Origin: Actinoallomurus sp.
GTDB lineage: Bacteria; Actinomycetota; Actinomycetes; Streptosporangiales; Streptosporangiaceae
Reading direction: 5' to 3'
NCBI GenBank assembly: GCA_025964685.1
Contig: JAOPYG010000293.1
Span: 1-64,000 of the forward strand
DNA length: 64,000 nucleotides
This document shows, in pieces, positions 1-64,000 of the stretch. Every line of letters begins with the position of its first letter. Positions within the stretch are counted from its first letter, which is position 1. Below the pieces are notes generated by a model. That model had not been told where the DNA came from. It worked only from the letters and a program-made list of their open reading frames with translations, and did no database searches. The translations under genes were made by a program, and so were the position numbers.

Positions 1-375
1 AGTGTCGCTAGGGGTGAGCATTGTCCCGCTCTCGCGGATCCCCGCGCACTGCGACCAGCCGTCACAACACGAACACGTCCGTGTGGCAAAGGCTGTGGCG
101 GGCGGTGATCCTCGGCAGGCGGCTCCGGGAAGGCCGTCACGGCGTGGGGTGCCCGCGGACGAAGGCACGGGTACGGACCACCAGCCGGGGCGGTCGCACC
201 GGGAACGCCGGGCCCGGCCACGCGAGGTGCCCATCCATGACGGTCGCCCGGGTTGGCCGATGCTCGCGACGCAGGCCTGGCCGACGCCGCGGACAGCCAG
301 GGCGAACAGGCTCACCCCAGGTTATATACTTCTTATACAGAACTATCCGCTCAACCCTCATGGAGAGTGCCGTAG
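1..375. other. Non-coding stretch at window edge
   Basis: I see no convincing gene. Open frames here have Arg/Gly-rich, domain-free translations typical of GC-rich chance frames. The left end could hold the tail of a gene that begins outside the window, but no recognisable C-terminus is visible. The last 60 bases contain the AT-rich promoter region of the next gene. Confidence 0.5.
321..338 (+). promoter_or_regulatory. AT-rich promoter/operator before MFS gene
   Basis: An abrupt AT-rich patch, gttatatacttcttatac, stands out in GC-rich surroundings. It is an imperfect palindrome (gttata/ttatac) and also carries TATAC twice, 9 bp apart. It lies 38 bp upstream of the MFS start, with a ggagag ribosome site between. 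The shape and size suit a MarR-family operator overlapping a -10 box; the MarR gene at the far end of the transporter is a candidate partner. This is inference. Confidence 0.4.
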
Positions 376-1752
376 ATGACGCGGTTGCTCGTTGAACCGC
401 CGCGCCCGCAGGTGGTGCGGGAGCATCGGAACGCACCGTGGTTCGCGGTGGGGTCCGTGTGCGTCGGCGCGTTCATGGGGCAGTTGGACGCCAGCATCGT
501 CACGCTCGCGTTCCCCGCCTTGCAGCGGGACTTCCACGCCTCCCTCGCCGCGGCGCAGTGGGTGTCACTGGGCTACCTGCTGGCGCTCGTCGGCCTGCTG
601 GCCGGTGCCGGGCGCTTGGCGGACGCGGTCGGGCGCAAGCTCGTCTACCTCTACGGGTTCGGTGTCTTCACTGTGGCCTCGGCGGCGTGCGGGCTGGCGC
701 CGACGTTGGGGATGCTCGTGGTGTTCCGTGTGGTGCAGGCGGCGGGGGCGGCCATGCTGCAGGCCAACAGTGTCGCGCTCGTGGTGACCAGTGTGCCCCG
801 GTCGAGGATGCGGGCCGGGCTCGGTATGCAGGCCGCCGCGCAGGCGCTCGGGCTCGCGCTCGGGCCGACCGTGGGCGGGCTGCTGGTCGGCTCGGCCGGC
901 TGGCGGTGGGTGTTCTGGGTGAACGTTCCCATCGGGTGTGCGGCGCTCGTGGTCGGGCGGTACCTGCTTCCCCGTACGCGTGAGCGTGCCGCCGCGGCGC
1001 GGTTCGACTGGCCCGGCCTGCTCCTGCTGGCGGGGGCGAGCGCCGCCCTGTTGGTCGCGATCTCCGGTGCGTCCGGCCTCGGGCTGCCCCTGTGGGAGGC
1101 GTGGGCCGCCGCCTCGGCGGCGGCGATGGCAGGTTTCGTGGTGCGGGAGCGCCGGGCGGCCGCCCCCCTCGTCGACATGGACCTGCTCCGTACGCCCGCC
1201 GTCTCAGTCGGGCTGGCCGGGGCGATGTGCGGGTACCTCGTCCTGTTCGGACCGCTGGCGCTCGTGCCGCAGATTCTCAGCGCGCGAGGCGCCGGCGCGA
1301 CGTACGCCGGGCTCGTCCTGACCGCGCTGCCGGCGGGTTTCGCCCTCGCGGCGCTCGCCGCCGACCGGGTGCTGCCCGAGGGGTTCGGCAACCGGCGGCG
1401 ATGTCTGCTCGGCGGTACGGTCGCGTCGCTCTGTGCGGTCGCGCTCGGGTGGGCGACGCCCGCCGCGATGCTGCCCCTGCTGGCGCTGCTCGGCGCCGGC
1501 CTCGGCCTGTTCATCCCCGCCAACAACACGGCCATCATGGCCGTGATCCCGACCCGGATGTCGGCCACCGCCGGCGGAATGGTGAACATGACGCGAGGCG
1601 CCGGTACCGCTCTCGGCATCGCCCTTGTGACGCTGATCCTGCACGCCGCCGCGACGGTTCAGGACGGCGCACGGCTCGCCTTCGCCGGGCTCGCCGTCGT
1701 CGCGGCGGTCGCCACCATGACGGGCATCACCGCACGGCGGCACGACGCCTAA
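376..1752 (+). CDS. MFS drug-efflux type transporter
   Basis: 458-residue membrane protein of the major facilitator superfamily, most like the proton-driven DHA (drug:H+ antiporter) exporters. The first helix contains the family-typical GQLDASIV stretch, loop 2-3 carries GRLADAVGRK (motif A), and helix 5 carries the antiporter motif GPTVGG followed by WRWVFWVNVPIG. About 12-14 hydrophobic segments fill the rest. The ATG is preceded by ggagag at a normal distance. Its 3' end overlaps the stop of a convergent MarR regulator by a few bases, suggesting a regulator-exporter pair, although such pairs are usually divergent. Substrate unknown; it would export toxic compounds across the cytoplasmic membrane. 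Confidence 0.85.
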   Translation: MTRLLVEPPRPQVVREHRNAPWFAVGSVCVGAFMGQLDASIVTLAFPALQRDFHASLAAAQWVSLGYLLALVGLLAGAGRLADAVGRKLVYLYGFGVFTVASAACGLAPTLGMLVVFRVVQAAGAAMLQANSVALVVTSVPRSRMRAGLGMQAAAQALGLALGPTVGGLLVGSAGWRWVFWVNVPIGCAALVVGRYLLPRTRERAAAARFDWPGLLLLAGASAALLVAISGASGLGLPLWEAWAAASAAAMAGFVVRERRAAAPLVDMDLLRTPAVSVGLAGAMCGYLVLFGPLALVPQILSARGAGATYAGLVLTALPAGFALAALAADRVLPEGFGNRRRCLLGGTVASLCAVALGWATPAAMLPLLALLGAGLGLFIPANNTAIMAVIPTRMSATAGGMVNMTRGAGTALGIALVTLILHAAATVQDGARLAFAGLAVVAAVATMTGITARRHDA

Positions 1753-2249
1753 CCTTCGGCGAGGGTGTCGACCGCCTCGGCCAGTTGCCGCAGCCCGGGA
1801 AGGGCTTCGGCGAGTGCGCCCTGGCTACGCTCGTCGAGCCGGGCGAGCGCGGACTGGAGGATCGCCGTGTTGGTGGTCTTCCAGCCCTCAACGGCCCGTC
1901 GCCCTTCCGGGGTGAGGGTCAGCGCGACGGCGCGCGCGTCCTCCGCGGCGTTCGTCCGTACGATCAGGCTCCGGCTGTGGAGCGCGTTCACCAGGGTGGT
2001 GACGGAGTTCGCGGCCAGCATGAGCCGGCGTGCGATCCGCCCGGGACGGATGCCCGGCTCGTCCGCGATACACGCCAGCACCTCCAGCTGGGCGACCGAC
2101 AGGGGGTTGGCCGGGTCAGCGGCGCGTGCCGCGCGGCGCATGGCACGCCTCAGGCGCGCGACGGTGTCCGCGAGGAGTACACCGGTGGCCTCCGAGGGGC
2201 TCGCCGCCCCATGGTCGGACGCTCGGTTCACAGGGGCCATACCAAGCAT
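1749..2249 (-). CDS. MarR family transcriptional regulator
   Basis: 166-residue winged-helix regulator. The core runs LSVAQLEVLACIADEPGIR, then GRIARRLMLAANSVTTLV (recognition helix area) and the wing with DARAVALTLTPEGRR, the usual MarR signature of D-x-R...L-T-x-x-G. An open frame continues further upstream, but that part overlaps modA on the same strand in another frame, so I chose the ATG at 2249 (a second ATG is at 2240). It is convergent with and overlaps the end of the MFS gene and lies just 26 bp downstream of modA. It probably controls the neighbouring exporter; the ligand is not predictable. Confidence 0.85.
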   Translation of the reverse strand: MLGMAPVNRASDHGAASPSEATGVLLADTVARLRRAMRRAARAADPANPLSVAQLEVLACIADEPGIRPGRIARRLMLAANSVTTLVNALHSRSLIVRTNAAEDARAVALTLTPEGRRAVEGWKTTNTAILQSALARLDERSQGALAEALPGLRQLAEAVDTLAEG

Positions 2250-2275
2250 TGTCTCCCGAAAAACCCGGGTAATGC

Positions 2276-3022
2276 TCAGGCCATGAATCCGTACTTGCGC
2301 AGGATCGTGACCGCGGCCGGCGACCCGAGCCAGGTCACGAACGCTCGTGCGGTGGCGCCGTGGGCGCTGTTCTGTACGGCCGCGGCGAAGTAGGTCGCGG
2401 TGACGTTCTGCTCCCGCGGGATGGGCACGCTGCTCGCCGAGACACCCGCGGAGCGCATGTCGGTCACGTACACGATGCCCGCGTCCGCCGTGCCGGTACG
2501 GATCCGGGTGAGCACCGTGCGCGCGTCGGCCTCCTCCGACGACGGCCGTACGGTCACGCCGGCCTTGGCGAGGATTCGCGCCGCGTACCGGCCCACGGGC
2601 ACCACGGGGCCGCCGAGCACCACCCGGAGGCGTGGGTTGGCCAGGTCCGCCAGCAGGCGTATGTGGCGCGGATTGCCCGCGGCGACCGCGATCGTCATCG
2701 TGCCCTGCGCGAAGGCCCTGCGGCGCGAGATCTGCTCGGCGGCGATGTCCATGGACGTGCTGTCGGCGGTGGCCAGCACGTCGGCGTGCTCGCGATCGTG
2801 GATGTCCCCGGCCATCTCCTGGGAGCCGGCGAACTCGAACTGCACGCCGGTCACGTGCCGGTTCGCCGCCTGGTACGCGGCGCCGAGCTCGCCGAAGGCG
2901 TCGGTGAGCGACGAGGCGGCGAGCACCTTGAGGGTGAACCGCTCGTCGCCGGAGGCGATGCCGCACCCGGCCAGAGCCAGCGTCACGACGGCCACGGCGG
3001 CGAGACGCGTGAAAAACGGCAT
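2276..3022 (-). CDS. modA: Molybdate ABC transporter, substrate-binding lipoprotein
   Basis: 248-residue type II periplasmic-binding-like lipoprotein. The signal peptide ends at the lipobox LAGC with the lipid-anchored Cys at residue 20. The mature start LKVLAASSLTDAFGELGAAY and the later FAGSQEMAGDI are the oxyanion-binding loops typical of ModA, and ADVLATAD follows. It would capture molybdate (possibly tungstate) outside the membrane and deliver it to ModB/ModC. It is unusual that modA is the last transporter gene, 50 bp after modC; most operons start with modA. A -10-like TAAGAT 7 bp before its ATG suggests it can also be transcribed separately. Confidence 0.92.
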   Translation of the reverse strand: MPFFTRLAAVAVVTLALAGCGIASGDERFTLKVLAASSLTDAFGELGAAYQAANRHVTGVQFEFAGSQEMAGDIHDREHADVLATADSTSMDIAAEQISRRRAFAQGTMTIAVAAGNPRHIRLLADLANPRLRVVLGGPVVPVGRYAARILAKAGVTVRPSSEEADARTVLTRIRTGTADAGIVYVTDMRSAGVSASSVPIPREQNVTATYFAAAVQNSAHGATARAFVTWLGSPAAVTILRKYGFMA

Positions 3023-3029
3023 GCGGGCG

Positions 3030-3035
3030 ATCTTA
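3030..3035 (-). promoter_or_regulatory. Candidate -10 box of modA (leaderless)
   Basis: On the minus strand TAAGAT is followed by 7 bases and then the modA ATG. No ribosome binding site lies between, so a transcript from here would start at or next to the start codon. No clear -35 box is visible. Confidence 0.4.
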
Positions 3036-3072
3036 AGGTGGTTCGTCGGTTATGGCCGGACGCAACGCGCCG

Positions 3073-4101
3073 TCACGCCGGATAGGCGTGGGTCTCGGTG
3101 GCCTTGACGGCGGCCCAGACCGAGTCGCCGTCCGCCAGCCCGAGCTCGGCGAGCGCGGCCGGGGTGATGTCGGCCGAGGCCGGCATCGGACCGTCCAGAT
3201 GCACCCGCACCTGGTCGCCGTGCGGCTCGATCCCGCCGATCGTCGCCTCCCAGAGGTTGCGCGGGCTGCCGTCGGGACGCGTACGGAACAACGCCACCGC
3301 CGACGGACGGAACGCCAGGAACACCTCGCCGGACAGGGACTCGGCGACGTTGAGGGTGAGCCGGTCCAGCGTCACGTCGTGGCCGTCGGCCAGCCCCCGG
3401 TAGAGGTTCAGCCCGACGAGACGGGCGACGTACTCAGTGCGCGGGTGACGCGCGACGTGCGCCGGGGCGCCCTCCTGCACGACCCGTCCGTTCTCGATCA
3501 CGATGAGCCGGTCGGCGAGCGCCATGGCGTCCAGCGGATCGTGGGTGACCAGCAGGGACGCGCCGTCGAACGCCGCGAGGTGACGGCGTAGACCGGCACG
3601 GATCTCCCTGCGCGTGTCGACGTCGAGCGCGGACAGCGGCTCGTCGAGCAGCAGGAGCCGGGGCCGTACGGCCAGCGCACGCGCGAGTGCGACGCGCTGC
3701 GCCTGGCCGCCGGAAAGCGTGCGGGGCCGCTGGCCGGCCTGGTCGGTGAGGCCGACGCGGTCGAGCCACTCCGCCGCAAGCCGGCGGGCCTCGCGCTTGC
3801 GCACGCCCTGGCAGCGGGGCCCGAACGCCACGTTGTCCAGCGCGCTGAGGTGCGGGAACAGCAGATAGTCCTGGAACACCATGCCGACCGGGCGCCGGTC
3901 CGCCGGCCGGTCGTGCCACTCCTCGGCGGCGACCCGTATGTGGCCCGCGGACAGCGGCACCAGGCCGGCGAGGGACCGCAGCGCGGTGCTCTTGCCCGCG
4001 CCGTTGGGGCCGAGCAGCGCCACGACCTCGCCCTCGGCGATCCGCAACTCCATGTCCAGCGTGAAGGCCGGGTGCCGTACGACCAGGTGGGCATCGATCA
4101 C
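3073..4101 (-). CDS. modC: Molybdate ABC transporter ATP-binding protein
   Basis: About 342 residues. The N-terminal ATPase has Walker A GPNGAGKST, the signature LSGGQAQRVALARA, Walker B LLLLDEPLSALD and the switch His in LLVTHDPLDAMALAD. The C-terminal ~90 residues form a TOBE-type molybdate-sensing domain, as usual for ModC. It powers molybdate import. The frame is open far upstream, across modB in another frame, so that part is not coding; I chose the GTG at 4101, which forms a GTGA overlap with the modB stop. A GTG at 4110 is a close alternative. It follows modB and precedes modA in one leftward operon. Confidence 0.92.
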   Translation of the reverse strand: MIDAHLVVRHPAFTLDMELRIAEGEVVALLGPNGAGKSTALRSLAGLVPLSAGHIRVAAEEWHDRPADRRPVGMVFQDYLLFPHLSALDNVAFGPRCQGVRKREARRLAAEWLDRVGLTDQAGQRPRTLSGGQAQRVALARALAVRPRLLLLDEPLSALDVDTRREIRAGLRRHLAAFDGASLLVTHDPLDAMALADRLIVIENGRVVQEGAPAHVARHPRTEYVARLVGLNLYRGLADGHDVTLDRLTLNVAESLSGEVFLAFRPSAVALFRTRPDGSPRNLWEATIGGIEPHGDQVRVHLDGPMPASADITPAALAELGLADGDSVWAAVKATETHAYPA

Positions 4102-4874
4102 GACAGCCACCGTCCCCGGAGGCCGGCCAGGACGAGCACGGAGACCGCGAGCAGGACGAGGCTGAGCACGATCGCGGCCTGCGGGTCGGTCTCCAGCGCG
4201 AGGTAGACCGCCAGGGGCATGGTCTGCGTACGGCCCGGATAGTTGCCGGCGAAGGTGATGGTGGCCCCGAACTCCCCGAGGGCACGTGCCCAGCACAGCA
4301 CGGCGCCGGCCCCGATGCCCGGCGCGATGAGCGGCAGCGTGACCCGGCGGAACGTCGTCCACCGGGATGCGCCCAGGGTGGCGGCGGCGTCCTCGTACCT
4401 CAGGTCTGCGGCGCGCAGCGCCCCCTCGACGCTGATCACCAGGAACGGCAGCGCGACGAACGCCTCCGCCAGGACGACCCCGGGGGTGGTGAACGGCAGG
4501 GTCAGGCCGAACCAGCGGTCCAGCCACCGCCCGACCAGGCCGTTCCGGCCCAGGGCGAGCAGCAGCGCCACGCCGCCGACCACCGGCGGGAGCACGAGCG
4601 GCACGGTCACCAGGGCGCGCACCAGCCGGCGGCCGGGGAAGGAGACGCGGGCGAGCACCCAGGCGAGCGGCACCCCGACGATCAGGCAGAACACGGTCGC
4701 GAGGGTCGCGCAGATCACGGACAGCCGCAGCGCCTCGAGGATCTCCGGCCGGCCCAGCCGGGTGCCGAGAGTCGACCATGGCGCGCGGTAGAGCAGGCCG
4801 GCGACGGGAAGCACCAGGAAGGCGAACGCGACCAGCGCGGGTACGACGAGCACCCAGGGCGCCCGGCGGCTCAC
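4098..4874 (-). CDS. modB: Molybdate ABC transporter permease
   Basis: 258-residue inner-membrane permease starting with GTG. It has six predicted helices and the EAA loop (EDAAATLGASRWTTFRRV, then LPLIAPG) that contacts the ATPase ModC. Length and motifs are typical for ModB/CysW-type permeases; the ModA and ModC neighbours specify molybdate. It lies 37 bp after the ModE-like regulator gene and its stop overlaps the modC start. Confidence 0.93.
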   Translation of the reverse strand: MSRRAPWVLVVPALVAFAFLVLPVAGLLYRAPWSTLGTRLGRPEILEALRLSVICATLATVFCLIVGVPLAWVLARVSFPGRRLVRALVTVPLVLPPVVGGVALLLALGRNGLVGRWLDRWFGLTLPFTTPGVVLAEAFVALPFLVISVEGALRAADLRYEDAAATLGASRWTTFRRVTLPLIAPGIGAGAVLCWARALGEFGATITFAGNYPGRTQTMPLAVYLALETDPQAAIVLSLVLLAVSVLVLAGLRGRWLS

Positions 4875-4911
4875 GACCGCGTGAGCCCGGTGGCCGCCGG
4901 CCCGGAGTCGA

Positions 4912-5295
4912 TCACTCGGATCGCTCCACGACGACGTTGGTGGACTTGACGACGGCGACGGCGATGACGCCGGGTTCGAGCCCGAGATCGTCCGCGGCCT
5001 CCCGGCTCATGAGGGAGACGACGCGGTGCGGCCCCGCCTGGATCTCCACCTTCGCCATCACGTTGTCGCGTACGACCTCGGTGACGATGCCGCGCATCCG
5101 GTTGCGTGCGGAGGATAGGCCCTTGTCGGGCTCGGCGGGCGAGCGGACGAAGGCCGCGAGGTCGGTCCCGGAGACGATCCGGTGACCGTGCTCGTCACGC
5201 TCGGCGGTCAGCCGCCCCGAATCGACCCACCGCCGCACGGTGTCGGAGCTGACGTCGAGAAGAGAGGCGACCTCGCTGATCCGGAAGACGGTCAC
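4912..5295 (-). CDS. ModE-like regulator: HTH plus TOBE domain
   Basis: 127 residues. The N-terminus (about 1-50: FRISEVASLLDVSSDTVRRW, then DSGRLTAERDEHGHR) is a MerR/excisionase-type helix-turn-helix. The C-terminus (about 65-127: RNRMRGIVTEVVRDNVMAKV, later SLMSREAADDLGLEPG) is one TOBE/molbindin domain that binds molybdate. It is the first gene of the molybdate operon and most likely senses molybdate to set transporter expression. Classic ModE of proteobacteria has a larger winged helix and two TOBE domains, so this is the compact actinobacterial type. Confidence 0.85.
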   Translation of the reverse strand: MTVFRISEVASLLDVSSDTVRRWVDSGRLTAERDEHGHRIVSGTDLAAFVRSPAEPDKGLSSARNRMRGIVTEVVRDNVMAKVEIQAGPHRVVSLMSREAADDLGLEPGVIAVAVVKSTNVVVERSE

Positions 5296-5424
5296 GGCGC
5301 AGAGTATATCGCCGCAGAAACGGAGAATCGTGCACGTTATGCCAGGACGATGCGGGGCCCACCACCGCCGTACGGTGGCAGATGCGAGGGGCTCCCGTAC
5401 GGCAGGCGGCGGACCTTCGGTGGC

Positions 5425-6291
5425 TCAGAGGGCGAGGCCGACGGCGAGGAGCACGCCGAAGATGATCTGCAGGCGGCCGGTCTCGCCCAGTACGGCGATG
5501 AGCTGCGGGCCGGCCGCGCCGCGCAGGACCCGGCGTACCGGGGAGATCGCCCACAGCGCGGCGGGCAGGCCCAGCATCGCCCACGGATGCGCGATGGCGA
5601 CGATCGGCACGCAGCAGAACGCGGCGATCGCGCATCCGGCGTACAGCAGGCGGGTGCGGCCGTCGCCGAGCACCACCGCGAGCGTGCGCTTGCCCGAGTC
5701 GCGGTCGGTGGGGATGTCGCGCAGGTTGTTCACGACGAGCATGGAGCACGAGAGCAGGCCCACCGGTACCGCTGCCACCCACACGGCCCAGGGCAGCCCC
5801 TCGAGCTGGACGTACGCGGTGCCGACCACCGACACGATCCCGAAGAAGACGAAGACCGAGATCTCGCCGAGCGCGCGGTAGCCGTACGGCCGCGAGCCGC
5901 CGGTGTAGAACCAGCCCGCCGCGATCGCGGCCGCGCCGATGAGCAGCAGCCACCAGCTGGTGACCGCCGCGAGGACCAGGCCGGCGACGGCCGCGAGCAG
6001 GAAGCAGCCCACCGCCGCGGCGAGCACCTGCTTGGGCGGGGCGACCTTGGAGCCCACCAGGCGCATCGGCCCGACCCGTGCCTCGTCGGTGCCGCGGATG
6101 CCGTCGCTGTAGTCGTTGGCGTAGTTGACGCCGACCTGCAGCAGGATGGAGACGAGCAGGGCGAACACCGCCCGCCACCAGATGGCGTGGCCGAACCCGA
6201 TCGCGATGCCGGTGCCGACCAGCACCGGGACGATCGAGTTGGGGAGCGTACGGGGCCGCGCTCCGGCGACCCACTGGGGGAGAGAGGCCAC
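5425..6291 (-). CDS. menA: 1,4-dihydroxy-2-naphthoate polyprenyltransferase
   Basis: 288-residue UbiA-superfamily membrane enzyme that prenylates 1,4-dihydroxy-2-naphthoate to demethylmenaquinone in menaquinone synthesis. The two Asp-rich metal/diphosphate sites are visible: NYANDYSDGIRGTD near residue 58 and NNLRDIPTDRDSGKRTLAV near residue 190. Eight or nine hydrophobic helices and the typical N-terminus WVAGARPRTLPNSIVPVLVG support MenA rather than other UbiA types. GTG start. It lies 25 bp after an MFS gene on the same strand, and no other men gene is present in the window. Confidence 0.93.
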   Translation of the reverse strand: MASLPQWVAGARPRTLPNSIVPVLVGTGIAIGFGHAIWWRAVFALLVSILLQVGVNYANDYSDGIRGTDEARVGPMRLVGSKVAPPKQVLAAAVGCFLLAAVAGLVLAAVTSWWLLLIGAAAIAAGWFYTGGSRPYGYRALGEISVFVFFGIVSVVGTAYVQLEGLPWAVWVAAVPVGLLSCSMLVVNNLRDIPTDRDSGKRTLAVVLGDGRTRLLYAGCAIAAFCCVPIVAIAHPWAMLGLPAALWAISPVRRVLRGAAGPQLIAVLGETGRLQIIFGVLLAVGLAL

Positions 6292-6316
6292 TACCGCACT
6301 GGTCCGGCATCGAGGA

Positions 6317-7945
6317 TCATGCGGAGGATTCTGCCGGACGGGGCTCGGGCGGCTGACGCAGACCCAGGGTCAGTACGAAACCGAGGCCCAGCAGCCCGGC
6401 GGTGGCGAAGGCGGCGCGGTCGGTCGCGACCGCGAGGCTCTCGTCGGCGGCACGGGCCACGCGGGGGTCGCCGTGCCGCAGGTCGGCGGCGAACGTCCCG
6501 GCGGTGTCGCGCAGGCGCGCGGCGTACGCCCCGCCCTGCCGCGGGGGCACACCTGCCCTGCGCAGGCGGTCGGTCATCACATGGCTGAGGCTCGTCGCGA
6601 AGACGGCGCCGATCAGCGCGATGCCCAGGGCCGAGCCGATCTGCCGCGCGGTCGACTGGGTGCCGGAGGCCAGGCCCGCGCGCGCCGGCGGCACGTCGCG
6701 CAGCACGATGCTCGTGAGTTGCGCCGTGGTCAGCCCGAGCCCGATTCCGTAGATCAGCATCCAGGGCGCGAGCTGGTACCCCGTCGTGTCGGCGCGCGTC
6801 GTGAGCCCGATCAGGAGCACCGCGACGGTCTCGAGGGCCATCCCGGCCTGCAGCATCCGTGCGGCGCCGATCCGGCGCGACAACCGCGCCGCGAAGCCGC
6901 CGGTCAGCAGTGTGCCCAGGGCGAGCGGCAGGATCGCCACGCTGACCTGCAGCGGGGAGTTCCCGTGAACGTCCTGCAGGAAGAGCGGCAGCGTGAACAT
7001 CAGCCCGAGCTCGCCCACGCTGATCAGGGTGGCGGCGGCGTTGCCGCGGCGGAACGCGGGGATGCGGAACAGCGTCAGGTCCAGCACGACCGGCCGGCCC
7101 GCGGCGGCCCGCGCCCGTTCGACGCCCAGCAGAGCGCACAGCGCGGCCACGCCGGCCACGAGCGCGACCGGCACCGGAGAGATCCCGGTGTCCCAGCGCA
7201 GCGGACCGGCCGAGAAGGGTTGCAGGAGCCGCCACCAGCCGTACCGCTGCCCCTCGATGAGCGCGAACACGACGGCGGCGAACCCGCCCGCGCTGAGGAG
7301 GCCGCCCGCCCAGTCGATGCCACGCCTGGCCATGCGGTCACGGGTCTCCGGGACGAAAAGCAGCGCGCCCGCCACGACCACCGCGCCGAGTGGCAGGTTC
7401 ACCCCGAACGCCCAGCGCCAGCCGTACGACGTCGCGAGCCACCCGCCGAGCAGCGGCCCGAGGGCGGCCATGCCGCCGATGAGCGAACCCCAGATGCCGA
7501 ACGCCACGGCGCGGTCGCGTCCGCGGAACACCGAGGTCACGGTGGAGAGGGTGGCGGGCAGGATCATCGACGCGCCGGCGCCCTGCAGCAGGCGGGCGCC
7601 GATGAGCGCGGAACCGTTCGCCGATGCCGCCGCGAGCAGGCTCGCCGCCGTGAACACCACCGTGCCCAGCAAGAACATGCGCCGGCGCCCGTACACGTCG
7701 CCGGCCATCCCGAAGGGGATCAGCAGCGCGGCGAAGGCGAGCGAGTAGATCGAGGTGACCCACTCCGCGTCCGCTGTGGTGAGACGCAGGTCACCGACCA
7801 CGCGGGGCAGCATGACGTTGACGATCGTGGCGTCGACGATGATCAGCGAGACGCCGAGACCGATGACGATCATGCCTAGCCAACGCCGGCGGCCGGGAGT
7901 GCCGATCGCGGGGGCGGGAACGGCCGGAGCCGCGCTTACAGTCAT
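6317..7945 (-). CDS. MFS transporter, DHA2 (14-helix) family
   Basis: About 542 residues from the chosen ATG at 7945. The sequence begins with IIVDATIVNVMLP in helix 1, the DHA2 hallmark, then GDVYGRRRMFLLG (motif A) and GPLLGGWLATSYGWRWAF (motif C region). It likely exports a drug or toxic metabolite using the proton gradient. A longer frame opens at an ATG at 8026, adding an unconserved hydrophilic stretch; the shorter start puts about 20 residues before helix 1, normal for the family. It is divergent from a MarR gene 120 bp away, its probable repressor, and is followed by menA. Confidence 0.87.
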   Translation of the reverse strand: MTVSAAPAVPAPAIGTPGRRRWLGMIVIGLGVSLIIVDATIVNVMLPRVVGDLRLTTADAEWVTSIYSLAFAALLIPFGMAGDVYGRRRMFLLGTVVFTAASLLAAASANGSALIGARLLQGAGASMILPATLSTVTSVFRGRDRAVAFGIWGSLIGGMAALGPLLGGWLATSYGWRWAFGVNLPLGAVVVAGALLFVPETRDRMARRGIDWAGGLLSAGGFAAVVFALIEGQRYGWWRLLQPFSAGPLRWDTGISPVPVALVAGVAALCALLGVERARAAAGRPVVLDLTLFRIPAFRRGNAAATLISVGELGLMFTLPLFLQDVHGNSPLQVSVAILPLALGTLLTGGFAARLSRRIGAARMLQAGMALETVAVLLIGLTTRADTTGYQLAPWMLIYGIGLGLTTAQLTSIVLRDVPPARAGLASGTQSTARQIGSALGIALIGAVFATSLSHVMTDRLRRAGVPPRQGGAYAARLRDTAGTFAADLRHGDPRVARAADESLAVATDRAAFATAGLLGLGFVLTLGLRQPPEPRPAESSA

Positions 7946-8062
7946 GGATTCTGGGCCGGTCCGCTCCACTCTGGGCGAGAACTCGCCGCTGAACGGTTCG
8001 ACTTCAAGATACCCCCGCCCCTTCATGACCCCGATCCGGGTGGTCCGCTGGCCTCACGGGCC

Positions 8063-8578
8063 GTGAGCACGGAGAATGTCGCCGTGCGAGACTCCGAGGC
8101 CGATCCCGAACCCATGTCGCTGTCGCGCCTGCTGGCGGTGGCCGGGCACATCGTCGCCCTCCGCCGGCAAAGGTTCATGGGGGGCTACGGCCTCACACCA
8201 CACGGCCTGGCGGTGCTGGCCTACCTCGAACACGGGTCCGGGCTGACCCAGCGTGAGCTGGCCAGACGCTGCGGCGTCGCACCCTCGACCCTCAACCACA
8301 CGGTAGACCACCTCGCGCAGTCCGGCTGGGTCGAGCGGCGCCGTGACACGGCCGACCGCCGTCTCGTACGCCTCGCGCTCACCGAGAGCGGACACCGTCA
8401 CCTGGCGCAGGTGCAGCAGGCGGCCGACAGCGAGATGGAGCCGATGCTCGACCACCTCGTGCCCTCCGACGAGACCGCCGTCCGGCGGTTCCTCCTGGAG
8501 ACGGTGACCCGTCTGCAGGCCATGGAGGAGGACGCCGTGCTCGGCTATCCGGTGTCTCACGGGACCGGCCGGTCGTGA
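8063..8578 (+). CDS. MarR family transcriptional regulator
   Basis: 171-residue winged-helix protein. Key stretches are LTPHGLAVLAYLEHGSGLTQ, then RELARRCGVAPSTLNHTVDHL (helix-turn-helix) and the wing VERRRDTADRRLVRLALTES, with the D-x-R-x-x-x-L-x-L-T signature. GTG start at 8063; GTG 8084 and ATG 8114 are alternatives. It is divergent from the DHA2 exporter, the arrangement of a MarR repressor and its efflux target. Inducer unknown. Confidence 0.87.
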   Translation: MSTENVAVRDSEADPEPMSLSRLLAVAGHIVALRRQRFMGGYGLTPHGLAVLAYLEHGSGLTQRELARRCGVAPSTLNHTVDHLAQSGWVERRRDTADRRLVRLALTESGHRHLAQVQQAADSEMEPMLDHLVPSDETAVRRFLLETVTRLQAMEEDAVLGYPVSHGTGRS

Positions 8579-8601
8579 GTTCGCGAAGGGCGCGGCACTG
8601 T

Positions 8602-8607
8602 TAGTTT
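8602..8607 (+). promoter_or_regulatory. Candidate -10 box of ung (leaderless)
   Basis: TAGTTT is followed by exactly six bases and the ung ATG. No ribosome binding site lies between, so the mRNA would begin at the start codon. Confidence 0.45.
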
Positions 8608-8613
8608 CGGCAC

Positions 8614-9306
8614 ATGCCCTTCGACCTCCTGGAGCTGCTGCCCGCGCCCTGGCGTGAGCTCATCGAGCCGTTGCTGGATCCGGCCACCACACGGCGCCTC
8701 GGAGAGTTCGTCTCCGCCGAGTACGACGGGAAGGTCGTCTATCCGGCGCTGCCCGACCTGTTCAGCGCCTTCCGGCTGTGCTCGCCGGACGACGTACGGG
8801 TGCTGATCCTGGGCCAGGACCCCTACCACGGGGCGGGCCAGGCGCACGGGCTGAGCTTCAGCGTCCGCGAGGGCGTGCGGGTGCCTCCGTCGCTGCGCAA
8901 CGTGTTCAAGGAGCTGCGGGACGACCTGGGCGTGCCCATGCCGGCCGGTGGCGACCTGACGCCGTGGGCGCAGCGGGGCGTGCTGCTGCTCAACGCGGTC
9001 CTGACCGTACGGGCGGGCAAGGCGGGCTCGCACGCGGGGAAGGGCTGGGAGGAGTTCACCGACGCGGTGATCCGGGCGCTGGACACGAAGGACGAGCGCG
9101 TCGTGTTCGTGCTCTGGGGCGCGTACGCGCGCAAGAAGCGCACCCTGATCACCGAATCCCGCCACGTCGTCCTGGAGGCCGGGCACCCGAGCCCGATGAA
9201 TCCCCGCGGCTTCCTCGGCTCCCGGCCGTTCAGCGCGGTGAACAAGGCCCTCGCCGACGCGGGGCGCTCCGAGATCGACTGGAGCCTCGACCAGAAGATC
9301 TTCTAG
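8614..9306 (+). CDS. ung: Uracil-DNA glycosylase, family 1
   Basis: 230 residues. It removes uracil from DNA to begin base-excision repair. The catalytic water-activating loop GQDPYHG (Asp at residue 69) and the minor-groove loop HPSPM (His at 191) are both intact, as are VPPSLRNVFKEL and LLLNAVLTVR. Length matches family 1 enzymes. It stands alone between a MarR gene and a convergent acetyltransferase gene. Confidence 0.97.
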   Translation: MPFDLLELLPAPWRELIEPLLDPATTRRLGEFVSAEYDGKVVYPALPDLFSAFRLCSPDDVRVLILGQDPYHGAGQAHGLSFSVREGVRVPPSLRNVFKELRDDLGVPMPAGGDLTPWAQRGVLLLNAVLTVRAGKAGSHAGKGWEEFTDAVIRALDTKDERVVFVLWGAYARKKRTLITESRHVVLEAGHPSPMNPRGFLGSRPFSAVNKALADAGRSEIDWSLDQKIF

Positions 9307-9365
9307 GGCGTGTCTGACGGATCCCGTTCGTAGCGCGCAGCCGGACAGGGATTTGTCGACATGTC

Positions 9366-9929
9366 CTAGGCGATGCCGGTGTGGAGGCGCACCATCGGCA
9401 CGGGATCGCCCATGTCGACCTTGCTGTGTGCCCCGTCCGGCGCCCAGCCGGCTGAGACCAGGAACGCCCTCATCGTCTCGTCGGCCGCGAACAGCCAGGT
9501 GGTCGCCGTCGTGCAGCCGTCCTCGCGCATGTGGTCGACGGTCGCGGCGAGCAGGCGGCTGCCGTGGCCGGCGCGCCGGTGCTCGGGGTCGACCAGCAGC
9601 GTAAGCAGCTCACCCGTCGTCGCGGCGTCCTGGTCGGGGTCACCGGAGGGCCCGTGCGCCGCGAAGCCGGTGATGACGCCCTCGTCGACCGCGACCAGCA
9701 GCCGGTGCCGCGGACTCGGCGGCGCCGAGACCGCCTCGGCCCAGCGCTCTCGCCACACGCCGAGCGCCTCCGGATCGGTCATCTCGGCGAGCGCCGGAGC
9801 CGGGATGATGTCGCCGTAGCCTTCGCGCCAGGCGCGTACCTGGATATCCGCGACGGCGCCGACGTCGCCCGGATAGGCGGCCCGTACCCCCACAACGCTC
9901 AACGGATCGTCCGTTCGTATCGGTGTCAC
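9366..9929 (-). CDS. GNAT family N-acetyltransferase
   Basis: About 187 residues from the chosen GTG at 9929 (MTPIRTDDPL). The acetyl-CoA binding motif A is clear: LLTLLVDPEHRRAGHGSRLL, with R-x-x-G-x-G. The N-terminal RAAYPGDVGAVADIQVRAWR is the typical first strand and helix. The frame is open to 10013 but that part overlaps the preceding gene; a GTG at 9893 is another possible start. It is the last gene of a leftward MocR-CGNR-GNAT set, 37 bp after the CGNR stop. Substrate unknown. Confidence 0.8.
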   Translation of the reverse strand: MTPIRTDDPLSVVGVRAAYPGDVGAVADIQVRAWREGYGDIIPAPALAEMTDPEALGVWRERWAEAVSAPPSPRHRLLVAVDEGVITGFAAHGPSGDPDQDAATTGELLTLLVDPEHRRAGHGSRLLAATVDHMREDGCTTATTWLFAADETMRAFLVSAGWAPDGAHSKVDMGDPVPMVRLHTGIA

Positions 9930-9966
9930 GGCTCGGCTCGCGGTGCGGGCGAGCACCAGACGAACT

Positions 9967-10503
9967 CTAGGGCAACGGGTCGTCGAGGCCGCCGTCCAGC
10001 CGCCGACGGGCACGGTACGCGCGGGTCTTCGTGCGGTTGCCGCACATGCGCATGGAGCACCACGTGCGTGAACGGTTCTTCGACGTGTCGAGGAACGCCC
10101 ACCGGCAGTCCGCCGCCCGGCAGACCTTGAGCCGCTCCCAGGTGCCGTCGGCCGTACCGGCCATGACGGCCGCGGCGATTCCGGCCAGCGCCCCGCGGGC
10201 TCCGCTGTGCAACGGGACGAGTGCCGGGCCCTCGAGGGAGAGCCGCAGCGGCAGGGCGGTCAGGAGTTCCTCCAGCTCCGCGAGGACCTCCTGGTGATCC
10301 AGTATGGCCGCCCGCAGGCCCTCGCGGAGGGCGACCGCCACGCCCAGGTCGGCCTCGTCGGCGCGGATGCCGGGCGCGGCCAGGCCGTGGTCGGTCAGCC
10401 AGCCGCTGAGGTCGGAGGGCGCGCCGAACTCGTCGATGTCGTACTGGACGTCGTAGGTGTTGACGAAGTCCCGCAGCAGCAGGGCGTGCTCGGGGCCGCT
10501 CAT
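9967..10503 (-). CDS. CGNR zinc-finger (ABATE domain) regulator
   Basis: 178 residues. The N-terminal ~120 residues are the ABATE (putative stress-responsive) domain. The C-terminus is the CGNR zinc finger: VCRAADCRWAFLDTSKNRSR followed by TWCSMRMCGNRTKTRAYR, with two Cys pairs and the family's FxDxSxNxxRxWCSMxxCGNRxK pattern. It is likely a DNA-binding regulator. Its ATG overlaps the stop of the MocR gene (ATGA), so the two are translationally coupled. Confidence 0.88.
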   Translation of the reverse strand: MSGPEHALLLRDFVNTYDVQYDIDEFGAPSDLSGWLTDHGLAAPGIRADEADLGVAVALREGLRAAILDHQEVLAELEELLTALPLRLSLEGPALVPLHSGARGALAGIAAAVMAGTADGTWERLKVCRAADCRWAFLDTSKNRSRTWCSMRMCGNRTKTRAYRARRRLDGGLDDPLP

Positions 10504-11912
10504 CCGTGCTCCAGACTCGGACCGAGGAGCCGAGCGAGCCGGGCAGTGCCGTCGGCGAGTTCCGCCTCACCGGCCGCCGAGCCGTAGCTCAGCCGTACGC
10601 GGGGGCCGGCCGGTTCGGCGGGGAAGTAGCGGCGGCCGGCGCTGACGAGGACACCGGCCCGCAGGGCGGCCTCGGCGAGTGCCATGTCGTCGGTGCCGGG
10701 CGGCAACGCGGTCCATAGGTGCAGCCCTCCGCGCGGCACCAGTGCGGGACGCAGGCCGTGGGCGGCCAGCGCGGACACGAGCGCGTCGCGCCGCCGTCGC
10801 AGTGCCTCGCCGACGGAGCGGAGATGGCGCGGCCAGGCGGGGGAACCGACGAGTTCGAGGGCGGCCTCCTGGAGCGGCCGGGCGACGAAGAAGGAGTCGA
10901 CCAGCTGGGTCGCGCGGATCCGCTCGGCGACCGGTCCGCGAGCGGCCACGGCGGCGACTCGTACGCTCGGCGCGGTCGCCTTGGTGAGGGAGGAGATGTG
11001 CACGACCCGGCCCTCGCCGTCGGCGGAGATCAGGGACGGCGGCGGCGGGTCGATGCCCAGGTGGCGGGCGAAATCGTCCTCGATGACGAAGGCGCCCGCC
11101 GCCCGTGCCACGTCGAGCACGCGGACGCGGCGATCCGGGGCGAGCACCGCGCCGGTCGGGTTGTGGAAGGTGGGCTGGCAGTACACCGCCCGCGCGCCGG
11201 TGGCGGCGAACGCCTCGGCGAGCAGGTCGGTCCGCAGCCCGTCCTCGTCGACCGGCACCGGCACGGGCCGTAGCCCGGCGGCCCGTGCCGAGTCCAAGGC
11301 GCCCGGATAGGTGGGCGACTCGACCAGCAGCGGGGCGCCGGGCGGCAGCAGCGCCCGCAGCACGAGCGTCACCGCGGCCTGCCCGCCGCCCGTGACGGTC
11401 ACGTCCGCCGCGCTCACGTCGCCGCCGGCGGTGCGGGCGAACCACTCGCGCAGGCCCCGCAGGCCATAGAGCGGCGGCCGCTCCCACGCGTCCGGCCGCC
11501 TGACCGCGCGCGCCGCGGCGGTGGCCAGGGCCCGCGTGGGCTGGAGCTCCGGTGCCAGGTAGCCGCCGCTCAGCGCGATCACCCCGTCCGGCGGGGGTGA
11601 CAGCAGTGCGACGACGCCGCCTGCGTCGACGGTGCGGTCGGCGAGCGGCACCGCCTGCCAGGCGTACGCGCGGTCGGCCGGGCCGCGACCGCCGGCGCGG
11701 GCCCGCTCGGCGACGTAGGTGCCACTGCCCGGCCGGCTGACGACGAGGCCCTCCGCGCTGAGCAGCGCGATCGCCCGCGAGACCGTGACCGGGCTGACCT
11801 GGTGCCGGGCCATCAGCGCACGGCTGGAGGGCAGCCGGTCGCCCGGACGCAGCGTCGCCACCGCGGTGCGCAGCTCGGCGGCGACCGTAGCGGTACTGCT
11901 ATCGTCATTCAT
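10500..11912 (-). CDS. MocR-type regulator (GntR HTH + aminotransferase)
   Basis: 470 residues. Residues about 1-70 are a GntR winged helix (LPSSRALMARHQVSPVTVSR, SRPGSGTYVAE). The rest is a PLP aminotransferase type I fold with QPTFHNPTGAVL, the IEDDFARHLG pocket and the PLP Lys in SSLTKATAPSVRVA. MocR proteins use the aminotransferase domain to sense a PLP derivative or amine rather than for catalysis. The HTH begins almost at residue 1, which fixes the ATG at 11912. That codon overlaps the ATG of the divergent EamA transporter, so the regulator presumably controls that exporter and itself. Confidence 0.9.
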   Translation of the reverse strand: MNDDSSTATVAAELRTAVATLRPGDRLPSSRALMARHQVSPVTVSRAIALLSAEGLVVSRPGSGTYVAERARAGGRGPADRAYAWQAVPLADRTVDAGGVVALLSPPPDGVIALSGGYLAPELQPTRALATAAARAVRRPDAWERPPLYGLRGLREWFARTAGGDVSAADVTVTGGGQAAVTLVLRALLPPGAPLLVESPTYPGALDSARAAGLRPVPVPVDEDGLRTDLLAEAFAATGARAVYCQPTFHNPTGAVLAPDRRVRVLDVARAAGAFVIEDDFARHLGIDPPPPSLISADGEGRVVHISSLTKATAPSVRVAAVAARGPVAERIRATQLVDSFFVARPLQEAALELVGSPAWPRHLRSVGEALRRRRDALVSALAAHGLRPALVPRGGLHLWTALPPGTDDMALAEAALRAGVLVSAGRRYFPAEPAGPRVRLSYGSAAGEAELADGTARLARLLGPSLEHG

Positions 11913-11938
11913 GACAGACCAGGATAACGCTACTGTTA
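11888..11938. promoter_or_regulatory. Shared divergent promoter with direct repeats
   Basis: Two similar 14-bp units, tagcggtactgcta (11888-11901) and taacgctactgtta (11925-11938), match at 11 of 14 positions in the same orientation. An inverted pair gctatcg (11898-11904) and cgatagc (11945-11951) overlaps them. MocR regulators commonly bind direct repeats. TATCGT lies 5 bp before the rightward ATG and TATCCT (minus strand) 8 bp before the leftward ATG, so both mRNAs may be leaderless. Confidence 0.5.
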
Positions 11939-12906
11939 GGCGTGCGATAGCGCTGCCCCCGGGGTTCGGCGCCGCCGCCCTCGGCGTGTTCGCCTTCTCC
12001 TTCACCTTTCCGGCCACCTCCTTCGCGCTGCGCGGCTTCGGCCCGTACACCATCGGCCTCGGCCGGGCCGCGATCGCGGCCGTGCTCGCCGTGCTCGCGC
12101 TGCGCCTGACGCGCGCGCCGCGACCGCGCGGAGCCCAGTGGACCTCGCTCGTCATCGTCGCGGCCGGTGTCGTCTTCGGCTTCCCGGTGCTGTCCACACT
12201 CGCGCTCGGGCACGGCTCGTCGGCCTCACACGCCGCCGTGGTGATCGGGCTGCTGCCCGTCGCGACGGCGGTGTTCGCGGTCGTACGGGCCGGTGAGCGG
12301 CCGTCGTGGCTGTTCTGGACGGCGAGCGTGGCCGGGGCGGCGTGCATCGTCACGTTCACCCTGCGTGGTGGGGTGGGCCGCGTCTCCGTCGCTGACCTGC
12401 TGCTGTTCGGCGCGCTGGTGACCGCCGGGCTGGGGTACGCCGAGGGCGGCCGGCTCGCCCGCGAGATGCCCGGCCGCGATGTGGTGAGCTGGGCGCTGGT
12501 CGTCGCCGCGCCGATCACCGTGCCGGTGACGGCCGCGCTGTTCGCCGCCGAACCGGCGCGCTGGAGCGGCGCCGCGGTCGCCGGCCTGGCCTATCTCGCC
12601 GTCGTGTCGATGTTCCTGGGCTTCTTCGCCTGGTACTCGGGGCTGGCCAGGGCCGGGGTCGCGCGGGCGAGCCAGGTGCAGCTCGCCCAGCCGCTGCTGA
12701 CTCTCCTCTGGTCGTGGCTGTTGCTCGGCGAGCACGCGGGAATGAGCACCGTCACCGCCGCGGCCGGCGTGCTCGTGTGCGTCCTGCTCGCCCAGCGTGC
12801 CCGGGTCTCGCGGGGTATGACACCATCGAGCGCGATTCGACGTACGGTGTCACAAGGGGCGGTGTCACAGGACCCGGTCTCGAGGCGAGGAGCGGCGGAT
12901 GGCTGA
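11911..12906 (+). CDS. EamA/DMT family metabolite exporter
   Basis: About 331 residues with ten predicted helices in the two-EamA-repeat layout. Conserved stretches include FPATSFALRGFGPY, the central glycine-rich helices and the second-repeat end ARASQVQLAQPLLTLLWSWL followed by GEHAGMSTVTAAAGVLV. Family members export amino acids, nucleosides or drugs. The ATG at 11911 overlaps the start codon of the divergent MocR gene; a GTG at 11942 would shorten it by ten residues. Its stop lies inside the first codons of the diiron protein gene (8-bp overlap), so the two are likely one operon. Confidence 0.85.
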   Translation: MTDQDNATVRRAIALPPGFGAAALGVFAFSFTFPATSFALRGFGPYTIGLGRAAIAAVLAVLALRLTRAPRPRGAQWTSLVIVAAGVVFGFPVLSTLALGHGSSASHAAVVIGLLPVATAVFAVVRAGERPSWLFWTASVAGAACIVTFTLRGGVGRVSVADLLLFGALVTAGLGYAEGGRLAREMPGRDVVSWALVVAAPITVPVTAALFAAEPARWSGAAVAGLAYLAVVSMFLGFFAWYSGLARAGVARASQVQLAQPLLTLLWSWLLLGEHAGMSTVTAAAGVLVCVLLAQRARVSRGMTPSSAIRRTVSQGAVSQDPVSRRGAADG

Positions 12907-13927
12907 CAAGAAGCTGACGATCCCCGAGGGCGGCTTCTGGCCCGCGCCCGAGATCCCGCAGCCGAACATCTACCCCATGGAATGGCACGTCGAGACGGAC
13001 AAGCTCGTGGCGATCTACGAGAAGTCCAAGCGGGTGGTGTGGAACCCCGCCGACCTGCCCTGGGACGGCCTGCGCCCTGAGGACTTCACGGTCGAGCAGC
13101 GGCTGGGGATCATGTACTGGTTCTCCGTGCTGGCCAACTTCGACGCGTCCGGTCCCGCCGTCTTCGCCCGCGCCACGATCCAGGCGTTCGAGAAGCACGA
13201 GGAGGACCCGGTCCGAAAGTGCTTCTTCTCCATCACGCGTGACGAGATGAACCACGAGGAGTGCTGCCAGCGCACGATCGCGAAGCTGTGGCCCGGCGGC
13301 CCGCTCGACTGGGAGCCCAAGACCGACCTGGAGAAGGCGGCGCACAACAACATCGCCTGGCTCTACCACAATGGCGGCCGCTACTGGACCGGCTACAACA
13401 CCGCCGTCGGCCGCTACACACTGCCGGTATTGTTCACCAGCTTCATGATGGGGGAGATGGCCGCCTCCACGCTGTTCCGCGGAATGGCGTCGGGCACGCA
13501 GCACCCGGTCTTCGGTGAGATGTTCCAGCGCATCGGCCGCGACGAGTCCCGGCACCTGCAGATCTGCATGACGATCCTGGAGAACGAATGGCCCGGCCTC
13601 ACCGACGACACCCGTGAGCTCATCACCAAGCAGCTCCGCGCCGGGTTCGTCTTCCTCTCCATGATCCTTTGGGAGCCGCCGGAGGGCTTCTGGGACCTGC
13701 CGCCGTACTTCCTGCCCAACCACCGGGTGCTGATGTCGTACGCCCGCGACGCAGGCCTGGGCGTGCTCTCCTTCGAGGAGCAGAAGGAGAACTGGCGGGT
13801 CGCCATGGCCCGCGTACGGGTGATCGTCGAGCGATGGGGGATCGACTTTCCCGCCATTCCTGAACTGGACATCGACGGCGTGGACGTTTCCGACATCGAT
13901 CCTGAGGACATAATTCCGGTGTTTTGA
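12899..13927 (+). CDS. R2-like ferritin-fold diiron protein
   Basis: 342 residues of a ferritin-like four-helix diiron protein. Candidate metal ligands follow the ribonucleotide-reductase-R2 order: Asp82 (ANFDASGP), Glu116 and His119 (DEMNHEE), Glu186 (GEMAAS), Glu217 and His220 (DESRHL). Spacings resemble R2 and R2-like oxidases. There is no R1 gene nearby and the N-terminus is not that of NrdB/NrdF, so I expect an oxidase or oxygenase of unknown substrate, soluble in the cytoplasm. It overlaps the EamA exporter by 8 bp, suggesting the exporter moves a compound made or removed by this enzyme. Function is inference. Confidence 0.8.
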   Translation: MADKKLTIPEGGFWPAPEIPQPNIYPMEWHVETDKLVAIYEKSKRVVWNPADLPWDGLRPEDFTVEQRLGIMYWFSVLANFDASGPAVFARATIQAFEKHEEDPVRKCFFSITRDEMNHEECCQRTIAKLWPGGPLDWEPKTDLEKAAHNNIAWLYHNGGRYWTGYNTAVGRYTLPVLFTSFMMGEMAASTLFRGMASGTQHPVFGEMFQRIGRDESRHLQICMTILENEWPGLTDDTRELITKQLRAGFVFLSMILWEPPEGFWDLPPYFLPNHRVLMSYARDAGLGVLSFEEQKENWRVAMARVRVIVERWGIDFPAIPELDIDGVDVSDIDPEDIIPVF

Positions 13928-13937
13928 TCCAGGGGAT

Positions 13938-14387
13938 ATGCCGGGGGAGGCAATGGCCTGCTGGACACGTCATCGCTGCCCGGACCTCCGTCGGTCCGGC
14001 CGCGAACGGGACCGGGAGACCGGCCCGCCCGCGTTCGCCTGCCCACTGCCGAACGTCGTCGCCCAACGGCTGACGCGGGTCCGCCGTGAGGCGCGCCGCC
14101 TCTGCGCTCGTGCCGGGCGATGGCTGCACGGCCTCTCGCGCCGCCGGCGCGTGGCGGACCCGGCGAGCCCGTTCATGGACTACGGCGCCGACTGGCCGCC
14201 CGCGCCGCAGCCGCTCCGCGCCCCCCACGCGCTGGTGCGCCGATGCGTCGCCATCGTTGTCGTCTACGCCGTGATCTGGGCCCTCGGATCGGCCCTGCTG
14301 GAGCTCCGGCTGCTCCAGCTACACAGCTTCCCCGGCGGTGCGCCGGTGACCACGTACACGACCGTCACGGGGTCACACCACCACTGA
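13938..14387 (+). CDS. Small single-pass membrane protein, unknown
   Basis: 149 residues, not recognised. The N-terminal two thirds are Arg-rich and low in complexity. Residues about 102-128 (CVAIVVVYAVIWALGSALLE) form one credible membrane helix, followed by a short tail ending in three His. The start 10 bp after the diiron gene suggests cotranscription. A second ATG at 13953 sits after ggggagg but too close for ideal spacing. It could be a lineage-specific membrane protein or a chance frame with a real C-terminal part. Confidence 0.45.
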   Translation: MPGEAMACWTRHRCPDLRRSGRERDRETGPPAFACPLPNVVAQRLTRVRREARRLCARAGRWLHGLSRRRRVADPASPFMDYGADWPPAPQPLRAPHALVRRCVAIVVVYAVIWALGSALLELRLLQLHSFPGGAPVTTYTTVTGSHHH

Positions 14388-14766
14388 GCCGTCGCCTTCC
14401 GGCGGACGAAGCGTTCCCCGCGTCCGCTTAGGCTCTGACCTGCCACGACAAGCCATCTGACGAGTCATGCGATGGGGGTCTCCGGCGGGGCCTGCGATGA
14501 CTCTATCGATGGAACTTGCATCGGGCCTTGCGGCTGACGGCTGAACGGCCGACGACGCGGCAAGGACAAGTAGTTGTCACGATTTAGTTACATCGCTCGC
14601 GAATTGCCTGGACCTCGGCGCGCCGTGCCATGGTCTTGCCCGCGTACAAGATCACCTACGTGTCGGAGGCCGTTTCCGTGCGGTCAAACCCCCTCCTCCG
14701 GGGGAACAAATGCGGGAGCCGTTGCGCTGGTCGCCGCGGATGGCGGTGTAGGGAGGTTCGGAAGGC
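14388..14766. other. Intergenic stretch without gene
   Basis: 379 bp without a convincing reading frame. A 14-bp palindrome gacaagtagttgtc is at 14565-14578, within locally AT-richer DNA. A short ccccctcctccggggg hairpin sits near 14690. The region presumably holds the promoter of the small gene that follows. Confidence 0.4.
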
Positions 14767-14964
14767 ATGAGCATGAGGCACGTCGTCGACCGGTCGGATG
14801 GCCGGCTCCAGGAACTCGCGTCCGGCTACTCCGGTTGGCGGTTCGGGTTGGGCGGGTCAGGTCACTGGTGGGCGGTGCGCGGAAACGACTTCTTCCGCGC
14901 TCTCAGCCCGGAGGAGCTCAAGACGAGGCTCGACGAGCATCTCGCCACAGGGCATGAGGGCTGA
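14767..14964 (+). CDS. Small Trp/Gly-rich actinobacterial protein
   Basis: 65 residues. The central GWRFGLGGSGHWWAVRGNDF resembles the short actinobacterial proteins of pattern GWxIxRS..GRWWAxR that occur beside Xre regulators and DUF397 proteins, though neither is next to it here. The C-terminus LSPEELKTRLDEHL looks helical. A ggaagg ribosome site precedes the ATG by five bases. Function unknown. Confidence 0.6.
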   Translation: MSMRHVVDRSDGRLQELASGYSGWRFGLGGSGHWWAVRGNDFFRALSPEELKTRLDEHLATGHEG

Positions 14965-15423
14965 GTCCGATGAGGTCGGATCCGTTCCGTTAGCCGGGTG
15001 ACGTGAGCAGGCGAGTAGGCGTCCCTGATTGATCGGCAGGGCAGGGACAACGCGAGGCCGCGCAGGCGTATGCCAGAGCATGCGCGGCCGAGCGAACGAG
15101 TGGACGCGCGTTTCAGTGAAGTGACCTGACGCGCGAGCGGGCCGCCGGCGACAGGACGCTGGGGGAGTGTCCGCGGAAGCAGGCCGTGAGCCCGGGCACC
15201 GCAGGTGAGAGAGGGTGCGCGCGCCTCGGCCGCGGGTGCGCCGATCGGGTGGGTGATCGGCGCGAGAGAGCCCCAGACCCGGCGACCGAGGCGCGCATCC
15301 TCCGCCGGGAGAGGCTCCGCCAGCCCCGCCAGACCCCGGCGGAACCTCATCCCACTCTCTTCAACGCACGAAAGGCCGCTTAGGTTCACCGGTAACGCCG
15401 GATTTGTGGCGGACGATTGATCA

Positions 15424-15473
15424 GAAGGCGCCGTCAGAACATGTACCCCCGAGCGTGTTCTGGCGGCGTCTTC
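15424..15473. terminator. Strong 20-bp hairpin before dapA
   Basis: Left arm 15424-15443 and right arm 15454-15473 pair over all 20 positions if three G-U pairs are allowed, around a 10-base loop (15444-15453). No T-tract follows. It lies about 75 bp before the dapA promoter, so it is most simply a terminator insulating dapA from upstream transcription. A structured regulatory RNA is an alternative. Confidence 0.6.
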
Positions 15474-15549
15474 GTCATTCGGCGAGCTCACAGGCGGGAA
15501 GAAGGCGACACGGGGGTGCCCGCGGGTCCCCAGCGGGGGCGATGCCCGG

Positions 15550-15555
15550 TAAGTT
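15550..15555 (+). promoter_or_regulatory. Candidate -10 box of dapA (leaderless)
   Basis: TAAGTT is followed by six bases and the dapA ATG. There is no ribosome binding site before the ATG, consistent with a leaderless transcript. Confidence 0.45.
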
Positions 15556-15561
15556 CGGTAC

Positions 15562-16500
15562 ATGGCACCCAGTACGAACGCTGTGCCGCAGGAGCGCGAC
15601 GACGCGGCGCCCTTCGGTCGGATGCTCACCGCGATGGTCACTCCCATGACGGCCGACGGCGCCGTCGACTACGACGGGGCAGCACGTCTGGCCGCGTACC
15701 TGGTCGATGAGCAGCGCAACGACGGGCTCATCGTCAGTGGCACGACCGGTGAGTCGCCCACGACGAGCGACGCCGAGGACGAGCGGCTGCTCCAGACGGT
15801 CATCGAGGCCGTCGGTGACCGCGCGAGCATCGTCGCGGGTGTGGGCACCAACGACACCGTGCACACACTGAAGCTGGCCCGCCAGGCGGAGAGCGCGGGC
15901 GCCGATGGGCTGCTCGTTGTCACGCCGTACTACAACAAGCCACCGCAGGACGGACTCGCGCGCCACTTCACCACCGTGGCCGACGCGACCGGCCTGCCGG
16001 TGATGCTCTATGACATCCCGGGTCGCACCGGCACGCCCATCGCCACCGAGACGCTGCTGCGCCTGGCCGACCACCCGCGGATCATCGCGGTCAAGGACGC
16101 CAAGGGCGACCTGTTCGCGGCCTCCAAGGTGATGGCCGAGACCGACCTGGTCTTCTACTCCGGCGACGACGCCCTGAACCTCCCCTGGCTCGCCGTGGGC
16201 GCGGCCGGGTTCGTCAGCGTCGTCGGGCACGTCGTCGGCGCCGACCTGCACGACATGATCGACGCATTCTTCGCGGGAGACACCGACCGGGCACGGCGCA
16301 TCCACCGCCGGCTGGTCCCGGTGATCACCGCGATCATGACCCGCACGCAGGGAGTGATCGCGACGAAGGCCGCGCTGTCGCTCATCGGCCAGCCGGGCGG
16401 AGCCGTACGGCCCCCGCTGGTGGACGCGACGCCGGAATTCACCGCCGCGCTGAGGGAGGACCTCATCGCCGGCGGAGTCAAGATCTTGGAGGGTCCGTGA
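15562..16500 (+). CDS. dapA: 4-hydroxy-tetrahydrodipicolinate synthase
   Basis: 312 residues. It condenses pyruvate with aspartate semialdehyde, the first committed step to diaminopimelate and lysine. The pyruvate-binding GTTGESPT loop, YYNKPPQ, Tyr150 (VMLYDIPGRTG) and the Schiff-base Lys178 (IIAVKDAKGD) are all present. Length is typical. It is followed 120 bp later by RNase J, the usual actinobacterial neighbour. dapF, a later step of the same pathway, is near 60 kb. Confidence 0.95.
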   Translation: MAPSTNAVPQERDDAAPFGRMLTAMVTPMTADGAVDYDGAARLAAYLVDEQRNDGLIVSGTTGESPTTSDAEDERLLQTVIEAVGDRASIVAGVGTNDTVHTLKLARQAESAGADGLLVVTPYYNKPPQDGLARHFTTVADATGLPVMLYDIPGRTGTPIATETLLRLADHPRIIAVKDAKGDLFAASKVMAETDLVFYSGDDALNLPWLAVGAAGFVSVVGHVVGADLHDMIDAFFAGDTDRARRIHRRLVPVITAIMTRTQGVIATKAALSLIGQPGGAVRPPLVDATPEFTAALREDLIAGGVKILEGP

Positions 16501-16620
16501 GAGGACCGCAGGCACAACACGGTATCGCCGGAGCGGTGAGCCGTGATCAGAGCTAGGAGGGCGCGTGACGAACGCGCATGAGCATGCCCGCGTACCGTCG
16601 ACCGAGGGGCGGGGGGGCCA

Positions 16621-18300
16621 ATGAGTCATCCACATCCGGAGCTGGGCCCACCGCCTCGGTTGGCCGAAGGCGGCCTGCGTATCGTGCCGCTGGGCGGTCT
16701 CGGGGAGATCGGCCGCAACATGACGGTCTTCGAGTTCGACGGCCGTCTGCTGATCGTCGATTGCGGGGTGCTGTTCCCCGAGTCCGAGCAGCCCGGCGTC
16801 GACCTGATACTCCCGGACTTCGACTACATCCGTGATCGCCTCGACGACGTCGAGGGCATCGTCTTGACCCACGGGCACGAGGACCACATCGGCGGTGTGC
16901 CCTACCTCCTGCGCGAGCGGCCCGATATTCCGCTGATCGGTTCACGGCTCACGCTGGCGCTGCTGGAGGCCAAGCTCACCGAGCACCGCATCAAGCCGAC
17001 GACCGTGCAGGTCCGTGAGGGCGAGACGCGCAGGTTCGGGCCGTTCGGCTGTGAGTTCCTCGCGGTCAACCACTCGATCCCGGACGCGCTCGCGGTCGCG
17101 ATCCGCACGCCCGCCGGCCTGGTGCTGGCGACCGGCGACTTCAAGATGGACCAGTTGCCGCTGGACAACCGCCTCACCGACCTCGGCGGCTTCGCGCGCC
17201 TCGGCGCCGAGGGCATCGACCTGCTGCTGTCGGACTCCACCAACGCCGAGGTGCCCGGGTTCGTCACCAGCGAGCGCGACATCGGCATCGTGCTGGGCGA
17301 CGTGCTGCGCACGGCCGAGAAGCGCGCCATCGTCGCCTGCTTCGCCTCGCACGTGCACCGGGTCCAGCAGGTGCTGGACGCCGCGTACGCGAGCGGCCGC
17401 AAGGTGTGCTTCGTGGGCCGCTCCATGGTGCGCAACATGGGCGTCGCCCGGGACCTGGGCTACCTGCGCGTGCCGGCCGGCATCCTGGTCGAGCAGAAGG
17501 AGATCGACGACCTTCCCGGGGAAAAGATCGTCCTGGTCTGCACCGGGTCGCAGGGAGAGCCGATGTCCGCGCTGTCGCGGATGGCGGGCCGCGACCACCA
17601 GATCCGCATCCAGCGGGGCGACACGGTGATCCTGGCCTCGTCGCTCATCCCGGGCAACGAGACCGCCGTCAACCGCGTGATCAACGGGCTGACCCGCTGG
17701 GGCGCGAGGGTCGTGCACAAGGGCAACGCCCTCGTGCACGTCTCCGGCCACGCTCCCGCGGGCGAGTTGCTGTACGTCCTCAACATGACGCGCCCGGGCA
17801 ACTTCATGCCGGTGCACGGCGAGTGGCGGCATCTCAGCGCCCACGCGCGGCTGGCCGCGCTCACCGGCGTGCCCGACGAGAACATCGTGATCGCCGAGGA
17901 CGGCGTCGTCGTCGACCTGATCGACGGGCAGGCCGCCATCACTGGAGCGGTCCGCGCCGGATACGTCTACGTGGACGGGCTCTCGGTCGGTGAGATCACC
18001 GAGACCTCACTGAAGGACCGGCGGATCCTCGGCGACGAGGGGTTCGTGTCCGTGGTCGTGGTCGTCGACTCCTCCAGCGGCAAGCTGCTGGGCGGGCCCG
18101 AGATCCACGCGCGGGGAGCCGGCATCGAGAGTTTCGACGCCGTCATCCCCCGCCTGGAGGAGGTCCTCGCGACGGCCGCCGCCGACGGGATCAACGACAC
18201 CCACCAGCTCCGCCAGGTGATACGCCGCGCGGCGGGGCGCTGGGTCAACGAGTCCTTCGGCCGCCGACCGATGATCATCCCGGTGATCGTCGAGGTCTGA
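16621..18300 (+). CDS. rnj: Ribonuclease J
   Basis: 559-residue metallo-beta-lactamase/beta-CASP ribonuclease with endo- and 5' exonuclease activity in mRNA turnover and rRNA maturation. The zinc site motif THGHEDHIGG is at residues 83-92, SDSTNAEVPGF and GRSMVRNM follow, and the beta-CASP/C-terminal part has HVSGHAPAGEL and MPVHGEWRHL. A purine-rich ggggggg stretch precedes the ATG. It sits between dapA and ftsK and is followed by a terminator hairpin. Confidence 0.95.
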   Translation: MSHPHPELGPPPRLAEGGLRIVPLGGLGEIGRNMTVFEFDGRLLIVDCGVLFPESEQPGVDLILPDFDYIRDRLDDVEGIVLTHGHEDHIGGVPYLLRERPDIPLIGSRLTLALLEAKLTEHRIKPTTVQVREGETRRFGPFGCEFLAVNHSIPDALAVAIRTPAGLVLATGDFKMDQLPLDNRLTDLGGFARLGAEGIDLLLSDSTNAEVPGFVTSERDIGIVLGDVLRTAEKRAIVACFASHVHRVQQVLDAAYASGRKVCFVGRSMVRNMGVARDLGYLRVPAGILVEQKEIDDLPGEKIVLVCTGSQGEPMSALSRMAGRDHQIRIQRGDTVILASSLIPGNETAVNRVINGLTRWGARVVHKGNALVHVSGHAPAGELLYVLNMTRPGNFMPVHGEWRHLSAHARLAALTGVPDENIVIAEDGVVVDLIDGQAAITGAVRAGYVYVDGLSVGEITETSLKDRRILGDEGFVSVVVVVDSSSGKLLGGPEIHARGAGIESFDAVIPRLEEVLATAAADGINDTHQLRQVIRRAAGRWVNESFGRRPMIIPVIVEV

Positions 18301-18315
18301 CGGGCGGACCGGCGA

Positions 18316-18345
18316 TGTCGCGCCCCCGAGCATCGGGGCGCGACA
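18316..18345 (+). terminator. Terminator after RNase J gene
   Basis: Perfect 11-bp inverted repeat tgtcgcgcccc/ggggcgcgaca around an 8-base loop, 15 bp after the RNase J stop. It separates it from the ftsK promoter. Confidence 0.75.
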
Positions 18346-18384
18346 CGCCGTCCGCACAGAAGGGAACCCAACGGGCATAGCCGT

Positions 18385-18390
18385 TAGTCT
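18385..18390 (+). promoter_or_regulatory. Candidate -10 box of ftsK
   Basis: TAGTCT lies seven bases before the ftsK ATG and just after the RNase J terminator. No ribosome site lies between, suggesting a leaderless mRNA. Confidence 0.4.
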
Positions 18391-18397
18391 CACCATC

Positions 18398-20980
18398 ATG
18401 GCCACACGTACGCCCGGGGGTGCCAAACGCTCCTCCGGCACACGTGACAGCACCCGCAAGCCGGCGGCGCGCAAACCCGCGTCGAAGTCGGCATCCGCCA
18501 AACCGGCGGCCCGCAAGCCCGCCACTGGCCGGCGTCCGCAGGCCGGAGCGAAACGGCCGGCCGCCAAGGGACGTCCGCAGCGGCCCGACCCGATCGCAGC
18601 GCTGTTCATCGGTATCTACCGCGTCGTGGGCGGCGTGTGGCTGCTCCTGGCGCAGGCCGTCGGCGGCCTGGTGCGAAGGTTCGGCCAGAGCGCCCGCGAT
18701 CTCGACGAGGAGCACCGCCGCGACGGGGTGGGCCTGGCCAACCTCGGCCTGGCCATCATTCTCGCCGCCGCGACCTGGTGGACGCCGGAGACCGGCGCGA
18801 TCCGCTACCTCGGCCGGTTCGTACGCGACGGCTGCGGCACGCTCGCCGGGCTGCTGCCCGTGATGTTCGCGCTGCTGGCCTGGAGGATGCTGCGCCATCC
18901 CGGGGACAACGGTGACGGCGGCCGGATCGCCATCGGCTGCGGAGCCCTGACCGGCGGCCTCCTCGGCGTCGTTCACATCGCGCACGGCACGCCGTACCCC
19001 AGCACCGGCGAGCACGCGCTCCAGTCCTCCGGCGGCCTCGTCGGCTGGCTGCTGTCCGCGCCTCTCACCAGCACGGTGACCGCGTGGGTCGCGCTGCCCC
19101 TCCTGCTGCTGGTCGCCGGTTTCGGCCTGCTCGTGGTCACGGCCACGCCGGTACACCAGGTGCCCGAGCGGCTCGCCGCGCTCCGCGACCGCGTCCTGCT
19201 CCGCGAGCCGCTGATCAGCGAGGACGACGCGGACGCCGAGGACGAGGACGGCGAGGCACGCCCGGCACGCGGCAGGAAACGCTCCCGCAAGGGCGACCTC
19301 GAGGTCGGCGAGCACAAGAAGCCCTACGACACCCCCGTCGTGGCCGGCCCCAACGCCCCGCCCATCGAGGACGACGGTCCCAGCCTCGTCGACGAGCTGC
19401 TGTCGCCGCCGGAGCCGCTCGAGCCGCCCGAGTCGTTCCGGCCGCCCGAGCCCCCCGACCCCACGCCGCCGCCCAAGAGCACCGAGCAGCTCACCCTGTC
19501 CGCCAGCGGTACCAGGGGCGCCTACACCCTTCCGCCGGCCGGCAAGCTCAAGCCCGGCTCCATCATCAAGCCGCGCACCAAGGCCAACGACATCGTGGTG
19601 AACGCCCTGTCCGACGTGCTCGACCAGTTCGGCGTCGACGCGCAGGTCACCGGCTTCACCCGCGGGCCGACGATCACCCGGTACGAGATCGAGCTCGGAC
19701 CCGCGGTCAAGGTCGAGCGGATCACCGCGTTGACCAAGAACATCGCCCTGGCGGTCAAGAGCGCGGACGTGCGGATCATCTCGCCGATCCCCGGCAGGGC
19801 CGCGATCGGCGTCGAGATCCCCAACACCGACAAGGACATCGTCAGCCTCGGCGACACGCTCCGGTCGCCGGTCGCGGCCAACGACCACCACCCGATGATC
19901 GTCGGCCTCGGCAAGGACGTCGAGGGCCGCACGGTCGTCGCCAACCTCGCGAAGATGCCGCACATGCTCATCGCGGGGGCCACCGGCGCCGGTAAGTCCA
20001 CCTGCATCAACGGGCTCATCACCTCGATCCTGATGCGGTCCACCCCGGACGAGGTGCGGATGGTCCTGGTCGACCCCAAGCGCGTCGAGCTGACCTCCTA
20101 CGCCGGCGGCCCGCACCTCATCACGCCGATCATCACCAATCCCACGACGGCGGCGGAGGCGCTGCAGTGGGTGGTGGGGGAGATGGACCGCCGCTACGAC
20201 GACCTGGCGGCCTCCGGATACCGGCACATCGACGACTTCAACAAGGGAGTGCTGGCCGGCAAGCTCACCGCCCCGCCGGGCAGCGAGCGGGTCTACCAGC
20301 CCTACCCCTACCTGCTCGTGATCGTGGACGAGCTGGCCGACCTGATGATGGTCGCGCCGCGCGACGTCGAGGACTCCATCGTGCGCATCACGCAGCTCGC
20401 CCGTGCCGCGGGCATCCACCTCGTGCTCGCCACCCAGCGTCCGAGCGTCGACGTCGTGACCGGCCTGATCAAGGCGAACGTCCCGTCCCGGCTGGCGTTC
20501 GCCACCTCGAGCCTCGCCGACAGCCGCGTCATCCTCGACCAGCCCGGCGCGGAGAAGCTCGTCGGCCAGGGCGACGCGCTGTTCCTGCCGATGGGCGCGA
20601 GCAAGCCGATGCGGCTGCAGAACGCCTTCGTCTCCGAAAAAGAGATCCACGACGTCGTCGAGCACTGCAAGAAGCAGGGCGAGCCGGACTACCGCGACGA
20701 CGTCTCCGTCGCCGAGCAGCGCAAGCGGGACGTCGACGAGGACATCGGCGACGACCTCGACCTGCTCATCCAGGCGACCGAGCTGATCGTCTCCACGCAG
20801 TTCGGCTCGACCTCGATGCTCCAGCGGAAGCTGCGCGTCGGATTCGCCAAGGCCGGCCGTCTCATGGACCTGCTGGAGAGCCGTTCCATCGTCGGTCCCA
20901 GCGAAGGGTCGAAGGCGCGTGATGTGTTGGTCAAGCCCGATGAACTGCCGGGTGTGCTGGCATCGCTGCGCGGCGAGTAG
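18398..20980 (+). CDS. ftsK: DNA translocase FtsK/SpoIIIE
   Basis: 860-residue septal DNA pump that clears chromosomal DNA from the closing septum, including during sporulation septation. The Lys/Arg/Ala-rich N-terminus precedes four membrane helices (about residues 65-260), then a Pro/Glu-rich linker. The motor has Walker A GATGAGKST near residue 527 and Walker B LLVIVDELADLMM, with ATQRPSVDVVTG and IKANVPSRLAFA. The C-terminal gamma winged helix (STSMLQRKLRVGFAKAGRLM) reads KOPS sites. Normal length for actinobacteria. The Thr/Lys-rich N-terminus is typical for the group. Confidence 0.96.
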   Translation: MATRTPGGAKRSSGTRDSTRKPAARKPASKSASAKPAARKPATGRRPQAGAKRPAAKGRPQRPDPIAALFIGIYRVVGGVWLLLAQAVGGLVRRFGQSARDLDEEHRRDGVGLANLGLAIILAAATWWTPETGAIRYLGRFVRDGCGTLAGLLPVMFALLAWRMLRHPGDNGDGGRIAIGCGALTGGLLGVVHIAHGTPYPSTGEHALQSSGGLVGWLLSAPLTSTVTAWVALPLLLLVAGFGLLVVTATPVHQVPERLAALRDRVLLREPLISEDDADAEDEDGEARPARGRKRSRKGDLEVGEHKKPYDTPVVAGPNAPPIEDDGPSLVDELLSPPEPLEPPESFRPPEPPDPTPPPKSTEQLTLSASGTRGAYTLPPAGKLKPGSIIKPRTKANDIVVNALSDVLDQFGVDAQVTGFTRGPTITRYEIELGPAVKVERITALTKNIALAVKSADVRIISPIPGRAAIGVEIPNTDKDIVSLGDTLRSPVAANDHHPMIVGLGKDVEGRTVVANLAKMPHMLIAGATGAGKSTCINGLITSILMRSTPDEVRMVLVDPKRVELTSYAGGPHLITPIITNPTTAAEALQWVVGEMDRRYDDLAASGYRHIDDFNKGVLAGKLTAPPGSERVYQPYPYLLVIVDELADLMMVAPRDVEDSIVRITQLARAAGIHLVLATQRPSVDVVTGLIKANVPSRLAFATSSLADSRVILDQPGAEKLVGQGDALFLPMGASKPMRLQNAFVSEKEIHDVVEHCKKQGEPDYRDDVSVAEQRKRDVDEDIGDDLDLLIQATELIVSTQFGSTSMLQRKLRVGFAKAGRLMDLLESRSIVGPSEGSKARDVLVKPDELPGVLASLRGE

Positions 20981-21123
20981 CGGCGGAGATCTTGGGGTAG
21001 CTGACATGTACAGCGTTGCACGTCGCTTCTCAGGACCGGCCTTCATAGACTCAGCGCGGCAATGAAGGACGATCCGGGCGACGTCGCACGTGTGAACAAC
21101 GCCACGAGGTTCCAGGAGGCGCC

Positions 21124-21852
21124 GTGACGATCGGTGGCACCCTCGCGAAGGCCCGCGAAGAGGCCGGCCTGACCCTCACGCAGGTGGCCGACCGGACCAG
21201 GATTCGCGAGACCGTGATCAGCGCCATCGAACGCGACGACTACACGCTGTGCGGCGGAAACTTCTACACGCGCGGGCACATCCGCAGCATCGCGCGGGTC
21301 GCCGGGATCGACCCCGAACCGCTCATCGGTGAGTACGACGACGCGCACGGCGGATCACCGCAGGCGATTCCGGCACGGCAGGCGTTCGAGCCGGAGACCC
21401 CCGTGCGGTTCCGCGAGAGACGGGCGCCGAACTGGAGCGCCGCGATGATCGTCGCCCTGGTCCTCGTGGCGATCTACGGCATCGTCCGGGTGGCGACCGG
21501 CCACGACCAGCACCACTCTGTGCGGCGCGCCGCCGCGCCCGCGACGGCCAAGCCGTCCCCCTCCCACAGCGCCGTCGTGGCGCCGGCACCGCGCAAGGAC
21601 GTCACCGTCCGGGTCAAGGCCAAGCGCGCGAGCTGGCTCAACGTCCGGGACGCCAAGGGCAAGCAGCTGTTCAGCGGCATCATCCGCGCCGGACAGACCG
21701 AGGAGTGGAAGTCCAAGAAGCGCATCCGGCTGCTCATCGGTAACGGTGGGGGAGTCCGGGTGGTGGTCAACGGCAAGGACGTCGGCTCGCCGGGAGAGAC
21801 CGGGCAGGTCATCCGCCTCAGCTACGGCCCGCGCGATCCACTCAAAGGCTGA
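21124..21852 (+). CDS. RodZ-like membrane protein (HTH + DUF4115)
   Basis: 242 residues. Residues 1-75 are a Xre-type helix-turn-helix (GLTLTQVADRTRIRETVISA, then FYTRGHIRSIARVAGID). One membrane helix lies at about 104-123. The C-terminal extracytoplasmic part (about 155-240: KRASWLNVRDAKGKQLFSG, then GQTEEWKSKKRIRLLIGN) is the RodZ DUF4115 beta domain. RodZ proteins link the cytoskeleton or wall synthesis machinery to the membrane; in actinobacteria without MreB at this stage the role is unclear. GTG start after an aggagg site. It lies between ftsK and rimO, a conserved actinobacterial order. Confidence 0.88.
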   Translation: MTIGGTLAKAREEAGLTLTQVADRTRIRETVISAIERDDYTLCGGNFYTRGHIRSIARVAGIDPEPLIGEYDDAHGGSPQAIPARQAFEPETPVRFRERRAPNWSAAMIVALVLVAIYGIVRVATGHDQHHSVRRAAAPATAKPSPSHSAVVAPAPRKDVTVRVKAKRASWLNVRDAKGKQLFSGIIRAGQTEEWKSKKRIRLLIGNGGGVRVVVNGKDVGSPGETGQVIRLSYGPRDPLKG

Positions 21853-21949
21853 CCGCCGCCCTCCTTCTCCGGGCCAGTACCGTATGGGGCATGCCGACCT
21901 GCCGCACTGAGCACGCGCTCGCGTCTCCTGCGCGAGGGGAGACCCCCGC

Positions 21950-23374
21950 GTGACCGCCGACGACACTTCCGCGCACCCGTCGGAACGCCGCTCCGTCTCA
22001 CTCGTGACCCTCGGATGCGCACGCAACGAGGTCGACTCCGAGGAGCTCGCGGCGCGGCTCGAGAGCGCCGGCTGGACGCTGGACGACTCCGGTGACGCCT
22101 CGGTCGTCCTCGTCAACACCTGTGGCTTCATCGACGCCGCCAAGAAGGACTCGATCGACACGCTCCTCGCGGCGTCCGACTCCGGGGCGAAGGTCGTCGC
22201 GGCCGGCTGCCTCGCCGAGCGCTACGGCGCCGAGCTGGCCGAGTCGCTTCCCGAGGCCGACGCGGTGCTGAGCTTCGATGACTACACCTCGATCGGTGAC
22301 CGGCTCGACGACGTCATGGCCGGCCGCGGGCACCGCTCCCACGCGCCACAGGACCGGCGCAAACTGCTGCCGCTCAGCCCGGCCGAACGCTCCGGGACCC
22401 ATGTGCACGTGCCCGGTCACGGCTCGGCGCCCGATCTTCCCGAGGGCGTCGCGCCGGCGTCCGGCCCGCGTGTGCTGCGCCGCCGTCTCGGCGGCGGCCC
22501 GGCCGCTCCCCTGAAGCTCGCCTCCGGCTGCGACCGGCGGTGCACGTTCTGCGCGATCCCGGCGTTCCGTGGTGCGTACGTCTCCCGCCGGCCGGTCGAG
22601 GTGCTCGAGGAGGCGCGCTGGCTGGCCGGGCAGGGCGTCCGTGAGGTCATCCTCGTCAGCGAGAACTCCACCTCGTACGGCAAGGACCTCGGCGACCTCC
22701 GGCTCCTGGAGACCATCCTGCCCGAGCTGGCGGCGGTGCCGGGCATCGAGCGCGTCCGGGTCAGCTACCTCCAGCCGGCCGAGCTGCGGCCCGGTCTGAT
22801 CGAGGCGATCGCCGCCACGCCGGGCGTGGCGCCTTACTTCGACCTGTCGTTCCAGCACTCCAGCGGCCCGCTGCTGCGGCGGATGCGGCGGTTCGGTGAC
22901 ACCGAGCGTTTCCTCGGCCTGCTGGAGCAGATCCGCGGCCTCGCGCCGGAGGCCGGGGTCCGGTCCAACTTCATCGTCGGTTTCCCCGGCGAGACCGAGG
23001 AGGACGTGGAGGAGCTGGCCGGATTCCTCACCGCGGCGCGGCTCGACGCGATCGGCGTCTTCGGTTACTCCGACGAGGAGGGCACCGAAGCGGCCGGCTT
23101 CGACGGCAAGCTCGACGCCGAGGAGGTGGCCGCCCGGGTCGCCGACCTGTCCGTGCTCGCCGAGGAGCTCACCGCACAGCGGGCCGAAGAACGCCTCGGC
23201 CAGGTGGTCGACGTCCTCGTGGAGGAGCCCGGCGAGGGGCGCGCCCACCACCAGGCCCCCGAGATCGACGGCATCGTGACGCTGAAGGGTGAGGCGCCGG
23301 TCGGAGAGATCGTCCACGCCCGCGTCGTCGAGGCGATGGGCGTGGACCTGCTCGCCGTCGTGGACGAGCGGTGA
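21950..23374 (+). CDS. rimO: Ribosomal protein S12 methylthiotransferase
   Basis: 474-residue radical-SAM enzyme that methylthiolates an Asp of ribosomal protein S12. The N-terminal UPF0004 domain has Cys in [23 protein letters not shown] and AGCLAERY, ligating one iron-sulfur cluster. The radical-SAM site is [16 protein letters not shown]-like C-terminus follows. The motifs [15 protein letters not shown] and NTCGFI separate RimO from MiaB (which is present elsewhere in the window). GTG start after gagggga. Its stop overlaps the pgsA start (GTGA). Confidence 0.94.
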
Positions 23375-23991
23375 CCGCCGGCGGCGATCCGATCCCTGCG
23401 GGCGACCCGATCGCGACGCCGGTCGTGCCGCAGGCCGGCCTGCTCAACATCGCCAACCTGCTGACGGTCGTGCGCCTCCTGCTCGTCCCGATCTTCCTCT
23501 GGCTGCTGTTCACCGACGGCACGTGGTGGCGGCTCGCCGCGCTGGTGGTGTTCGCGGTGGCCTCCTTCACCGACCGCGTCGACGGGCAGCTGGCCCGCAG
23601 CCGCAACCTCGTCACCGACTTCGGCGAGATCGCCGACCCCATCGCGGACAAGGCGCTGACCGGCTCGGCCCTCGTCGGCCTGTCGCTGCTCGGCGACCTG
23701 TGGTGGTGGGTCACCGTGGTGATCCTCGTCCGCGAGGTCGGCATCACCCTGCTGCGGTTCGTCGTGATCCGTTACGGCGTGATCGCGGCGAGCCGGGGCG
23801 GCAAGCTCAAGACGATGCTGCAGGTGTTCGCCATCGGGTTCTACGTGATGCCGGGCCCGATCGACCTCCTGCGCTGGGTGACGATGGGGGCGGCCGTGCT
23901 CGTCACGATCGTGACGGGACTGGACTACGTCGTCAAGGCATGGAGGCTGTGGGTCGATGGCCGTGCGGGTCGAACTGCTGACGGTCGGTGA
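23371..23991 (+). CDS. pgsA: CDP-alcohol phosphatidyltransferase (PgsA-type)
   Basis: 206-residue membrane enzyme. The CDP-alcohol transferase motif D-x2-DG-x2-AR-x8-G-x3-D-x3-D is complete, from [10 protein letters not shown] to DPIADK. It probably joins CDP-diacylglycerol and glycerol-3-phosphate to phosphatidylglycerolphosphate; the rimO-pgsA-cinA order supports PgsA. GTG start overlaps the rimO stop by four bases, and its 3' end overlaps cinA by 35 bases. Confidence 0.9.
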
Positions 23992-25237
23992 CGAGCTGCT
24001 CCGCGGTGACACCGCGAACGGGAACGCCACCTGGCTCGGCCGGCGCCTGACCGAGGCCGGCGCCGAGGTCGCGCGCGCCGTGGTCGTGTCCGATGACCTC
24101 GACGTCATCGCCGGGGCGCTGGACGACGCCCTGCGGCGTGCCGACGCCGTGATCATGACCGGCGGCCTCGGGCCCACCTCCGATGACATGACGCGGGAAG
24201 CGCTCGCCCGCGCGGCCGGTGTGGGTCTCCATCGTGACCCCGACGTCGAACGCCGCCTGCGCGACCGCGCCGCGGCCCGCAGCGTCCCTCTCCCGCCCGA
24301 CGCCCTGCGCATGGCGGACGTGCCCGACGGAGCGACCCAGCTGCCCAACCCGGCGGGCAGCGCGCCCGGCCTGCGGCTGAGCCTGCCGGGCGGTCCGGTG
24401 TACGCGCTGCCGGGCGTGCCCTCGGAGATGCGGGCCATCGCGGAGGAGTCGGTCCTGCCGGAGCTGCGCGGCGCGACGGTGTCGGCCGGCGTCCTGCGCA
24501 CCGCGACCGTCTGGGAGTCGGTGGTCGCCCACCGCCTGGCACCGGTCGAGGCGATGACGGGTGTGAAGCTCGCCTACTACGCCACGCCCGGCGAGGTACG
24601 CGTACGGATCGAGGCGGACGCCCCCGGCCGGCTGGCCGATGCGCAGGGGGCGGCGCGTGATCTGCTCGGCTCCGCGCTGTACGGCGAAGGCGATGTGACG
24701 CTCGACCGGGTGGTGCACGGCCTGCTGGCCGACCGCGGGGCGACCGTGGCCGTGGCCGAGTCGCTCACCGGTGGCCTGCTGGGCGCGGAGCTGACCGAGA
24801 TGCCGGGCTCGTCCGCGACCTTCGCCGGCGGTGTGATCGCCTACGCCACGCCGCTCAAGCACGCGCTGCTCGGCGTGTCGGCGGACCTGCTGGCCGCTCA
24901 CGGCGCCGTGCACCCCGAGGTGGCCGTGGCGATGGCGCGCGGCGTACGAGAGCGGCTCGGGGCCTCGTACGGCCTCGCGGTGACCGGTGTGGCCGGTCCG
25001 GAGCCGCAGGACGGGCATCCGGTGGGCACCGTGCACGTCGCGGTGGCCGATTCCGGCGGAGCCGTCGCCACCCGCGCGCCGGCCCTCCCAGTGCCCGCCG
25101 ACGGGGCCCGCGCGCGCGTGATGGTCCGGAGGATGACCGTCGTGCACGCCCTTGACCTGCTGCGGCGTGTGATGCTCGGGCTCCAGGACGCCGATCCGTG
25201 GCCCGGCTGGCCAGAAGATCGGGAAGAAGCAGGGTGA
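23957..25237 (+). CDS. cinA: CinA: competence/damage-inducible protein
   Basis: 426 residues. The N-terminal MoaB/MogA-like domain ([30 protein letters not shown]) and the C-terminal nicotinamide-nucleotide amidase domain ([34 protein letters not shown]) are both present, the full CinA layout. CinA proteins have NMN deamidase and ADP-ribose pyrophosphatase activities in pyridine nucleotide recycling. It starts 35 bp inside pgsA, implying coupled translation, and is followed by clgR. Confidence 0.93.
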
Positions 25238-25349
25238 TTACAGCGTTACGTCGGAAGCGAACACGAAAGCTTCGGTCTGCCACCTGCCTCGTGAAGACAG
25301 GTACGGTGGAACCACAAGAAGGGTCAGGACTCATCGGAGGGAGCGAGAC

Positions 25350-25718
25350 ATGGTCCTGCTTCGTCAGCTGCTCGGCGACGTACTCCGGCAGCTGCGGCTG
25401 CGCCAAGGCCGTACCCTCCGGGAGGTTTCGGCGGCGGCGAGAGTGTCGCTGGGTTATCTGTCCGAGGTCGAGCGCGGGCAGAAGGAAGCATCTTCCGAGC
25501 TTCTCGCCTCGATCTGCAAGGCCCTCGGTGTACCCCTCTCACACGTCCTGCGCGACGTCTCCGACCAGCTGGCGCTGGCCGAGCTGCAGCAGGAGCCGGT
25601 GATGGCGGGCGCGCCGGAGCACGAGCGCCTGAGCGGCGAGCGCATCTCGGCGGACAGCGTCCCGGCCACTCCGGAGACGATCGAGGCCGCGCTACGCGCC
25701 GACATGGTGGCGGCCTGA
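25350..25718 (+). CDS. clgR: ClgR: Xre-type regulator of proteolysis genes
   Basis: 122 residues. The Xre helix-turn-helix spans [20 protein letters not shown], then [20 protein letters not shown], and matches ClgR, the actinobacterial activator of clpP/clpC, lon and other quality-control genes. It ends ALRADMVAA; in streptomycetes the C-terminal Ala-Ala makes ClgR itself a Clp substrate, and the same ending is seen here. An aggga/ggaggg ribosome site is present. Position after cinA is conserved. A candidate -10 (TACGGT near 25302) lies in the 112-bp spacer. A strong terminator follows. Confidence 0.93.
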
Positions 25719-25739
25719 CACAGGCCCTCACCCACGGCT

Positions 25740-25789
25740 TACGCGGATGCCCCGTCCACGCGCGATGCGCGGGACGGGGCATCCTGCGT
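25740..25789 (+). terminator. Terminator after clgR
   Basis: Perfect 13-bp inverted repeat ggatgccccgtcc (25745-25757) and ggacggggcatcc (25772-25784), extendable by four more pairs on the outside with one bulge; the loop itself contains a cgcgcgatgcgcg inverted repeat. It starts 22 bp after the clgR stop and ends the rimO-clgR block. Confidence 0.85.
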
Positions 25790-25888
25790 ATCGGGTCCAA
25801 CGCGTAACCCAGATCACGCTTATCCGCGGGATGCGGGGGAAGTTCCGCCAGTAGCGAGCCAAACGAATCCTCGGAAGGAGACCTGGCG

Positions 25889-26356
25889 ATGTCGACGGTC
25901 AAGAGCCCGCTTTCAGAAGAAGCACGCAAGGTGACCGGTTCGGTGCTGCAGGATTCGCTGGTCGACCTGATCGATCTCCACCTGTCGGCCAAGCAGGCGC
26001 ACTGGAACCTCACGGGCCGCAACTTCCGCTCCATCCACCTCCAGCTCGACGAGATCGTCGATCTGGCGCGTGAGCACGCGGACAACGTGGCCGAGCGGGC
26101 GGTCGCGATCGGCGTCAACCCGGACGGCCGGGCACGTACGGTCGCCGAGCAGAGCAAGCTCCACCAACTGGAGAGCGGCTGGCTGCCCGATGACAAGGTC
26201 ATCGCGGCCGTCACCGACACGCTGGCGGAGATGAGCCGGCGATTCCGGGAGCGCATCGAGACCACGGACGACACGGACCTGGTCAGCCAGGACATGCTGA
26301 TCGCCGTGGCGCAGGACCTGGACAAGCAGCACTGGATGCTCGCCGTCCAGCACTGA
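25889..26356 (+). CDS. dps: Dps family DNA-binding ferritin
   Basis: 155 residues. Dps dodecamers store iron, detoxify peroxide and coat DNA in stress. The inter-subunit ferroxidase ligands fit the Dps pattern: His38 (KQAHWN), His50, Asp65 and Glu69 (EHADNVAERA). LTGRNFRSIH and DEIVDLAREHADNVAERA are diagnostic. An aaggaga ribosome site precedes the ATG. It stands alone between the clgR terminator and a convergent Nei-type gene. Confidence 0.95.
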   Translation: MSTVKSPLSEEARKVTGSVLQDSLVDLIDLHLSAKQAHWNLTGRNFRSIHLQLDEIVDLAREHADNVAERAVAIGVNPDGRARTVAEQSKLHQLESGWLPDDKVIAAVTDTLAEMSRRFRERIETTDDTDLVSQDMLIAVAQDLDKQHWMLAVQH

Positions 26357-26365
26357 ACCGGTCTC

Positions 26366-27145
26366 TCATCCGCCGCCGGGCTGGCAGGCCGGGCACCAGA
26401 AGGTGATGCGTTCCTGCGCCTGCCCGCCCTGTTCGGCGCGCCTGACGCGGCCGCCGCAGCGCCGGCAGGTGCGCCGTCCGTACACCCAGGTGTTCTGGCC
26501 CGCGCGCCCGGTGCCCGTGGTGCTCTGGTCGACGCGTTCCTTGTTGGCGTCCAGGAGCCGGCGGGCGAGTTCGACGAGCCCTTCGAGGTCCGGGACGGTC
26601 CCGACGGGACGCCACGGATCGACCCCTCGCAGAAAGAGCGTCTCGGCCTTGTAGAGGTTGCCCATGCCGGCGAGCCGGGTCTGGTCGAGCAGCGCCTCGC
26701 CGATCGCGGCTTCGGGCGCCTCACGCAGCCGGCGGAGGGCCTCGGCCGGATCCCAGTCCGGACCGAGCAGGTCGGGGCCGAGATGTCCGACCACCTGATC
26801 CTCCCGTGACGTGCGGACCAGCTCCACGATGCCCAGGGAGTAGCCCACCGCCTGCCATTCGGCGTTGGCGAGGACGAGCCGGACTCGATGGTCGCGGGGG
26901 ACTGGCGCGCTCGCCGGCCGGATCCGCCAGCTGCCGTCCATGCGCAGGTGGGTGTGGACGGTCAGATCGCCCTCGACCCTGGTCAGAAGATGCTTGCCGC
27001 GCGAGGCGACCTCGCGCACGGTGCGGCCGGTCAGGTCGGCGGTGGCGGCGCGTGGCACCCGGAAGTCGCTGAGGGTGAGCGGGCGCCCGGCGAGCGCCTC
27101 GTGCAGGCGACGCGCGGCCGCCCAGACGACGTCACCCTCGGGCAT
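26366..27145 (-). CDS. Fpg/Nei family DNA glycosylase (Nei2-like)
   Basis: 259 residues. Base-excision repair bifunctional glycosylase/AP lyase for oxidised bases. It begins MPEGDVV, giving the catalytic Pro2 and Glu3; the initial MPEGD is the Nei (endonuclease VIII) form, where Fpg proteins read MPELPEV. H2TH signals are in LLDQTRLAGMGNLYKAETLF. The zinc finger is CRRC...CPAC at the C-terminus. Convergent with dps and followed upstream, 3 bp away, by an Rrf2 gene on the same strand. Confidence 0.92.
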   Translation of the reverse strand: MPEGDVVWAAARRLHEALAGRPLTLSDFRVPRAATADLTGRTVREVASRGKHLLTRVEGDLTVHTHLRMDGSWRIRPASAPVPRDHRVRLVLANAEWQAVGYSLGIVELVRTSREDQVVGHLGPDLLGPDWDPAEALRRLREAPEAAIGEALLDQTRLAGMGNLYKAETLFLRGVDPWRPVGTVPDLEGLVELARRLLDANKERVDQSTTGTGRAGQNTWVYGRRTCRRCGGRVRRAEQGGQAQERITFWCPACQPGGG

Positions 27146-27148
27146 CGG

Positions 27149-27616
27149 TCACGGCCGGAACGCGGGGGAGTCCCATGCGGCCGGGTCCTTCGTCAGTGCG
27201 TGCACGCTGGGGGGCAGATCACCGGAGGCGACGTCGGCGAGGCTCACCTGCTCGAGAATGAGCCGCTCGTTCGCGCGCAGCGCGATCCACACCAGCTGCA
27301 ACGCCTTGGCCGGGCCCTCGTAGCCCAGGTGCTCCGGCCGCTCGCCGCGTACGCCGACGAGAGGCCCGTCGATCGCCCGGATCACGTCCGCCAGGAAGAT
27401 CTCCGACGCCGGCCGGGCCAGCCAGTATCCGCCCTCCGGGCCCCGCTGGCTGCGAACCAGGCCCGAACGGCGGAGCTGGCTGAGGATGTTCTCCAGGAAC
27501 TTCGGAGGTATCTGCTGTGCCTCCGCGAGCTGGACCGCAGTGATGGGGCGTTCGCCACCCACGGCCAGCTCGGCGGCTGCGCGAAGCGCGTAATCGACCC
27601 GGGCGGACAGTCTCAT
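27149..27616 (-). CDS. Rrf2 family regulator lacking cysteines
   Basis: 155 residues. The N-terminal winged helix MRLSARVDYALRAAAELAVG, then FLENILSQLRRSGLVRSQRG and GGYWLARPA are typical Rrf2. The iron-sulfur-binding Cys triplet of IscR, NsrR and RsrR is missing; the protein has no cysteine at all. It therefore cannot bind a cluster through Cys and must sense something else. I chose ATG 27616 because the conserved domain starts there; an upstream extension to 27655 would run into the GH3 gene. It lies 7 bp after the GH3 gene on the same strand. Confidence 0.85.
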   Translation of the reverse strand: MRLSARVDYALRAAAELAVGGERPITAVQLAEAQQIPPKFLENILSQLRRSGLVRSQRGPEGGYWLARPASEIFLADVIRAIDGPLVGVRGERPEHLGYEGPAKALQLVWIALRANERLILEQVSLADVASGDLPPSVHALTKDPAAWDSPAFRP

Positions 27617-27623
27617 AGGTTGA

Positions 27624-29105
27624 TTATCCCGCCTCGGACGACGTGATCGCGCCACCTGCCTCCGGTTCTCTGCTGATCAAGCCGATCACCTCGGCCGCGG
27701 CATGGGCGTTCGCGCGGGTCGCGCCGTATGTCGCGACGTACGCGGAGGTCTCCGGCCGCCATACCGGCAGGCCCATCTCGACCAGGACCGCGTCGGGCCG
27801 GGCGGCCAGCAGCGACGACACCAGCGCCCGGTGGCCGGGGTAGCGGTGCGCGTCGCGCATGACCACGACCAGTGACCGGCCGGTGGCGCGGGTCAGCAGT
27901 ACGGCCGGGTCGGCGGTCTCGGCGTCGACCGGCACGGCGTCCGGTGCCCACGGCGCCAGCCCCCAGGGAACGGGACCCACCGCGATGTTGGACGGCGCCT
28001 GCAGCTCCAGGACCAGCGGGTCCGGGGTCACCGACGGCGAACCGGTGACCCGGACAGCCCCGCGGGCGGCCTCCAGCCCGATCGCCCGGTCGACCTCGGC
28101 GGTCCTCGGCACGGCCAGCCACCTCCTGAGCCGGGCGATCCGCGCCGCGGCCTCTTCGAGGCGTTCGGCGGACAGCCGCCCTTCGCGTACGGCCTCCACG
28201 ATGTGCGCGCGGATGGCACGGACGCTGTCCTCGTACTCCTTCGAGCCGAGGCACAGCAGGTCGGCGCCGGCGGCGAGCGCCCGTACGGCCGCCTCGGGGA
28301 TGCCGGTCGTGCCGCTGGCCGCCCACATGTCGAGGGCGTCGGTCACGACGACCCCGTCGTACCCGAGCGTGCCGCGCAGCAGACCGGTGATCGCGGCGGG
28401 TGAAAGAGTGGCCGGCGTCGCCCCTGTGAGCGCCGGCACGCGTAGATGAGCCGTCATGATCGACTGCACTCCGGCCGCGATGGCGGCGCGGAACGGCACC
28501 ATCTCGCGGCGATCGAGCAGGGCCAGGTCCGCGTCCACGGTCGGGATCTCCAGATGGGAGTCCTGCGTGGTCGCCCCATGGCCGGGAAAGTGCTTGGCGC
28601 ACGCCGCGACGCCGGCCTCCTGCAGCCCGGTGACGGCCGCGGTGATGTGCCGGGAGACCAGTTCGGGGTCGGAGCCGAACGCCCGCGTACCGATGATCGG
28701 GTTGTCGTTCGCGGTGTTCACGTCGGCGGACGGGGCGAAGTCGAGGTTCACGCCGGCCCCCCGCAGCTCCGCGCCGAGCGAGCGGTGCACCCGTCGGGTG
28801 ACGCGTGGGTCGTCGAGGGCGCCGAGCGCGGCACTGCCCGGGTACGGGCTGCCCGTCTCGTGCGCCAGCCGGGTCACGTCCCCGCCCTCCTCGTCGATCG
28901 AGACGAGTGCGTCGGACGCCTGCCGGAGCTCCGCGGTGAGCGCGGCGAGCTGACCTGCCCCCGGCACGTTGCCGTTGATCGCGAACAGGGTGACGCCGCT
29001 CACGCCCCGCTCGAGGGCCTCCAGCACCCAGCGGGGTGCGGCGGCGCCGGGGAACGGCACGAGGAGAGTGGCGTTGACGAGCTTTTCGAGAGACAGGTCG
29101 CTCAT
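27624..29105 (-). CDS. GH3 beta-N-acetylhexosaminidase-like
   Basis: 493 residues. Glycoside hydrolase family 3 with the NagZ-type loop KHFPGHGATTQDSH (catalytic acid/base His) and the nucleophile Asp in VVTDALDMWAA. ISDEEGG-like IDEEGGDVTRLAHE lies near residue 70. No signal peptide is seen, so it probably acts in the cytoplasm. It ends beyond the TIM barrel with a C-terminal sandwich domain. It follows the three sugar ABC genes, like dasD after dasABC in streptomycetes, and likely trims N-acetylglucosamine from imported oligosaccharides. Annotating it as plain nagZ is possible but the context favours chitooligosaccharide use. Confidence 0.85.
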   Translation of the reverse strand: MSDLSLEKLVNATLLVPFPGAAAPRWVLEALERGVSGVTLFAINGNVPGAGQLAALTAELRQASDALVSIDEEGGDVTRLAHETGSPYPGSAALGALDDPRVTRRVHRSLGAELRGAGVNLDFAPSADVNTANDNPIIGTRAFGSDPELVSRHITAAVTGLQEAGVAACAKHFPGHGATTQDSHLEIPTVDADLALLDRREMVPFRAAIAAGVQSIMTAHLRVPALTGATPATLSPAAITGLLRGTLGYDGVVVTDALDMWAASGTTGIPEAAVRALAAGADLLCLGSKEYEDSVRAIRAHIVEAVREGRLSAERLEEAAARIARLRRWLAVPRTAEVDRAIGLEAARGAVRVTGSPSVTPDPLVLELQAPSNIAVGPVPWGLAPWAPDAVPVDAETADPAVLLTRATGRSLVVVMRDAHRYPGHRALVSSLLAARPDAVLVEMGLPVWRPETSAYVATYGATRANAHAAAEVIGLISREPEAGGAITSSEAG

Positions 29106-29211
29106 CGGTCGCTCACCGCTTCTCCTCCGGTAACGGGATTCGTGCTCATGGATGGGCTCACCACTCTCAGTACGTGCCCCGGGGCGCCCCCGGTGCCCTG
29201 TCGCCGCTCGG

Positions 29212-30054
29212 TCATCCCTTCACCGCCCCCGCGACCAGACCCGACACCATGCGGCGCTGGACGAGGAGGAAGAACCCGATGACGGGAAGGGTGAGCAGCG
29301 TGGACGCGGCCATGATCGGCCCCCAGTCGTTGCCGGACCGTCCGAAGAAGAACTGCAGCATGATCGGCAACGTGGCCTTGTCCTGGTCCTTCAGGAACGT
29401 GTAAGCGAAGATCAACTCATTCCAGGCCGTGATGAAGGAGAAGATGCTGGTCGCCACAAGACCCGGCGCGACCAGCGGCAGCAGGATCCGGAAGAAGACT
29501 CGGACGGGCCCGGCGCCGTCGATCGCTGCCGCGTCCTCCAGCTCCTTGGGCACCGCCGCGACGAACCCGCGCAGCATCCAGATTCCGAACGGCAGCGCGA
29601 ACCCGACGTAGATCGCCGTCAGTCCGATCAAGCTGTTCAGCAGGCCCAGGTGTTTGAGGTCGATGAACATCGGGATGACCAGCGCTTCGCACGGCACCAT
29701 CTGGACGACCAGCAGCAGGATCAGGAACGTCGTACGGAACCGGAAGCGGAACCTGGCCACCGCGGTCGCCGCCAGCAACGCGAGGAGCCCTGACACGACG
29801 ACGGTCCCGGTCGCCAGGATGAGGCTGTTGACGAAGTAGTGCCAGAACGACACACCCGCGATGCCGCCGTTCAGGACGTAGTCGAAGTTGTGCAGCGTCG
29901 GGTGGAAGGGGACCGGATGGGGGGTGGAGCTGAAGATCTCCTGGTTCGGCTTGAACGCCGTGGAGATCATCCAGAAGACCGGGAACGCCGAGACGGCGAA
30001 CACCGCGATCCCCGCCGTGTTCAGAGCGATCCGCCGTAGTCTGCGCGTTCTCAT
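29212..30054 (-). CDS. Sugar ABC transporter permease (DasC-like)
   Basis: 280-residue CUT1 permease with six helices and the EAA loop (EDAAAIDGAGPVRVFFRI, then LPLVAPGLVAT). It partners the upstream permease and binding protein to import an oligosaccharide. Its ATG overlaps the previous stop by four bases. No ATPase gene is in the operon, as in das and other actinobacterial CUT1 systems energised by a shared MsiK-type ATPase. Confidence 0.9.
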   Translation of the reverse strand: MRTRRLRRIALNTAGIAVFAVSAFPVFWMISTAFKPNQEIFSSTPHPVPFHPTLHNFDYVLNGGIAGVSFWHYFVNSLILATGTVVVSGLLALLAATAVARFRFRFRTTFLILLLVVQMVPCEALVIPMFIDLKHLGLLNSLIGLTAIYVGFALPFGIWMLRGFVAAVPKELEDAAAIDGAGPVRVFFRILLPLVAPGLVATSIFSFITAWNELIFAYTFLKDQDKATLPIMLQFFFGRSGNDWGPIMAASTLLTLPVIGFFLLVQRRMVSGLVAGAVKG

Positions 30055-31025
30055 GCGACCCCCTGCTGCCGGACCATGATCCGGGTGTAGACCGCCGTCA
30101 CGGCCAGCACCATCACCGTGAGGACCATCGCGATCGCCGACCCGAGGCCGTATTTGGCGTTGAGTGAGCCGAACGCCGTGGAGTAGCCGTACAGAGACAG
30201 GTTGAACGAGTCACTGTTGGCGAGCCCCGACAGGATGAACAACTGGGTGAAGACGCGGAAGTCCCAGATGATCGACAGCACCAGCACGACGCTGAACATC
30301 GGCCTGAGCAGCGGGAACGTGATCCTCCAGAAAGTGTTCCACGCGCTGGAGCCGTCTACTCTGGCCGCCTCGTACAGCTCGGACGGCACCGTACGCAGCC
30401 CGGCCAGGACCGAGACCGCGATGAAGGGGAACGACGTCCAGACGACCAGGACCGTCAGGACCGTGTAGTCCGGCAGCGGCGAGGAGAACCAGTTGTAGTT
30501 CTGCCAGCCGCCGCCGACGAGCCAGTTCGGCAGAAGGTCGAGCAGCCAGCCGACGAGGCCGCCGGTGGTGCCGAACAGCCAGGAGAAGATGACCGCCCCG
30601 GTGACCGGCGGGGTCGCCCAGGCGACCAGCACGCCGCCCGCGACGAAGGAGGACATCCGCCGGCCGAGCTGGTTGAGCAGCAGCCCGACCAGGGTACCGA
30701 CGAGCAGGGTGAGGGTGACGGCGGCGGCGGCGAACAGGACCGTGTGCCGCACCGTGGTCCAGAAGAAACTGTCGCCCAGGATCTGGCGGTAGTTGTCGAA
30801 GCCGACGTTCTCCGCGGGTTCACCGCGAAGCTGGCGCAGGCCGACCTTCTGAAACGACATCTGGGCGATCTGGATCACCGGCCAGATGAGCAGCACGCCG
30901 ATGGTCACCAGCGTGGGCAGGATCAGCAGGTACGGCCCGAGGCGTGGGCGACGGCGGGCGGGCCGTGCCGGGCCGGACGAGGTCCGGCCCGGCACACGCC
31001 GCACCGCCTGGGCGGTGTCGAGCAT
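30051..31025 (-). CDS. Sugar ABC transporter permease (DasB-like)
   Basis: 324-residue CUT1 permease. A cytoplasmic Arg-rich tail precedes the first helix (LGPYLLILPTLVTIGVLLIW); the EAA loop is YEAARVDGSSAWNTFWRI, then FPLLRPMFSVV. It is 9 bp downstream of the binding-protein gene and overlaps the next permease. Substrate probably chitobiose or another amino-sugar oligomer, inferred from the hexosaminidase neighbour. Confidence 0.9.
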   Translation of the reverse strand: MLDTAQAVRRVPGRTSSGPARPARRRPRLGPYLLILPTLVTIGVLLIWPVIQIAQMSFQKVGLRQLRGEPAENVGFDNYRQILGDSFFWTTVRHTVLFAAAAVTLTLLVGTLVGLLLNQLGRRMSSFVAGGVLVAWATPPVTGAVIFSWLFGTTGGLVGWLLDLLPNWLVGGGWQNYNWFSSPLPDYTVLTVLVVWTSFPFIAVSVLAGLRTVPSELYEAARVDGSSAWNTFWRITFPLLRPMFSVVLVLSIIWDFRVFTQLFILSGLANSDSFNLSLYGYSTAFGSLNAKYGLGSAIAMVLTVMVLAVTAVYTRIMVRQQGVA

Positions 31026-31034
31026 GCGGGCCCC

Positions 31035-32318
31035 TTACTGGTTGAGCAGGGTTCCGGCCTGCTCGTCGGCCTTCTTCAGCTCATCGTCGGTCGCCTTGCC
31101 CTGCATGATCGCCTTGACGGCGTTCGGCAGGATCTTCTTGGCGCCCTCGTAGTCGGCCCATCCCTTGCTGGTCGGGGTGAACTTGACGCCGGACGCGGCG
31201 GCCTGGGCGAACGGGCCCATGATCGGGTCGCTCTGGTACGTGCCGCCCTGCAGCACGTCGGTGAACTGCGGCAGGAACTTCAGCGTGTCGGCGAACGCCT
31301 TGGCGTTCTTCTTGCTGTCGAGCGTCGTCAGGTAGTCGAACGCGACGTCCTGGTACTTGCTGTCCTTCCAGACCGCGAGGTCCGAGCCGCCGGAGAAGAC
31401 CGGTGCGAGGCCGCCGGCCTTGCCGGGAATCGGGAAGACGCCCCAGTTCTTCTCGTCCTTCTTGTTGAGCTTCTCCAGCTGCGGGAGCGCCCAGCTGCCG
31501 TCCATGTACATGCCGACCTTGCCGAGGGCGAAGTCCTGCTGTGGGCCCTGCAGCTCGTTCTTGCCGACGTACTTGGCCGGCGCGACCTTGTCCTTGCTGA
31601 CCAGCCCGGCGTAGAAGTCGATGGCCTCCTTGGCCTGCGGCTGGTCCAGGGTGCCGACCCACTTGCCGCCCTGCTTGGTGGCGACGTCGCCGCCGTTGGC
31701 CCACACGAAGCTGAGAATGCCGTTGGTGAAGTCGCTGGGCGCGGCGATGCCCGGCACCTTCTTCTTGTCCTGGATCTTCTTAGCCGCGGCCTGCAGGTCC
31801 GCCCAGGTCTTCGGCGGCTGGATGCCCAGGGAACTGAACCAGTCCTTGTGGTACCAGACCGCTCGTACGCCGCCGTACCAGGGAGCGGCGTAGGTCTTGC
31901 CGTCCAGCTGGTCGTTGGCGAGGGCGCCCTTGCTGAGGGTCTTGCCCTCGGCCCAGGAGCCCAGCTTGCCGGTGATGTCGGCGAAGGCGCCCTGCTCGGC
32001 CCATGACTGCACGTCGGTGTTGCCCACCTCGGTCACGTCCGGGCCGGAGCCACCGGCGATCGCGGTCTGGAACTTCTGCGTGGCCTGTGGCCAGGGGACG
32101 TACTGGATCTGCACCGCCGTGTTGGGGTGCTTCTGGCGGAACTCCGCCGTCACTCCATCGAGGAATTTGGTCTGCTCGGGGCTGCCGTCGCCCATCTGCC
32201 AGACAACGATCTTGGCGGGGTCCGCGGTCTTGGCGGAGGTGTCGTCCTTCTTGCCGCCACAGCCGGTAACGGCCACAGCGAGTGCGACGGCCGCCGCGGC
32301 GGCCCTGGTGTACCTCAC
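31035..32318 (-). CDS. Sugar ABC transporter substrate-binding lipoprotein
   Basis: About 427 residues, family 1 (CUT1) extracellular solute-binding lipoprotein. The signal peptide ends at VTGC with lipid-anchored Cys20. The mature body has GSGPDVTEVGNTDVQSWAEQ and typical ligand loops. The GTG at 32318 was chosen because gaaggga sits eight bases before it and gives a correct signal peptide; an upstream ATG in frame would add 26 unlikely residues. First gene of the sugar operon, divergent from a ROK regulator. Resembles DasA, but substrate is not proven. Confidence 0.9.
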   Translation of the reverse strand: MRYTRAAAAAVALAVAVTGCGGKKDDTSAKTADPAKIVVWQMGDGSPEQTKFLDGVTAEFRQKHPNTAVQIQYVPWPQATQKFQTAIAGGSGPDVTEVGNTDVQSWAEQGAFADITGKLGSWAEGKTLSKGALANDQLDGKTYAAPWYGGVRAVWYHKDWFSSLGIQPPKTWADLQAAAKKIQDKKKVPGIAAPSDFTNGILSFVWANGGDVATKQGGKWVGTLDQPQAKEAIDFYAGLVSKDKVAPAKYVGKNELQGPQQDFALGKVGMYMDGSWALPQLEKLNKKDEKNWGVFPIPGKAGGLAPVFSGGSDLAVWKDSKYQDVAFDYLTTLDSKKNAKAFADTLKFLPQFTDVLQGGTYQSDPIMGPFAQAAASGVKFTPTSKGWADYEGAKKILPNAVKAIMQGKATDDELKKADEQAGTLLNQ

Positions 32319-32476
32319 AATGGAACTCCCTTCGGTACCGCCGGGCCGGTGCGCGACGCCGCGCTTACTGATATTGATGCGGCATGCCGTGCACACGGTC
32401 GCTGGCGCCTGCCTACAGTCGGGGGGCTGTGGGTCTGCCGGATTATGGGGTAACGGTCTGCTTGGACTAAACTAAC

Positions 32477-32489
32477 AGGAAAGTTTCCT
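32477..32489. promoter_or_regulatory. ROK-type palindromic operator
   Basis: aggaaagtttcct is a perfect palindrome around a central base, extended as taacaggaaagtttcctaacc. It lies 46 bp upstream of the ROK gene and about 160 bp upstream of the binding-protein gene. The shape and AT-rich flanks resemble known ROK/NagC-XylR operators. Confidence 0.65.
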
Positions 32490-32534
32490 AACCAAGAAGA
32501 GCCGTTAGCGGATCGAGATGGAAGGTGGCCGGAG

Positions 32535-33716
32535 ATGGCGAGTCGTCCGGGGACGCCAAGACTCCTGCGCGAACTGAACGACCGGTCCGCCCTTGATCTC
32601 CTGGTGAGCTCGGGCCCGCTGACGCGTACGCAGATCGGGGAGCGTACGGGCCTGTCGAAGGTGACCGCGTCCCAGCTCCTGGCCCGGCTCGAGGACCGCG
32701 GGCTGGTCGCCGTGGTGGGGGAGCAGGCCGGAGGACGCGGCCCGAACGCCGCCCTGTACGCCGTCGTCCCCTCCAGCGCGTACGTGGCCGGTCTCGACGT
32801 GGGGCCCCACGGCGTGACGGCCGGCATCGCCGACATCACCGGGCACGTCGCCGCCGAGATCACCATCGAGCCCGGCGACGACGCCGTCTCCCTGGTGCAC
32901 AACGCCGTCGTGAAGGCGTGCCGGTCGGCGAAGGTGCCCCTGACCAAACTGCACGCCCTGGTGCTCGGCACCCCGGGCGTCGTGGACCCGCGCAGCGGCG
33001 ACGTGCAGTTCATCTACGACCTGCCGCACTGGCACGAGGGCGTCCTCGAAGCGCTCCGCCGTGACCTGCGCATCCCCGTCACGATCGAGAACGACGTCAA
33101 CCTCGGTGCCCTCGCCGAAAGGGAGTACGGAGCCGCCCGCGACGTCGACGACTTCGCGCTCCTGTGGGCCGACCGCGGCCTCGGCCTGGCCGTCGTCCTG
33201 GGCGGCCGTCTCCACCGTGGCTTCTCCGGCGGCGCGGGGGAGATCGGCTACCTGCCGGTGCCCGGTGCGGCACTGCCGGAAAAGGACACCGAATCGGTCA
33301 CCTGGGGCATGCCGGCACTGGCCGGCGGCCTAGGCGCCCTGGCCGGCGCGGACGCCGTACGCGACCTCGCCCGCCAGCACGGCTTCGACGAGCCGACCGC
33401 CACCGAATGCGTACGCGCGGCGGTGGCGGCGGACAAGGCGGGCGGCCCGTTCCTGGACGCACTCGCGACGCGACTGGCGTACGGCGTCGCCTCGGTGACG
33501 ATCGTGCTGGACCCGGAGCTCGTTCTGATCTCCGGGGAGCTGGGACGCGCCGGCGGCGAACCCCTCATCAGCCGCATCCAGGAGGCGGTCGGGCGCATCT
33601 GCCCGACGCGGCCACGGGTGGCCCTCAGCCAGGTCGTGGGCAACCCGGTACTCCGGGGAGCCCTGCTCGCGGCGTTGGACCGTGCCCGCGACGAGGTCTT
33701 CTCGAGCGGCGAGTAG
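32535..33716 (+). CDS. ROK family transcriptional regulator
   Basis: 393 residues. N-terminal MarR-like helix-turn-helix (GPLTRTQIGERTGLSKVTAS, QLLARLEDRGLV) is fused to the sugar-kinase-like ROK domain (GLDVGPHGVTAGIADITGHV, ENDVNLGALAEREYGAA, SGGAGEIGYLPV). The Cys-rich zinc motif common in ROK proteins (CxCGxxGC) is not seen. It is divergent from the sugar ABC operon and probably represses it until amino sugar is present. Streptomycete das genes instead depend on the GntR regulator DasR. Confidence 0.9.
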   Translation: MASRPGTPRLLRELNDRSALDLLVSSGPLTRTQIGERTGLSKVTASQLLARLEDRGLVAVVGEQAGGRGPNAALYAVVPSSAYVAGLDVGPHGVTAGIADITGHVAAEITIEPGDDAVSLVHNAVVKACRSAKVPLTKLHALVLGTPGVVDPRSGDVQFIYDLPHWHEGVLEALRRDLRIPVTIENDVNLGALAEREYGAARDVDDFALLWADRGLGLAVVLGGRLHRGFSGGAGEIGYLPVPGAALPEKDTESVTWGMPALAGGLGALAGADAVRDLARQHGFDEPTATECVRAAVAADKAGGPFLDALATRLAYGVASVTIVLDPELVLISGELGRAGGEPLISRIQEAVGRICPTRPRVALSQVVGNPVLRGALLAALDRARDEVFSSGE

Positions 33717-34003
33717 CTTCTCCGGCGCGCCGCCGCTGTGCGCTGCCAGCTCGTGGGACTCTGTCGGCCGACCTCCCGTCCAGTGGTTCGGTTCGGCAGG
33801 TCCCTTGAGCCGGCACCTTCCCACCGTCGTAGGCGTTCGGTGCGCCGTCGAACCCTGGATCGCATCGCTGGGGCGTCGCGGTGGACCTCCGGCACCCTCT
33901 GACCGATCGCTTGTCGTCGGCGGAAGGTCTCCGGCCAAGGTGGCGAATCCGGGCGGCGTTGGTAGGTTCTGCGGCGTCCGTGTCGTGCGATCGGGAGGCC
34001 GCC

Positions 34004-35950
34004 GTGGCGAACGCCCAGCCGCTCACTGACGGGGATCCCCGTCGGCTGGGGGACTATGACGTGACCGGCCGGCTCGGGGAGGGCGGCCAAGGTGTCGTCT
34101 ACCTGGGGCGTGGCACGGGCGGTCTGGTGGCCATCAAGCTGCTGCACGCCCAGCTGATCGAGGACGAAGCGGCCCGCGCCCGGTTCGTACGTGAGGTTGA
34201 GGTCACCAAGAGGGTGGCGCGCTTCTGCACCGCGCAGGTGCTCTCCGCCGGGACGGCGGCCGGCCGGCCGTACATCATCAGCGAGTACGTCCCTGGGCCG
34301 TCTCTGCACCGCCAGCTCCGCGAGGAGGGCCCGCGCCGGGGATCGGCCCTGGACCGTCTGGCGATCAACACCGCGACGGCACTGGCCGCGATCCACCAGG
34401 CCGGCGTGGTCCACCGCGACTTCAAGCCGGGAAACGTCCTGATGGGCCCGGACGGCCCGGTCGTGATCGACTTCGGCATCGCCCGTGCGCTGGACGCGAC
34501 CGGCATGATGGCGGGTGCCGTGAGCCAGGTCGTCGGCACCCCGGCGTTCATGGCACCCGAACAACTCGCGGACGGCGTGATCGGCCCACACACGGACATG
34601 TTCGCGTGGGCGATCACGATGGTCTACGCGGCCAGTGGAGTCCCCGCCTTCGGTCACCGCTCCATCCCGCAGGTGATGAACCGGATCCTCCATGACGAGC
34701 CCGACCTGGGAGAACTGGACGGCCGCCTACGCCCCGCCGTAGCCGCGTGCCTGACCAAGGACCCGACCAGGCGCCCCACGGCCCGCGACCTGATGGACGA
34801 ACTGATGGGCCGGCACATGCCGCCCCTGCCGTCCGTCTCCACCGAACAGCCCGAACCGCCCCCCGGCCGGCCGGCCGAGAACACGCACGCACCTGACACG
34901 AGAACCGCACGTGCTCCGTCCCCGCACGCCGACTCGGGCCCACGAGGCGATTCCGACTCGCGGACGCCGCGCATGCCCGGCGCCGTGCCCCCGTACGGCG
35001 GCACGTCGGCCTCCCCGATGCCGGCCGGCTCGGGAACGACGCCCCCGCCCGGTGCTGCACCCCGGTATGGCGGCACGTCGGCGTCGCCCATGCCGGCCGG
35101 TGCTGGAACGACGCCCCCTCCCGGTGTCACCCCGCAGGGCGCGGGAATCGTGCGCCTGCCCGCAGCCGCGTCGTGGCAAGGTCCGTCGCCGGATGGTGAA
35201 CGACGGACCGCGCACCTGCCCAGGACGGCTGCTGCCTCAGGCGCGGGTGTGTCGGGTTCGCATGGGCCTGTCGATGCGGGGACCGCGCGTCTTCCTGCTT
35301 CCGGCTCGTTCCCGTCGGGTGGGCCGCCCGGCCATGCCGGTTTCTCCGGGCCGGCTGATGCGCCGCCGGGGCCGCCGGAGCGGCGCAAAGGCCGTACCGC
35401 ACTGATCATCGGCGCGGTCGCGGCGGTGCTCATCGCGCTGATCGCAGGAATCAGCGCGCTCGCCTCGAGCGGCCACGAGAAGGGAAAGCCGGCCGCCGCA
35501 CCGCCGTCACCGGCCGAGCAGGCACACCGCCCGTCCAGGCACCGCACGCCGCCACCGTCACGTACGCCGTCACGTACGCCGTCACGTACGCCGTCGCGCC
35601 GGCCGGTGGCTGCCAAGCCCGTCAGGGCCAACCCGTACACGCCGCAGAAACTCTGCGGTGCCGGCTACGGCGTCGTCGACACGCACGCCCTGGGCCAGGC
35701 CAGGACCTACTTGCTCTACAACAACCGCGCCGGCACCAACTGCGTAGTAACGATGGTGCCCCGTTCGAACGGAAAGGTCTCGCTGACCGCCTCCTTGGTC
35801 GTCCAGGGCGGCCAGCGGGCGAGCCGCTCGGGCGCCTTCCCGTTCTACGCGGGCCCGATACGCCTCCCGGCGAGGGGCAAGTGCGTGATGTGGGGCGGCG
35901 CCTCCAAGACCGCCAAATGGACAAGTGGCTGGAGCCACTGCGGAAAGTGA
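34004..35950 (+). CDS. Membrane Ser/Thr protein kinase
   Basis: About 648 residues. The kinase domain is complete: Gly loop GEGGQG at 25-30, Lys45, HRDFKPGN with catalytic Asp139, DFG at 156-158, then APE. A Pro/Gly/Ser linker with two 24-residue repeats follows (about 330-378). One membrane helix is at about 465-488. The outside part has an S-R-T-P repeat (three 4-residue units) and a Cys-containing C-terminal domain (KLCGAGYGVVDTHALGQART, with Cys near the end). I chose the GTG at 34004, five bases after gggagg; the open frame starts earlier. No PASTA domains are present. Stands alone. Confidence 0.87.
   Translation: MANAQPLTDGDPRRLGDYDVTGRLGEGGQGVVYLGRGTGGLVAIKLLHAQLIEDEAARARFVREVEVTKRVARFCTAQVLSAGTAAGRPYIISEYVPGPSLHRQLREEGPRRGSALDRLAINTATALAAIHQAGVVHRDFKPGNVLMGPDGPVVIDFGIARALDATGMMAGAVSQVVGTPAFMAPEQLADGVIGPHTDMFAWAITMVYAASGVPAFGHRSIPQVMNRILHDEPDLGELDGRLRPAVAACLTKDPTRRPTARDLMDELMGRHMPPLPSVSTEQPEPPPGRPAENTHAPDTRTARAPSPHADSGPRGDSDSRTPRMPGAVPPYGGTSASPMPAGSGTTPPPGAAPRYGGTSASPMPAGAGTTPPPGVTPQGAGIVRLPAAASWQGPSPDGERRTAHLPRTAAASGAGVSGSHGPVDAGTARLPASGSFPSGGPPGHAGFSGPADAPPGPPERRKGRTALIIGAVAAVLIALIAGISALASSGHEKGKPAAAPPSPAEQAHRPSRHRTPPPSRTPSRTPSRTPSRRPVAAKPVRANPYTPQKLCGAGYGVVDTHALGQARTYLLYNNRAGTNCVVTMVPRSNGKVSLTASLVVQGGQRASRSGAFPFYAGPIRLPARGKCVMWGGASKTAKWTSGWSHCGK
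34994..35125 (+). repeat. 72-bp repeat in the kinase linker
   Basis: Two copies of a 72-bp unit (starting about 34994 and 35066) encode YGGTSASPMPAG followed by GTTPPPG. The copies differ at several bases but keep the reading frame. They are part of the cytoplasmic Pro-rich linker. Confidence 0.75.
35558..35593 (+). repeat. 12-bp tandem repeat in kinase gene
   Basis: Three perfect copies of tcacgtacgccg. They encode the Ser-Arg-Thr-Pro repeat just outside the membrane helix. Copy number may vary between strains. Confidence 0.85.
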
Positions 35951-36199
35951 ATACGCTGCTGCCGACGGGCGCCTTGGCGACGATGGGCGAACCACGAGAT
36001 ACTCCGTGGCGCGCGTCCGTCGCATGCGGGCGTATTGGTCTTGTGGCTCTCGTCACGTAGAGGGGCGCATCTCCGCGCCGCCCATCAAATAGCCCTCGGC
36101 ACGTGCGCGGTGCGCTTACGTTGATCCACGTATGTGCGTTCCATTCGGTGGCCAGGCCGCCAGGTCGATTACCGCTTGCGCGTCAATCGCGGCCTAGCC

Positions 36200-36320
36200 G
36201 CTCCCGGCATGGGCAGCGCGCCGACGTCCGCTCTCGGCATGGCCGTGGCAGCGCGCCGGCGGCTGCTCCCGGCACGACGGCAAGCAGCGCGTCGGCGGCC
36301 GCTCCCGGCATGACCTCGGC
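36200..36320. repeat. Imperfect tandem repeat, ~30-36 bp units
   Basis: Four units begin with gctcccggcatg or a close variant at 36200, 36230, 36265 and 36301, each followed by a g/c-rich gcagcgcg.cggcgg part. Unit length varies 30, 35, 36, so they are not in frame and are unlikely to be coding. Confidence 0.65.
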
Positions 36321-36954
36321 AACCGGTTACGGCGAGGACCGGTCCTCTGACGTGCCCGCTCGGCGGATTCGCCGGGGCCCGCGCCTTCGGCGGGCGTAGT
36401 GGAGCGCCGTCCGCGGGCGCGCCCGTCAGGTCGGATTGGTAGCCCGATAACCCGCACATATGCCGTTTCCGTGCTTGCCGTAAGGCGATCGACATCCCGA
36501 GTGCGTTGCATCCCTGGCCGATCAGGTGTCCATGCGTCGATTTCTCCGGTGTGCCACGAGGCCTCTTTTCGCGAGTGGTGGGACTTGGGGACTGAGACCA
36601 CGATGAAGCACGCCACTGACATTTCTGTTCGGCCTGAGTGGCGCCGGACAAATGGATTTTCAAAACGAGCACCGCCTGAGCCGCCAGTCACCTGAGGGCG
36701 ATAGGGAAGGCGAAGACGGCCACGATGGTCGCGGGGCTACAGCAGCCGCGTGACGTGTCAACAACGCCGGGGTTGGAGACCGCGCGCCAGGTCCCCGTGC
36801 TGCCGAGCGTGGGGGCCGTGCCCAGGACCCCGATCGCGGATCCCCGATCCCGATCCGGGCCCTCGCTCCGCGTCAGCAGGGGACTTACGGCCCCCCAGTC
36901 ACATCGCATAAGCCGGACTCGGCGGCTCAGCGCGGCCTTGACCCCTGGTTGGTG

Positions 36955-37042
36955 CGTAGGCCGCCGGGCGTCGGGTGGATGCCGGTCGCGTCCAGCAGCG
37001 GCTGGCAAAGGGGGAGTCGGTGATCGTCCCCGCGTCGGCCAC
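36955..37042 (-). pseudogene. Decayed duplicate of lhr 3' end
   Basis: On the minus strand this stretch still encodes GIHPTPGGLRT and, in another frame, ADAGTITDSPFAS. These match the lhr C-terminus GFHPTPRGLRL and ADGGAIIDSPLAA 155 bp away. DNA identity over the block is high, with small indels that break the frame. It is a leftover from a tandem duplication or from a displaced lhr copy. Confidence 0.7.
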
Positions 37043-37096
37043 CCCGCCCACCAGAGAAAGCACGGCTCACTGGCCAGCGCGGCCATTCTTGGTGGG

Positions 37097-40000
37097 TCAG
37101 GAGCGGAGGCGGAGGCCCCGGGGCGTCGGGTGGAAGCCGGCCGCCTCCAGAGCGGCCGCCAAGGGAGAGTCGATGATCGCCCCGCCGTCGGCGCGTTCGA
37201 CCGTGAGGCGGCCCAACGCGCCCTCGCGGACGGCCAGGGCCAGGGCGTCGACGGCGGGTTGCAGGTCCGTCTCGTGCCAGGACAGCAGGGTCTTGCCGCC
37301 GCGTTCGACGTAGAGGACCAGTTGCCCCTCCACCAGGACCACGAGTGCGCCCGCCTTGCGGCCCGGTTTGTGGCCGCTCGCCGCCTGACCCGGGCGTTCG
37401 GGCCAGGGGAGGGCGGCGCCGTACGGGTTGGCCGGGTCGGTGGCGGCGAGGACGAGCGCGCGGGCCGCCTCGCCTTCGGCTCGCTGGGTCGCTCGTAGGC
37501 GGTCGACGGCGCCCGGCAGGGCGAACTGGGCGGCGCCCAGGCCTTCGACGAAGTAGCCGCGGCGGCACCGGCCGGTCTCCTCGAACGCCCGTAGCACCGG
37601 ATAGACGGCGGCGAAACCGCCCGGTGTGCGTTCGGCCATCACCGCGCCGCGGATGACCACGCCGTACCGGTCGAGCAGTGTCTCGGCCAGCGCGTGGCTT
37701 CGTCGGGTCGCATCGGAGTCGCGGCCGGGCAGCAGCCACCAGCGACCGGCCACCGTCGGCGGGCCGGTGCGGGAGGGCATGGCCGGCCGGCGGCGGCGCG
37801 TGCGGGGCCGGTGCGTGGTGCGGCTCGAACCGAGCCGCGAACGCAGCGGGGTCAGCGTGTCGTTGGTCAGCCGGCCCGCCCACACCAGGTCCCACAGGAC
37901 CGTGACGAGCTCCTGGTCGTTCAGCGAGCCCACCCGGTCGGACAGTGTGCGGAAGAACACGGCCCCACCGTCGCCCAGTGCCTCCAGGACCTTGTCGTGA
38001 AGAGGCGTCAAAGTGATCTCGGCGGGCTCGGCCATGAGAAGGGGCGCGGTGTCGGCGAGGTAGAGCGACACCCACCCGTCGCCGCCCGGCAGGCTGCCCT
38101 GCCCGGCCCACACGACCTCGCCGGAGGCGGTCAGCTCGTCCAGCATCGCGGGGGAGTAGCCCGGAACCCGGGCGGGCAGCACCAGCGACTCCAGGGCAGA
38201 AGCCGGCACCGCGGCGCCTTGCAACTGCTCGATCGCCTGCACGAGCGCGTCGATGCCTCGCAACCGCGTGACGCCGATGCCGTGCCAGGCCGGCAGGAAA
38301 CGCGCCAGGGCGTCGTGCGGCGACGGCTCGACTTCGGCCCGCAGCCGGGCCAGCGACCGGCGGCGCAGCAGGCGCAGCACGCCGGCGTCGCACCACTCGG
38401 TGCCGCGCTCACCAGGGGTGAACTCACCCTCCGACACTCGGCCGACGAGCCGGTGCAGCCCATCGGTCACCACCGCGACGCCCAGCCCGAACCGCGAGGC
38501 GGCCTCGGCCGCGTGGAACGGACCGTGCGTGCGGGCGTACCGGCTCAGCAGGTCGGCGAGCGGATCGGCGACCGGCTCGAGAAAGGCCTCGGGAACGCCG
38601 ACCGGCAGCGGCGCGCCCAGCGCGTCGCGCAGGCGCGCGGAGTCCTCGATCGCCGCCCAGCGCTCCTCGCCGGCGATCCGCACCCGGATCGCGCGGTGCG
38701 ACTCCTCCAGCGAGACGAGCCAGCGCGCCGTCGCACCACGCGCGGTCAGCTCGGCGGTCGTGAGCGGCCCCAGCTCGCGCAGCAGGTCGGCGGTGCCCTC
38801 GACGTCTCGGGCATGCCGCGAGACGGGGAGCCGCTGCAGCTCGCTCGAGGCCTCCGCGACCACCTCGGGGTCGAGCAGCTCGCGGAGGTTGGCCTGGCCG
38901 AGCAGCTCGGCGAGCAGCGTCGAGTCGAGGGCGAGCGCCTGTGCCCGCCGCTCGGCGAGCGGCGCGTCACCTTCGTACATGAACGCGCCGACGTAACTGA
39001 ACAGCAGCGACCGCGCGTACGGCGAGGGCATCGGCGTCTCGACCTCGACCAGCCGTGCCTTGCGGCCCGCCAGGTCGCGCATCAGCGTGATCAACCCCGG
39101 CACGTCGAAGACGTCCTGGAGGCACTCGCGCACGGTCTCCAGCACGATCGGGAACGAGCCGTATTTGCTCGCGACCGCCAGGAGCTGCGCCGCCCGCTGG
39201 CGCTGCTGCCACAGCGGCATGCGCTTGCCCGGCCGGTGGCGGGGCAGCAGCAGCGCACGCGCCGCGCACTCGCGGAATCGCGACGCGAACAGCGCCGAGC
39301 CGCCCAGCTCGTCGGTGACGATCTGCTCGATCTCCTCGGGGTCGAACAGCGCCACGTCGCTCGCCGGCGGAGTCACATCGGACTCGCCGGTGTCGGGGAT
39401 GCGCAGCACGATGCCGTCGTCGGAGTGCACGGCCTGCGCGTCCACGCCGTAGCGCTCGCGCAGCCGCGCCGCCATGGCGAGCGCCCAGGGCGCGTGCACG
39501 AGGGCGCCGTAGGGAGAGTGCACGACGAGCCGCCAGTCGCCCAGCTCGTCACGGAACCGCTCGACCACCAGCGTGCGGTCGTCGGGCACGTAACCGGTCG
39601 CCTCACGCTGCTCGGACAGGTACGCGAGCAGGTTGTCCGCCGCCCACTCGTCCAGCCCGGCGGCCCGTACGCGTTCGCGCGCCTGCGCGGGCTCCATCGC
39701 CGACAGCTCCCGGCTGAACGCGCCCAGGGCACGTCCCAGCTCGGCTGGCCGTCCGGGCGCGTCGCCGTGCCAGAACGGCAGCTTGCCCGGCCGGCCCGGC
39801 GCCGGGGAGACCAGCACCCGGTCGGGCGTGATGTCCTCGATGCGCCAGGAGCTCGCGCCCAGCACGAACACGTCGCCGACCCGCGACTCGTACACCATCT
39901 CCTCGTCCAGCTCGCCGACCCGCGAGGCCTTTTCGCCCACGAGGAAGACGCCGAACAGGCCGCGGTCGGGGATGGTGCCGCCGCTGGTGACCGCGAGCCG

Positions 40001-41572
40001 CTGCGCCCCGGGGCGCCCCCGCAGGACCCCGGCGACGCGATCCCACACCAGGCGCGGGCGTAGCTCGCCGAACTCGTCGCTCGGGTAGCGCCCGGCGAGC
40101 ATGTCGAGCGTGGCCTCCAGCACCGAGCGGGGCAGTGTCGCGAACGGAGCCGCCCGTCGTACGAGCGTCTCCAGCTCGTCGACCGGCCACTCGTCCATGC
40201 CGACCATCGCGATGATCTGCTGGGAGAGGACGTCGAGGGGGTTGCGCGGATAGCGCAGCTCCTCGATCTGGCCGTCGCGCATCCGCTCGGCCACGATCGC
40301 GGTCTGCACCAGGTCGCCCCGGTATTTGGGGAAGATGACCCCCTTGGAGACGGCCCCGACCTGGTGTCCGGCCCGGCCGATGCGCTGCAGCCCGCCGGCC
40401 ACCGACGGCGGCGACTCGACCTGCACGACGAGGTCGACCGCGCCCATGTCGATGCCGAGCTCCAGGCTGGAGGTCGCCACCACGCCGGGCAGCCGCCCGG
40501 CCTTGAGCGCCTCCTCGATGCCGGCCCGCTCCTCCTTGGAGACCGACCCGTGGTGCGCGCGCACGACGTCGGCGGGTGCCCCGCGCGAAGCCCCGGCCTG
40601 CGCCATCACCTCGGCGGGTGAGCCGTCCTCCGCCGGCTCTTCCTCGGCCCGCTCCAGCGAAAGCTCGTTGAGCCGCCCGCTCAGCCGCTCGGCCAGCCGC
40701 CGGGAGTTGGCGAAGACGATCGTCGAGCGGTGCGCCTCGATGAGGTCCAGCACGCGGGCCTCCACGTGCGGCCAGATCGACGCGCGGTTGGGCTCACCGG
40801 CGGCCGCCCCGGTCAGGTCGTCGGTCGGCCGGCCCAGCTCGGTCATGTCCTCGATCGGGACGACGATCTCGAGGTCGACCTCCTTCTGGTGCGGCGGCTG
40901 CACCACCGTCGCGGGCCTCGTGCCGCCGAGGAACGTCGCGACCTCGGTGACCGGCCGCACCGTCGCGGACAGCCCGATGCGCTGGGCCGGCCGCTCCAGA
41001 AGCGAGTCGAGCCGCTCCAGCGACAGCGCCAGATGCGCGCCGCGCTTGGTCGCCGCGACGGCGTGCACCTCGTCGATGATCACGGTCTCGACCCCGCGCA
41101 GCGCCTCGCGCGCCTGCGAGGTCAGTATCAGGAACAGCGACTCCGGCGTCGTGATGAGGATGTCGGACGGCTTGGCCGCGAACCGGCGGCGCTCGTCGGC
41201 CGGGGTGTCGCCGGAGCGTACGGACACGCTGATGTCGGGCTCGGGCAGGCCGAGCCGCTGCGACGTCTGCCGCAGCCCGGTGAGCGGGGCCCGCAGGTTG
41301 CGCTCGATGTCGACTGCCAGAGCCTTGAGAGGGGAGACGTAGAGCACCCGGCACCGCCGCTTGGGATCATCGGGCGGCGGTGCGGTGGCGAGCCGGTCGA
41401 GCGACCAGAAGAACGCGGCGAGGGTCTTGCCCGAACCGGTCGGGGCGACGACCAGGGTGTTTTCGCCCCGGGCGATCGCCTCCCATGCGCCCTCCTGCGC
41501 CGCAGTGGGCGCGGCGAACGCGCCGGCGAACCACGCGCGCCCGGCGTCGGAGAAGCGGTCTAGCGGCCTCAT
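37097..41572 (-). CDS. lhr: Lhr ATP-dependent helicase
   Basis: 1,491 residues. Superfamily 2 helicase that tracks 3'-5' on ssDNA and unwinds DNA:RNA and DNA duplexes; mycobacterial Lhr is induced by DNA damage. Motif I is APTGSGKT (near residue 45), motif II IIDEVHAV, motif III LSATVRPV; QRIGRAGHQVGAVSKG is motif VI. The long C-terminal part (~700 residues) is the Lhr-CTD. I chose ATG 41572 because the conserved RFSDAGRAWFAGAF follows at once; a frame extends to 41638. It is divergent from DUF3046. The nei-type gene that often pairs with lhr lies 10 kb away. Confidence 0.93.
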   Translation of the reverse strand: MRPLDRFSDAGRAWFAGAFAAPTAAQEGAWEAIARGENTLVVAPTGSGKTLAAFFWSLDRLATAPPPDDPKRRCRVLYVSPLKALAVDIERNLRAPLTGLRQTSQRLGLPEPDISVSVRSGDTPADERRRFAAKPSDILITTPESLFLILTSQAREALRGVETVIIDEVHAVAATKRGAHLALSLERLDSLLERPAQRIGLSATVRPVTEVATFLGGTRPATVVQPPHQKEVDLEIVVPIEDMTELGRPTDDLTGAAAGEPNRASIWPHVEARVLDLIEAHRSTIVFANSRRLAERLSGRLNELSLERAEEEPAEDGSPAEVMAQAGASRGAPADVVRAHHGSVSKEERAGIEEALKAGRLPGVVATSSLELGIDMGAVDLVVQVESPPSVAGGLQRIGRAGHQVGAVSKGVIFPKYRGDLVQTAIVAERMRDGQIEELRYPRNPLDVLSQQIIAMVGMDEWPVDELETLVRRAAPFATLPRSVLEATLDMLAGRYPSDEFGELRPRLVWDRVAGVLRGRPGAQRLAVTSGGTIPDRGLFGVFLVGEKASRVGELDEEMVYESRVGDVFVLGASSWRIEDITPDRVLVSPAPGRPGKLPFWHGDAPGRPAELGRALGAFSRELSAMEPAQARERVRAAGLDEWAADNLLAYLSEQREATGYVPDDRTLVVERFRDELGDWRLVVHSPYGALVHAPWALAMAARLRERYGVDAQAVHSDDGIVLRIPDTGESDVTPPASDVALFDPEEIEQIVTDELGGSALFASRFRECAARALLLPRHRPGKRMPLWQQRQRAAQLLAVASKYGSFPIVLETVRECLQDVFDVPGLITLMRDLAGRKARLVEVETPMPSPYARSLLFSYVGAFMYEGDAPLAERRAQALALDSTLLAELLGQANLRELLDPEVVAEASSELQRLPVSRHARDVEGTADLLRELGPLTTAELTARGATARWLVSLEESHRAIRVRIAGEERWAAIEDSARLRDALGAPLPVGVPEAFLEPVADPLADLLSRYARTHGPFHAAEAASRFGLGVAVVTDGLHRLVGRVSEGEFTPGERGTEWCDAGVLRLLRRRSLARLRAEVEPSPHDALARFLPAWHGIGVTRLRGIDALVQAIEQLQGAAVPASALESLVLPARVPGYSPAMLDELTASGEVVWAGQGSLPGGDGWVSLYLADTAPLLMAEPAEITLTPLHDKVLEALGDGGAVFFRTLSDRVGSLNDQELVTVLWDLVWAGRLTNDTLTPLRSRLGSSRTTHRPRTRRRRPAMPSRTGPPTVAGRWWLLPGRDSDATRRSHALAETLLDRYGVVIRGAVMAERTPGGFAAVYPVLRAFEETGRCRRGYFVEGLGAAQFALPGAVDRLRATQRAEGEAARALVLAATDPANPYGAALPWPERPGQAASGHKPGRKAGALVVLVEGQLVLYVERGGKTLLSWHETDLQPAVDALALAVREGALGRLTVERADGGAIIDSPLAAALEAAGFHPTPRGLRLRS

Positions 41573-41615
41573 GCTGCCATGATGCCTCGTGGCACCGACA
41601 GAACGCGCCGGCCGG

Positions 41616-41621
41616 TAGCGT
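41616..41621 (+). promoter_or_regulatory. Candidate -10 box of DUF3046 gene
   Basis: TAGCGT, six bases, then the GTG start: the leaderless pattern. Confidence 0.45.
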
Positions 41622-41627
41622 GGAACG

Positions 41628-41822
41628 GTGCGTCTCACCGTTTTCTGGGATCGGATGAATCAGCAGTTCGGCGAGGGCTACGCCGAGAGCGTGGCCAAGG
41701 ATTACGTCCTGGCAGAGCTCGGCGGCCGCACCGTCGATCAGGCACTGGCCGAGGGCGTCGCCGCCAAGGAGGTGTGGCGGGCCGTCTGCGCCACCTTCGA
41801 CGTGCCCCAGAAACTACGGTGA
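41628..41822 (+). CDS. DUF3046 family protein
   Basis: 64 residues. RLTVFWDRMNQQFGEGYAES and KDYVLAELGGRTVDQALAEG followed by VWRAVCATFDVP match DUF3046, a small actinobacterial protein of unknown function usually found next to recA. GTG start. Its stop overlaps the next GTG (GTGA), so it is coupled to the rhodanese gene. Confidence 0.9.
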   Translation: MRLTVFWDRMNQQFGEGYAESVAKDYVLAELGGRTVDQALAEGVAAKEVWRAVCATFDVPQKLR

Positions 41823-42232
41823 GCATCGACCGGCTGCTCGCCGAGGCGAGAGCGGGGCTCAGGCGGCTCAAGCCGCACGACGTCGCCGAGGCCGTACGCG
41901 CCGGGGGGCTCCTCGTGGACACGCGCCCCGAATACCAGCGGCGCGCCGACGGCGACATCCCCGGCGCCGTCGTCGTGGAGCGCAACCAACTCGAATGGCG
42001 GCTCGATCCGCACAGCGAATCTCGCATCCCCGAGGCCGCGCACGACCGTGTCCACTGGATCGTGATCTGTGACGAGGGTTACTCCTCGTCGCTGGCCGCC
42101 GTGTCGCTGCGTGCGATGGGGCTGGTCAACGCCACGGACGTCGTGGGCGGCTTCCAGGAATGGCGGGCGGCCGGCCTCCCGGTGACCCGCGGTCTCGTAC
42201 GGCCTCGGCTCGCCTCCTACGACCTCAGATGA
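41819..42232 (+). CDS. Rhodanese-like sulfurtransferase
   Basis: About 137 residues, one rhodanese domain. LLVDTRPEYQRRADGDIPGA and the active-site loop VICDEGYSSSLAA with Cys84 are present, then TDVVGGFQEWRAAGLP at the C-terminus. It would transfer sulfane sulfur, but the acceptor is unknown. GTG start in GTGA overlap with DUF3046. Its stop overlaps the convergent DUF350 gene by about 8 bp. Confidence 0.88.
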   Translation: MSIDRLLAEARAGLRRLKPHDVAEAVRAGGLLVDTRPEYQRRADGDIPGAVVVERNQLEWRLDPHSESRIPEAAHDRVHWIVICDEGYSSSLAAVSLRAMGLVNATDVVGGFQEWRAAGLPVTRGLVRPRLASYDLR

Positions 42233-42674
42233 CGGCGATCGCGGTGATCAGGCCGACCGTGGCCTGCATCGCGCCGAGGAGGATCGCCGAGGGTTCGAGC
42301 TTCTCCTTGTTCATCAGCCCGGTCACGTCGATGCCCAGGAGAAGACGCACGACCAGCGTGGCGATCTGCTGGGCGACGATGCCCACCAGGCCCCACACCA
42401 GCGTCGCGATCAGCCCTTCGAGCAGCTTTCCGCCGGAGGCGAAGATCGACGCGGCCACGACGAGACCGACCCCCGCCGTGCCGCAGACGGCGAGCAGCGT
42501 CGCGTTGGCGTTGCGGTTCATCCGGATGATCGTGGTCAGCCGTCCGGGCGTGGTCATGTCGACCGCGAAGAACCCGATGATCAGCAGCACCAGCCCGAGC
42601 GCCGTGTAGGCGGCGATCGCGCCGGCGCCCTTGCCCAGGGCCGTGCCGAAGCCGTCCGAGAACGCAAGATACAT
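42225..42674 (-). CDS. DUF350 membrane protein (YjfL-like)
   Basis: 149 residues with four predicted helices in two DUF350 repeats (ALGLVLLIIGFFAVDMTTPG; GLIATLVWGLVGIVAQQIAT). E. coli YjfL is the reference member, and like it this gene sits in an operon with a GSP-synthase-like enzyme and a lipoprotein. Function unknown, probably in the cytoplasmic membrane. Last gene of the leftward operon, 21 bp after the GSP-like gene. Confidence 0.88.
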   Translation of the reverse strand: MYLAFSDGFGTALGKGAGAIAAYTALGLVLLIIGFFAVDMTTPGRLTTIIRMNRNANATLLAVCGTAGVGLVVAASIFASGGKLLEGLIATLVWGLVGIVAQQIATLVVRLLLGIDVTGLMNKEKLEPSAILLGAMQATVGLITAIAVI

Positions 42675-42695
42675 GTGGATCTCCCTGTCGGGGGC

Positions 42696-43835
42696 TCAGC
42701 CGTCGATGCGGTGCGGTACGAAGGAGGAGGTGTCGTCGGTGATGAGGCCGGAGGTCTCGCGGATGCCCAGGCCCGCCGACTCGTCGCCCACGACCCAGGC
42801 GCCGAGGACGGGATGCTCGCCGTCGAACTCCGGCAGCGGGCACAGCTCCTGGAAGACGAAGCCCTCGGCGCCGTACTCCCCGGGGGTGGTCTGTACGCCC
42901 TCGGGCGTCACGATGCTCATGCTCGCGCCCTCCCGGCCGAGCAGCGGCTTGCGTACGTAGGAGGTCAGCGTGCTCGGGGTGCCGAGAAAGGTCGGCAGCA
43001 GGTTGGGGTGGCCCGGGTACAGCTCCCACAGCACCACGAGAAGCGCCTTGTTCGACAGGAGCATCTTCCAGATCGGCTCGATCCACGAGGCGCGCGTGAT
43101 GTGCCGGCCGAACGGCTCGGCGACGATCCACTCCCACGGGTAGAGCTTGCAGAGCGTGCGGATCTCCGCCTCGTCGAGGTCGACGAACCGCTCGTTCTGC
43201 GCGTGCCAGCCGACGTCCTCCATCGCGATCGCCGTGGCCGGGATGCCGGCCTGCTCGGCCGTCTCCTGCAGGTAGGCGACGGTCATCAGCTCTTCGCCGG
43301 TGCCGTCCTCGGTCGTCCAGGCGAAGTGCACGGGACCGGCCGGGGAGATCTGCTTCCAGCGGTCGACGAGCCGTTCGTGGACCGAATTCCACTGGTCGCC
43401 CTCGGGGTGGACGTCCTGCAGCCAGTACCACTGCACGATCGAGCTCTCCACCAGCGCGGTGGGGGTGTCGGCGTTGTACTCCAGCAGCTTGGCCGGGCCC
43501 TCGCCGTCGTACCAGAGGTCGAACCGCCCGTAGAGGTGCGGATCGCGTCGCCGCCACGACGCCTCGATCAGCGGGCGAACCCAGGGCGGGATGCCGAACA
43601 CGTCGTACCGGCCGGTCGTCACGACGTGCTCGACCGCCGCCAGGCACATCCCGTGGAGCTCTTCGACGACCGTCTCCAGGGCGAGGACCTCGTCCATGCC
43701 GAAGACGTAGTGCACGGACTCGTCCCAGTACGGGCGGGTCAGGTGCTCAGGGTGGGAGGTGCGGTGGTACGCGAGGCCCTGCGACTCGATGATCTGAGCC
43801 CAGTCGGCCCGCGGGTCCGAGAACTCGCGCCGCAC
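42696..43835 (-). CDS. Glutathionylspermidine synthase-like ligase (YjfC/YgiC)
   Basis: 379 residues, ATP-grasp fold of the GSP_synth family. Hallmarks are GIPPWVRPLIEASW, LYGRFDLWYDGEGPAKLLEY, NADTPTALVESSIVQWYWLQ, YPWEWIVAEPFGRHI and LLPTFLG. Only the C-terminal synthetase half is present; the amidase half of E. coli Gss is absent. Such stand-alone proteins (YgiC, YjfC) are thought to ligate an amine or peptide to a partner protein. GTG start three bases after the lipoprotein stop. No spermidine genes lie nearby. Confidence 0.88.
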   Translation of the reverse strand: MRREFSDPRADWAQIIESQGLAYHRTSHPEHLTRPYWDESVHYVFGMDEVLALETVVEELHGMCLAAVEHVVTTGRYDVFGIPPWVRPLIEASWRRRDPHLYGRFDLWYDGEGPAKLLEYNADTPTALVESSIVQWYWLQDVHPEGDQWNSVHERLVDRWKQISPAGPVHFAWTTEDGTGEELMTVAYLQETAEQAGIPATAIAMEDVGWHAQNERFVDLDEAEIRTLCKLYPWEWIVAEPFGRHITRASWIEPIWKMLLSNKALLVVLWELYPGHPNLLPTFLGTPSTLTSYVRKPLLGREGASMSIVTPEGVQTTPGEYGAEGFVFQELCPLPEFDGEHPVLGAWVVGDESAGLGIRETSGLITDDTSSFVPHRIDG

Positions 43836-43838
43836 GGC

Positions 43839-44183
43839 TCAGCCGCCCCGTGAACCGGAGTGACCGCCGAAGCCGCCGCGGGAGATCACCCGGCCGCCGC
43901 GAGAGGTGATCTTGCTGCCGCGCGGGCGGATGGTGCTGCCGCGGGAGATGTAACCGCCGTGGTAGCGGCCGCCGTAGTACCAGTAGTAGCGGCCGTACGA
44001 GCCGCCGTTGTCGCAGTTGCGGTCGCCCACGACGCGGTGCGAGCCGCCGCGGGAGTTCTGGCCGTCGACGCAGGACGCGCTGGTGCCGGAGGAGCACGCG
44101 GCGAGCGTCAGCGACAGCGCGCCGACCGCGCTGAGCCGTACGGCGCCGGAGCGCATCCGCCGTCGGGCGTTCTGGGGAGGCAT
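43839..44183 (-). CDS. Gly/Ser/Arg-rich lipoprotein (YgiB-like position)
   Basis: 114 residues. Signal peptide ending LAAC with Cys30 as lipid anchor. The mature part is short and rich in Gly, Ser, Arg and Tyr: GSYGRYYWYYGGRYHGGY, then repeated S-R-G-G units near the C-terminus. I do not recognise a domain, though position resembles the YgiB/YjfM lipoproteins that accompany YgiC/YjfC ligases. It is plausibly the target of the two adjacent ATP-grasp enzymes. A second ATG at residue 10 would also keep the signal peptide. Confidence 0.8.
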   Translation of the reverse strand: MPPQNARRRMRSGAVRLSAVGALSLTLAACSSGTSASCVDGQNSRGGSHRVVGDRNCDNGGSYGRYYWYYGGRYHGGYISRGSTIRPRGSKITSRGGRVISRGGFGGHSGSRGG

Positions 44184-44233
44184 GGCCGCCGTCTTCCGGT
44201 TCCGGGGGTGGTGCCCGGTAAGTGTAGAGCGGC

Positions 44234-45094
44234 CTAGCGGATAGGGAAGCTCAGGTAGAGATCGGCGGGTTCGGCGCCCGCCGGAAGATCGCTCACCTGC
44301 CCGTCGCCGACCTCGATCACCCGCCAGGCGCCGTCGGCGCGGCGTGCCAGGTCCGTCGTGATGAACCGGCAGCCCAGGGAGCGTACGCAGGGCGCGACCA
44401 GGTCCGTACGCGGGCGGGGGTGGCGGTCAGGGCTGTCCGGATGTGGCCCGACCAGCACCGGCTCGCCATCGACCCACCAGACGCGTGCCTCGCCGCCCTC
44501 GTACCTCTCGTATTCGCGGATCACGACGCCGCCGGCAAGGTCATTGCCTTGGAGTTCGACGAACCGCGAGACGACGGCGTGCAGCCGCTCGGTGTCGGTC
44601 ACGTCGGGTACGAAACACGCTTCGTCCCACTCGTGCTTGCGCGACTTCACGTAGTCCTTGACGATCGCGGGGCCCTTGGGCAGCGGGCGTACGAGCCGGG
44701 CGAGCTTGTCCTTGTCCGGCGCCGCGCCAGGGGGCATCGGCAGCCATACGCTCGCGGGGGTGACGCCGGCGAACGTGTCGTACCAGCCCGGCAGCTCGTG
44801 CGCCTTCTGGTAGCCGTCCGGCGGCACCGCCATGGTGACCTTCCTGGCGCCGAGCGCCGAGGTCAGCGCGGAGTACTGCACGGTCGTGGCCATCCAGCCG
44901 CGGTACCAGACAGTGCCCAGGTCACGGGGCACACGGTGGACGGCCATGCCGGCGTCACCGCGCTGGAGGGCGTCATGGTCCAGGAGCGCGACGGATCCGC
45001 CGAGCGCGCGCACGGCCTCGGCCTCCCGGGTGAAGTGCTCGTCGACCCTCCGGGGGTTGAGCGGGTCGGCGCACATGAGAATGGTGACCGGCAT
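44234..45094 (-). CDS. ATP-grasp domain protein
   Basis: About 286 residues. ATP-grasp-type features are GPAIVKDYVKSRKHEWDEAC in the nucleotide-binding part and the C-terminal GAWRVIEVGDGQVSDLP, where Glu and Asp bind magnesium. It likely forms an amide or ester bond using ATP on an unknown substrate. I chose ATG 45094 (MPVTILMCADPLNP); ATG 45121 adds nine residues and follows gaaggtgg-type sequence. First gene of a leftward operon, 50 bp before the lipoprotein, divergent from recA with an SOS box between. Confidence 0.8.
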   Translation of the reverse strand: MPVTILMCADPLNPRRVDEHFTREAEAVRALGGSVALLDHDALQRGDAGMAVHRVPRDLGTVWYRGWMATTVQYSALTSALGARKVTMAVPPDGYQKAHELPGWYDTFAGVTPASVWLPMPPGAAPDKDKLARLVRPLPKGPAIVKDYVKSRKHEWDEACFVPDVTDTERLHAVVSRFVELQGNDLAGGVVIREYERYEGGEARVWWVDGEPVLVGPHPDSPDRHPRPRTDLVAPCVRSLGCRFITTDLARRADGAWRVIEVGDGQVSDLPAGAEPADLYLSFPIR

Positions 45095-45159
45095 GCTGCG
45101 CTCAGCGTAGGCCACCTTCATCGGGGTTTCAGGATGGAATCGGAGTGTCTTAGCATGAT

Positions 45160-45173
45160 CGAACACATGTTCG
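45160..45173. promoter_or_regulatory. LexA (SOS) box upstream of recA
   Basis: cgaacacatgttcg fits the actinobacterial LexA consensus CGAAC-N4-GTTCG. It lies 125 bp upstream of recA and only about 65 bp upstream of the ATP-grasp gene on the other strand, so it could repress both. The -10 candidate TAGAGT at 45176-45181 follows at once, putting LexA over the recA promoter. Confidence 0.8.
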
Positions 45174-45175
45174 GC

Positions 45176-45181
45176 TAGAGT
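45176..45181 (+). promoter_or_regulatory. Candidate -10 box of recA
   Basis: TAGAGT right after the SOS box. LexA bound there would block polymerase. A 117-bp leader would precede recA. Confidence 0.5.
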
Positions 45182-45298
45182 TGACCGCACCGAGCGACGT
45201 CATCCACACCGACGGACCGGGCTCTCGAAAACTGTCAGTGGAGCCCCGTAACGTCACCCTCGACAACAACAGTCACCGATTTCACAGGGACACCTCAC

Positions 45299-46453
45299 AT
45301 GGCAGCTAACGATCGCGAGAAGGCTCTTGAGGCTGCGCTCGCCCAGATCGAGCGGCAGTTCGGCAAGGGATCCGTCATGCGGCTGGGCCAGGAGGGGCGC
45401 CCTCCGGTCGAGGTGATCCCGACCGGTTCGATCGCCCTCGATGTCGCCCTGGGTATCGGCGGTCTGCCGCGCGGCCGCGTCGTCGAGATCTATGGCCCGG
45501 AGGCCTCCGGTAAGACGTCCCTCGCGCTCCACGCGGTCGCGAGCGCGCAGAAGAACGGTGGCATCGCGGCGTTCGTCGACGCCGAGCACGCGCTCGACCC
45601 CGAATACGCGAAGAGGATCGGCGTCGACATCGACGCCCTGCTCGTCTCCCAGCCCGACACGGGGGAGCAGGCTCTCGAGATCACCGACATGCTGATCCGC
45701 TCCGGCGCGATCGACGTCGTGGTCATCGACTCCGTCGCGGCCCTCGTGCCGCGCGCGGAGATCGAGGGCGAGATGGGCGACAGCCACGTCGGCCTGCAGG
45801 CGCGCCTCATGTCGCAGGCCCTCCGCAAGCTCACCGGCGCCATCAACCAGACCAAGACCACCGCGATCTTCATCAACCAGCTGCGGGAAAAGGTCGGCGT
45901 CATGTTCGGCTCGCCCGAGACGACCACCGGCGGCAAGGCGCTGAAGTTCTACGCGTCGGTCCGCCTCGACGTGCGCCGCATCGAGACGATGAAGGACGGC
46001 ACGGAGGCGGTCGGTAACCGCACCCGCGTCAAGGTCGTGAAGAACAAGATGGCGCCGCCGTTCAAGGTCGCCGACTTCGACATCCTGTACGGCGTGGGCA
46101 TCAGCCGCGAGGGTGGCCTCATCGACATGGGTGTGGAGCAGGGCTTCGTCCGTAAGTCGGGCGCCTGGTACACCTACGAGAACGACCAGCTCGGGCAGGG
46201 CAAGGAGAACGCCCGCACCTTCCTCAAGGAAAACCCGGACATGGCCAACGAGCTCGAGAAGAAGATCAAGGAAAAGCTCGGGGTGGGGCCGAAGCTCGAC
46301 GCCGACGCCGGCTCATCCGCGGCGCCTCTCGCCGAGGCACCGGCCGATGCGGCGGGTGTGGGCGTGGGCGCGGCCGCGGGTGCGGGCGCGGCCGGCAAGT
46401 CTGCGCCGGCCAAGCGAGGCGCCAAGGCCACCCCGAAGCCGGGCGACGTGTGA
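45299..46453 (+). CDS. recA: Recombinase A
   Basis: 384 residues. ATP-dependent strand exchange and LexA co-protease. Walker [14 protein letters not shown] is near residue 64, the DNA loop and [19 protein letters not shown] are conserved. The C-terminal tail is extended by about 35 residues rich in Ala, Gly and Lys ([19 protein letters not shown]), common in actinomycetes. A weak aggga ribosome site precedes the ATG. SOS-controlled from the box at 45160. Confidence 0.98.
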
Positions 46454-46996
46454 CCTTGACCTGACGAATGACCGATGAGCCCTCCTGGCGGGCGGCGGCG
46501 TCGCACCTCGCGCCGGACCGAGATCGGCGCGGAGTCCTTCCCCGGCGATGTCGCCCCCGCCTAGGAGTCCATCACTGGGGCCCGGGGGAGCCGCCAGAGC
46601 CGGCCGATTCGGCTGCCTGGCTCGGTCCCGCCGCTCCACGACGGCGAGTCCACGAGACATGGCGCGTCGTCCGTTGCCTTCGGGCACGGCGACCGTCGTC
46701 TGTGGGCACGGGCGGCCATCGTCCGCGGTTATGGCGACCGTCGTCTGCGGGTGGTGGCCGAGGTTTTCGAACGGGACGGCTCGCCACCCCGGCTGGTGCG
46801 ATCGGGCGACGGGCACCCGGAAGGCACACTCGATTGAACTGGCGTGTGTCCTTCCTGGGTGGGCGCACGCTCCACCGGGACAGGCGGGCGCGCGGGCTCC
46901 TGGCCGGCGTGTGCCCCGGCTTGCCGACCAGTCGCGGCGAGCCCTTCAGGCGAACGGTGACACTCGGGGATTGGCGCTAAGAGTTGGGAGGGTGTC
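46454..46996. other. 543-bp spacer between recA and recX
   Basis: No supported gene. The stretch contains a 15-bp direct repeat ggcgaccgtcgtctg at 46688-46702 and 46733-46747. An open plus-strand frame (46468-46980) has no recognisable domain and an Arg/Gly/Pro-rich translation. In many actinomycetes recX follows recA closely, so this gap is unusual. Confidence 0.5.
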
Positions 46997-47785
46997 GTGT
47001 CCACTCAGGGGGATGGCTTTGGCGGCCCTGATTCTGAGCCCGACGGACCTGGAGAGGTCACTCCTCGTCGCAGGTCGGGGCGGCGGTCTCGCGGTGCCAC
47101 CCGGAGATCGCGGAATGCCGCCGGCGGCCGGGGTACAGGGACCGCCGCATCCGGTTGGGGGTCTGAGGGGGCGGGGGCCGGTCGGGGCTCCGGAGGTGCC
47201 ACGCCGGGACGGGACCGCGCCGGTGCCCGATCGGGCCGAGACGGGAGGGATGCTTCCGGCTGGGGAGCCACCTCCGATGGTGGGCCGGCCGATCCGGAGG
47301 CGGCGGCACGGGAGATCTGCCTTCGGCTGCTGAGCTTCTCACCCCGTACTCGCGCGCAGCTCGCCGACGCGTTGCGGCGCAAAGGGGTGGCCGATGAGGT
47401 CGCCGATCAGGTGCTGGGGCGGTACACCGAGGTCGGCCTGATCGACGACGAAGCCTTCGCGCGCGCATGGGTCCAGTCACGCCACGCCGGCCGCAGCCTC
47501 GGACGCCGTGCACTGGCCGCCGAGCTGCGGCAGCGGGGAGTCGCCGACGACACGGTGAAGGAGGCGGTCGAGGAGCTCGCCCCCGAACAGGAAGAGTCCG
47601 CCGCCCGCGAACTCGTCGCCAAACGAATGGCCGCCACCCGCGGCCTGGACCCGACCAAACGCACCCGCCGCATCCTGGGCGTACTCGCCCGCAAGGGATA
47701 CCCCAGCGGCCTGACCTACCGCCTCGTACGCGAGGCCTTTGAGAACGAAGGCATCGACGACCCCGACGTCCCCTTCGAGGACTGA
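46997..47785 (+). CDS. recX: RecX regulatory protein
   Basis: 262 residues. The C-terminal ~160 residues are RecX (ICLRLLSFSPRTRAQLADAL, GLIDDEAFARAWVQSRHAG, LGRRALAAELRQRGVA), which inhibits RecA filament growth. The N-terminal ~98 residues are an unusual Gly/Arg/Ser-rich low-complexity extension (GWGSEGAGAGRGSGG). GTG start after ggaggg. Separated from recA by 543 bp, so it may have its own promoter. Confidence 0.93.
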   Translation: MSTQGDGFGGPDSEPDGPGEVTPRRRSGRRSRGATRRSRNAAGGRGTGTAASGWGSEGAGAGRGSGGATPGRDRAGARSGRDGRDASGWGATSDGGPADPEAAAREICLRLLSFSPRTRAQLADALRRKGVADEVADQVLGRYTEVGLIDDEAFARAWVQSRHAGRSLGRRALAAELRQRGVADDTVKEAVEELAPEQEESAARELVAKRMAATRGLDPTKRTRRILGVLARKGYPSGLTYRLVREAFENEGIDDPDVPFED

Positions 47786-48520
47786 ACCCCGACCGTCACC
47801 TGCGGCACCATCCGCCGCGCGCTGGTCGTCGGGTGCCATGCGTCGGCGGCCGCGCTGTGTCGAGGCTGCCGTGTGCCGCCTGAGGAGTGCTGCACGCTGC
47901 CCACCGCACCCCATCCGCCGCCCGCGGTCGTGACCTACGACCCGTGGCCATGGCCGAGAGAGGGCGGCGGGTGTTCCGGGCGGCGGCCCTTAGGCGTGAC
48001 CGGCGGGTCGTCATCACCTCTACACGGTGGTCGGCTTACCCGTCCGGACGTGCGGCGAGTCAAGATCGGCTGGGCCGAAGCCCCCTCTCAAGGGGGTGAT
48101 TTCGCTTACACCGAAGGCACCGTTCGGGCTGGATGGCAGGCCATCAGGAGGCCTGTCTGCCCCGGTGATGTGGGGCGTTTCTACTATCTGCATGCCACAT
48201 GCAACGAATCATCCGGAACGCGGAGTCTTTCCTTGCCCATTACCTCCCCGACGCTTACGGTTACGGCAGTGAGGAGTTACTCCGCGCAGTGCGGATTGCC
48301 ATACGACCGTTGACGTTGACGAGCTGAGAGGTGGTCCGGCCGGCCCCCCTATGGCCGGTTGGTTCTGATTTGAAGGGTTCCGGCGGGAGTCCGGAGCCCC
48401 GGAAGGTCGTGTCCCGGCTCGCCCCCCGTCAGCGGCCCGGCGTACCCACGGCGCGCCCGTAACCCCTCACGTGCTGCCTTGGCGTTAGGCGGCGTCGGAG
48501 TCGAGAAAGGGGTCAGTGCC
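47786..48520. other. 735-bp spacer before RNase Y gene
   Basis: Only a candidate 42-codon frame at 48199 is noted (separate entry). Other frames are composition-driven. Inverted repeats at about 48080 (ccccctctcaaggggg) and 48335-48360 (ccggccggc..ggccgg) could be terminators. The composition is less GC-rich around 48180-48330. Confidence 0.45.
48199..48327 (+). CDS. Candidate 42-residue small protein
   Basis: ATG to TGA, 42 residues: MQRIIRNAESFLAHYLPDAY, then GYGSEELLRAVRIAIRP. It reads like a helical protein and lies in a locally AT-richer patch. No ribosome site precedes it and no homologue is known to me, so chance is possible. An upstream in-frame stop limits it. Confidence 0.3.
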   Translation: MQRIIRNAESFLAHYLPDAYGYGSEELLRAVRIAIRPLTLTS

Positions 48521-50116
48521 GTGATCTTCGTTGTCATAGGTGCGGCACTGCTCGTCATCGCGATGTTCGTCGTCCTTGGCTTCGTGTTGCTCCGGAGGTT
48601 CCTCGCCCGGTTGGTCACGGCGGTCAAAGGCACGGGACGGACCGACGAGGAGACCAGCGCTCATCGGGACGCGGACGAGATCGTAGCGCGGGCGAACGCT
48701 CAGGCGCAGGCGATCGTTTCCGAAGCCGAAACGAAGGCGAAGGACGTCTCCGCGGCGACGCGCGCCGACACCGAAAAAGAGGTCAAGGCGCTCAAGGACG
48801 ACCTCCGCCCGGTGCGCGAGGACCTGGAGCGCCGGGAGATCCGGCTTGCCGAGCGTGAGCAGCGGCTCGATGACGAGATCCGGCGTCTCGAGGAGCGCGG
48901 CCAGAAGCTCGATGAGGTCAAACAGTCGCTGAAGGAACGCAAGGCCGAGCTGGAACGCGTCGACGAAGAACGCCAGCAGGTCCTCGAACAGGCCGCCGGG
49001 CTCACCTCCGACCAGGCCAAGACCGAGCTCGTCACGGTCATCGAGAACCAGGCCAAGCGCGAGGCGGCGCTGATCGTCCGGGACATCGAGAGCGAGGCGC
49101 GCGAAGAGGGCGAGAAGCGCGCCCGCAAGATCGTGACGCTGGCGATCCAGCGGGTGGCGACCGAGCAGACCGCCGAGTCCGTCGTCTCGGTGCTGCACCT
49201 TCCCAGTGACGAGATGAAGGGCCGCATCATCGGCCGCGAAGGCCGTAACATCCGGGCGTTCGAGACGGCCACCGGCGTCAACCTGATCATCGATGACACC
49301 CCCGAAGCGGTCCTGCTGAGCTGCTTCGACCCCGTACGCCGCGAGGTCGGCCGGCTCACGCTCGAAAAGCTCGTCCTCGACGGCCGGATTCACCCGCAGC
49401 GTATCGAGGAGATCTACGAGCACAGCAAGACCGAGGTCGACCAGCTGTGCGTACGCGCCGGTGAGGACGCCCTCGTGGAGCTCGGGATCACCGAGATGCA
49501 CCCGGAGCTGATCGCCCTGCTCGGCCAGCTGCGCTACCGCACGTCGTACGGGCAGAACGTCCTGAAGCACCTCATCGAGTCGGCGCACATCGCCGGCATC
49601 ATGGCCGCCGAGCTCCGGCTGCCGACCGTGCTCCTCAAGCGCTGCACGCTCCTGCACGACATCGGCAAGGCGCTCACCCACGAGGTCGAGGGCAGCCACG
49701 CGCTGATCGGCGCGGAGATCGCCCGAAGGTACGGCGAGGAGGAAGACGTCGTCCACGCCATCGAGGCGCACCACAACGAGGTCGAGGTCCGCACGGTCGA
49801 GGCCGTGCTCACCCAGGCCGCGGACTCCATCAGCGGAGGTCGCCCCGGAGCCCGCCGCGAGTCCCTCGAGGCGTACGTGAAGCGGCTCGAACGCCTGGAG
49901 GAGATCGCCACCGAACGCGACGGTGTCGAGAAGGTCTTCGCGATGCAGGCCGGCCGCGAGATCCGCGTCATGGTCCGCCCCGACTCGGTCGACGACATCC
50001 AGGCCCAGGTCATCGCGCACGACATCGCCAAGCAGGTCGAAGAAGAACTCACCTACCCCGGCCAGATCCGCATCACCGTCGTACGGGAGTCCCGCGCCAC
50101 CGAGTTCGCTCGCTGA
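48521..50116 (+). CDS. rny: Ribonuclease Y
   Basis: About 531 residues. Membrane-anchored endoribonuclease that starts mRNA decay. One N-terminal helix (VVIGAALLVIAMFVVLGFVL), a long coiled coil (about 30-190), the KH domain (GRIIGREGRNIRAFETATGV) and the HD domain (LLHDIGKALTHEVEG) are in the RNase Y order. GTG 48521 after aaagggg gives a normal N-terminus; an in-frame TTG at 48479 is less likely. RNase J is also present in this window. Confidence 0.94.
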   Translation: MIFVVIGAALLVIAMFVVLGFVLLRRFLARLVTAVKGTGRTDEETSAHRDADEIVARANAQAQAIVSEAETKAKDVSAATRADTEKEVKALKDDLRPVREDLERREIRLAEREQRLDDEIRRLEERGQKLDEVKQSLKERKAELERVDEERQQVLEQAAGLTSDQAKTELVTVIENQAKREAALIVRDIESEAREEGEKRARKIVTLAIQRVATEQTAESVVSVLHLPSDEMKGRIIGREGRNIRAFETATGVNLIIDDTPEAVLLSCFDPVRREVGRLTLEKLVLDGRIHPQRIEEIYEHSKTEVDQLCVRAGEDALVELGITEMHPELIALLGQLRYRTSYGQNVLKHLIESAHIAGIMAAELRLPTVLLKRCTLLHDIGKALTHEVEGSHALIGAEIARRYGEEEDVVHAIEAHHNEVEVRTVEAVLTQAADSISGGRPGARRESLEAYVKRLERLEEIATERDGVEKVFAMQAGREIRVMVRPDSVDDIQAQVIAHDIAKQVEEELTYPGQIRITVVRESRATEFAR

Positions 50117-50153
50117 GCGGCGAGGGTCGCTCGGCCGTGCGGACGCGCCGCGC

Positions 50154-50609
50154 CTAGTCGCCGTGTACGCGCTGCCGTTGGGCGAGGCGGCGCCGGAGAC
50201 CTCGGCGCATTCGCGCTGAGGCGCCCGGCAACGCGGCAAGAGGCTCGACCTCCTCGGGTGTCAGCTCGGGCCGGTCGGCGAGCGCCAGCGCAGCCGCGAA
50301 CGGCCGGATCGTCGATGTCCGCAGCCGAGACTCGAGCTCTCCCAGCACAGTGAGCAGAACCCCGCGGTCGGCATTCGGATGCTCGACTATCAACCGGAGG
50401 AGCCGATTGTCGTTCCACGCGCTGTCGCGCTTCGAGCACAGCTCACCGAGCAGATGCGCGGGCGTACGCGGATGAGAGGCCACGGCCTGCCAGACGAACG
50501 TGTACGGGCAGCGAGCGAGATGGCCCAACATGCCGTCGCCGGCCTCCGGGTGAGAGGCCGCGGCAAGGTAGTCCGCAGGCGTGTGAAGACCTAGGCCGTC
50601 CACGTCCAT
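50154..50609 (-). CDS. Small repeat (LRV/HEAT-like) protein, unknown
   Basis: 151 residues. Repeats of A-x-H-P-x-T-P-x-x-L-L (VASHPRTPAHLLGELC; AAASHPEAGDGMLGHLARC; IVEHPNADRGVLLTVLG) suggest a leucine-rich-repeat-variant or HEAT-like helical solenoid. ATG 50609 follows aggag at good spacing. Converges on rny, and lies 46 bp downstream of the S9 peptidase on the same strand. Function unknown, perhaps protein-binding. Confidence 0.65.
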   Translation of the reverse strand: MDVDGLGLHTPADYLAAASHPEAGDGMLGHLARCPYTFVWQAVASHPRTPAHLLGELCSKRDSAWNDNRLLRLIVEHPNADRGVLLTVLGELESRLRTSTIRPFAAALALADRPELTPEEVEPLAALPGASARMRRGLRRRLAQRQRVHGD

Positions 50610-50655
50610 GGCCCCACTCCTGCCGATCCAGCGGCGCACCCGGACGCCGGTGCGC

Positions 50656-52710
50656 CTACTCCGCGACGCCGCCGGCCGGATGAGCGGCGGGAGCCGACGC
50701 GGCCGGTGCCGGTGCGGTTCCGGCCTGCCGTGACTCGCCGTGCCCAGCGGCCGATCTCGCCGGGCGGCGGCCGACGGTCAGGTCGAGCGCCGGGACGTCC
50801 TTCGGGTCGAAGCCCAGCGTCTGCCCGTAGAACGCCAGCTCCGCCTCGAGGCACGCGATCACCGTGTCGGCGCGCCGGAAGCCGTGGGACTCGCCCTCGA
50901 ACGTCAGGTACGCGTACGGGATGTCCTTCTGTGCGACCGCGTCGGCGAAGCGTTCGGACTGGGGCGGCGACACGATCGGGTCGTCCAGGCCCTGGAGCAG
51001 CAGCACCGGGCAGGCCGTGTCGGAGGCGTGCGCGAGCGGGGAGCGCTCCTCGTACGCGCGTTCGAACCCCGGCATCGGGCCGATCAGGCCGTAGAGGTAG
51101 GTGGACTCGAAGTCGTGGGTCTCCTTGAGCCAGTTCTGCGGATCGGCGATGCCGTAGTACGACGTGCCGGCCTTGAACAGGGTGCTCTGGGTGATCGCGC
51201 ACAGCGTGGTCCATCCCCCGGCGCTGCCGCCGCGGATGGCGAGGCGGCCGGGATCGGCGGCGCCGTTGCGTACAAGCGCATCGGCGGCCGCGACCGTGTC
51301 CTCGACGTCGACGATGCCCCATTGGCGCCGGAGCCGTTCGCGGTATGAGCGGCCGTAGCCGGTGGAGCCGCCGTAGTTGACGTCGACGACGCCGAGGCCG
51401 CGGCTGGTGAAGTAGGCGATCTCCAGGTCGAGCACGCTGGTCGCGTGCCCGGTCGGCCCGCCGTGCACGAACACGATGTACGGCGGCAGCTCGCCCTCGG
51501 GCGCCTGCGCGGACGGGTTGGACGGCGGATACACGAAGGCGTGCACGGGACGCCCGAACGGCCCCTCGAGCTCCTGGGCGCGCGGCAGCGGCAGGTACGC
51601 CGACTCCGGCGGCGACTCGATCTCGGCGCGCAGCACCTTCGCCTCGCCGCTGTCGGCGTTCACGGCGACCACGGACCACGGGATGTCGGGCGCGCCCGCG
51701 ATGCCGACGATGGTGGTGCCGTCGGCGGACAGCTGGAGCTTCCAGTCGGTGTAGGGCAGGTCGAAGTCGGTCAGCTCGGCGGTCTCCGGGTCGTACAGGC
51801 CCAGCCGCTGGTCGCCCTGGCCGTGCAGCACCGCGATGCGGCCGTCGTCCAGCACGGCGTACGGCCGGCCGCCGAGCTGCCACAGCGCGCCGGCGAACTC
51901 CTCCTCGGCGGGGTACATCGCCTGCGGCGAATCACCGCGCAGGTTGACCTCGTAGAGGTTCCACCAGCCGGGCCAGTCGGAGACGACGTACAGGTTGGCG
52001 TCGTCGATCCACGTGGGCGCCAGCGCGGACTCGCTCAGGCCGCCCTTGACCGTACGGGGCCGTTCGAGCATGCCCCTGGTGTCGAACGTGGCGACGCGCA
52101 GCTCGGTGCCGTCCCACGGCATCCGGGGGTGGCTCCACTGCACCCAGGCGAGGTGGCCGCCGTTGGGTGAGGAGGTCGGGAAGGCGTAGAAGTCGGCGCC
52201 GCTGACGAGCTCGCCGATCGCGCGGGGGTCCTGCGCGGCCGTGCCGCCGAGCGGGACCGCGACGATCGCGCGCCGCACGCTGCCGGAGGTGTGGCTCTCC
52301 TGGACGCACCAGACGTGCTGGCCGTCGGGGGACAGCGTGAAGTCGGCGTAGCGCAGGCCGGACGGCTCGGTGGGCTCCGGCGTGAGCGGCCGCGGGGCCT
52401 GCCCCTCGGTGAGCCGGTAGAGCCGCTGGTCGGCGTAGTTGGCGAAGACGAGGTCGCCGTCGGGCAACGGAAGGTAGGACCGCCCGCCGTACTCGTGCAC
52501 GCGCGTACGGGCGTGCCACGGCGCGGGCAGCAGGTCGACGCCGGACCGCACGATCGTGGTGCGCCCGCCCCCCTCGGGCCGGGTCTCCTGCCACCACACA
52601 TGATCACCATGGATCGTCGGATAGCTGAGACGCAGGCGTGCCCTGGCGACGTCGGCGGCGGAGATAGGGGAGGGCCAGGATCCATAGGGGGCGGTCGTGC
52701 GAGCGGTCAT
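50656..52710 (-). CDS. S9 family prolyl-oligopeptidase-like serine peptidase
   Basis: About 684 residues. An N-terminal beta-propeller (to about residue 400) precedes an alpha/beta-hydrolase peptidase domain. Catalytic Ser496 is in IRGGSAGGWTT, the Asp in LQGLDDPIVSPP and the His in EGESHGFRR. No signal peptide, so cytosolic. Family members cut short peptides after Pro or Ala, or act as acyl-aminoacyl peptidases. ATG 52710 was chosen because the peptide TAPYGSWPSPISAADVAR follows directly; the frame is open further. Confidence 0.9.
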   Translation of the reverse strand: MTARTTAPYGSWPSPISAADVARARLRLSYPTIHGDHVWWQETRPEGGGRTTIVRSGVDLLPAPWHARTRVHEYGGRSYLPLPDGDLVFANYADQRLYRLTEGQAPRPLTPEPTEPSGLRYADFTLSPDGQHVWCVQESHTSGSVRRAIVAVPLGGTAAQDPRAIGELVSGADFYAFPTSSPNGGHLAWVQWSHPRMPWDGTELRVATFDTRGMLERPRTVKGGLSESALAPTWIDDANLYVVSDWPGWWNLYEVNLRGDSPQAMYPAEEEFAGALWQLGGRPYAVLDDGRIAVLHGQGDQRLGLYDPETAELTDFDLPYTDWKLQLSADGTTIVGIAGAPDIPWSVVAVNADSGEAKVLRAEIESPPESAYLPLPRAQELEGPFGRPVHAFVYPPSNPSAQAPEGELPPYIVFVHGGPTGHATSVLDLEIAYFTSRGLGVVDVNYGGSTGYGRSYRERLRRQWGIVDVEDTVAAADALVRNGAADPGRLAIRGGSAGGWTTLCAITQSTLFKAGTSYYGIADPQNWLKETHDFESTYLYGLIGPMPGFERAYEERSPLAHASDTACPVLLLQGLDDPIVSPPQSERFADAVAQKDIPYAYLTFEGESHGFRRADTVIACLEAELAFYGQTLGFDPKDVPALDLTVGRRPARSAAGHGESRQAGTAPAPAASAPAAHPAGGVAE

Positions 52711-52778
52711 ATCGGAATCGTCTCGCAAACCGGGGGACAATGGGGCCACGAACCCTCACTTGAGGTCGCAAAAGATCT

Positions 52779-52817
52779 GAGGCCGGGGCGGCGGCGGAGC
52801 CACCGGTCCCCGACCTC
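52779..52817 (-). terminator. Possible terminator after gluD
   Basis: gaggccgggg (52779-52788) pairs with ccccgacctc (52808-52817) over nine of ten positions, with a 19-base loop, just past the end of the glu operon. Confidence 0.4.
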
Positions 52818-52839
52818 ACTGACACGGTACGAGCTGCCG

Positions 52840-53784
52840 CTAGAGGGAGCCTACGCCGACGGCGGGGGGAGCGCCCGTCCCGGTGCCGAGGCTCCGGGCC
52901 GCGCTCTTGCCGCTGCGGCGGCTGCGCCGCTCCAGCCAGTTGGCGAAGTAGCCGAGCGCCATGTTCATCGCGACGTAGACCGCGGTCACGACGATGGCCG
53001 CCGGGATGAGGTTCCCGTAGTTGCTCTTCACCTGGTAGAAGCCGGAGTTGAGCAGATCCTCGTAGGCGATGATGTAGCCGAGCGCGGAGTCCTTGAGCAG
53101 CACGACGAGCTGGCTGACGATCGCGGGCATCATCGCCGTGATGCCCTGCGGCACGAGGATACGCAGCATCACGCCGCTCTTGCGCAGGCCGATCGAGTAG
53201 CCGGCCTCGGCCTGGCCGCGCGGCACCGAGTTGATGCCCGCCCGGATGATCTCGGCGAGCACCGATCCGTTGTAGAGCGTCAGGCCGGCGACCACGGCCT
53301 CGAACCCGGACAGCGGGGAGATCACGCGCCCGAACGCGTCCGCGATGATCGGCGGGCCGGCCAGCGCGAAGAACATCATGATCAGCACCGGGATGGCGCG
53401 GAAGAACTCCACCACCGCGCCGGCGGGCAGACGGATCCACCGGTGGTCCGACATCCGGCCGATGCCGAAGACGACCCCGAAGACCAGGGCGAGGATCGCC
53501 GCGACGATCGTCGCCTTCAGGGTGTTCCACAGGCCGTGCCAGACGTAGTTCTGCCACACGTCGGCGTTCGTGTACGGCTTCCACAGCTTGCCGTCGAGCT
53601 GGTGCTTCTGGTTGAGCTTCCAGATCAGCAGGGCCAGGACGCCGAGGAAGACGAGGCTGAAGACGACGGTGAGGAGGTGGTTGCGCCTGCGGGCTCGCGG
53701 CCCCGGCACGTCGAAGAGGACCGACGCGTTCTTCTTCCGCGGCCGGCGGGTGGCCGGCTTCGGTGTCGTCTCGGTCGTCGTCAT
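52840..53784 (-). CDS. gluD: Amino acid ABC permease (GluD-like)
   Basis: 314 residues, polar amino-acid permease with a ~35-residue hydrophilic N-terminus. Helices follow, and the conserved loop GQAEAGYSIGLRKSGVMLRI (with LVPQGITAMMPA) contacts the ATPase. Its start overlaps gluC by four bases. Last gene of the four-gene operon, which in actinobacteria imports glutamate. Confidence 0.88.
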   Translation of the reverse strand: MTTTETTPKPATRRPRKKNASVLFDVPGPRARRRNHLLTVVFSLVFLGVLALLIWKLNQKHQLDGKLWKPYTNADVWQNYVWHGLWNTLKATIVAAILALVFGVVFGIGRMSDHRWIRLPAGAVVEFFRAIPVLIMMFFALAGPPIIADAFGRVISPLSGFEAVVAGLTLYNGSVLAEIIRAGINSVPRGQAEAGYSIGLRKSGVMLRILVPQGITAMMPAIVSQLVVLLKDSALGYIIAYEDLLNSGFYQVKSNYGNLIPAAIVVTAVYVAMNMALGYFANWLERRSRRSGKSAARSLGTGTGAPPAVGVGSL

Positions 53785-54470
53785 CGGGACACCGCCATCC
53801 GCTTGGCCAGCCAGCCGAAGAAGTATCCGGTGGGCAGGGTCAGGATCATGTAGCCGATCGCGAATCCGAGGAAGACCGGGATCGTGCCGCCGACGTCGTC
53901 GAACATCTGCTTCATCACCGCGGCGGCCTCCACGGAGCCCGCGACGAGGGCGACGGAGGTGTTCTTGATCATCGCGATCAGCACGCTGCCGAGGGGCGCG
54001 ATGACCGAACGGAACGCCTGCGGCAGCACGACGAGGCGCAGCGACTGGTTGAACGTCAACCCGATCGACCGGGCGGCCTCCGCCTGCCCGAGCGGCACGG
54101 TGTTGATGCCGGCCCGCAGCGACTCACAGATGAACGCCGCGGTGTAGACGGACAGGCCGAGAACCGAGAGCCAGTAGCCGCTCAGACTCGCGTCGGCGTT
54201 GGTCCACAGGCCGAGGGTGTCGCGCAGGCCGAGGCCGCAGAACAACAGGATGAGCGTCAGCGGGGTGTTGCGGAAGATGTTGACGTAGAGCGTTCCAGCG
54301 GCACGGAGCACCGGAATGGGCGAGACCCGCATTCCGGCGACGGCGGTACCGATGATCAGCGCGAACACGGCGGTGGCCGCCGACAGCCGCACCGTCGTCC
54401 AGAAGCCGCTCAGTATCTGCCCGAGGTGGTCGAATACCGGCGCGAAGTCGAGCAGTTGATGCAGGTTCAT
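53781..54470 (-). CDS. gluC: Amino acid ABC permease (GluC-like)
   Basis: 229 residues. Permease of the His/Glu/Gln type with GQAEAARSIGLTFNQSLRLV and VVLPQAFRSVIAPLGSVLIA. Five or six helices. Follows the binding protein by 62 bp and overlaps gluD. Confidence 0.88.
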   Translation of the reverse strand: MNLHQLLDFAPVFDHLGQILSGFWTTVRLSAATAVFALIIGTAVAGMRVSPIPVLRAAGTLYVNIFRNTPLTLILLFCGLGLRDTLGLWTNADASLSGYWLSVLGLSVYTAAFICESLRAGINTVPLGQAEAARSIGLTFNQSLRLVVLPQAFRSVIAPLGSVLIAMIKNTSVALVAGSVEAAAVMKQMFDDVGGTIPVFLGFAIGYMILTLPTGYFFGWLAKRMAVSR

Positions 54471-54532
54471 AGCACTCCACCGAATGGTTCGGGTGCCGGT
54501 GAACGTTCACCGGCACCCGATGCTTCGCGAGG

Positions 54533-55387
54533 TCAGCTGCAGCCGACGGGAGCCGGCAGCGTCGTGTCGAACTTGAGACTCGTCTGCCCGAACTCCGACT
54601 GCAGGTACTGCTTGGCGGAGCCGTCCTGGTACATGCTGGAGATGGCCTTGTTGATGGCATCGCAGGACTTGGTGTCGCCCTTCTTGATGCCTACGCCGTA
54701 CTTCTCGTCGGTGAAGGGGACATTGACGAGCTTGACGGCGCTGCCCTCACGCGCGGCGAAGCCGGCGAGGATGGTGTTGTCGGTGGAGACCACGTCGACG
54801 CTGCCACCCTTGAGCTTGGTGATGCAGTCGTCGTAACCGTTGGCCGGCACGGTCTTGGCGTCGACCTTCTGATTGAGCTTGTTGGTGCCGTCGGTGATGT
54901 TCTTCCAGGAGACCGACCCCTGTACCGCGCAGATCTTCTTGCCCTTGAGATCGGCCAGCGTCTTGATCGAATTGTCGGCGCCCCTGACCATGAGGTCCTG
55001 GTGCGCGACGTAGTACGGGCCGCCGAAGGTGACCTTCTTCTGGCGGTCGGCCGTGATCGAGTAAGTCGCGATCACCATGTCGACGGTGCCGTTCTGCACG
55101 AAGGAGTCACGGTTGGCCGACCGTGCTTCCTTCCAGGTGATGTTCTTCTCCTCGACGCCGAGCTTCTTGGCGATGTATTTGGCCACGTCCACGTCGAAGC
55201 CCTTGACGCTGCCGTCCGGCTGTTTCTGCCCGAGGCCCGGCTGGTCGAACTTCACGCCGATGGTGAGCTTCTTGTCGTTCTTGGCCTTGTCAACGACCGA
55301 CGCGGCCTTCTTGGAGCCACAGCCGGAAATGCCCATCGTGGCGACGGCCAGAGCGGCGACGGCGACGCCAAAGTGACGTACTCGCAT
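54533..55387 (-). CDS. gluB: Glutamate-type ABC substrate-binding lipoprotein
   Basis: 284 residues. Signal peptide ends GISGC with Cys23 as lipid anchor. SBP family 3 features: KLTIGVKFDQPGLGQKQPDG, GFDVDVAKYIAKKLG, DMVIATYSITADRQKKVTFG. Ser and Arg residues in the binding site fit acidic amino acids. ATG 55387 follows ggaag; a longer frame starts at 55438. Second gene of the operon. Confidence 0.9.
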   Translation of the reverse strand: MRVRHFGVAVAALAVATMGISGCGSKKAASVVDKAKNDKKLTIGVKFDQPGLGQKQPDGSVKGFDVDVAKYIAKKLGVEEKNITWKEARSANRDSFVQNGTVDMVIATYSITADRQKKVTFGGPYYVAHQDLMVRGADNSIKTLADLKGKKICAVQGSVSWKNITDGTNKLNQKVDAKTVPANGYDDCITKLKGGSVDVVSTDNTILAGFAAREGSAVKLVNVPFTDEKYGVGIKKGDTKSCDAINKAISSMYQDGSAKQYLQSEFGQTSLKFDTTLPAPVGCS

Positions 55388-55443
55388 GATCTTCCTTCGC
55401 TTTCTAGCCGGCGCCGCGACGCGGACCGGCGAATTCATTGCGG

Positions 55444-56226
55444 TCAGTGCGTCAGGATCTTGGAAAGGAAATCTTTGGCGCGATCGCTTCGGGCGTTGGT
55501 GAAGAACTCTTCCGGGGTGTTCTCTTCGATGATCTGGCCATCCGCCATGAAGACGACTTTGTTGGCCGACGCGCGAGCGAACCCCATTTCGTGGGTCACC
55601 ACGACCATTGTCATTCCCTCGGCGGCCAGATTCGTCATGACGTCGAGCACTTCTTTGATCATCTCGGGGTCGAGTGCGGACGTCGGCTCGTCGAAGAGCA
55701 TCACCTTCGGCCGCATGGCGAGCGCGCGGGCGATCGCCGCCCGCTGCTGCTGCCCGCCGGACAGCTGCGCCGGATATTTCTCGGCCTGGCTGGCGATCCC
55801 GACGCGTTCGAGGAGCTCCATCGCGTGCTGTTCGGCGTCCGCGGCACCGACCTTCTTCACCTTCGTCGGCCCGAGGGTGACGTTCTGCAGGATCGTCTTG
55901 TGCGCGAAGAGGTTGAACGACTGGAAGACCATGCCGACGTCGGCTCTGAGCTGCGCGAGCTCCTTGCCGTCTTCGGGCAGCGGCTGCCCGTCGATGCGAA
56001 TCGTGCCGTCGTCGATCGGTTCGAGCCGGTTGATGGCGCGGCAGAGCGTCGACTTGCCGCCGCCTGACGGGCCGATCACGACCACGACCTCGCCCCGGTG
56101 GATGGTGAGATCGATGTCCTTCAGGACATGCAATTCACCGAAGTACTTGTTGACGTTCTCAAGTACGACGAGCGGGCCGCCGCCACTCACCCCGGCCTCC
56201 TGGGCCACCTTGCCGCTGTCGGTCAT
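55444..56226 (-). CDS. gluA: Glutamate-type ABC ATPase
   Basis: 260 residues. Walker [10 protein letters not shown], signature [15 protein letters not shown], Walker [14 protein letters not shown], switch His in [12 protein letters not shown]. First gene of the gluABCD-type operon, divergent from miaB. A ~20-residue N-terminal extension precedes the usual start [17 protein letters not shown]. Confidence 0.92.
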
Positions 56227-56386
56227 GCCCGCAAAGCGTACGTCATCCGAAGAACGGCACCAGTCATCCCCTATACCGATCCGATCACGTTGCGCGCATG
56301 GTCGGACGTGTTACGGCGATGGATGCCGATTCGGCGGATCATAGGTCCCACCCAGGTGCCGGGCGCGCGTACCCTTTCTTCTTGAG

Positions 56387-57874
56387 ATGAACGCGCCCAC
56401 GGCATTCGACGAACGCACCCGTACCTATGAGATACGCACGTACGGGTGCCAGATGAACGTGCACGACTCCGAGCGGCTCGCGGGACTCCTCGAGCACGCC
56501 GGATACGCGCGGGCCGACGACGGGGCGACGCCCGACGTCGTCGTGTTCAACACCTGCGCGGTCCGAGAGAACGCCGACAACCGGCTCTACGGCAACCTCG
56601 GGCACCTGCGGCCGGTCAAGGAAGGCCACGCCGGCATGCAGATCGCCGTCGGCGGCTGCCTGGCGCAGAAGGACCGCGACACGATCGTGAAGCGAGCGCC
56701 CTGGGTGGACGTGGTGTTCGGCACGCACAACATCGGCTCGCTGCCGGTGCTGCTCGAACGCGCCCGCGTCCAGGAGGCGGCTCAGGTCGAGATCAAGGAG
56801 TCGCTCGAGGCGTTCCCGAGCACGCTGCCGACGCGGCGTGAGTCCCCGTACGCCGCGTGGGTCTCGATCACGGTCGGCTGCAACAACACCTGCACCTTCT
56901 GCATCGTGCCTGCGCTGCGCGGCAAGGAGACCGACCGGCGGCCGGGGGAGATCCTCGCCGAGATCGAGGCGCTCGTCGGCGAAGGCGTCCTGGAGATCAC
57001 GCTGCTCGGCCAGAACGTCAACTCCTACGGGGCCGAGTTCGGGGACCGTGGGGCGTTCGCCGACCTGCTGCGCGCCTGCGGCGGTGTCGAGGGACTGGAG
57101 CGGGTGCGCTTCACCTCTCCGCATCCGCGCGACTTCACCGACGACGTGATCGCCGCGATGGCCGAGACGCCCAACGTGATGCCGTCGCTGCACATGCCGC
57201 TGCAGTCCGGCTCCGACCGCGTGCTCAAGTCGATGCGGCGCTCGTACCGTCAGGAGCGCTACCTCGGCATCATCGACCGCGTCCGCGCGGCCATCCCGGA
57301 CGCCGCGATCACCACCGACATCATCGTGGGCTTCCCCGGCGAGACCGACGAGGACTTCGAGCAGACGCTGCACGTCGTACGCGAGGCGCGGTTCTCCAGC
57401 GCGTTCACCTTCCAGTACTCCAAGCGGCCCGGCACGCCCGCCGCCGAGATGGACGGGCAGGTGCCCAAGAAGGTCGTACAGGAGCGGTACGAACGCCTCG
57501 TGGCGCTGCAGGAGGAGATCTCCTGGGCGGAGAACAAGACGCAGGTCGGCCGTACCCTCGACGTCCTCGTCGCCGAGGGTGAGGGCCGCAAGGACCAGCA
57601 CACCCACCGCATGTCCGGCCGCGCGCCCGACAACCGGCTCGTCCACTTCACCGCCGAGGACACCGCCCGCCCCGGCGACGTGGTCACCGTCGAGGTCACC
57701 TATGCCGCGCCGCACCACCTGGTCGCCGACGGTCCCGTACGTTCCGTGCGGCGCACGGCCGCCGGTGACGCGTGGGACAGGCGCATGGCGGAGCCGGCGA
57801 GAGGCGTCTCGCTCGGCATGCCCGGCGTCGGCAGGCCCGCCGTCTCCGCTCCGGCCGCTCCCTCCTGCCGCTGA
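56387..57874 (+). CDS. miaB: tRNA-2-methylthio-N6-dimethylallyladenosine synthase
   Basis: 495 residues. Radical-SAM methylthiotransferase that adds 2-methylthio to i6A37 in tRNAs. UPF0004 cluster Cys residues are in [14 protein letters not shown] (Cys21), [12 protein letters not shown] and GGCLAQKD; the radical-SAM site is [15 protein letters not shown]; a TRAM domain follows. The C-terminal ~40 residues are Ala/Arg/Pro-rich. It works on the product of miaA, which lies 1 kb downstream. Confidence 0.95.
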
Positions 57875-57895
57875 GCCGGGCCGCGTGGTGATCCG

Positions 57896-58570
57896 GTGCT
57901 GATCTCGGCCGCCGTCTGCCCGCATCCGCCGCTGCTCGTGCCGGAGGTCGCGTGCGGTGCCGCGCCGGAGCTCGACGCCCTGCGTGCGGCATGCGATGAG
58001 GCCGTAGGCCGACTGGGCGGCGCCGACGTGGTGGTCGTGGTCGGTTCGGGACCGGTGACGCGTGACTTCGGCGCGCACGCCGCGGGCACGCTGCGGCCGT
58101 ACGGCGCGGACGTCACCGTGGGCGATGGAGACCCGGTGCTGCCGCTGTCCCTGACGATCGGGCGGTGGCTGGTTGGGGACCGCCATCCGGCCTTCTATCG
58201 GGCCGTCGCGGCGGACGCCTCGAAGGAATCATGCGGCGCGCTCGGCGAGGAGCTCGCCGCACTGGCCCCCCGGGTGGGACTGCTGGTGATGGGCGACGGC
58301 AGCGCGTGCCGCACCGAGCGCGCGCCGGCCTACCTCGACGAGCGCGCGATCGGCTTCGACGCCGAGGTGGCGCGCGCCCTCGCCGAGGCCGACACCGGCG
58401 CGCTGTCCCGCCTGGACCCCGTCCTCGCCGCCGACTTGCTGGCGGCGGGCCGGGCGCCCTGGCAGGTGCTCGCGGGCGCCGCCCGCGGCGAGAGATTCAC
58501 CGGCGCGCTGCTGGCGGACGAGGCGCCGTACGGCGTGGGGTACCTCGTCGCGACCTGGACCCGCGGCTGA
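57896..58570 (+). CDS. LigB/class III extradiol dioxygenase-like protein
   Basis: 224 residues. Begins MLISAAVCPHPPLLVPEVAC, the CPHPPLL motif of the LigB-like family, then VVVVGSGPVTRDFGAHAAGT and LLVMGDGSACRTERAPAYLD. Actinobacteria conserve this gene between miaB and miaA, but its reaction is unknown; the dioxygenase label is from fold similarity. GTG start 22 bp after miaB. Confidence 0.8.
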   Translation: MLISAAVCPHPPLLVPEVACGAAPELDALRAACDEAVGRLGGADVVVVVGSGPVTRDFGAHAAGTLRPYGADVTVGDGDPVLPLSLTIGRWLVGDRHPAFYRAVAADASKESCGALGEELAALAPRVGLLVMGDGSACRTERAPAYLDERAIGFDAEVARALAEADTGALSRLDPVLAADLLAAGRAPWQVLAGAARGERFTGALLADEAPYGVGYLVATWTRG

Positions 58571-58573
58571 CTG

Positions 58574-58762
58574 CTACGGCCGCCGGTCCTCGTCACCCCA
58601 GCGCTCGGCCGTACGCTTGGCCTGCTCCTGAGCCTTGTCGACCTTGTCGGCGTACTTGCCGCCGGTCTTGTGGTCGACCATGTCGCCGGCCTTCTCGACG
58701 ACCTTGTCGACCTTGTCGCCGTGCTGGCCGAGCAGGTTCTTCATCTTGTCCATGATGGACAT
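58574..58762 (-). CDS. MT0933-like antitoxin family protein
   Basis: 62 residues. MDKMKNLLGQHGDKVDKVVE, then KAGDMVDHKTGGKYADKVDK is the pattern of the MT0933/Rv0909 antitoxin family, helical and Lys-rich. No toxin gene is next to it, so the antitoxin role is doubtful here. A ggggaga site precedes ATG 58762; ATG 58753 would be shorter by three residues. It is antisense to the miaB-miaA direction and sits between the LigB-like gene and miaA. Confidence 0.75.
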   Translation of the reverse strand: MSIMDKMKNLLGQHGDKVDKVVEKAGDMVDHKTGGKYADKVDKAQEQAKRTAERWGDEDRRP

Positions 58763-58848
58763 GGGATCTCCCCTGATGGTCCCGTCGCGGCACCGGCTTC
58801 GATGCCGGTACGTGAGGAGCCATACCCGAGTAGGGCCAGAATTAGCGT

Positions 58849-59784
58849 GTGACTGGAGCGATCGGGCAGGACGGCGCCGCCGGGACCGAACTCGTCGCCG
58901 TCGTGGGGCCGACCGCGGCGGGCAAGTCCGACCTGGCGGTGGAGCTGGCCCTGCGTCTGGGCGGCGAGGTGGTCAACGCCGACTCCATGCAGCTCTACCG
59001 CGGTATGGACGTCGGCACGGCGAAGCTCACCATGGACGAACGCCGGGGCGTCCCGCACCATCTGCTGGACGTCTGGGATGTCACCGAGACCGCGAGCGTC
59101 GCCGAGTACCAGCGGCTGGCGCGGGAGACGATCGCGCGGGTCCACGAGCGCGGCCGGGTGCCGCTGCTGGTCGGCGGGTCCGGGCTCTACATCCGCGCGG
59201 TCATCGACGACCTGGACTTCCCCGGTACCGACCCCGAGTTGCGGGCGCGGCTGGAGGCCGAGCTCGCCGACGCCGGCCCGGCGGCCCTGCACGCGCGGCT
59301 CGCCGAGTCCGACCCGTTGGCGGCCGCGTCGATCCTGCCGGGCAACGGTCGGCGGATCGTGCGCGCGCTGGAGGTGATCGAGCTGACCGGGCGCCCGTTC
59401 AGCGCCTCCATGCCCACCTATGACGCGAAGGAGCACGCCGCGCAGCTCGGGCTGACCGTCCCGCGTCCCCTGCTGGACGAGCGCATCGAGATGCGAGTGG
59501 GGCGCATGTGGGCAGCGGGTCTCGTGGAGGAGGTGCGGGGGCTCGAGCCGTACGGGCTGCGCGACGGGCTCACCGCGAGCCGCGCGCTCGGGTACGCCCA
59601 GGTGCTGAGATATCTGTCGGGGGAGTGGACCGAGGACCAGGCCCGCGAGGAGACCGTACGCGCCACCCGGAGGTTCGCGCGCCGCCAGGAGTCCTGGTTC
59701 CGCCGCGACCCTCGCGTGCGCTGGATCGACTACGACGCGCCGGTCGAGCGGGCGCTGGATACGATCAACGCATGCGATTCGTGA
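58849..59784 (+). CDS. miaA: tRNA dimethylallyltransferase
   Basis: 311 residues. Adds dimethylallyl to A37 of tRNAs reading U-first codons. P-loop [16 protein letters not shown], then [25 protein letters not shown] and [10 protein letters not shown] are conserved. GTG start. Its 3' end overlaps dapF by 13 bp. Confidence 0.95.
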
Positions 59785-60566
59785 AGGGGCACAGCACCGA
59801 GAACGACTTCGTGATCCTGCCCGACCCCGGCGGCTCGCTTGAGCTCACCCCGGCTCTGGTCGCCGCGATCTGCGACCGCCGGGCGGGCATCGGCGCCGAC
59901 GGGGTGCTGCGCGTCGTACGGTCCAAGGCGCTGGGCCGCGACGGCGACCCGGAGTGGTTCATGGACTACCGCAACGCCGACGGCAGCATCGCCGAGATGT
60001 GCGGCAACGGGGTGCGGGTGTTCGCCCGCTACCTGGTCGAGTCGGGGCTGGCGGCCCCCGGCGACCTGCGGATCGGCACGCGCGCCGGGGTGCGCGCCGT
60101 GCACCTGGGCGCGAGCGGCGACGTGACGGTCGACATGGGTGCGCCGCGCGTGCTCGGCGAGAGCCGGGCGACGGTGGCCGGGCACGTCCACGATGGCCTG
60201 GGCGTCTCCATGGGCAACCCGCACCTCGCCTGCGCGATCGTCGAACCCGTCTCCGGCCTGGACCTCACCCGCGCGCCCGAGGTGGACGCCGCCTTCTTCC
60301 CGGACGGCGTCAACGTGGAGTTCTTCCGCCCACTCGGGGACGGCCGGGTCGAGATGCGGGTGCACGAGCGCGGGTCGGGCGAGACCCGTTCGTGCGGCAC
60401 GGGAGCGGTCGCGACGGCCGTCGCCGCCGCGCACGCCGAAGGACGAGCCGAGGGCACCTGGGAGATCGCCGTTCTCGGCGGAGTCGTCACGGTGATCCTG
60501 GACGGCGCGACGAGCTTCCTGCGCGGCCCGGCCGTACTCCTCGCCGAGGGCGAGCTGCACCTGTAG
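59772..60566 (+). CDS. dapF: Diaminopimelate epimerase
   Basis: 264 residues. Converts LL- to meso-diaminopimelate for peptidoglycan and lysine. The two catalytic Cys are in [15 protein letters not shown] and [29 protein letters not shown] and GISMGNPH-like [12 protein letters not shown] complete the pattern. The ATG lies inside the last codons of miaA. In streptomycetes hflX follows dapF; here a TetR gene follows. Confidence 0.94.
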
Positions 60567-60648
60567 CTAGGTGTGCTGCCCGCCCAGATGCCCGTCGTCC
60601 GGACCGCTCTGATCAGGCCGTGTCACCGGCCTGAACCTCTTGTCGATT

Positions 60649-60671
60649 ACCGAATCGGTTTCGGTTACGAT
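60649..60671 (+). promoter_or_regulatory. TetR operator with leaderless promoter
   Basis: accgaa (60649-60654), five bases, ttcggt (60660-60665) is an inverted repeat. TACGAT (60666-60671) follows and then six bases and the GTG start, the leaderless pattern. A repressor bound here would cover the promoter of its own gene. Confidence 0.6.
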
Positions 60672-60677
60672 GTCGGC

Positions 60678-61271
60678 GTGACCCAGGTCAAGCGGCAGGC
60701 CCGCGCGGAGCGCACCCGGGCCGCGCTCCTGCGAGGGGCCCGCGAGGTGTTCGAGGAGCACGGCTTCCTCGACGCCAAGATCAGCCAGATCTGCGACCGC
60801 GCCGGCGTCGCGTACGGCAGCTTCTACACGCACTTCGCCGACAAGGACGCGATCTTCGCCGAGCTGATCGACGATATGCTGCGCGGCCTGCTGGACGTGA
60901 TGCGGGCCGAGCCGTTGCACGGCGACGGACCGGAGGCGCGCATCGCCGGCGCCAACCGCGCGTACCTGCGCGCCTACCAGCGGAACGCCCGGCTGATGGC
61001 CGTGTTCGAGCAGGTCGCGACGTTCTCCCCGGGCATGCGAGAGACCTATCTGCGGGCATGGGGCGTGTTCTATGACCGCCAGGAGCACGCGATCCGCGGC
61101 TGGCAGGAGGCCGGCCTCGTCCCGGCCGACATCGACGCGCGTACGGCCGCCGTGGCCCTCGCCACCATGATCGGGCGCACCGCGTACACCTGGTTCGTGC
61201 TGGGCCGGCCGCATGAGGACGACGACGTGGAGCAGCTGACCCGGCTGTACTGCCGGGCGATCGGTATCTAA
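60678..61271 (+). CDS. TetR family regulator
   Basis: 197 residues. HTH at about residues 9-55 (ARAERTRAALLRGAREVFEE, YGSFYTHFADKDAIFAELID), ligand domain after. I chose the GTG at 60678, which matches the leaderless promoter and starts right before the HTH. It precedes two acyl-CoA dehydrogenase genes in the same direction and probably represses them and itself, perhaps with a CoA ester as inducer. KstR-type TetR regulators of lipid and steroid catabolism are the closest analogy. Confidence 0.88.
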   Translation: MTQVKRQARAERTRAALLRGAREVFEEHGFLDAKISQICDRAGVAYGSFYTHFADKDAIFAELIDDMLRGLLDVMRAEPLHGDGPEARIAGANRAYLRAYQRNARLMAVFEQVATFSPGMRETYLRAWGVFYDRQEHAIRGWQEAGLVPADIDARTAAVALATMIGRTAYTWFVLGRPHEDDDVEQLTRLYCRAIGI

Positions 61272-61282
61272 GGGAGGCCAGT

Positions 61283-62452
61283 GTGGACTTTCACGACACG
61301 CCGGAGGAGGCCGCGTTCCGCGCGGAGCTCCGCTCGTGGCTCTCGGAGCACTGGGCCGGTCGCCCTCTCGAAGGCGGCCGGGGTGACTTCGACACCATGC
61401 GCCGCTGGGGCGGCGAGCTGTACGACGCCGGCTATGTCGGGCTGACCTGGCCGTCGGAGTTCGGCGGGCGCGGGCTGTCGCCGACGTACCAGGCGATCTA
61501 CCTGGAGGAGATGTCACGGGCGAACGCGCCCGGGCACCCCGGCGTCATCGGGCTCAACATGGCCGGCCCGACGATCATCGCGTGGGGCACCGACGAGCAG
61601 AAGCAGCGCTACCTCAAGCCGCTGCTGACCGGCGAGGAGATCTGGTGCCAGGGGTTCTCCGAGCCCGGCTCGGGATCCGACCTGGCCGCGGGCCGTACGA
61701 GCGCGGTCCTCGACGGTGACCACTGGGTGGTGAACGGGCAGAAGGTCTGGTCCTCGTACGCGCACGTGGCCGAATTCTGCATCCTCGTGGTCCGCACCGA
61801 CCCGGAGGCGCCCAAGCACGCCGGCCTGTCTTACCTCATCGTCGACATGCACGCGCCCGGCGTGACGGTACGGCCGCTGGTCCAGATCACCGGCGACCCG
61901 GAGTTCAACGAGATCTTCTTCGACGACGTGCGGGTGCCGCGCTCGTCGATCCTGGGGCAGCCGGGCGATGGCTGGAAGGTCGCGATGACCACGCTGCTGC
62001 ACGAGCGCGGCACGCTCGGCTTCGCGCTCTCCTCCGAGCTGGAGCGCATGGTCAACCAGCTGATCAAGCTGGTCAAGGAGCCCGGCCCGGACGGTCGCCG
62101 TCCCGCCGACGACCCGGTGGTCCGGGACGCCGTCGCGAGCGAGTGGATCGAGATGCAGTCGCTGCGTTTCACGAACTACCGGTCGCTGACCACCCTGCTG
62201 GAGACCGGTATCCCCGGCCCCGAGGGCTCCGGAGTCAAGCTGGCGTGGAGCGAGGCGAACCAGCGGTTGACCGCGCTCGCCCAGTCGGTGTTCGGGCTGC
62301 ACGCCCAGATCACCGGCGACGAGGCGCCGTTGAACGGCTTCTGGCAGTACTGGCAGCTCCGCTCGCGCGGCAACACCATCGAGGCCGGCACCTCCGAGAT
62401 CCTGCGCAACATCATCGCCGAGCGTGTCCTCGGCCTGCCGAAGGGACGTTGA
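61283..62452 (+). CDS. Acyl-CoA dehydrogenase, alpha-type
   Basis: 389 residues. FAD-dependent acyl-CoA oxidation. CQGFSEPGSGSDLAAGRTSA and QKVWSSYAHVAEFCILVVRT bind FAD/CoA, and the C-terminal EAGTSEILRNIIAERVLG is standard. Together with the next gene it fits the alpha-beta heterotetrameric FadE pairs of actinobacteria that oxidise steroid side chains or ring fragments. GTG start after aggga-type sequence. 11 bp after the TetR gene. Confidence 0.9.
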   Translation: MDFHDTPEEAAFRAELRSWLSEHWAGRPLEGGRGDFDTMRRWGGELYDAGYVGLTWPSEFGGRGLSPTYQAIYLEEMSRANAPGHPGVIGLNMAGPTIIAWGTDEQKQRYLKPLLTGEEIWCQGFSEPGSGSDLAAGRTSAVLDGDHWVVNGQKVWSSYAHVAEFCILVVRTDPEAPKHAGLSYLIVDMHAPGVTVRPLVQITGDPEFNEIFFDDVRVPRSSILGQPGDGWKVAMTTLLHERGTLGFALSSELERMVNQLIKLVKEPGPDGRRPADDPVVRDAVASEWIEMQSLRFTNYRSLTTLLETGIPGPEGSGVKLAWSEANQRLTALAQSVFGLHAQITGDEAPLNGFWQYWQLRSRGNTIEAGTSEILRNIIAERVLGLPKGR

Positions 62453-62455
62453 ACC

Positions 62456-63490
62456 ATGGACTTCGCGTTCTCCGAGGAGCAGGAGCAGTTGCGCGGCTTC
62501 GCCCGCGAGTTCCTGGCGTCCCGCTACGACGACGCGCGCCTGGCCACGATCGCCGATTCGGCGACCGGCGTCGATGACGACGTGTGGCCCAGGCTCGCCG
62601 AGATGGGCTGGCTCGACGCCGAGCTGACCTTCCTGGACCAGGCCGTGCTGTTCGAGGAGACGGGCTTTCGGCCGCTGCCCGCCCCGTACCTGTCGACCGT
62701 GGCCCTCGCCGCGCCGGCCCTGGACGCCGAGACCGGCAAGCGCATCGCCGCCGGCTCGCTGAAGGCCACGCTCGCGTGGGCCGAGCCGGGTCGGCCGCAG
62801 GGTCTGCTGGACCCGGTCGGCGCCTCGGCCTCCGGGGGGCGGCTGACCGGCACGAAGGTGCTGGTGCCCGATGGCGCCTCCGCCGACCTGTTCGTCGTGG
62901 TGGCCGCGGACGGCCTTTACGCCGTCGACGCGGCTGACGCCGACGTGACCGCTCACGCGACGATCGACGGCACGCGGCGCGTGGCGGACGTCCGCTTCGA
63001 TGGCGCGCCCGCCCGGGCGCTGGCCTCCGGTGAGGAGGCCCGGGCGCTACTGGGCCGAATCCGGGACCGGGCGTACGCGGCGCTGGCGCTGGAGGGGGTC
63101 GGCGTCGCCCAGCGCGCGCTCGACCTGCTAGTCGCCTACGCCAAGGAGCGGGAGCAGTTCGGCAAGCCCATCGGCGTGTACCAGGCGGTGTCACACAAGG
63201 CGTCGAACGTCTATGTGCAGTTGCAGGAGGCGCGTTCGCTGGCGTACTGGGCGGCGTGGTGTGTCTCGGCGGACGACGAGATGGCGCGGCAGGCGTGCCT
63301 CGCGGCCAAGGCGCTGGCCGGCTCGGCCGCGGTGTTCGCCTGCGAGAACGCCATCCAGGGGCATGGCGGCATCGGCTTCACCTGGGAGCACGTGCTGCAC
63401 CGCTACTACAAGCGCGCGCAGTGGCTGGCGGCGTTCGACGGGCCGGCCAGGAGCCAGCGGGCGGAGGTCGCGGCCTTCCTGCTCGACTGA
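62456..63490 (+). CDS. Acyl-CoA dehydrogenase, beta-type
   Basis: 344 residues, shorter and more divergent than its neighbour. N-terminal FSEEQEQLRGFAREFLASRY, C-terminal QFGKPIGVYQAVSHKASNVY and AIQGHGGIGFTWEHVLHRYY. The catalytic base is likely missing, as in beta subunits of paired FadE enzymes. ATG 3 bp after the alpha gene stop. Confidence 0.87.
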   Translation: MDFAFSEEQEQLRGFAREFLASRYDDARLATIADSATGVDDDVWPRLAEMGWLDAELTFLDQAVLFEETGFRPLPAPYLSTVALAAPALDAETGKRIAAGSLKATLAWAEPGRPQGLLDPVGASASGGRLTGTKVLVPDGASADLFVVVAADGLYAVDAADADVTAHATIDGTRRVADVRFDGAPARALASGEEARALLGRIRDRAYAALALEGVGVAQRALDLLVAYAKEREQFGKPIGVYQAVSHKASNVYVQLQEARSLAYWAAWCVSADDEMARQACLAAKALAGSAAVFACENAIQGHGGIGFTWEHVLHRYYKRAQWLAAFDGPARSQRAEVAAFLLD

Positions 63491-63576
63491 GTTTTTCCCC
63501 AGGCCCGGCCCGGCCTGTGCGCGGAGCGTGACTTTGCGATAACTTTCCGCAGTCAATGACTGACGGAGGGAAACGC

Positions 63577-64000
63577 ATGTTCCTGCTGCGCAGGCTGGGT
63601 GGCCGTGCCGTGCTCGCCGTCGCCGGGGCGAGTCTGATCTACCTCCTGGCCGCGCTCTCCCTCGATCCGCGCGCCGAGGTGGAGGGGCGGAGCCCCCGCC
63701 CGTCGACGACGGCCGTCACGGCCTTCCTGCGGACGCGTGACCTGGACGATCGCGTGCCGCTGCTCCGGCGGTACGCGACCTGGGCCTCCGGGGTGACGCG
63801 CGGCGACTTCGGCCAGACGCTGGACGGCGCCTCGGCCGGCGATTCGCTGGGCCGGCGGCTGGGGGTGAGCCTGCGGCTCGTGGTCGCGGGCGCCGTGCCG
63901 GGCTTCGTGGGCGGGGTGCTGCTGGGCGCCGCCGGCGCGGCCCGTCAGTACGGGCTCGGCGACCGCCTGCTCACGGCGGGCACGCTGGTGACCCTGTCCG
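63577..64000 (+). CDS. Peptide/nickel-type ABC permease, partial
   Basis: The first 141 codons are in the window; the gene continues beyond it. The N-terminus FLLRRLGGRAVLAVAGASLI is a membrane helix, then RYATWASGVTRGDFGQTLDG is the loop typical of DppB/OppB permeases (DFGxS). Further helices follow. It would import peptides or another solute. gagggaaa ribosome site. Confidence 0.75.
   Translation, partial: MFLLRRLGGRAVLAVAGASLIYLLAALSLDPRAEVEGRSPRPSTTAVTAFLRTRDLDDRVPLLRRYATWASGVTRGDFGQTLDGASAGDSLGRRLGVSLRLVVAGAVPGFVGGVLLGAAGAARQYGLGDRLLTAGTLVTLS

Follow-up and report, generated by a model that had tools for sequence, protein, structure and literature searches.

A lipoprotein with a constrained C-terminal Gly/Ser tail and its YgiC/YjfC-type ligase partner beside recA in Actinoallomurus sp.: a candidate envelope-modification cassette

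GSP synthetase activates the Gly carboxylate of glutathione as an acyl phosphate using ATP, and GspSA and trypanothione synthetase act on free glutathione. Escherichia coli carries two ligases of this ATP-grasp family, YgiC and YjfC, each encoded beside a lipoprotein (YgiB–YgiC, and YjfM–YjfC in yjfIJKLMC), and a DUF350 protein is also present in yjfLMC. RefSeq names both ligases 'peptide--spermidine ligase'; to our knowledge, their natural substrate has been left open. GSPS-like ligases, DUF350 proteins and DUF1190 lipoproteins have been grouped in PspA-associated polyamine operons, and a second operon type was described with a spermidine-synthase-like protein, DUF350, DUF4178 and a lipoprotein (PMC11237479); the section of that paper on these operons describes neither C-terminal tails nor the lipoprotein as a substrate. 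In Haemophilus, the lipoprotein NTHI1101 was reported in an operon (NTHI1100–NTHI1103) with a putative GSP synthase, and its deletion gave no phenotype (PMC13055389). The passages on NTHI1101 in that source mention neither a tail nor a modification.

We analyzed a 64,000-nucleotide stretch of an Actinoallomurus sp. contig (the window), in which four leftward ORFs face recA. The ORF list and a Pfam scan confirmed the layout, the families and the gaps of 50, 3 and 21 bp given in an earlier sequence-only reading. The lipoprotein, the YgiC/YjfC-type ligase and DUF350 are together called the trio.

41628..41822, plus strand: DUF3046 gene, flanking the insertion site on its far side; it adjoins the R2K gene in relatives lacking the trio
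42225..42674, minus strand: DUF350 membrane protein (YjfL-like, PF03994, 71 bits)
42696..43835, minus strand: YgiC/YjfC-type peptide–amine ligase (GSP_synth, PF03738, 501 bits), 379 aa
43839..44183, minus strand: lipoprotein partner, 114 aa, with lipobox LAAC, three Cys, WYYGG and C-terminal RGGFGGHSGSRGG
43842..43880, minus strand: C-terminal tail RGGFGGHSGSRGG, from the translation and kept in relatives; proposed as the site of ligase recognition and of attachment
44234..45094, minus strand: R2K_3 ATP-grasp ligase (PF14243, 157 bits, Pfam scan), the neighbor of recA
45161..45172, strand not assigned: SOS (LexA) box GAACACATGTTC
45233..45254, plus strand: TGTCAGTG-N8-TAACGT, read from the sequence and resembling the mycobacterial LexA-independent recA promoter consensus
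45299..46453, plus strand: recA ORF; it served as the query for relatives' stretches

The TGTCAGTG-N8-TAACGT element deviated in some aligned relatives (e.g., L036 and L111), and a promoter and terminator scan of 42150–45320, uninformative at the local G+C, gave no predictions.

The closest solved relatives of the window ligase were YgiC (7uk8) and YjfC (7uk6), matched over the full length at an E of about 1e-83 and with identities of 41 and 42%. The sequence-only reading had compared the locus with yjfLMC and ygiBC, and this was right by ligase family and length, by neighbors and by tails. The GSP_synth domain was full-length and without an amidase domain; unlike GspSA and trypanothione synthetase, the window ligase corresponds to the synthetase part only, although the aligned catalytic positions were kept. 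In a six-sequence alignment, the positions matching GspSA R316, D318, E330, N332 and R598 were invariant and those matching E391/E392 were acidic, so the active-site residues of the GSPS family were in place. The sequence thus points to a YgiC/YjfC-type peptide–spermidine ligase, in which spermidine joining is putative. In contrast to the E. coli yjf and ygi loci, no PspA, DUF2170 or DUF2491 was found among six window proteins scanned, and the body of the lipoprotein differed from YjfM and YgiB.

In a Pfam scan with E up to 1, the window lipoprotein, which is mostly low-complexity, had no match. Membership of DUF1190 (PF06693) by Pfam was rejected, as the protein gave no match at E up to 10, and among 12 aligned members the DUF1190 model matched one, weakly (E 0.21). 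In YjfM, that model runs to residue 211 of 212 and so takes in the tail region; the window tail has the DUF1190-type form, RGG[F/Y]G ending in Gly. The E. coli tails are similar (YgiB ...TRGGFGES...SMGG; YjfM ...SRGGYGRSSSARGHWGG). What had been described as repeated SRGG is better read as a single conserved C-terminal RGGFG tail. Besides the tail, three Cys and a YGG motif were invariant in the 12 aligned members. The window protein has a canonical lipobox (LAAC); in 37 of 65 relatives, F or Y precedes the Cys presumed to carry the lipid, suggesting that many of the partners may span the membrane in a single pass.

The constrained C-terminus of the lipoproteins consisted of RGG[F/L/M]G followed by a short Gly/Ser tail. 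The last residue was S or G in all 65 partners from within the order, which were chosen partly by the motif but not by the last residue, and the penultimate residue was G in 64. In 80 named actinobacterial loci, where the upstream ORF was picked by third-position G+C alone, the last residue was S/G in 79 and the penultimate residue G in 79; the L181 partner ended in T. The distance from the motif to the C-terminus was 7 residues in 69 of 140 distinct tails and 7–10 in 118, so that spacing and the last two residues stayed constrained while the bodies differed. The tail also persisted in four additional copies of the lipoprotein, one in tandem and three not next to the ligase; in one of the four it reads RSGFG. 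Strong matches to the lipoprotein profile coincided exactly with the 62 ligase-positive genomes (n = 121). Three weak profile matches in ligase-positive genomes (L242–L244) had the Cys-rich middle in common but lacked the tail, ending instead in DGRR or DGRRR. No paper on RGGFG tails in lipoproteins was found among the matches listed in one library.

Partner endings were alike in four phyla. A broader set drew 21 partners from E. coli and 19 plasmid records, with 98 CDS as control, and included the partners of distant ligases from Bacillota and Cyanobacteriota that have only 23–27% identity to the window's ligase over 68–78% of its length. Two terminal Gly/Ser residues were present in 19/21 partners vs. 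3/98 control CDS, and a Gly/Ser last residue in 20/21 vs. 18/98. The motif was looser than in the actinobacterial set, with RGG[F/W/Y]G in 12 of the 21 and only G-[F/L/M/I]-G in 8, while the Pseudomonas FeN3W partner had neither. The Sphingomonas partner ended in HA and the Asticcacaulis partner in CCG, and the Leptolyngbya and Nostoc partners were about 390 aa long without an early Cys.

We consider the chances about even that the YgiC/YjfC-type ligase and its lipoprotein neighbor, in most cases with DUF350, work together as an envelope-modification cassette in which an amine is joined to the C-terminal carboxylate of the lipoprotein. That the lipoprotein is a likely modification substrate, as the sequence-only reading proposed, is supported for the GSP-synthase-like ligase by the pairing, the tails and the co-occurrence, from which we infer the role of the tail. 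The cytosolic ligase would recognize the RGG[F/L/M]G tail of a nascent or incompletely exported lipoprotein and use ATP to convert the terminal Gly/Ser carboxylate into an acyl phosphate. An amine, for which a polyamine or a related di-amine is the likeliest candidate, would then be attached through an amide bond. Once capped and positively charged, the lipoprotein would be anchored outside the membrane; DUF350 may assist at the membrane. It counts against this mechanism that a ligase dependent on ATP has to work before export has finished. The looser motif outside the actinobacterial set, the L242–L244 matches without the tail and the Haemophilus deletion that gave no phenotype also count against it. 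AdoMet decarboxylase (PF02675) was detected in only 9/62 ligase-positive vs. 7/59 ligase-negative genomes, and no match was found in the genome holding the window, which is 88% complete. The 53 ligase-positive genomes without a detected enzyme argue against spermidine as the general amine, and a link to endogenous spermidine synthesis was unsupported by the counts of this one enzyme searched.

GSP synthetase works on a free tripeptide, which favors a reading in which the ligase makes a small peptide–amine metabolite that the lipoprotein only binds or senses, the tail being a binding or assembly segment. We regard this as rather unlikely: DUF1190 has been called a metal-chelating lipoprotein (PMC11237479), but the distance of the motif to the C-terminus and the last two residues are constrained while the bodies differ. 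Tail conservation in general could have another cause, such as a disordered interaction segment. It is less likely still that the ligase-activated tail is joined to an amine of another protein or of the cell wall, as a ubiquitin- or Pup-like tether. A C-terminal RGG...GG/GS carboxylate beside an ATP-dependent amide ligase would suit such a tether, as would the scarcity of AdoMet decarboxylase; against it, the acidic pair matching GspSA E391/E392 is retained, and the nearest characterized relatives are annotated as spermidine-using, as the title of Pederick 2023 likewise indicates. The Gly/Ser ending could also be a constraint of the DNA, if the ligase gene downstream has a ribosome-binding site that overlaps the last lipoprotein codons, since the lipoprotein stop lay at most 15 bp from the start of the ligase match in 73/80 named loci. 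This is most improbable and was contradicted by gap, order and distant copies alike: the ending was kept at gaps of 62 or 83 bp (L201 and L200), where the partner is encoded after the ligase (Paracoccus, Sulfitobacter and Loktanella), and in the three lipoprotein copies away from the ligase.

The locus had also been read as one damage-inducible four-gene operon with two enzymes, R2K and the GSPS-like ligase, that would each modify the lipoprotein; we judge this very unlikely. The tight spacing, the SOS box upstream and an arrangement common to the Actinomadura group speak for it, as do linked two-ATP-grasp operons reported elsewhere (PMC4431377). R2K and recA lay beside the lipoprotein–ligase pair in 10/80 named loci, which belong without exception to Actinomadura, Spirillospora or Actinocorallia, so the gene order is kept outside this strain. 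Against the operon, R2K occurred in only 19/62 ligase-positive genomes, adjacent in 8, and adjoined recA without the other three genes in seven sampled genomes; recA was absent from the fetched stretches around 57/64 relatives' lipoprotein–ligase loci. R2K and the trio being separable, four genes as one unit and two ligases acting on one lipoprotein were not borne out. The ATP-grasp gene, formerly placed as starting near 45173, starts with the ATG at 45094, where a start codon also stands in the 14 aligned relatives (GTG in one); the SOS box therefore lies outside the gene, in the 204-bp intergenic region. It was found in 15/15 R2K–recA intergenic regions examined and equally in the seven genomes with no trio behind that region, leaving damage induction of the operon unsupported. 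Seven relatives share the recA arrangement; in six of them, the first in-frame start of the lipoprotein lay 101–228 bp past the R2K stop, making co-transcription of R2K with the rest doubtful there; in the seventh (L034), the lipoprotein start was ambiguous.

The ATP-grasp gene is a recA neighbor in its own right, separate from the lipoprotein–ligase unit, and its product probably stands outside the lipoprotein–ligase system. The window gene belongs with the R2K clade by its PF14243 (R2K_3) match and ExGD motif (EVGD in the translation), the motif stated for R2K.3 in PMC4431377; the same paper ties the DUF4343 model to R2K.2, so numbering may differ between Pfam and the paper. RecA does not occur in the text of PMC4431377, and a sequence search of solved structures with R2K gave no match up to E 1. 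The eight ligases at the recA site grouped in a single clade (support 0.995), consistent with a single relocation, and a DUF350 match lay beside the ligase in 48/64 relatives' loci and 60/80 named loci. The lipoprotein–ligase unit, often with DUF350, thus probably reached recA once.

In the parallel spermidine-synthase-like operon, partners end in RGGGxxxGK. Its small protein at L240 2635–2934 had no DUF4247 match in Pfam, the DUF4247 name being a guess from the gene's place, and no paper on the Lys tail was found among the matches listed in one library. In a tentative and rather improbable reading, a general C-terminal polyamine-type capping of envelope proteins could comprise two parallel branches sharing DUF350: a GSPS-like ligase would join an amine to the RGG[F/L]G...G[G/S] carboxylate, and a membrane spermidine-synthase-like enzyme would aminopropylate the terminal lysine of RGGGxxxGK. 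If true, the outcome of either branch would be a C-terminus that carries positive charge on the outer side of the membrane.

The tail comparison names a candidate substrate for YgiC and YjfC, the C-terminus of the neighboring lipoprotein. If the proposed capping is true, it would be a new kind of protein modification, with partner endings alike in four phyla, and would give context to DUF350 and several other families of unknown function.

The sequence-only reading had described four genes leftward of recA as a single ligase-lipoprotein operon, and the four genes, with gaps of 50, 3 and 21 bp from R2K through the lipoprotein and ligase genes to DUF350, were present in the window next to recA:

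45299-46453, plus strand: recA
start at 45094, minus strand: R2K_3 ATP-grasp (PF14243), first gene leftward of recA, start set by alignment with 14 relatives
second gene leftward of recA, minus strand: lipoprotein-like protein of 114 aa, lipobox LAAC, C-terminus RGGFGGHSGSRGG
third gene leftward of recA, minus strand: GSP_synth ligase (PF03738, 501 bits)
fourth gene leftward of recA, minus strand: DUF350 protein
41876-42169, ORF to 42232: rhodanese domain (PF00581, 45 bits), between DUF3046 and DUF350

The 114-aa protein matched no Pfam or NCBIfam model at E up to 1. The rhodanese ORF converged on DUF350 in the window; the corresponding gap was at most 165 bp in 14 related recA loci.

The four genes are two separate things, R2K and a lipoprotein-ligase cassette. 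A ligase search over 121 genomes of the order yielded 62 ligase-positive genomes and 65 loci, window included, and stretches were taken around the 64 loci other than the window's. A family lipoprotein lay directly before the ligase at all 64 by ORF reading (61/64 by tblastn), and DUF350 matches adjoined the ligase at 48, while R2K and recA stood within the fetched stretch at only seven (L031-L037). In a separate search, whose 80 named loci were the best 80 of 586 relatives and came partly from the same genomes, R2K and recA accompanied the ligase at ten, all in Actinomadura, Spirillospora or Actinocorallia. The gene order sought in other actinobacteria recurred at these loci; the stretches around the remainder lacked the R2K-recA pair. 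R2K was detected in 28 of the 121 genomes, 19/62 ligase-positive versus 9/59 ligase-negative when both search lists were compared. Counted over 27 of these genomes (the 28th is split over contigs), R2K adjoined recA together with the trio of lipoprotein, ligase and DUF350 in the window and L031-L037, adjoined recA without the trio in seven, where it lay between recA and DUF3046 (L108-L114), and stood away from recA in 12 further genomes fetched. One genome (G096) carried R2K at recA (L111) and a lipoprotein-ligase pair elsewhere (L093). The four genes thus did not hold together as one unit, as R2K occurs beside recA without the trio and few ligase loci carry R2K with recA. The eight recA-site ligases formed one clade (FastTree support 0.995), and on the simplest account the cassette would have been placed behind R2K once, in the ancestor of the recA-site group.

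Three loci (L091, L092, L094), in three genomes, were second, more divergent lipoprotein-ligase pairs, with 61-64% ligase identity, besides the usual pair. At two trios away from recA (L039, L070), similar regulator-like genes followed the trio; at L070 these were followed by a putative fabD-like gene.

The earlier claim that an SOS box lies close to the operon was correct as to position: GAAC-N4-GTTC is present between R2K and recA, and in the window its first base lies 67 bp from the start of R2K and 138 bp ahead of recA. Damage induction of the leftward genes was not supported, as the box occurred in 15/15 R2K-recA intergenic regions, eight with the trio behind and equally seven without. 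R2K_3 ATP-grasp was a recurrent divergent recA neighbor with the box between (L108-L114, L031-L037). Downstream of the box, the window carried TGTCAGTG-N8-TAACGT, from which some relatives deviate and which resembles the mycobacterial LexA-independent recA promoter.

The partners of the ligase shared a C-terminal tail. The last residue of 65 partners (64 relatives and the window) was S in 43 and G in 22, and the penultimate residue was G in 64; the distance from [RS]GG[FMALV]G to the C-terminus was 7 residues in 46 and 7-12 in 64, with VGGFG in L092. Because these partners were picked partly by motif, the tail test was repeated on the 80 named actinobacterial loci, with the upstream ORF chosen by third-position G+C alone. 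There, the last residue was S or G in 79 partners and T in the other (L181), 79 had the penultimate G and 79 the motif (KGGFG in L151). Pooled, the sets comprised 145 proteins and 140 distinct last-60 stretches, 139 with a G/S end. Partner bodies differed greatly; two Micromonosporaceae proteins consisted of a short body and then the end [R/S]GGFGTHLASCGG. The presumed lipid-bearing Cys was preceded by F or Y in 37/65 family members, which would make many of the partners candidates for single-pass membrane proteins rather than lipoproteins. At L133 and L239, two tail-bearing lipoprotein genes preceded a single ligase.

With a lipoprotein profile built from 12 members and up to 35 candidates scored per genome, strong matches fell in exactly the 62 ligase-positive genomes (lists compared), and the 59 ligase-negative genomes gave only two weak ones. 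Four extra copies carried the tail, three away from the ligase locus (L236, L237 and L238, the last with RSGFG) and one in tandem (L239). Weaker matches in ligase-positive genomes (L242-L244) resembled the Cys-rich middle and ended in DGRR or DGRRR, without the tail. An overlapping ribosome-binding site was ruled out as the cause of the Gly/Ser ending, since the ending was kept in partners after the ligase gene and in partners 62-83 bp ahead.

Outside the actinobacterial set, 20 plasmid records of 60 listed (161 matched) were picked for taxonomic spread before their tails were viewed. L227, where the ligase lacked a neighbor of this kind, was excluded, and 19 partners plus E. coli YgiB and YjfM gave 21. 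A two-residue Gly/Ser end was found in 19/21 partners versus 3/98 control CDS from the same stretches (Fisher's p = 6e-17, indicative only, as the records are related), and Gly/Ser as last residue alone in 20/21 versus 18/98; the controls were hand-copied from tables and do not include three complete MG1655 genes (yqiD, insC5, insD5). The 21 included partners of ligases only 23-27% identical (Geobacillus, B. subtilis plasmid, Leptolyngbya, Nostoc). RGG[F/W/Y]G was present in 12 and only G-[F/L/M/I]-G in 8, with neither in the Pseudomonas FeN3W partner; the Sphingomonas partner kept RGGFG and ended in HA, and that of Asticcacaulis ended in CCG. The Leptolyngbya and Nostoc partners, of ~390 aa, and the Pseudarthrobacter partner had no Cys within the first 50 residues. 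The latter (L214, 1998-2495, RGGFG tail) was labelled tRNA-dihydrouridine synthase, apparently a misannotation. In YjfM and YgiB the tail region already falls within the Pfam DUF1190 model and hence belongs to the DUF1190 family; the addition of the present analysis is the spread of the tail to unrelated partner bodies.

Over its whole length, the best solved relatives of the window ligase were YgiC (7uk8, 7uka; 41% identity) and YjfC (7uk6, 7uk7; 42%), both named 'peptide--spermidine ligase' in RefSeq. The paper behind this annotation is Pederick 2023 (Biochemistry), which reportedly left the physiological substrate open. In a six-sequence alignment including the window ligase, positions aligned with GspSA R316, D318, E330, N332 and R598 were invariant and the two aligned with E391/E392 acidic; in GspSA these are active-site residues. 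AdoMet decarboxylase (PF02675) was found in 9/62 ligase-positive versus 7/59 ligase-negative genomes; the genome that the window comes from (88% complete) gave no match to it and two Spermine_synth matches (38 and 25 bits). This argues against spermidine of endogenous origin as the amine used in general. Putrescine, cadaverine, imported polyamines, spermidine by other routes or another amine remain candidates.

Both weak profile matches in ligase-negative genomes adjoined DUF350 (L240, L241), in operons of DUF350, DUF4178, DUF2617 and a membrane Spermine_synth protein; an operon type with a spermidine-synthase-like protein, DUF350 and DUF4178 is described in PMC11237479. When 20 more DUF350 loci were added, hand-picked from 111 genomes with DUF350 (17 loci in ligase-negative genomes, 3 in ligase-positive ones), Spermine_synth-, DUF2617- and DUF4178-like matches were present in 22/22 loci (L240, L241, L245-L264). 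All 22, within the order, also encoded a protein ending RGGGxxxGK (once RGGGxxxxGK), 24 proteins in total, found by the motif itself. These proteins were very divergent outside their ending. Across all loci, 12,961 stop-to-stop frames with 80 or more codons contained the ending 28 times, always at such operons. Among 14 loci outside the order (L265-L278), four had the same ending and three GGPGGTK; in the other seven, all of one genus, neither tail was found, and six had a protein ending CGGGS, CGGGGS or CGGGN instead. Since a spermidine-synthase-like enzyme is encoded next to it, the terminal lysine may be aminopropylated. By analogy with Braun's lipoprotein, whose terminal lysine is attached to peptidoglycan, the lysine could alternatively serve as such an attachment point.

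Work on amidoligases published in 2009 by Iyer and colleagues may discuss these operons. The activity of YgiC/YjfC-type enzymes is already annotated, and the association of GSPS-like ligase, DUF350 and DUF1190 (PMC11237479) and the R2K clade (PMC4431377) are already published; in Haemophilus, study of a lipoprotein encoded in one operon with a putative GSP synthase gave no phenotype (PMC13055389). Judged by the papers listed from one literature library, the constrained C-terminal tail common to partners in four phyla, the one-to-one pairing of tail lipoprotein and ligase within one order, and the lysine-ended partner of the parallel operon are apparently new.
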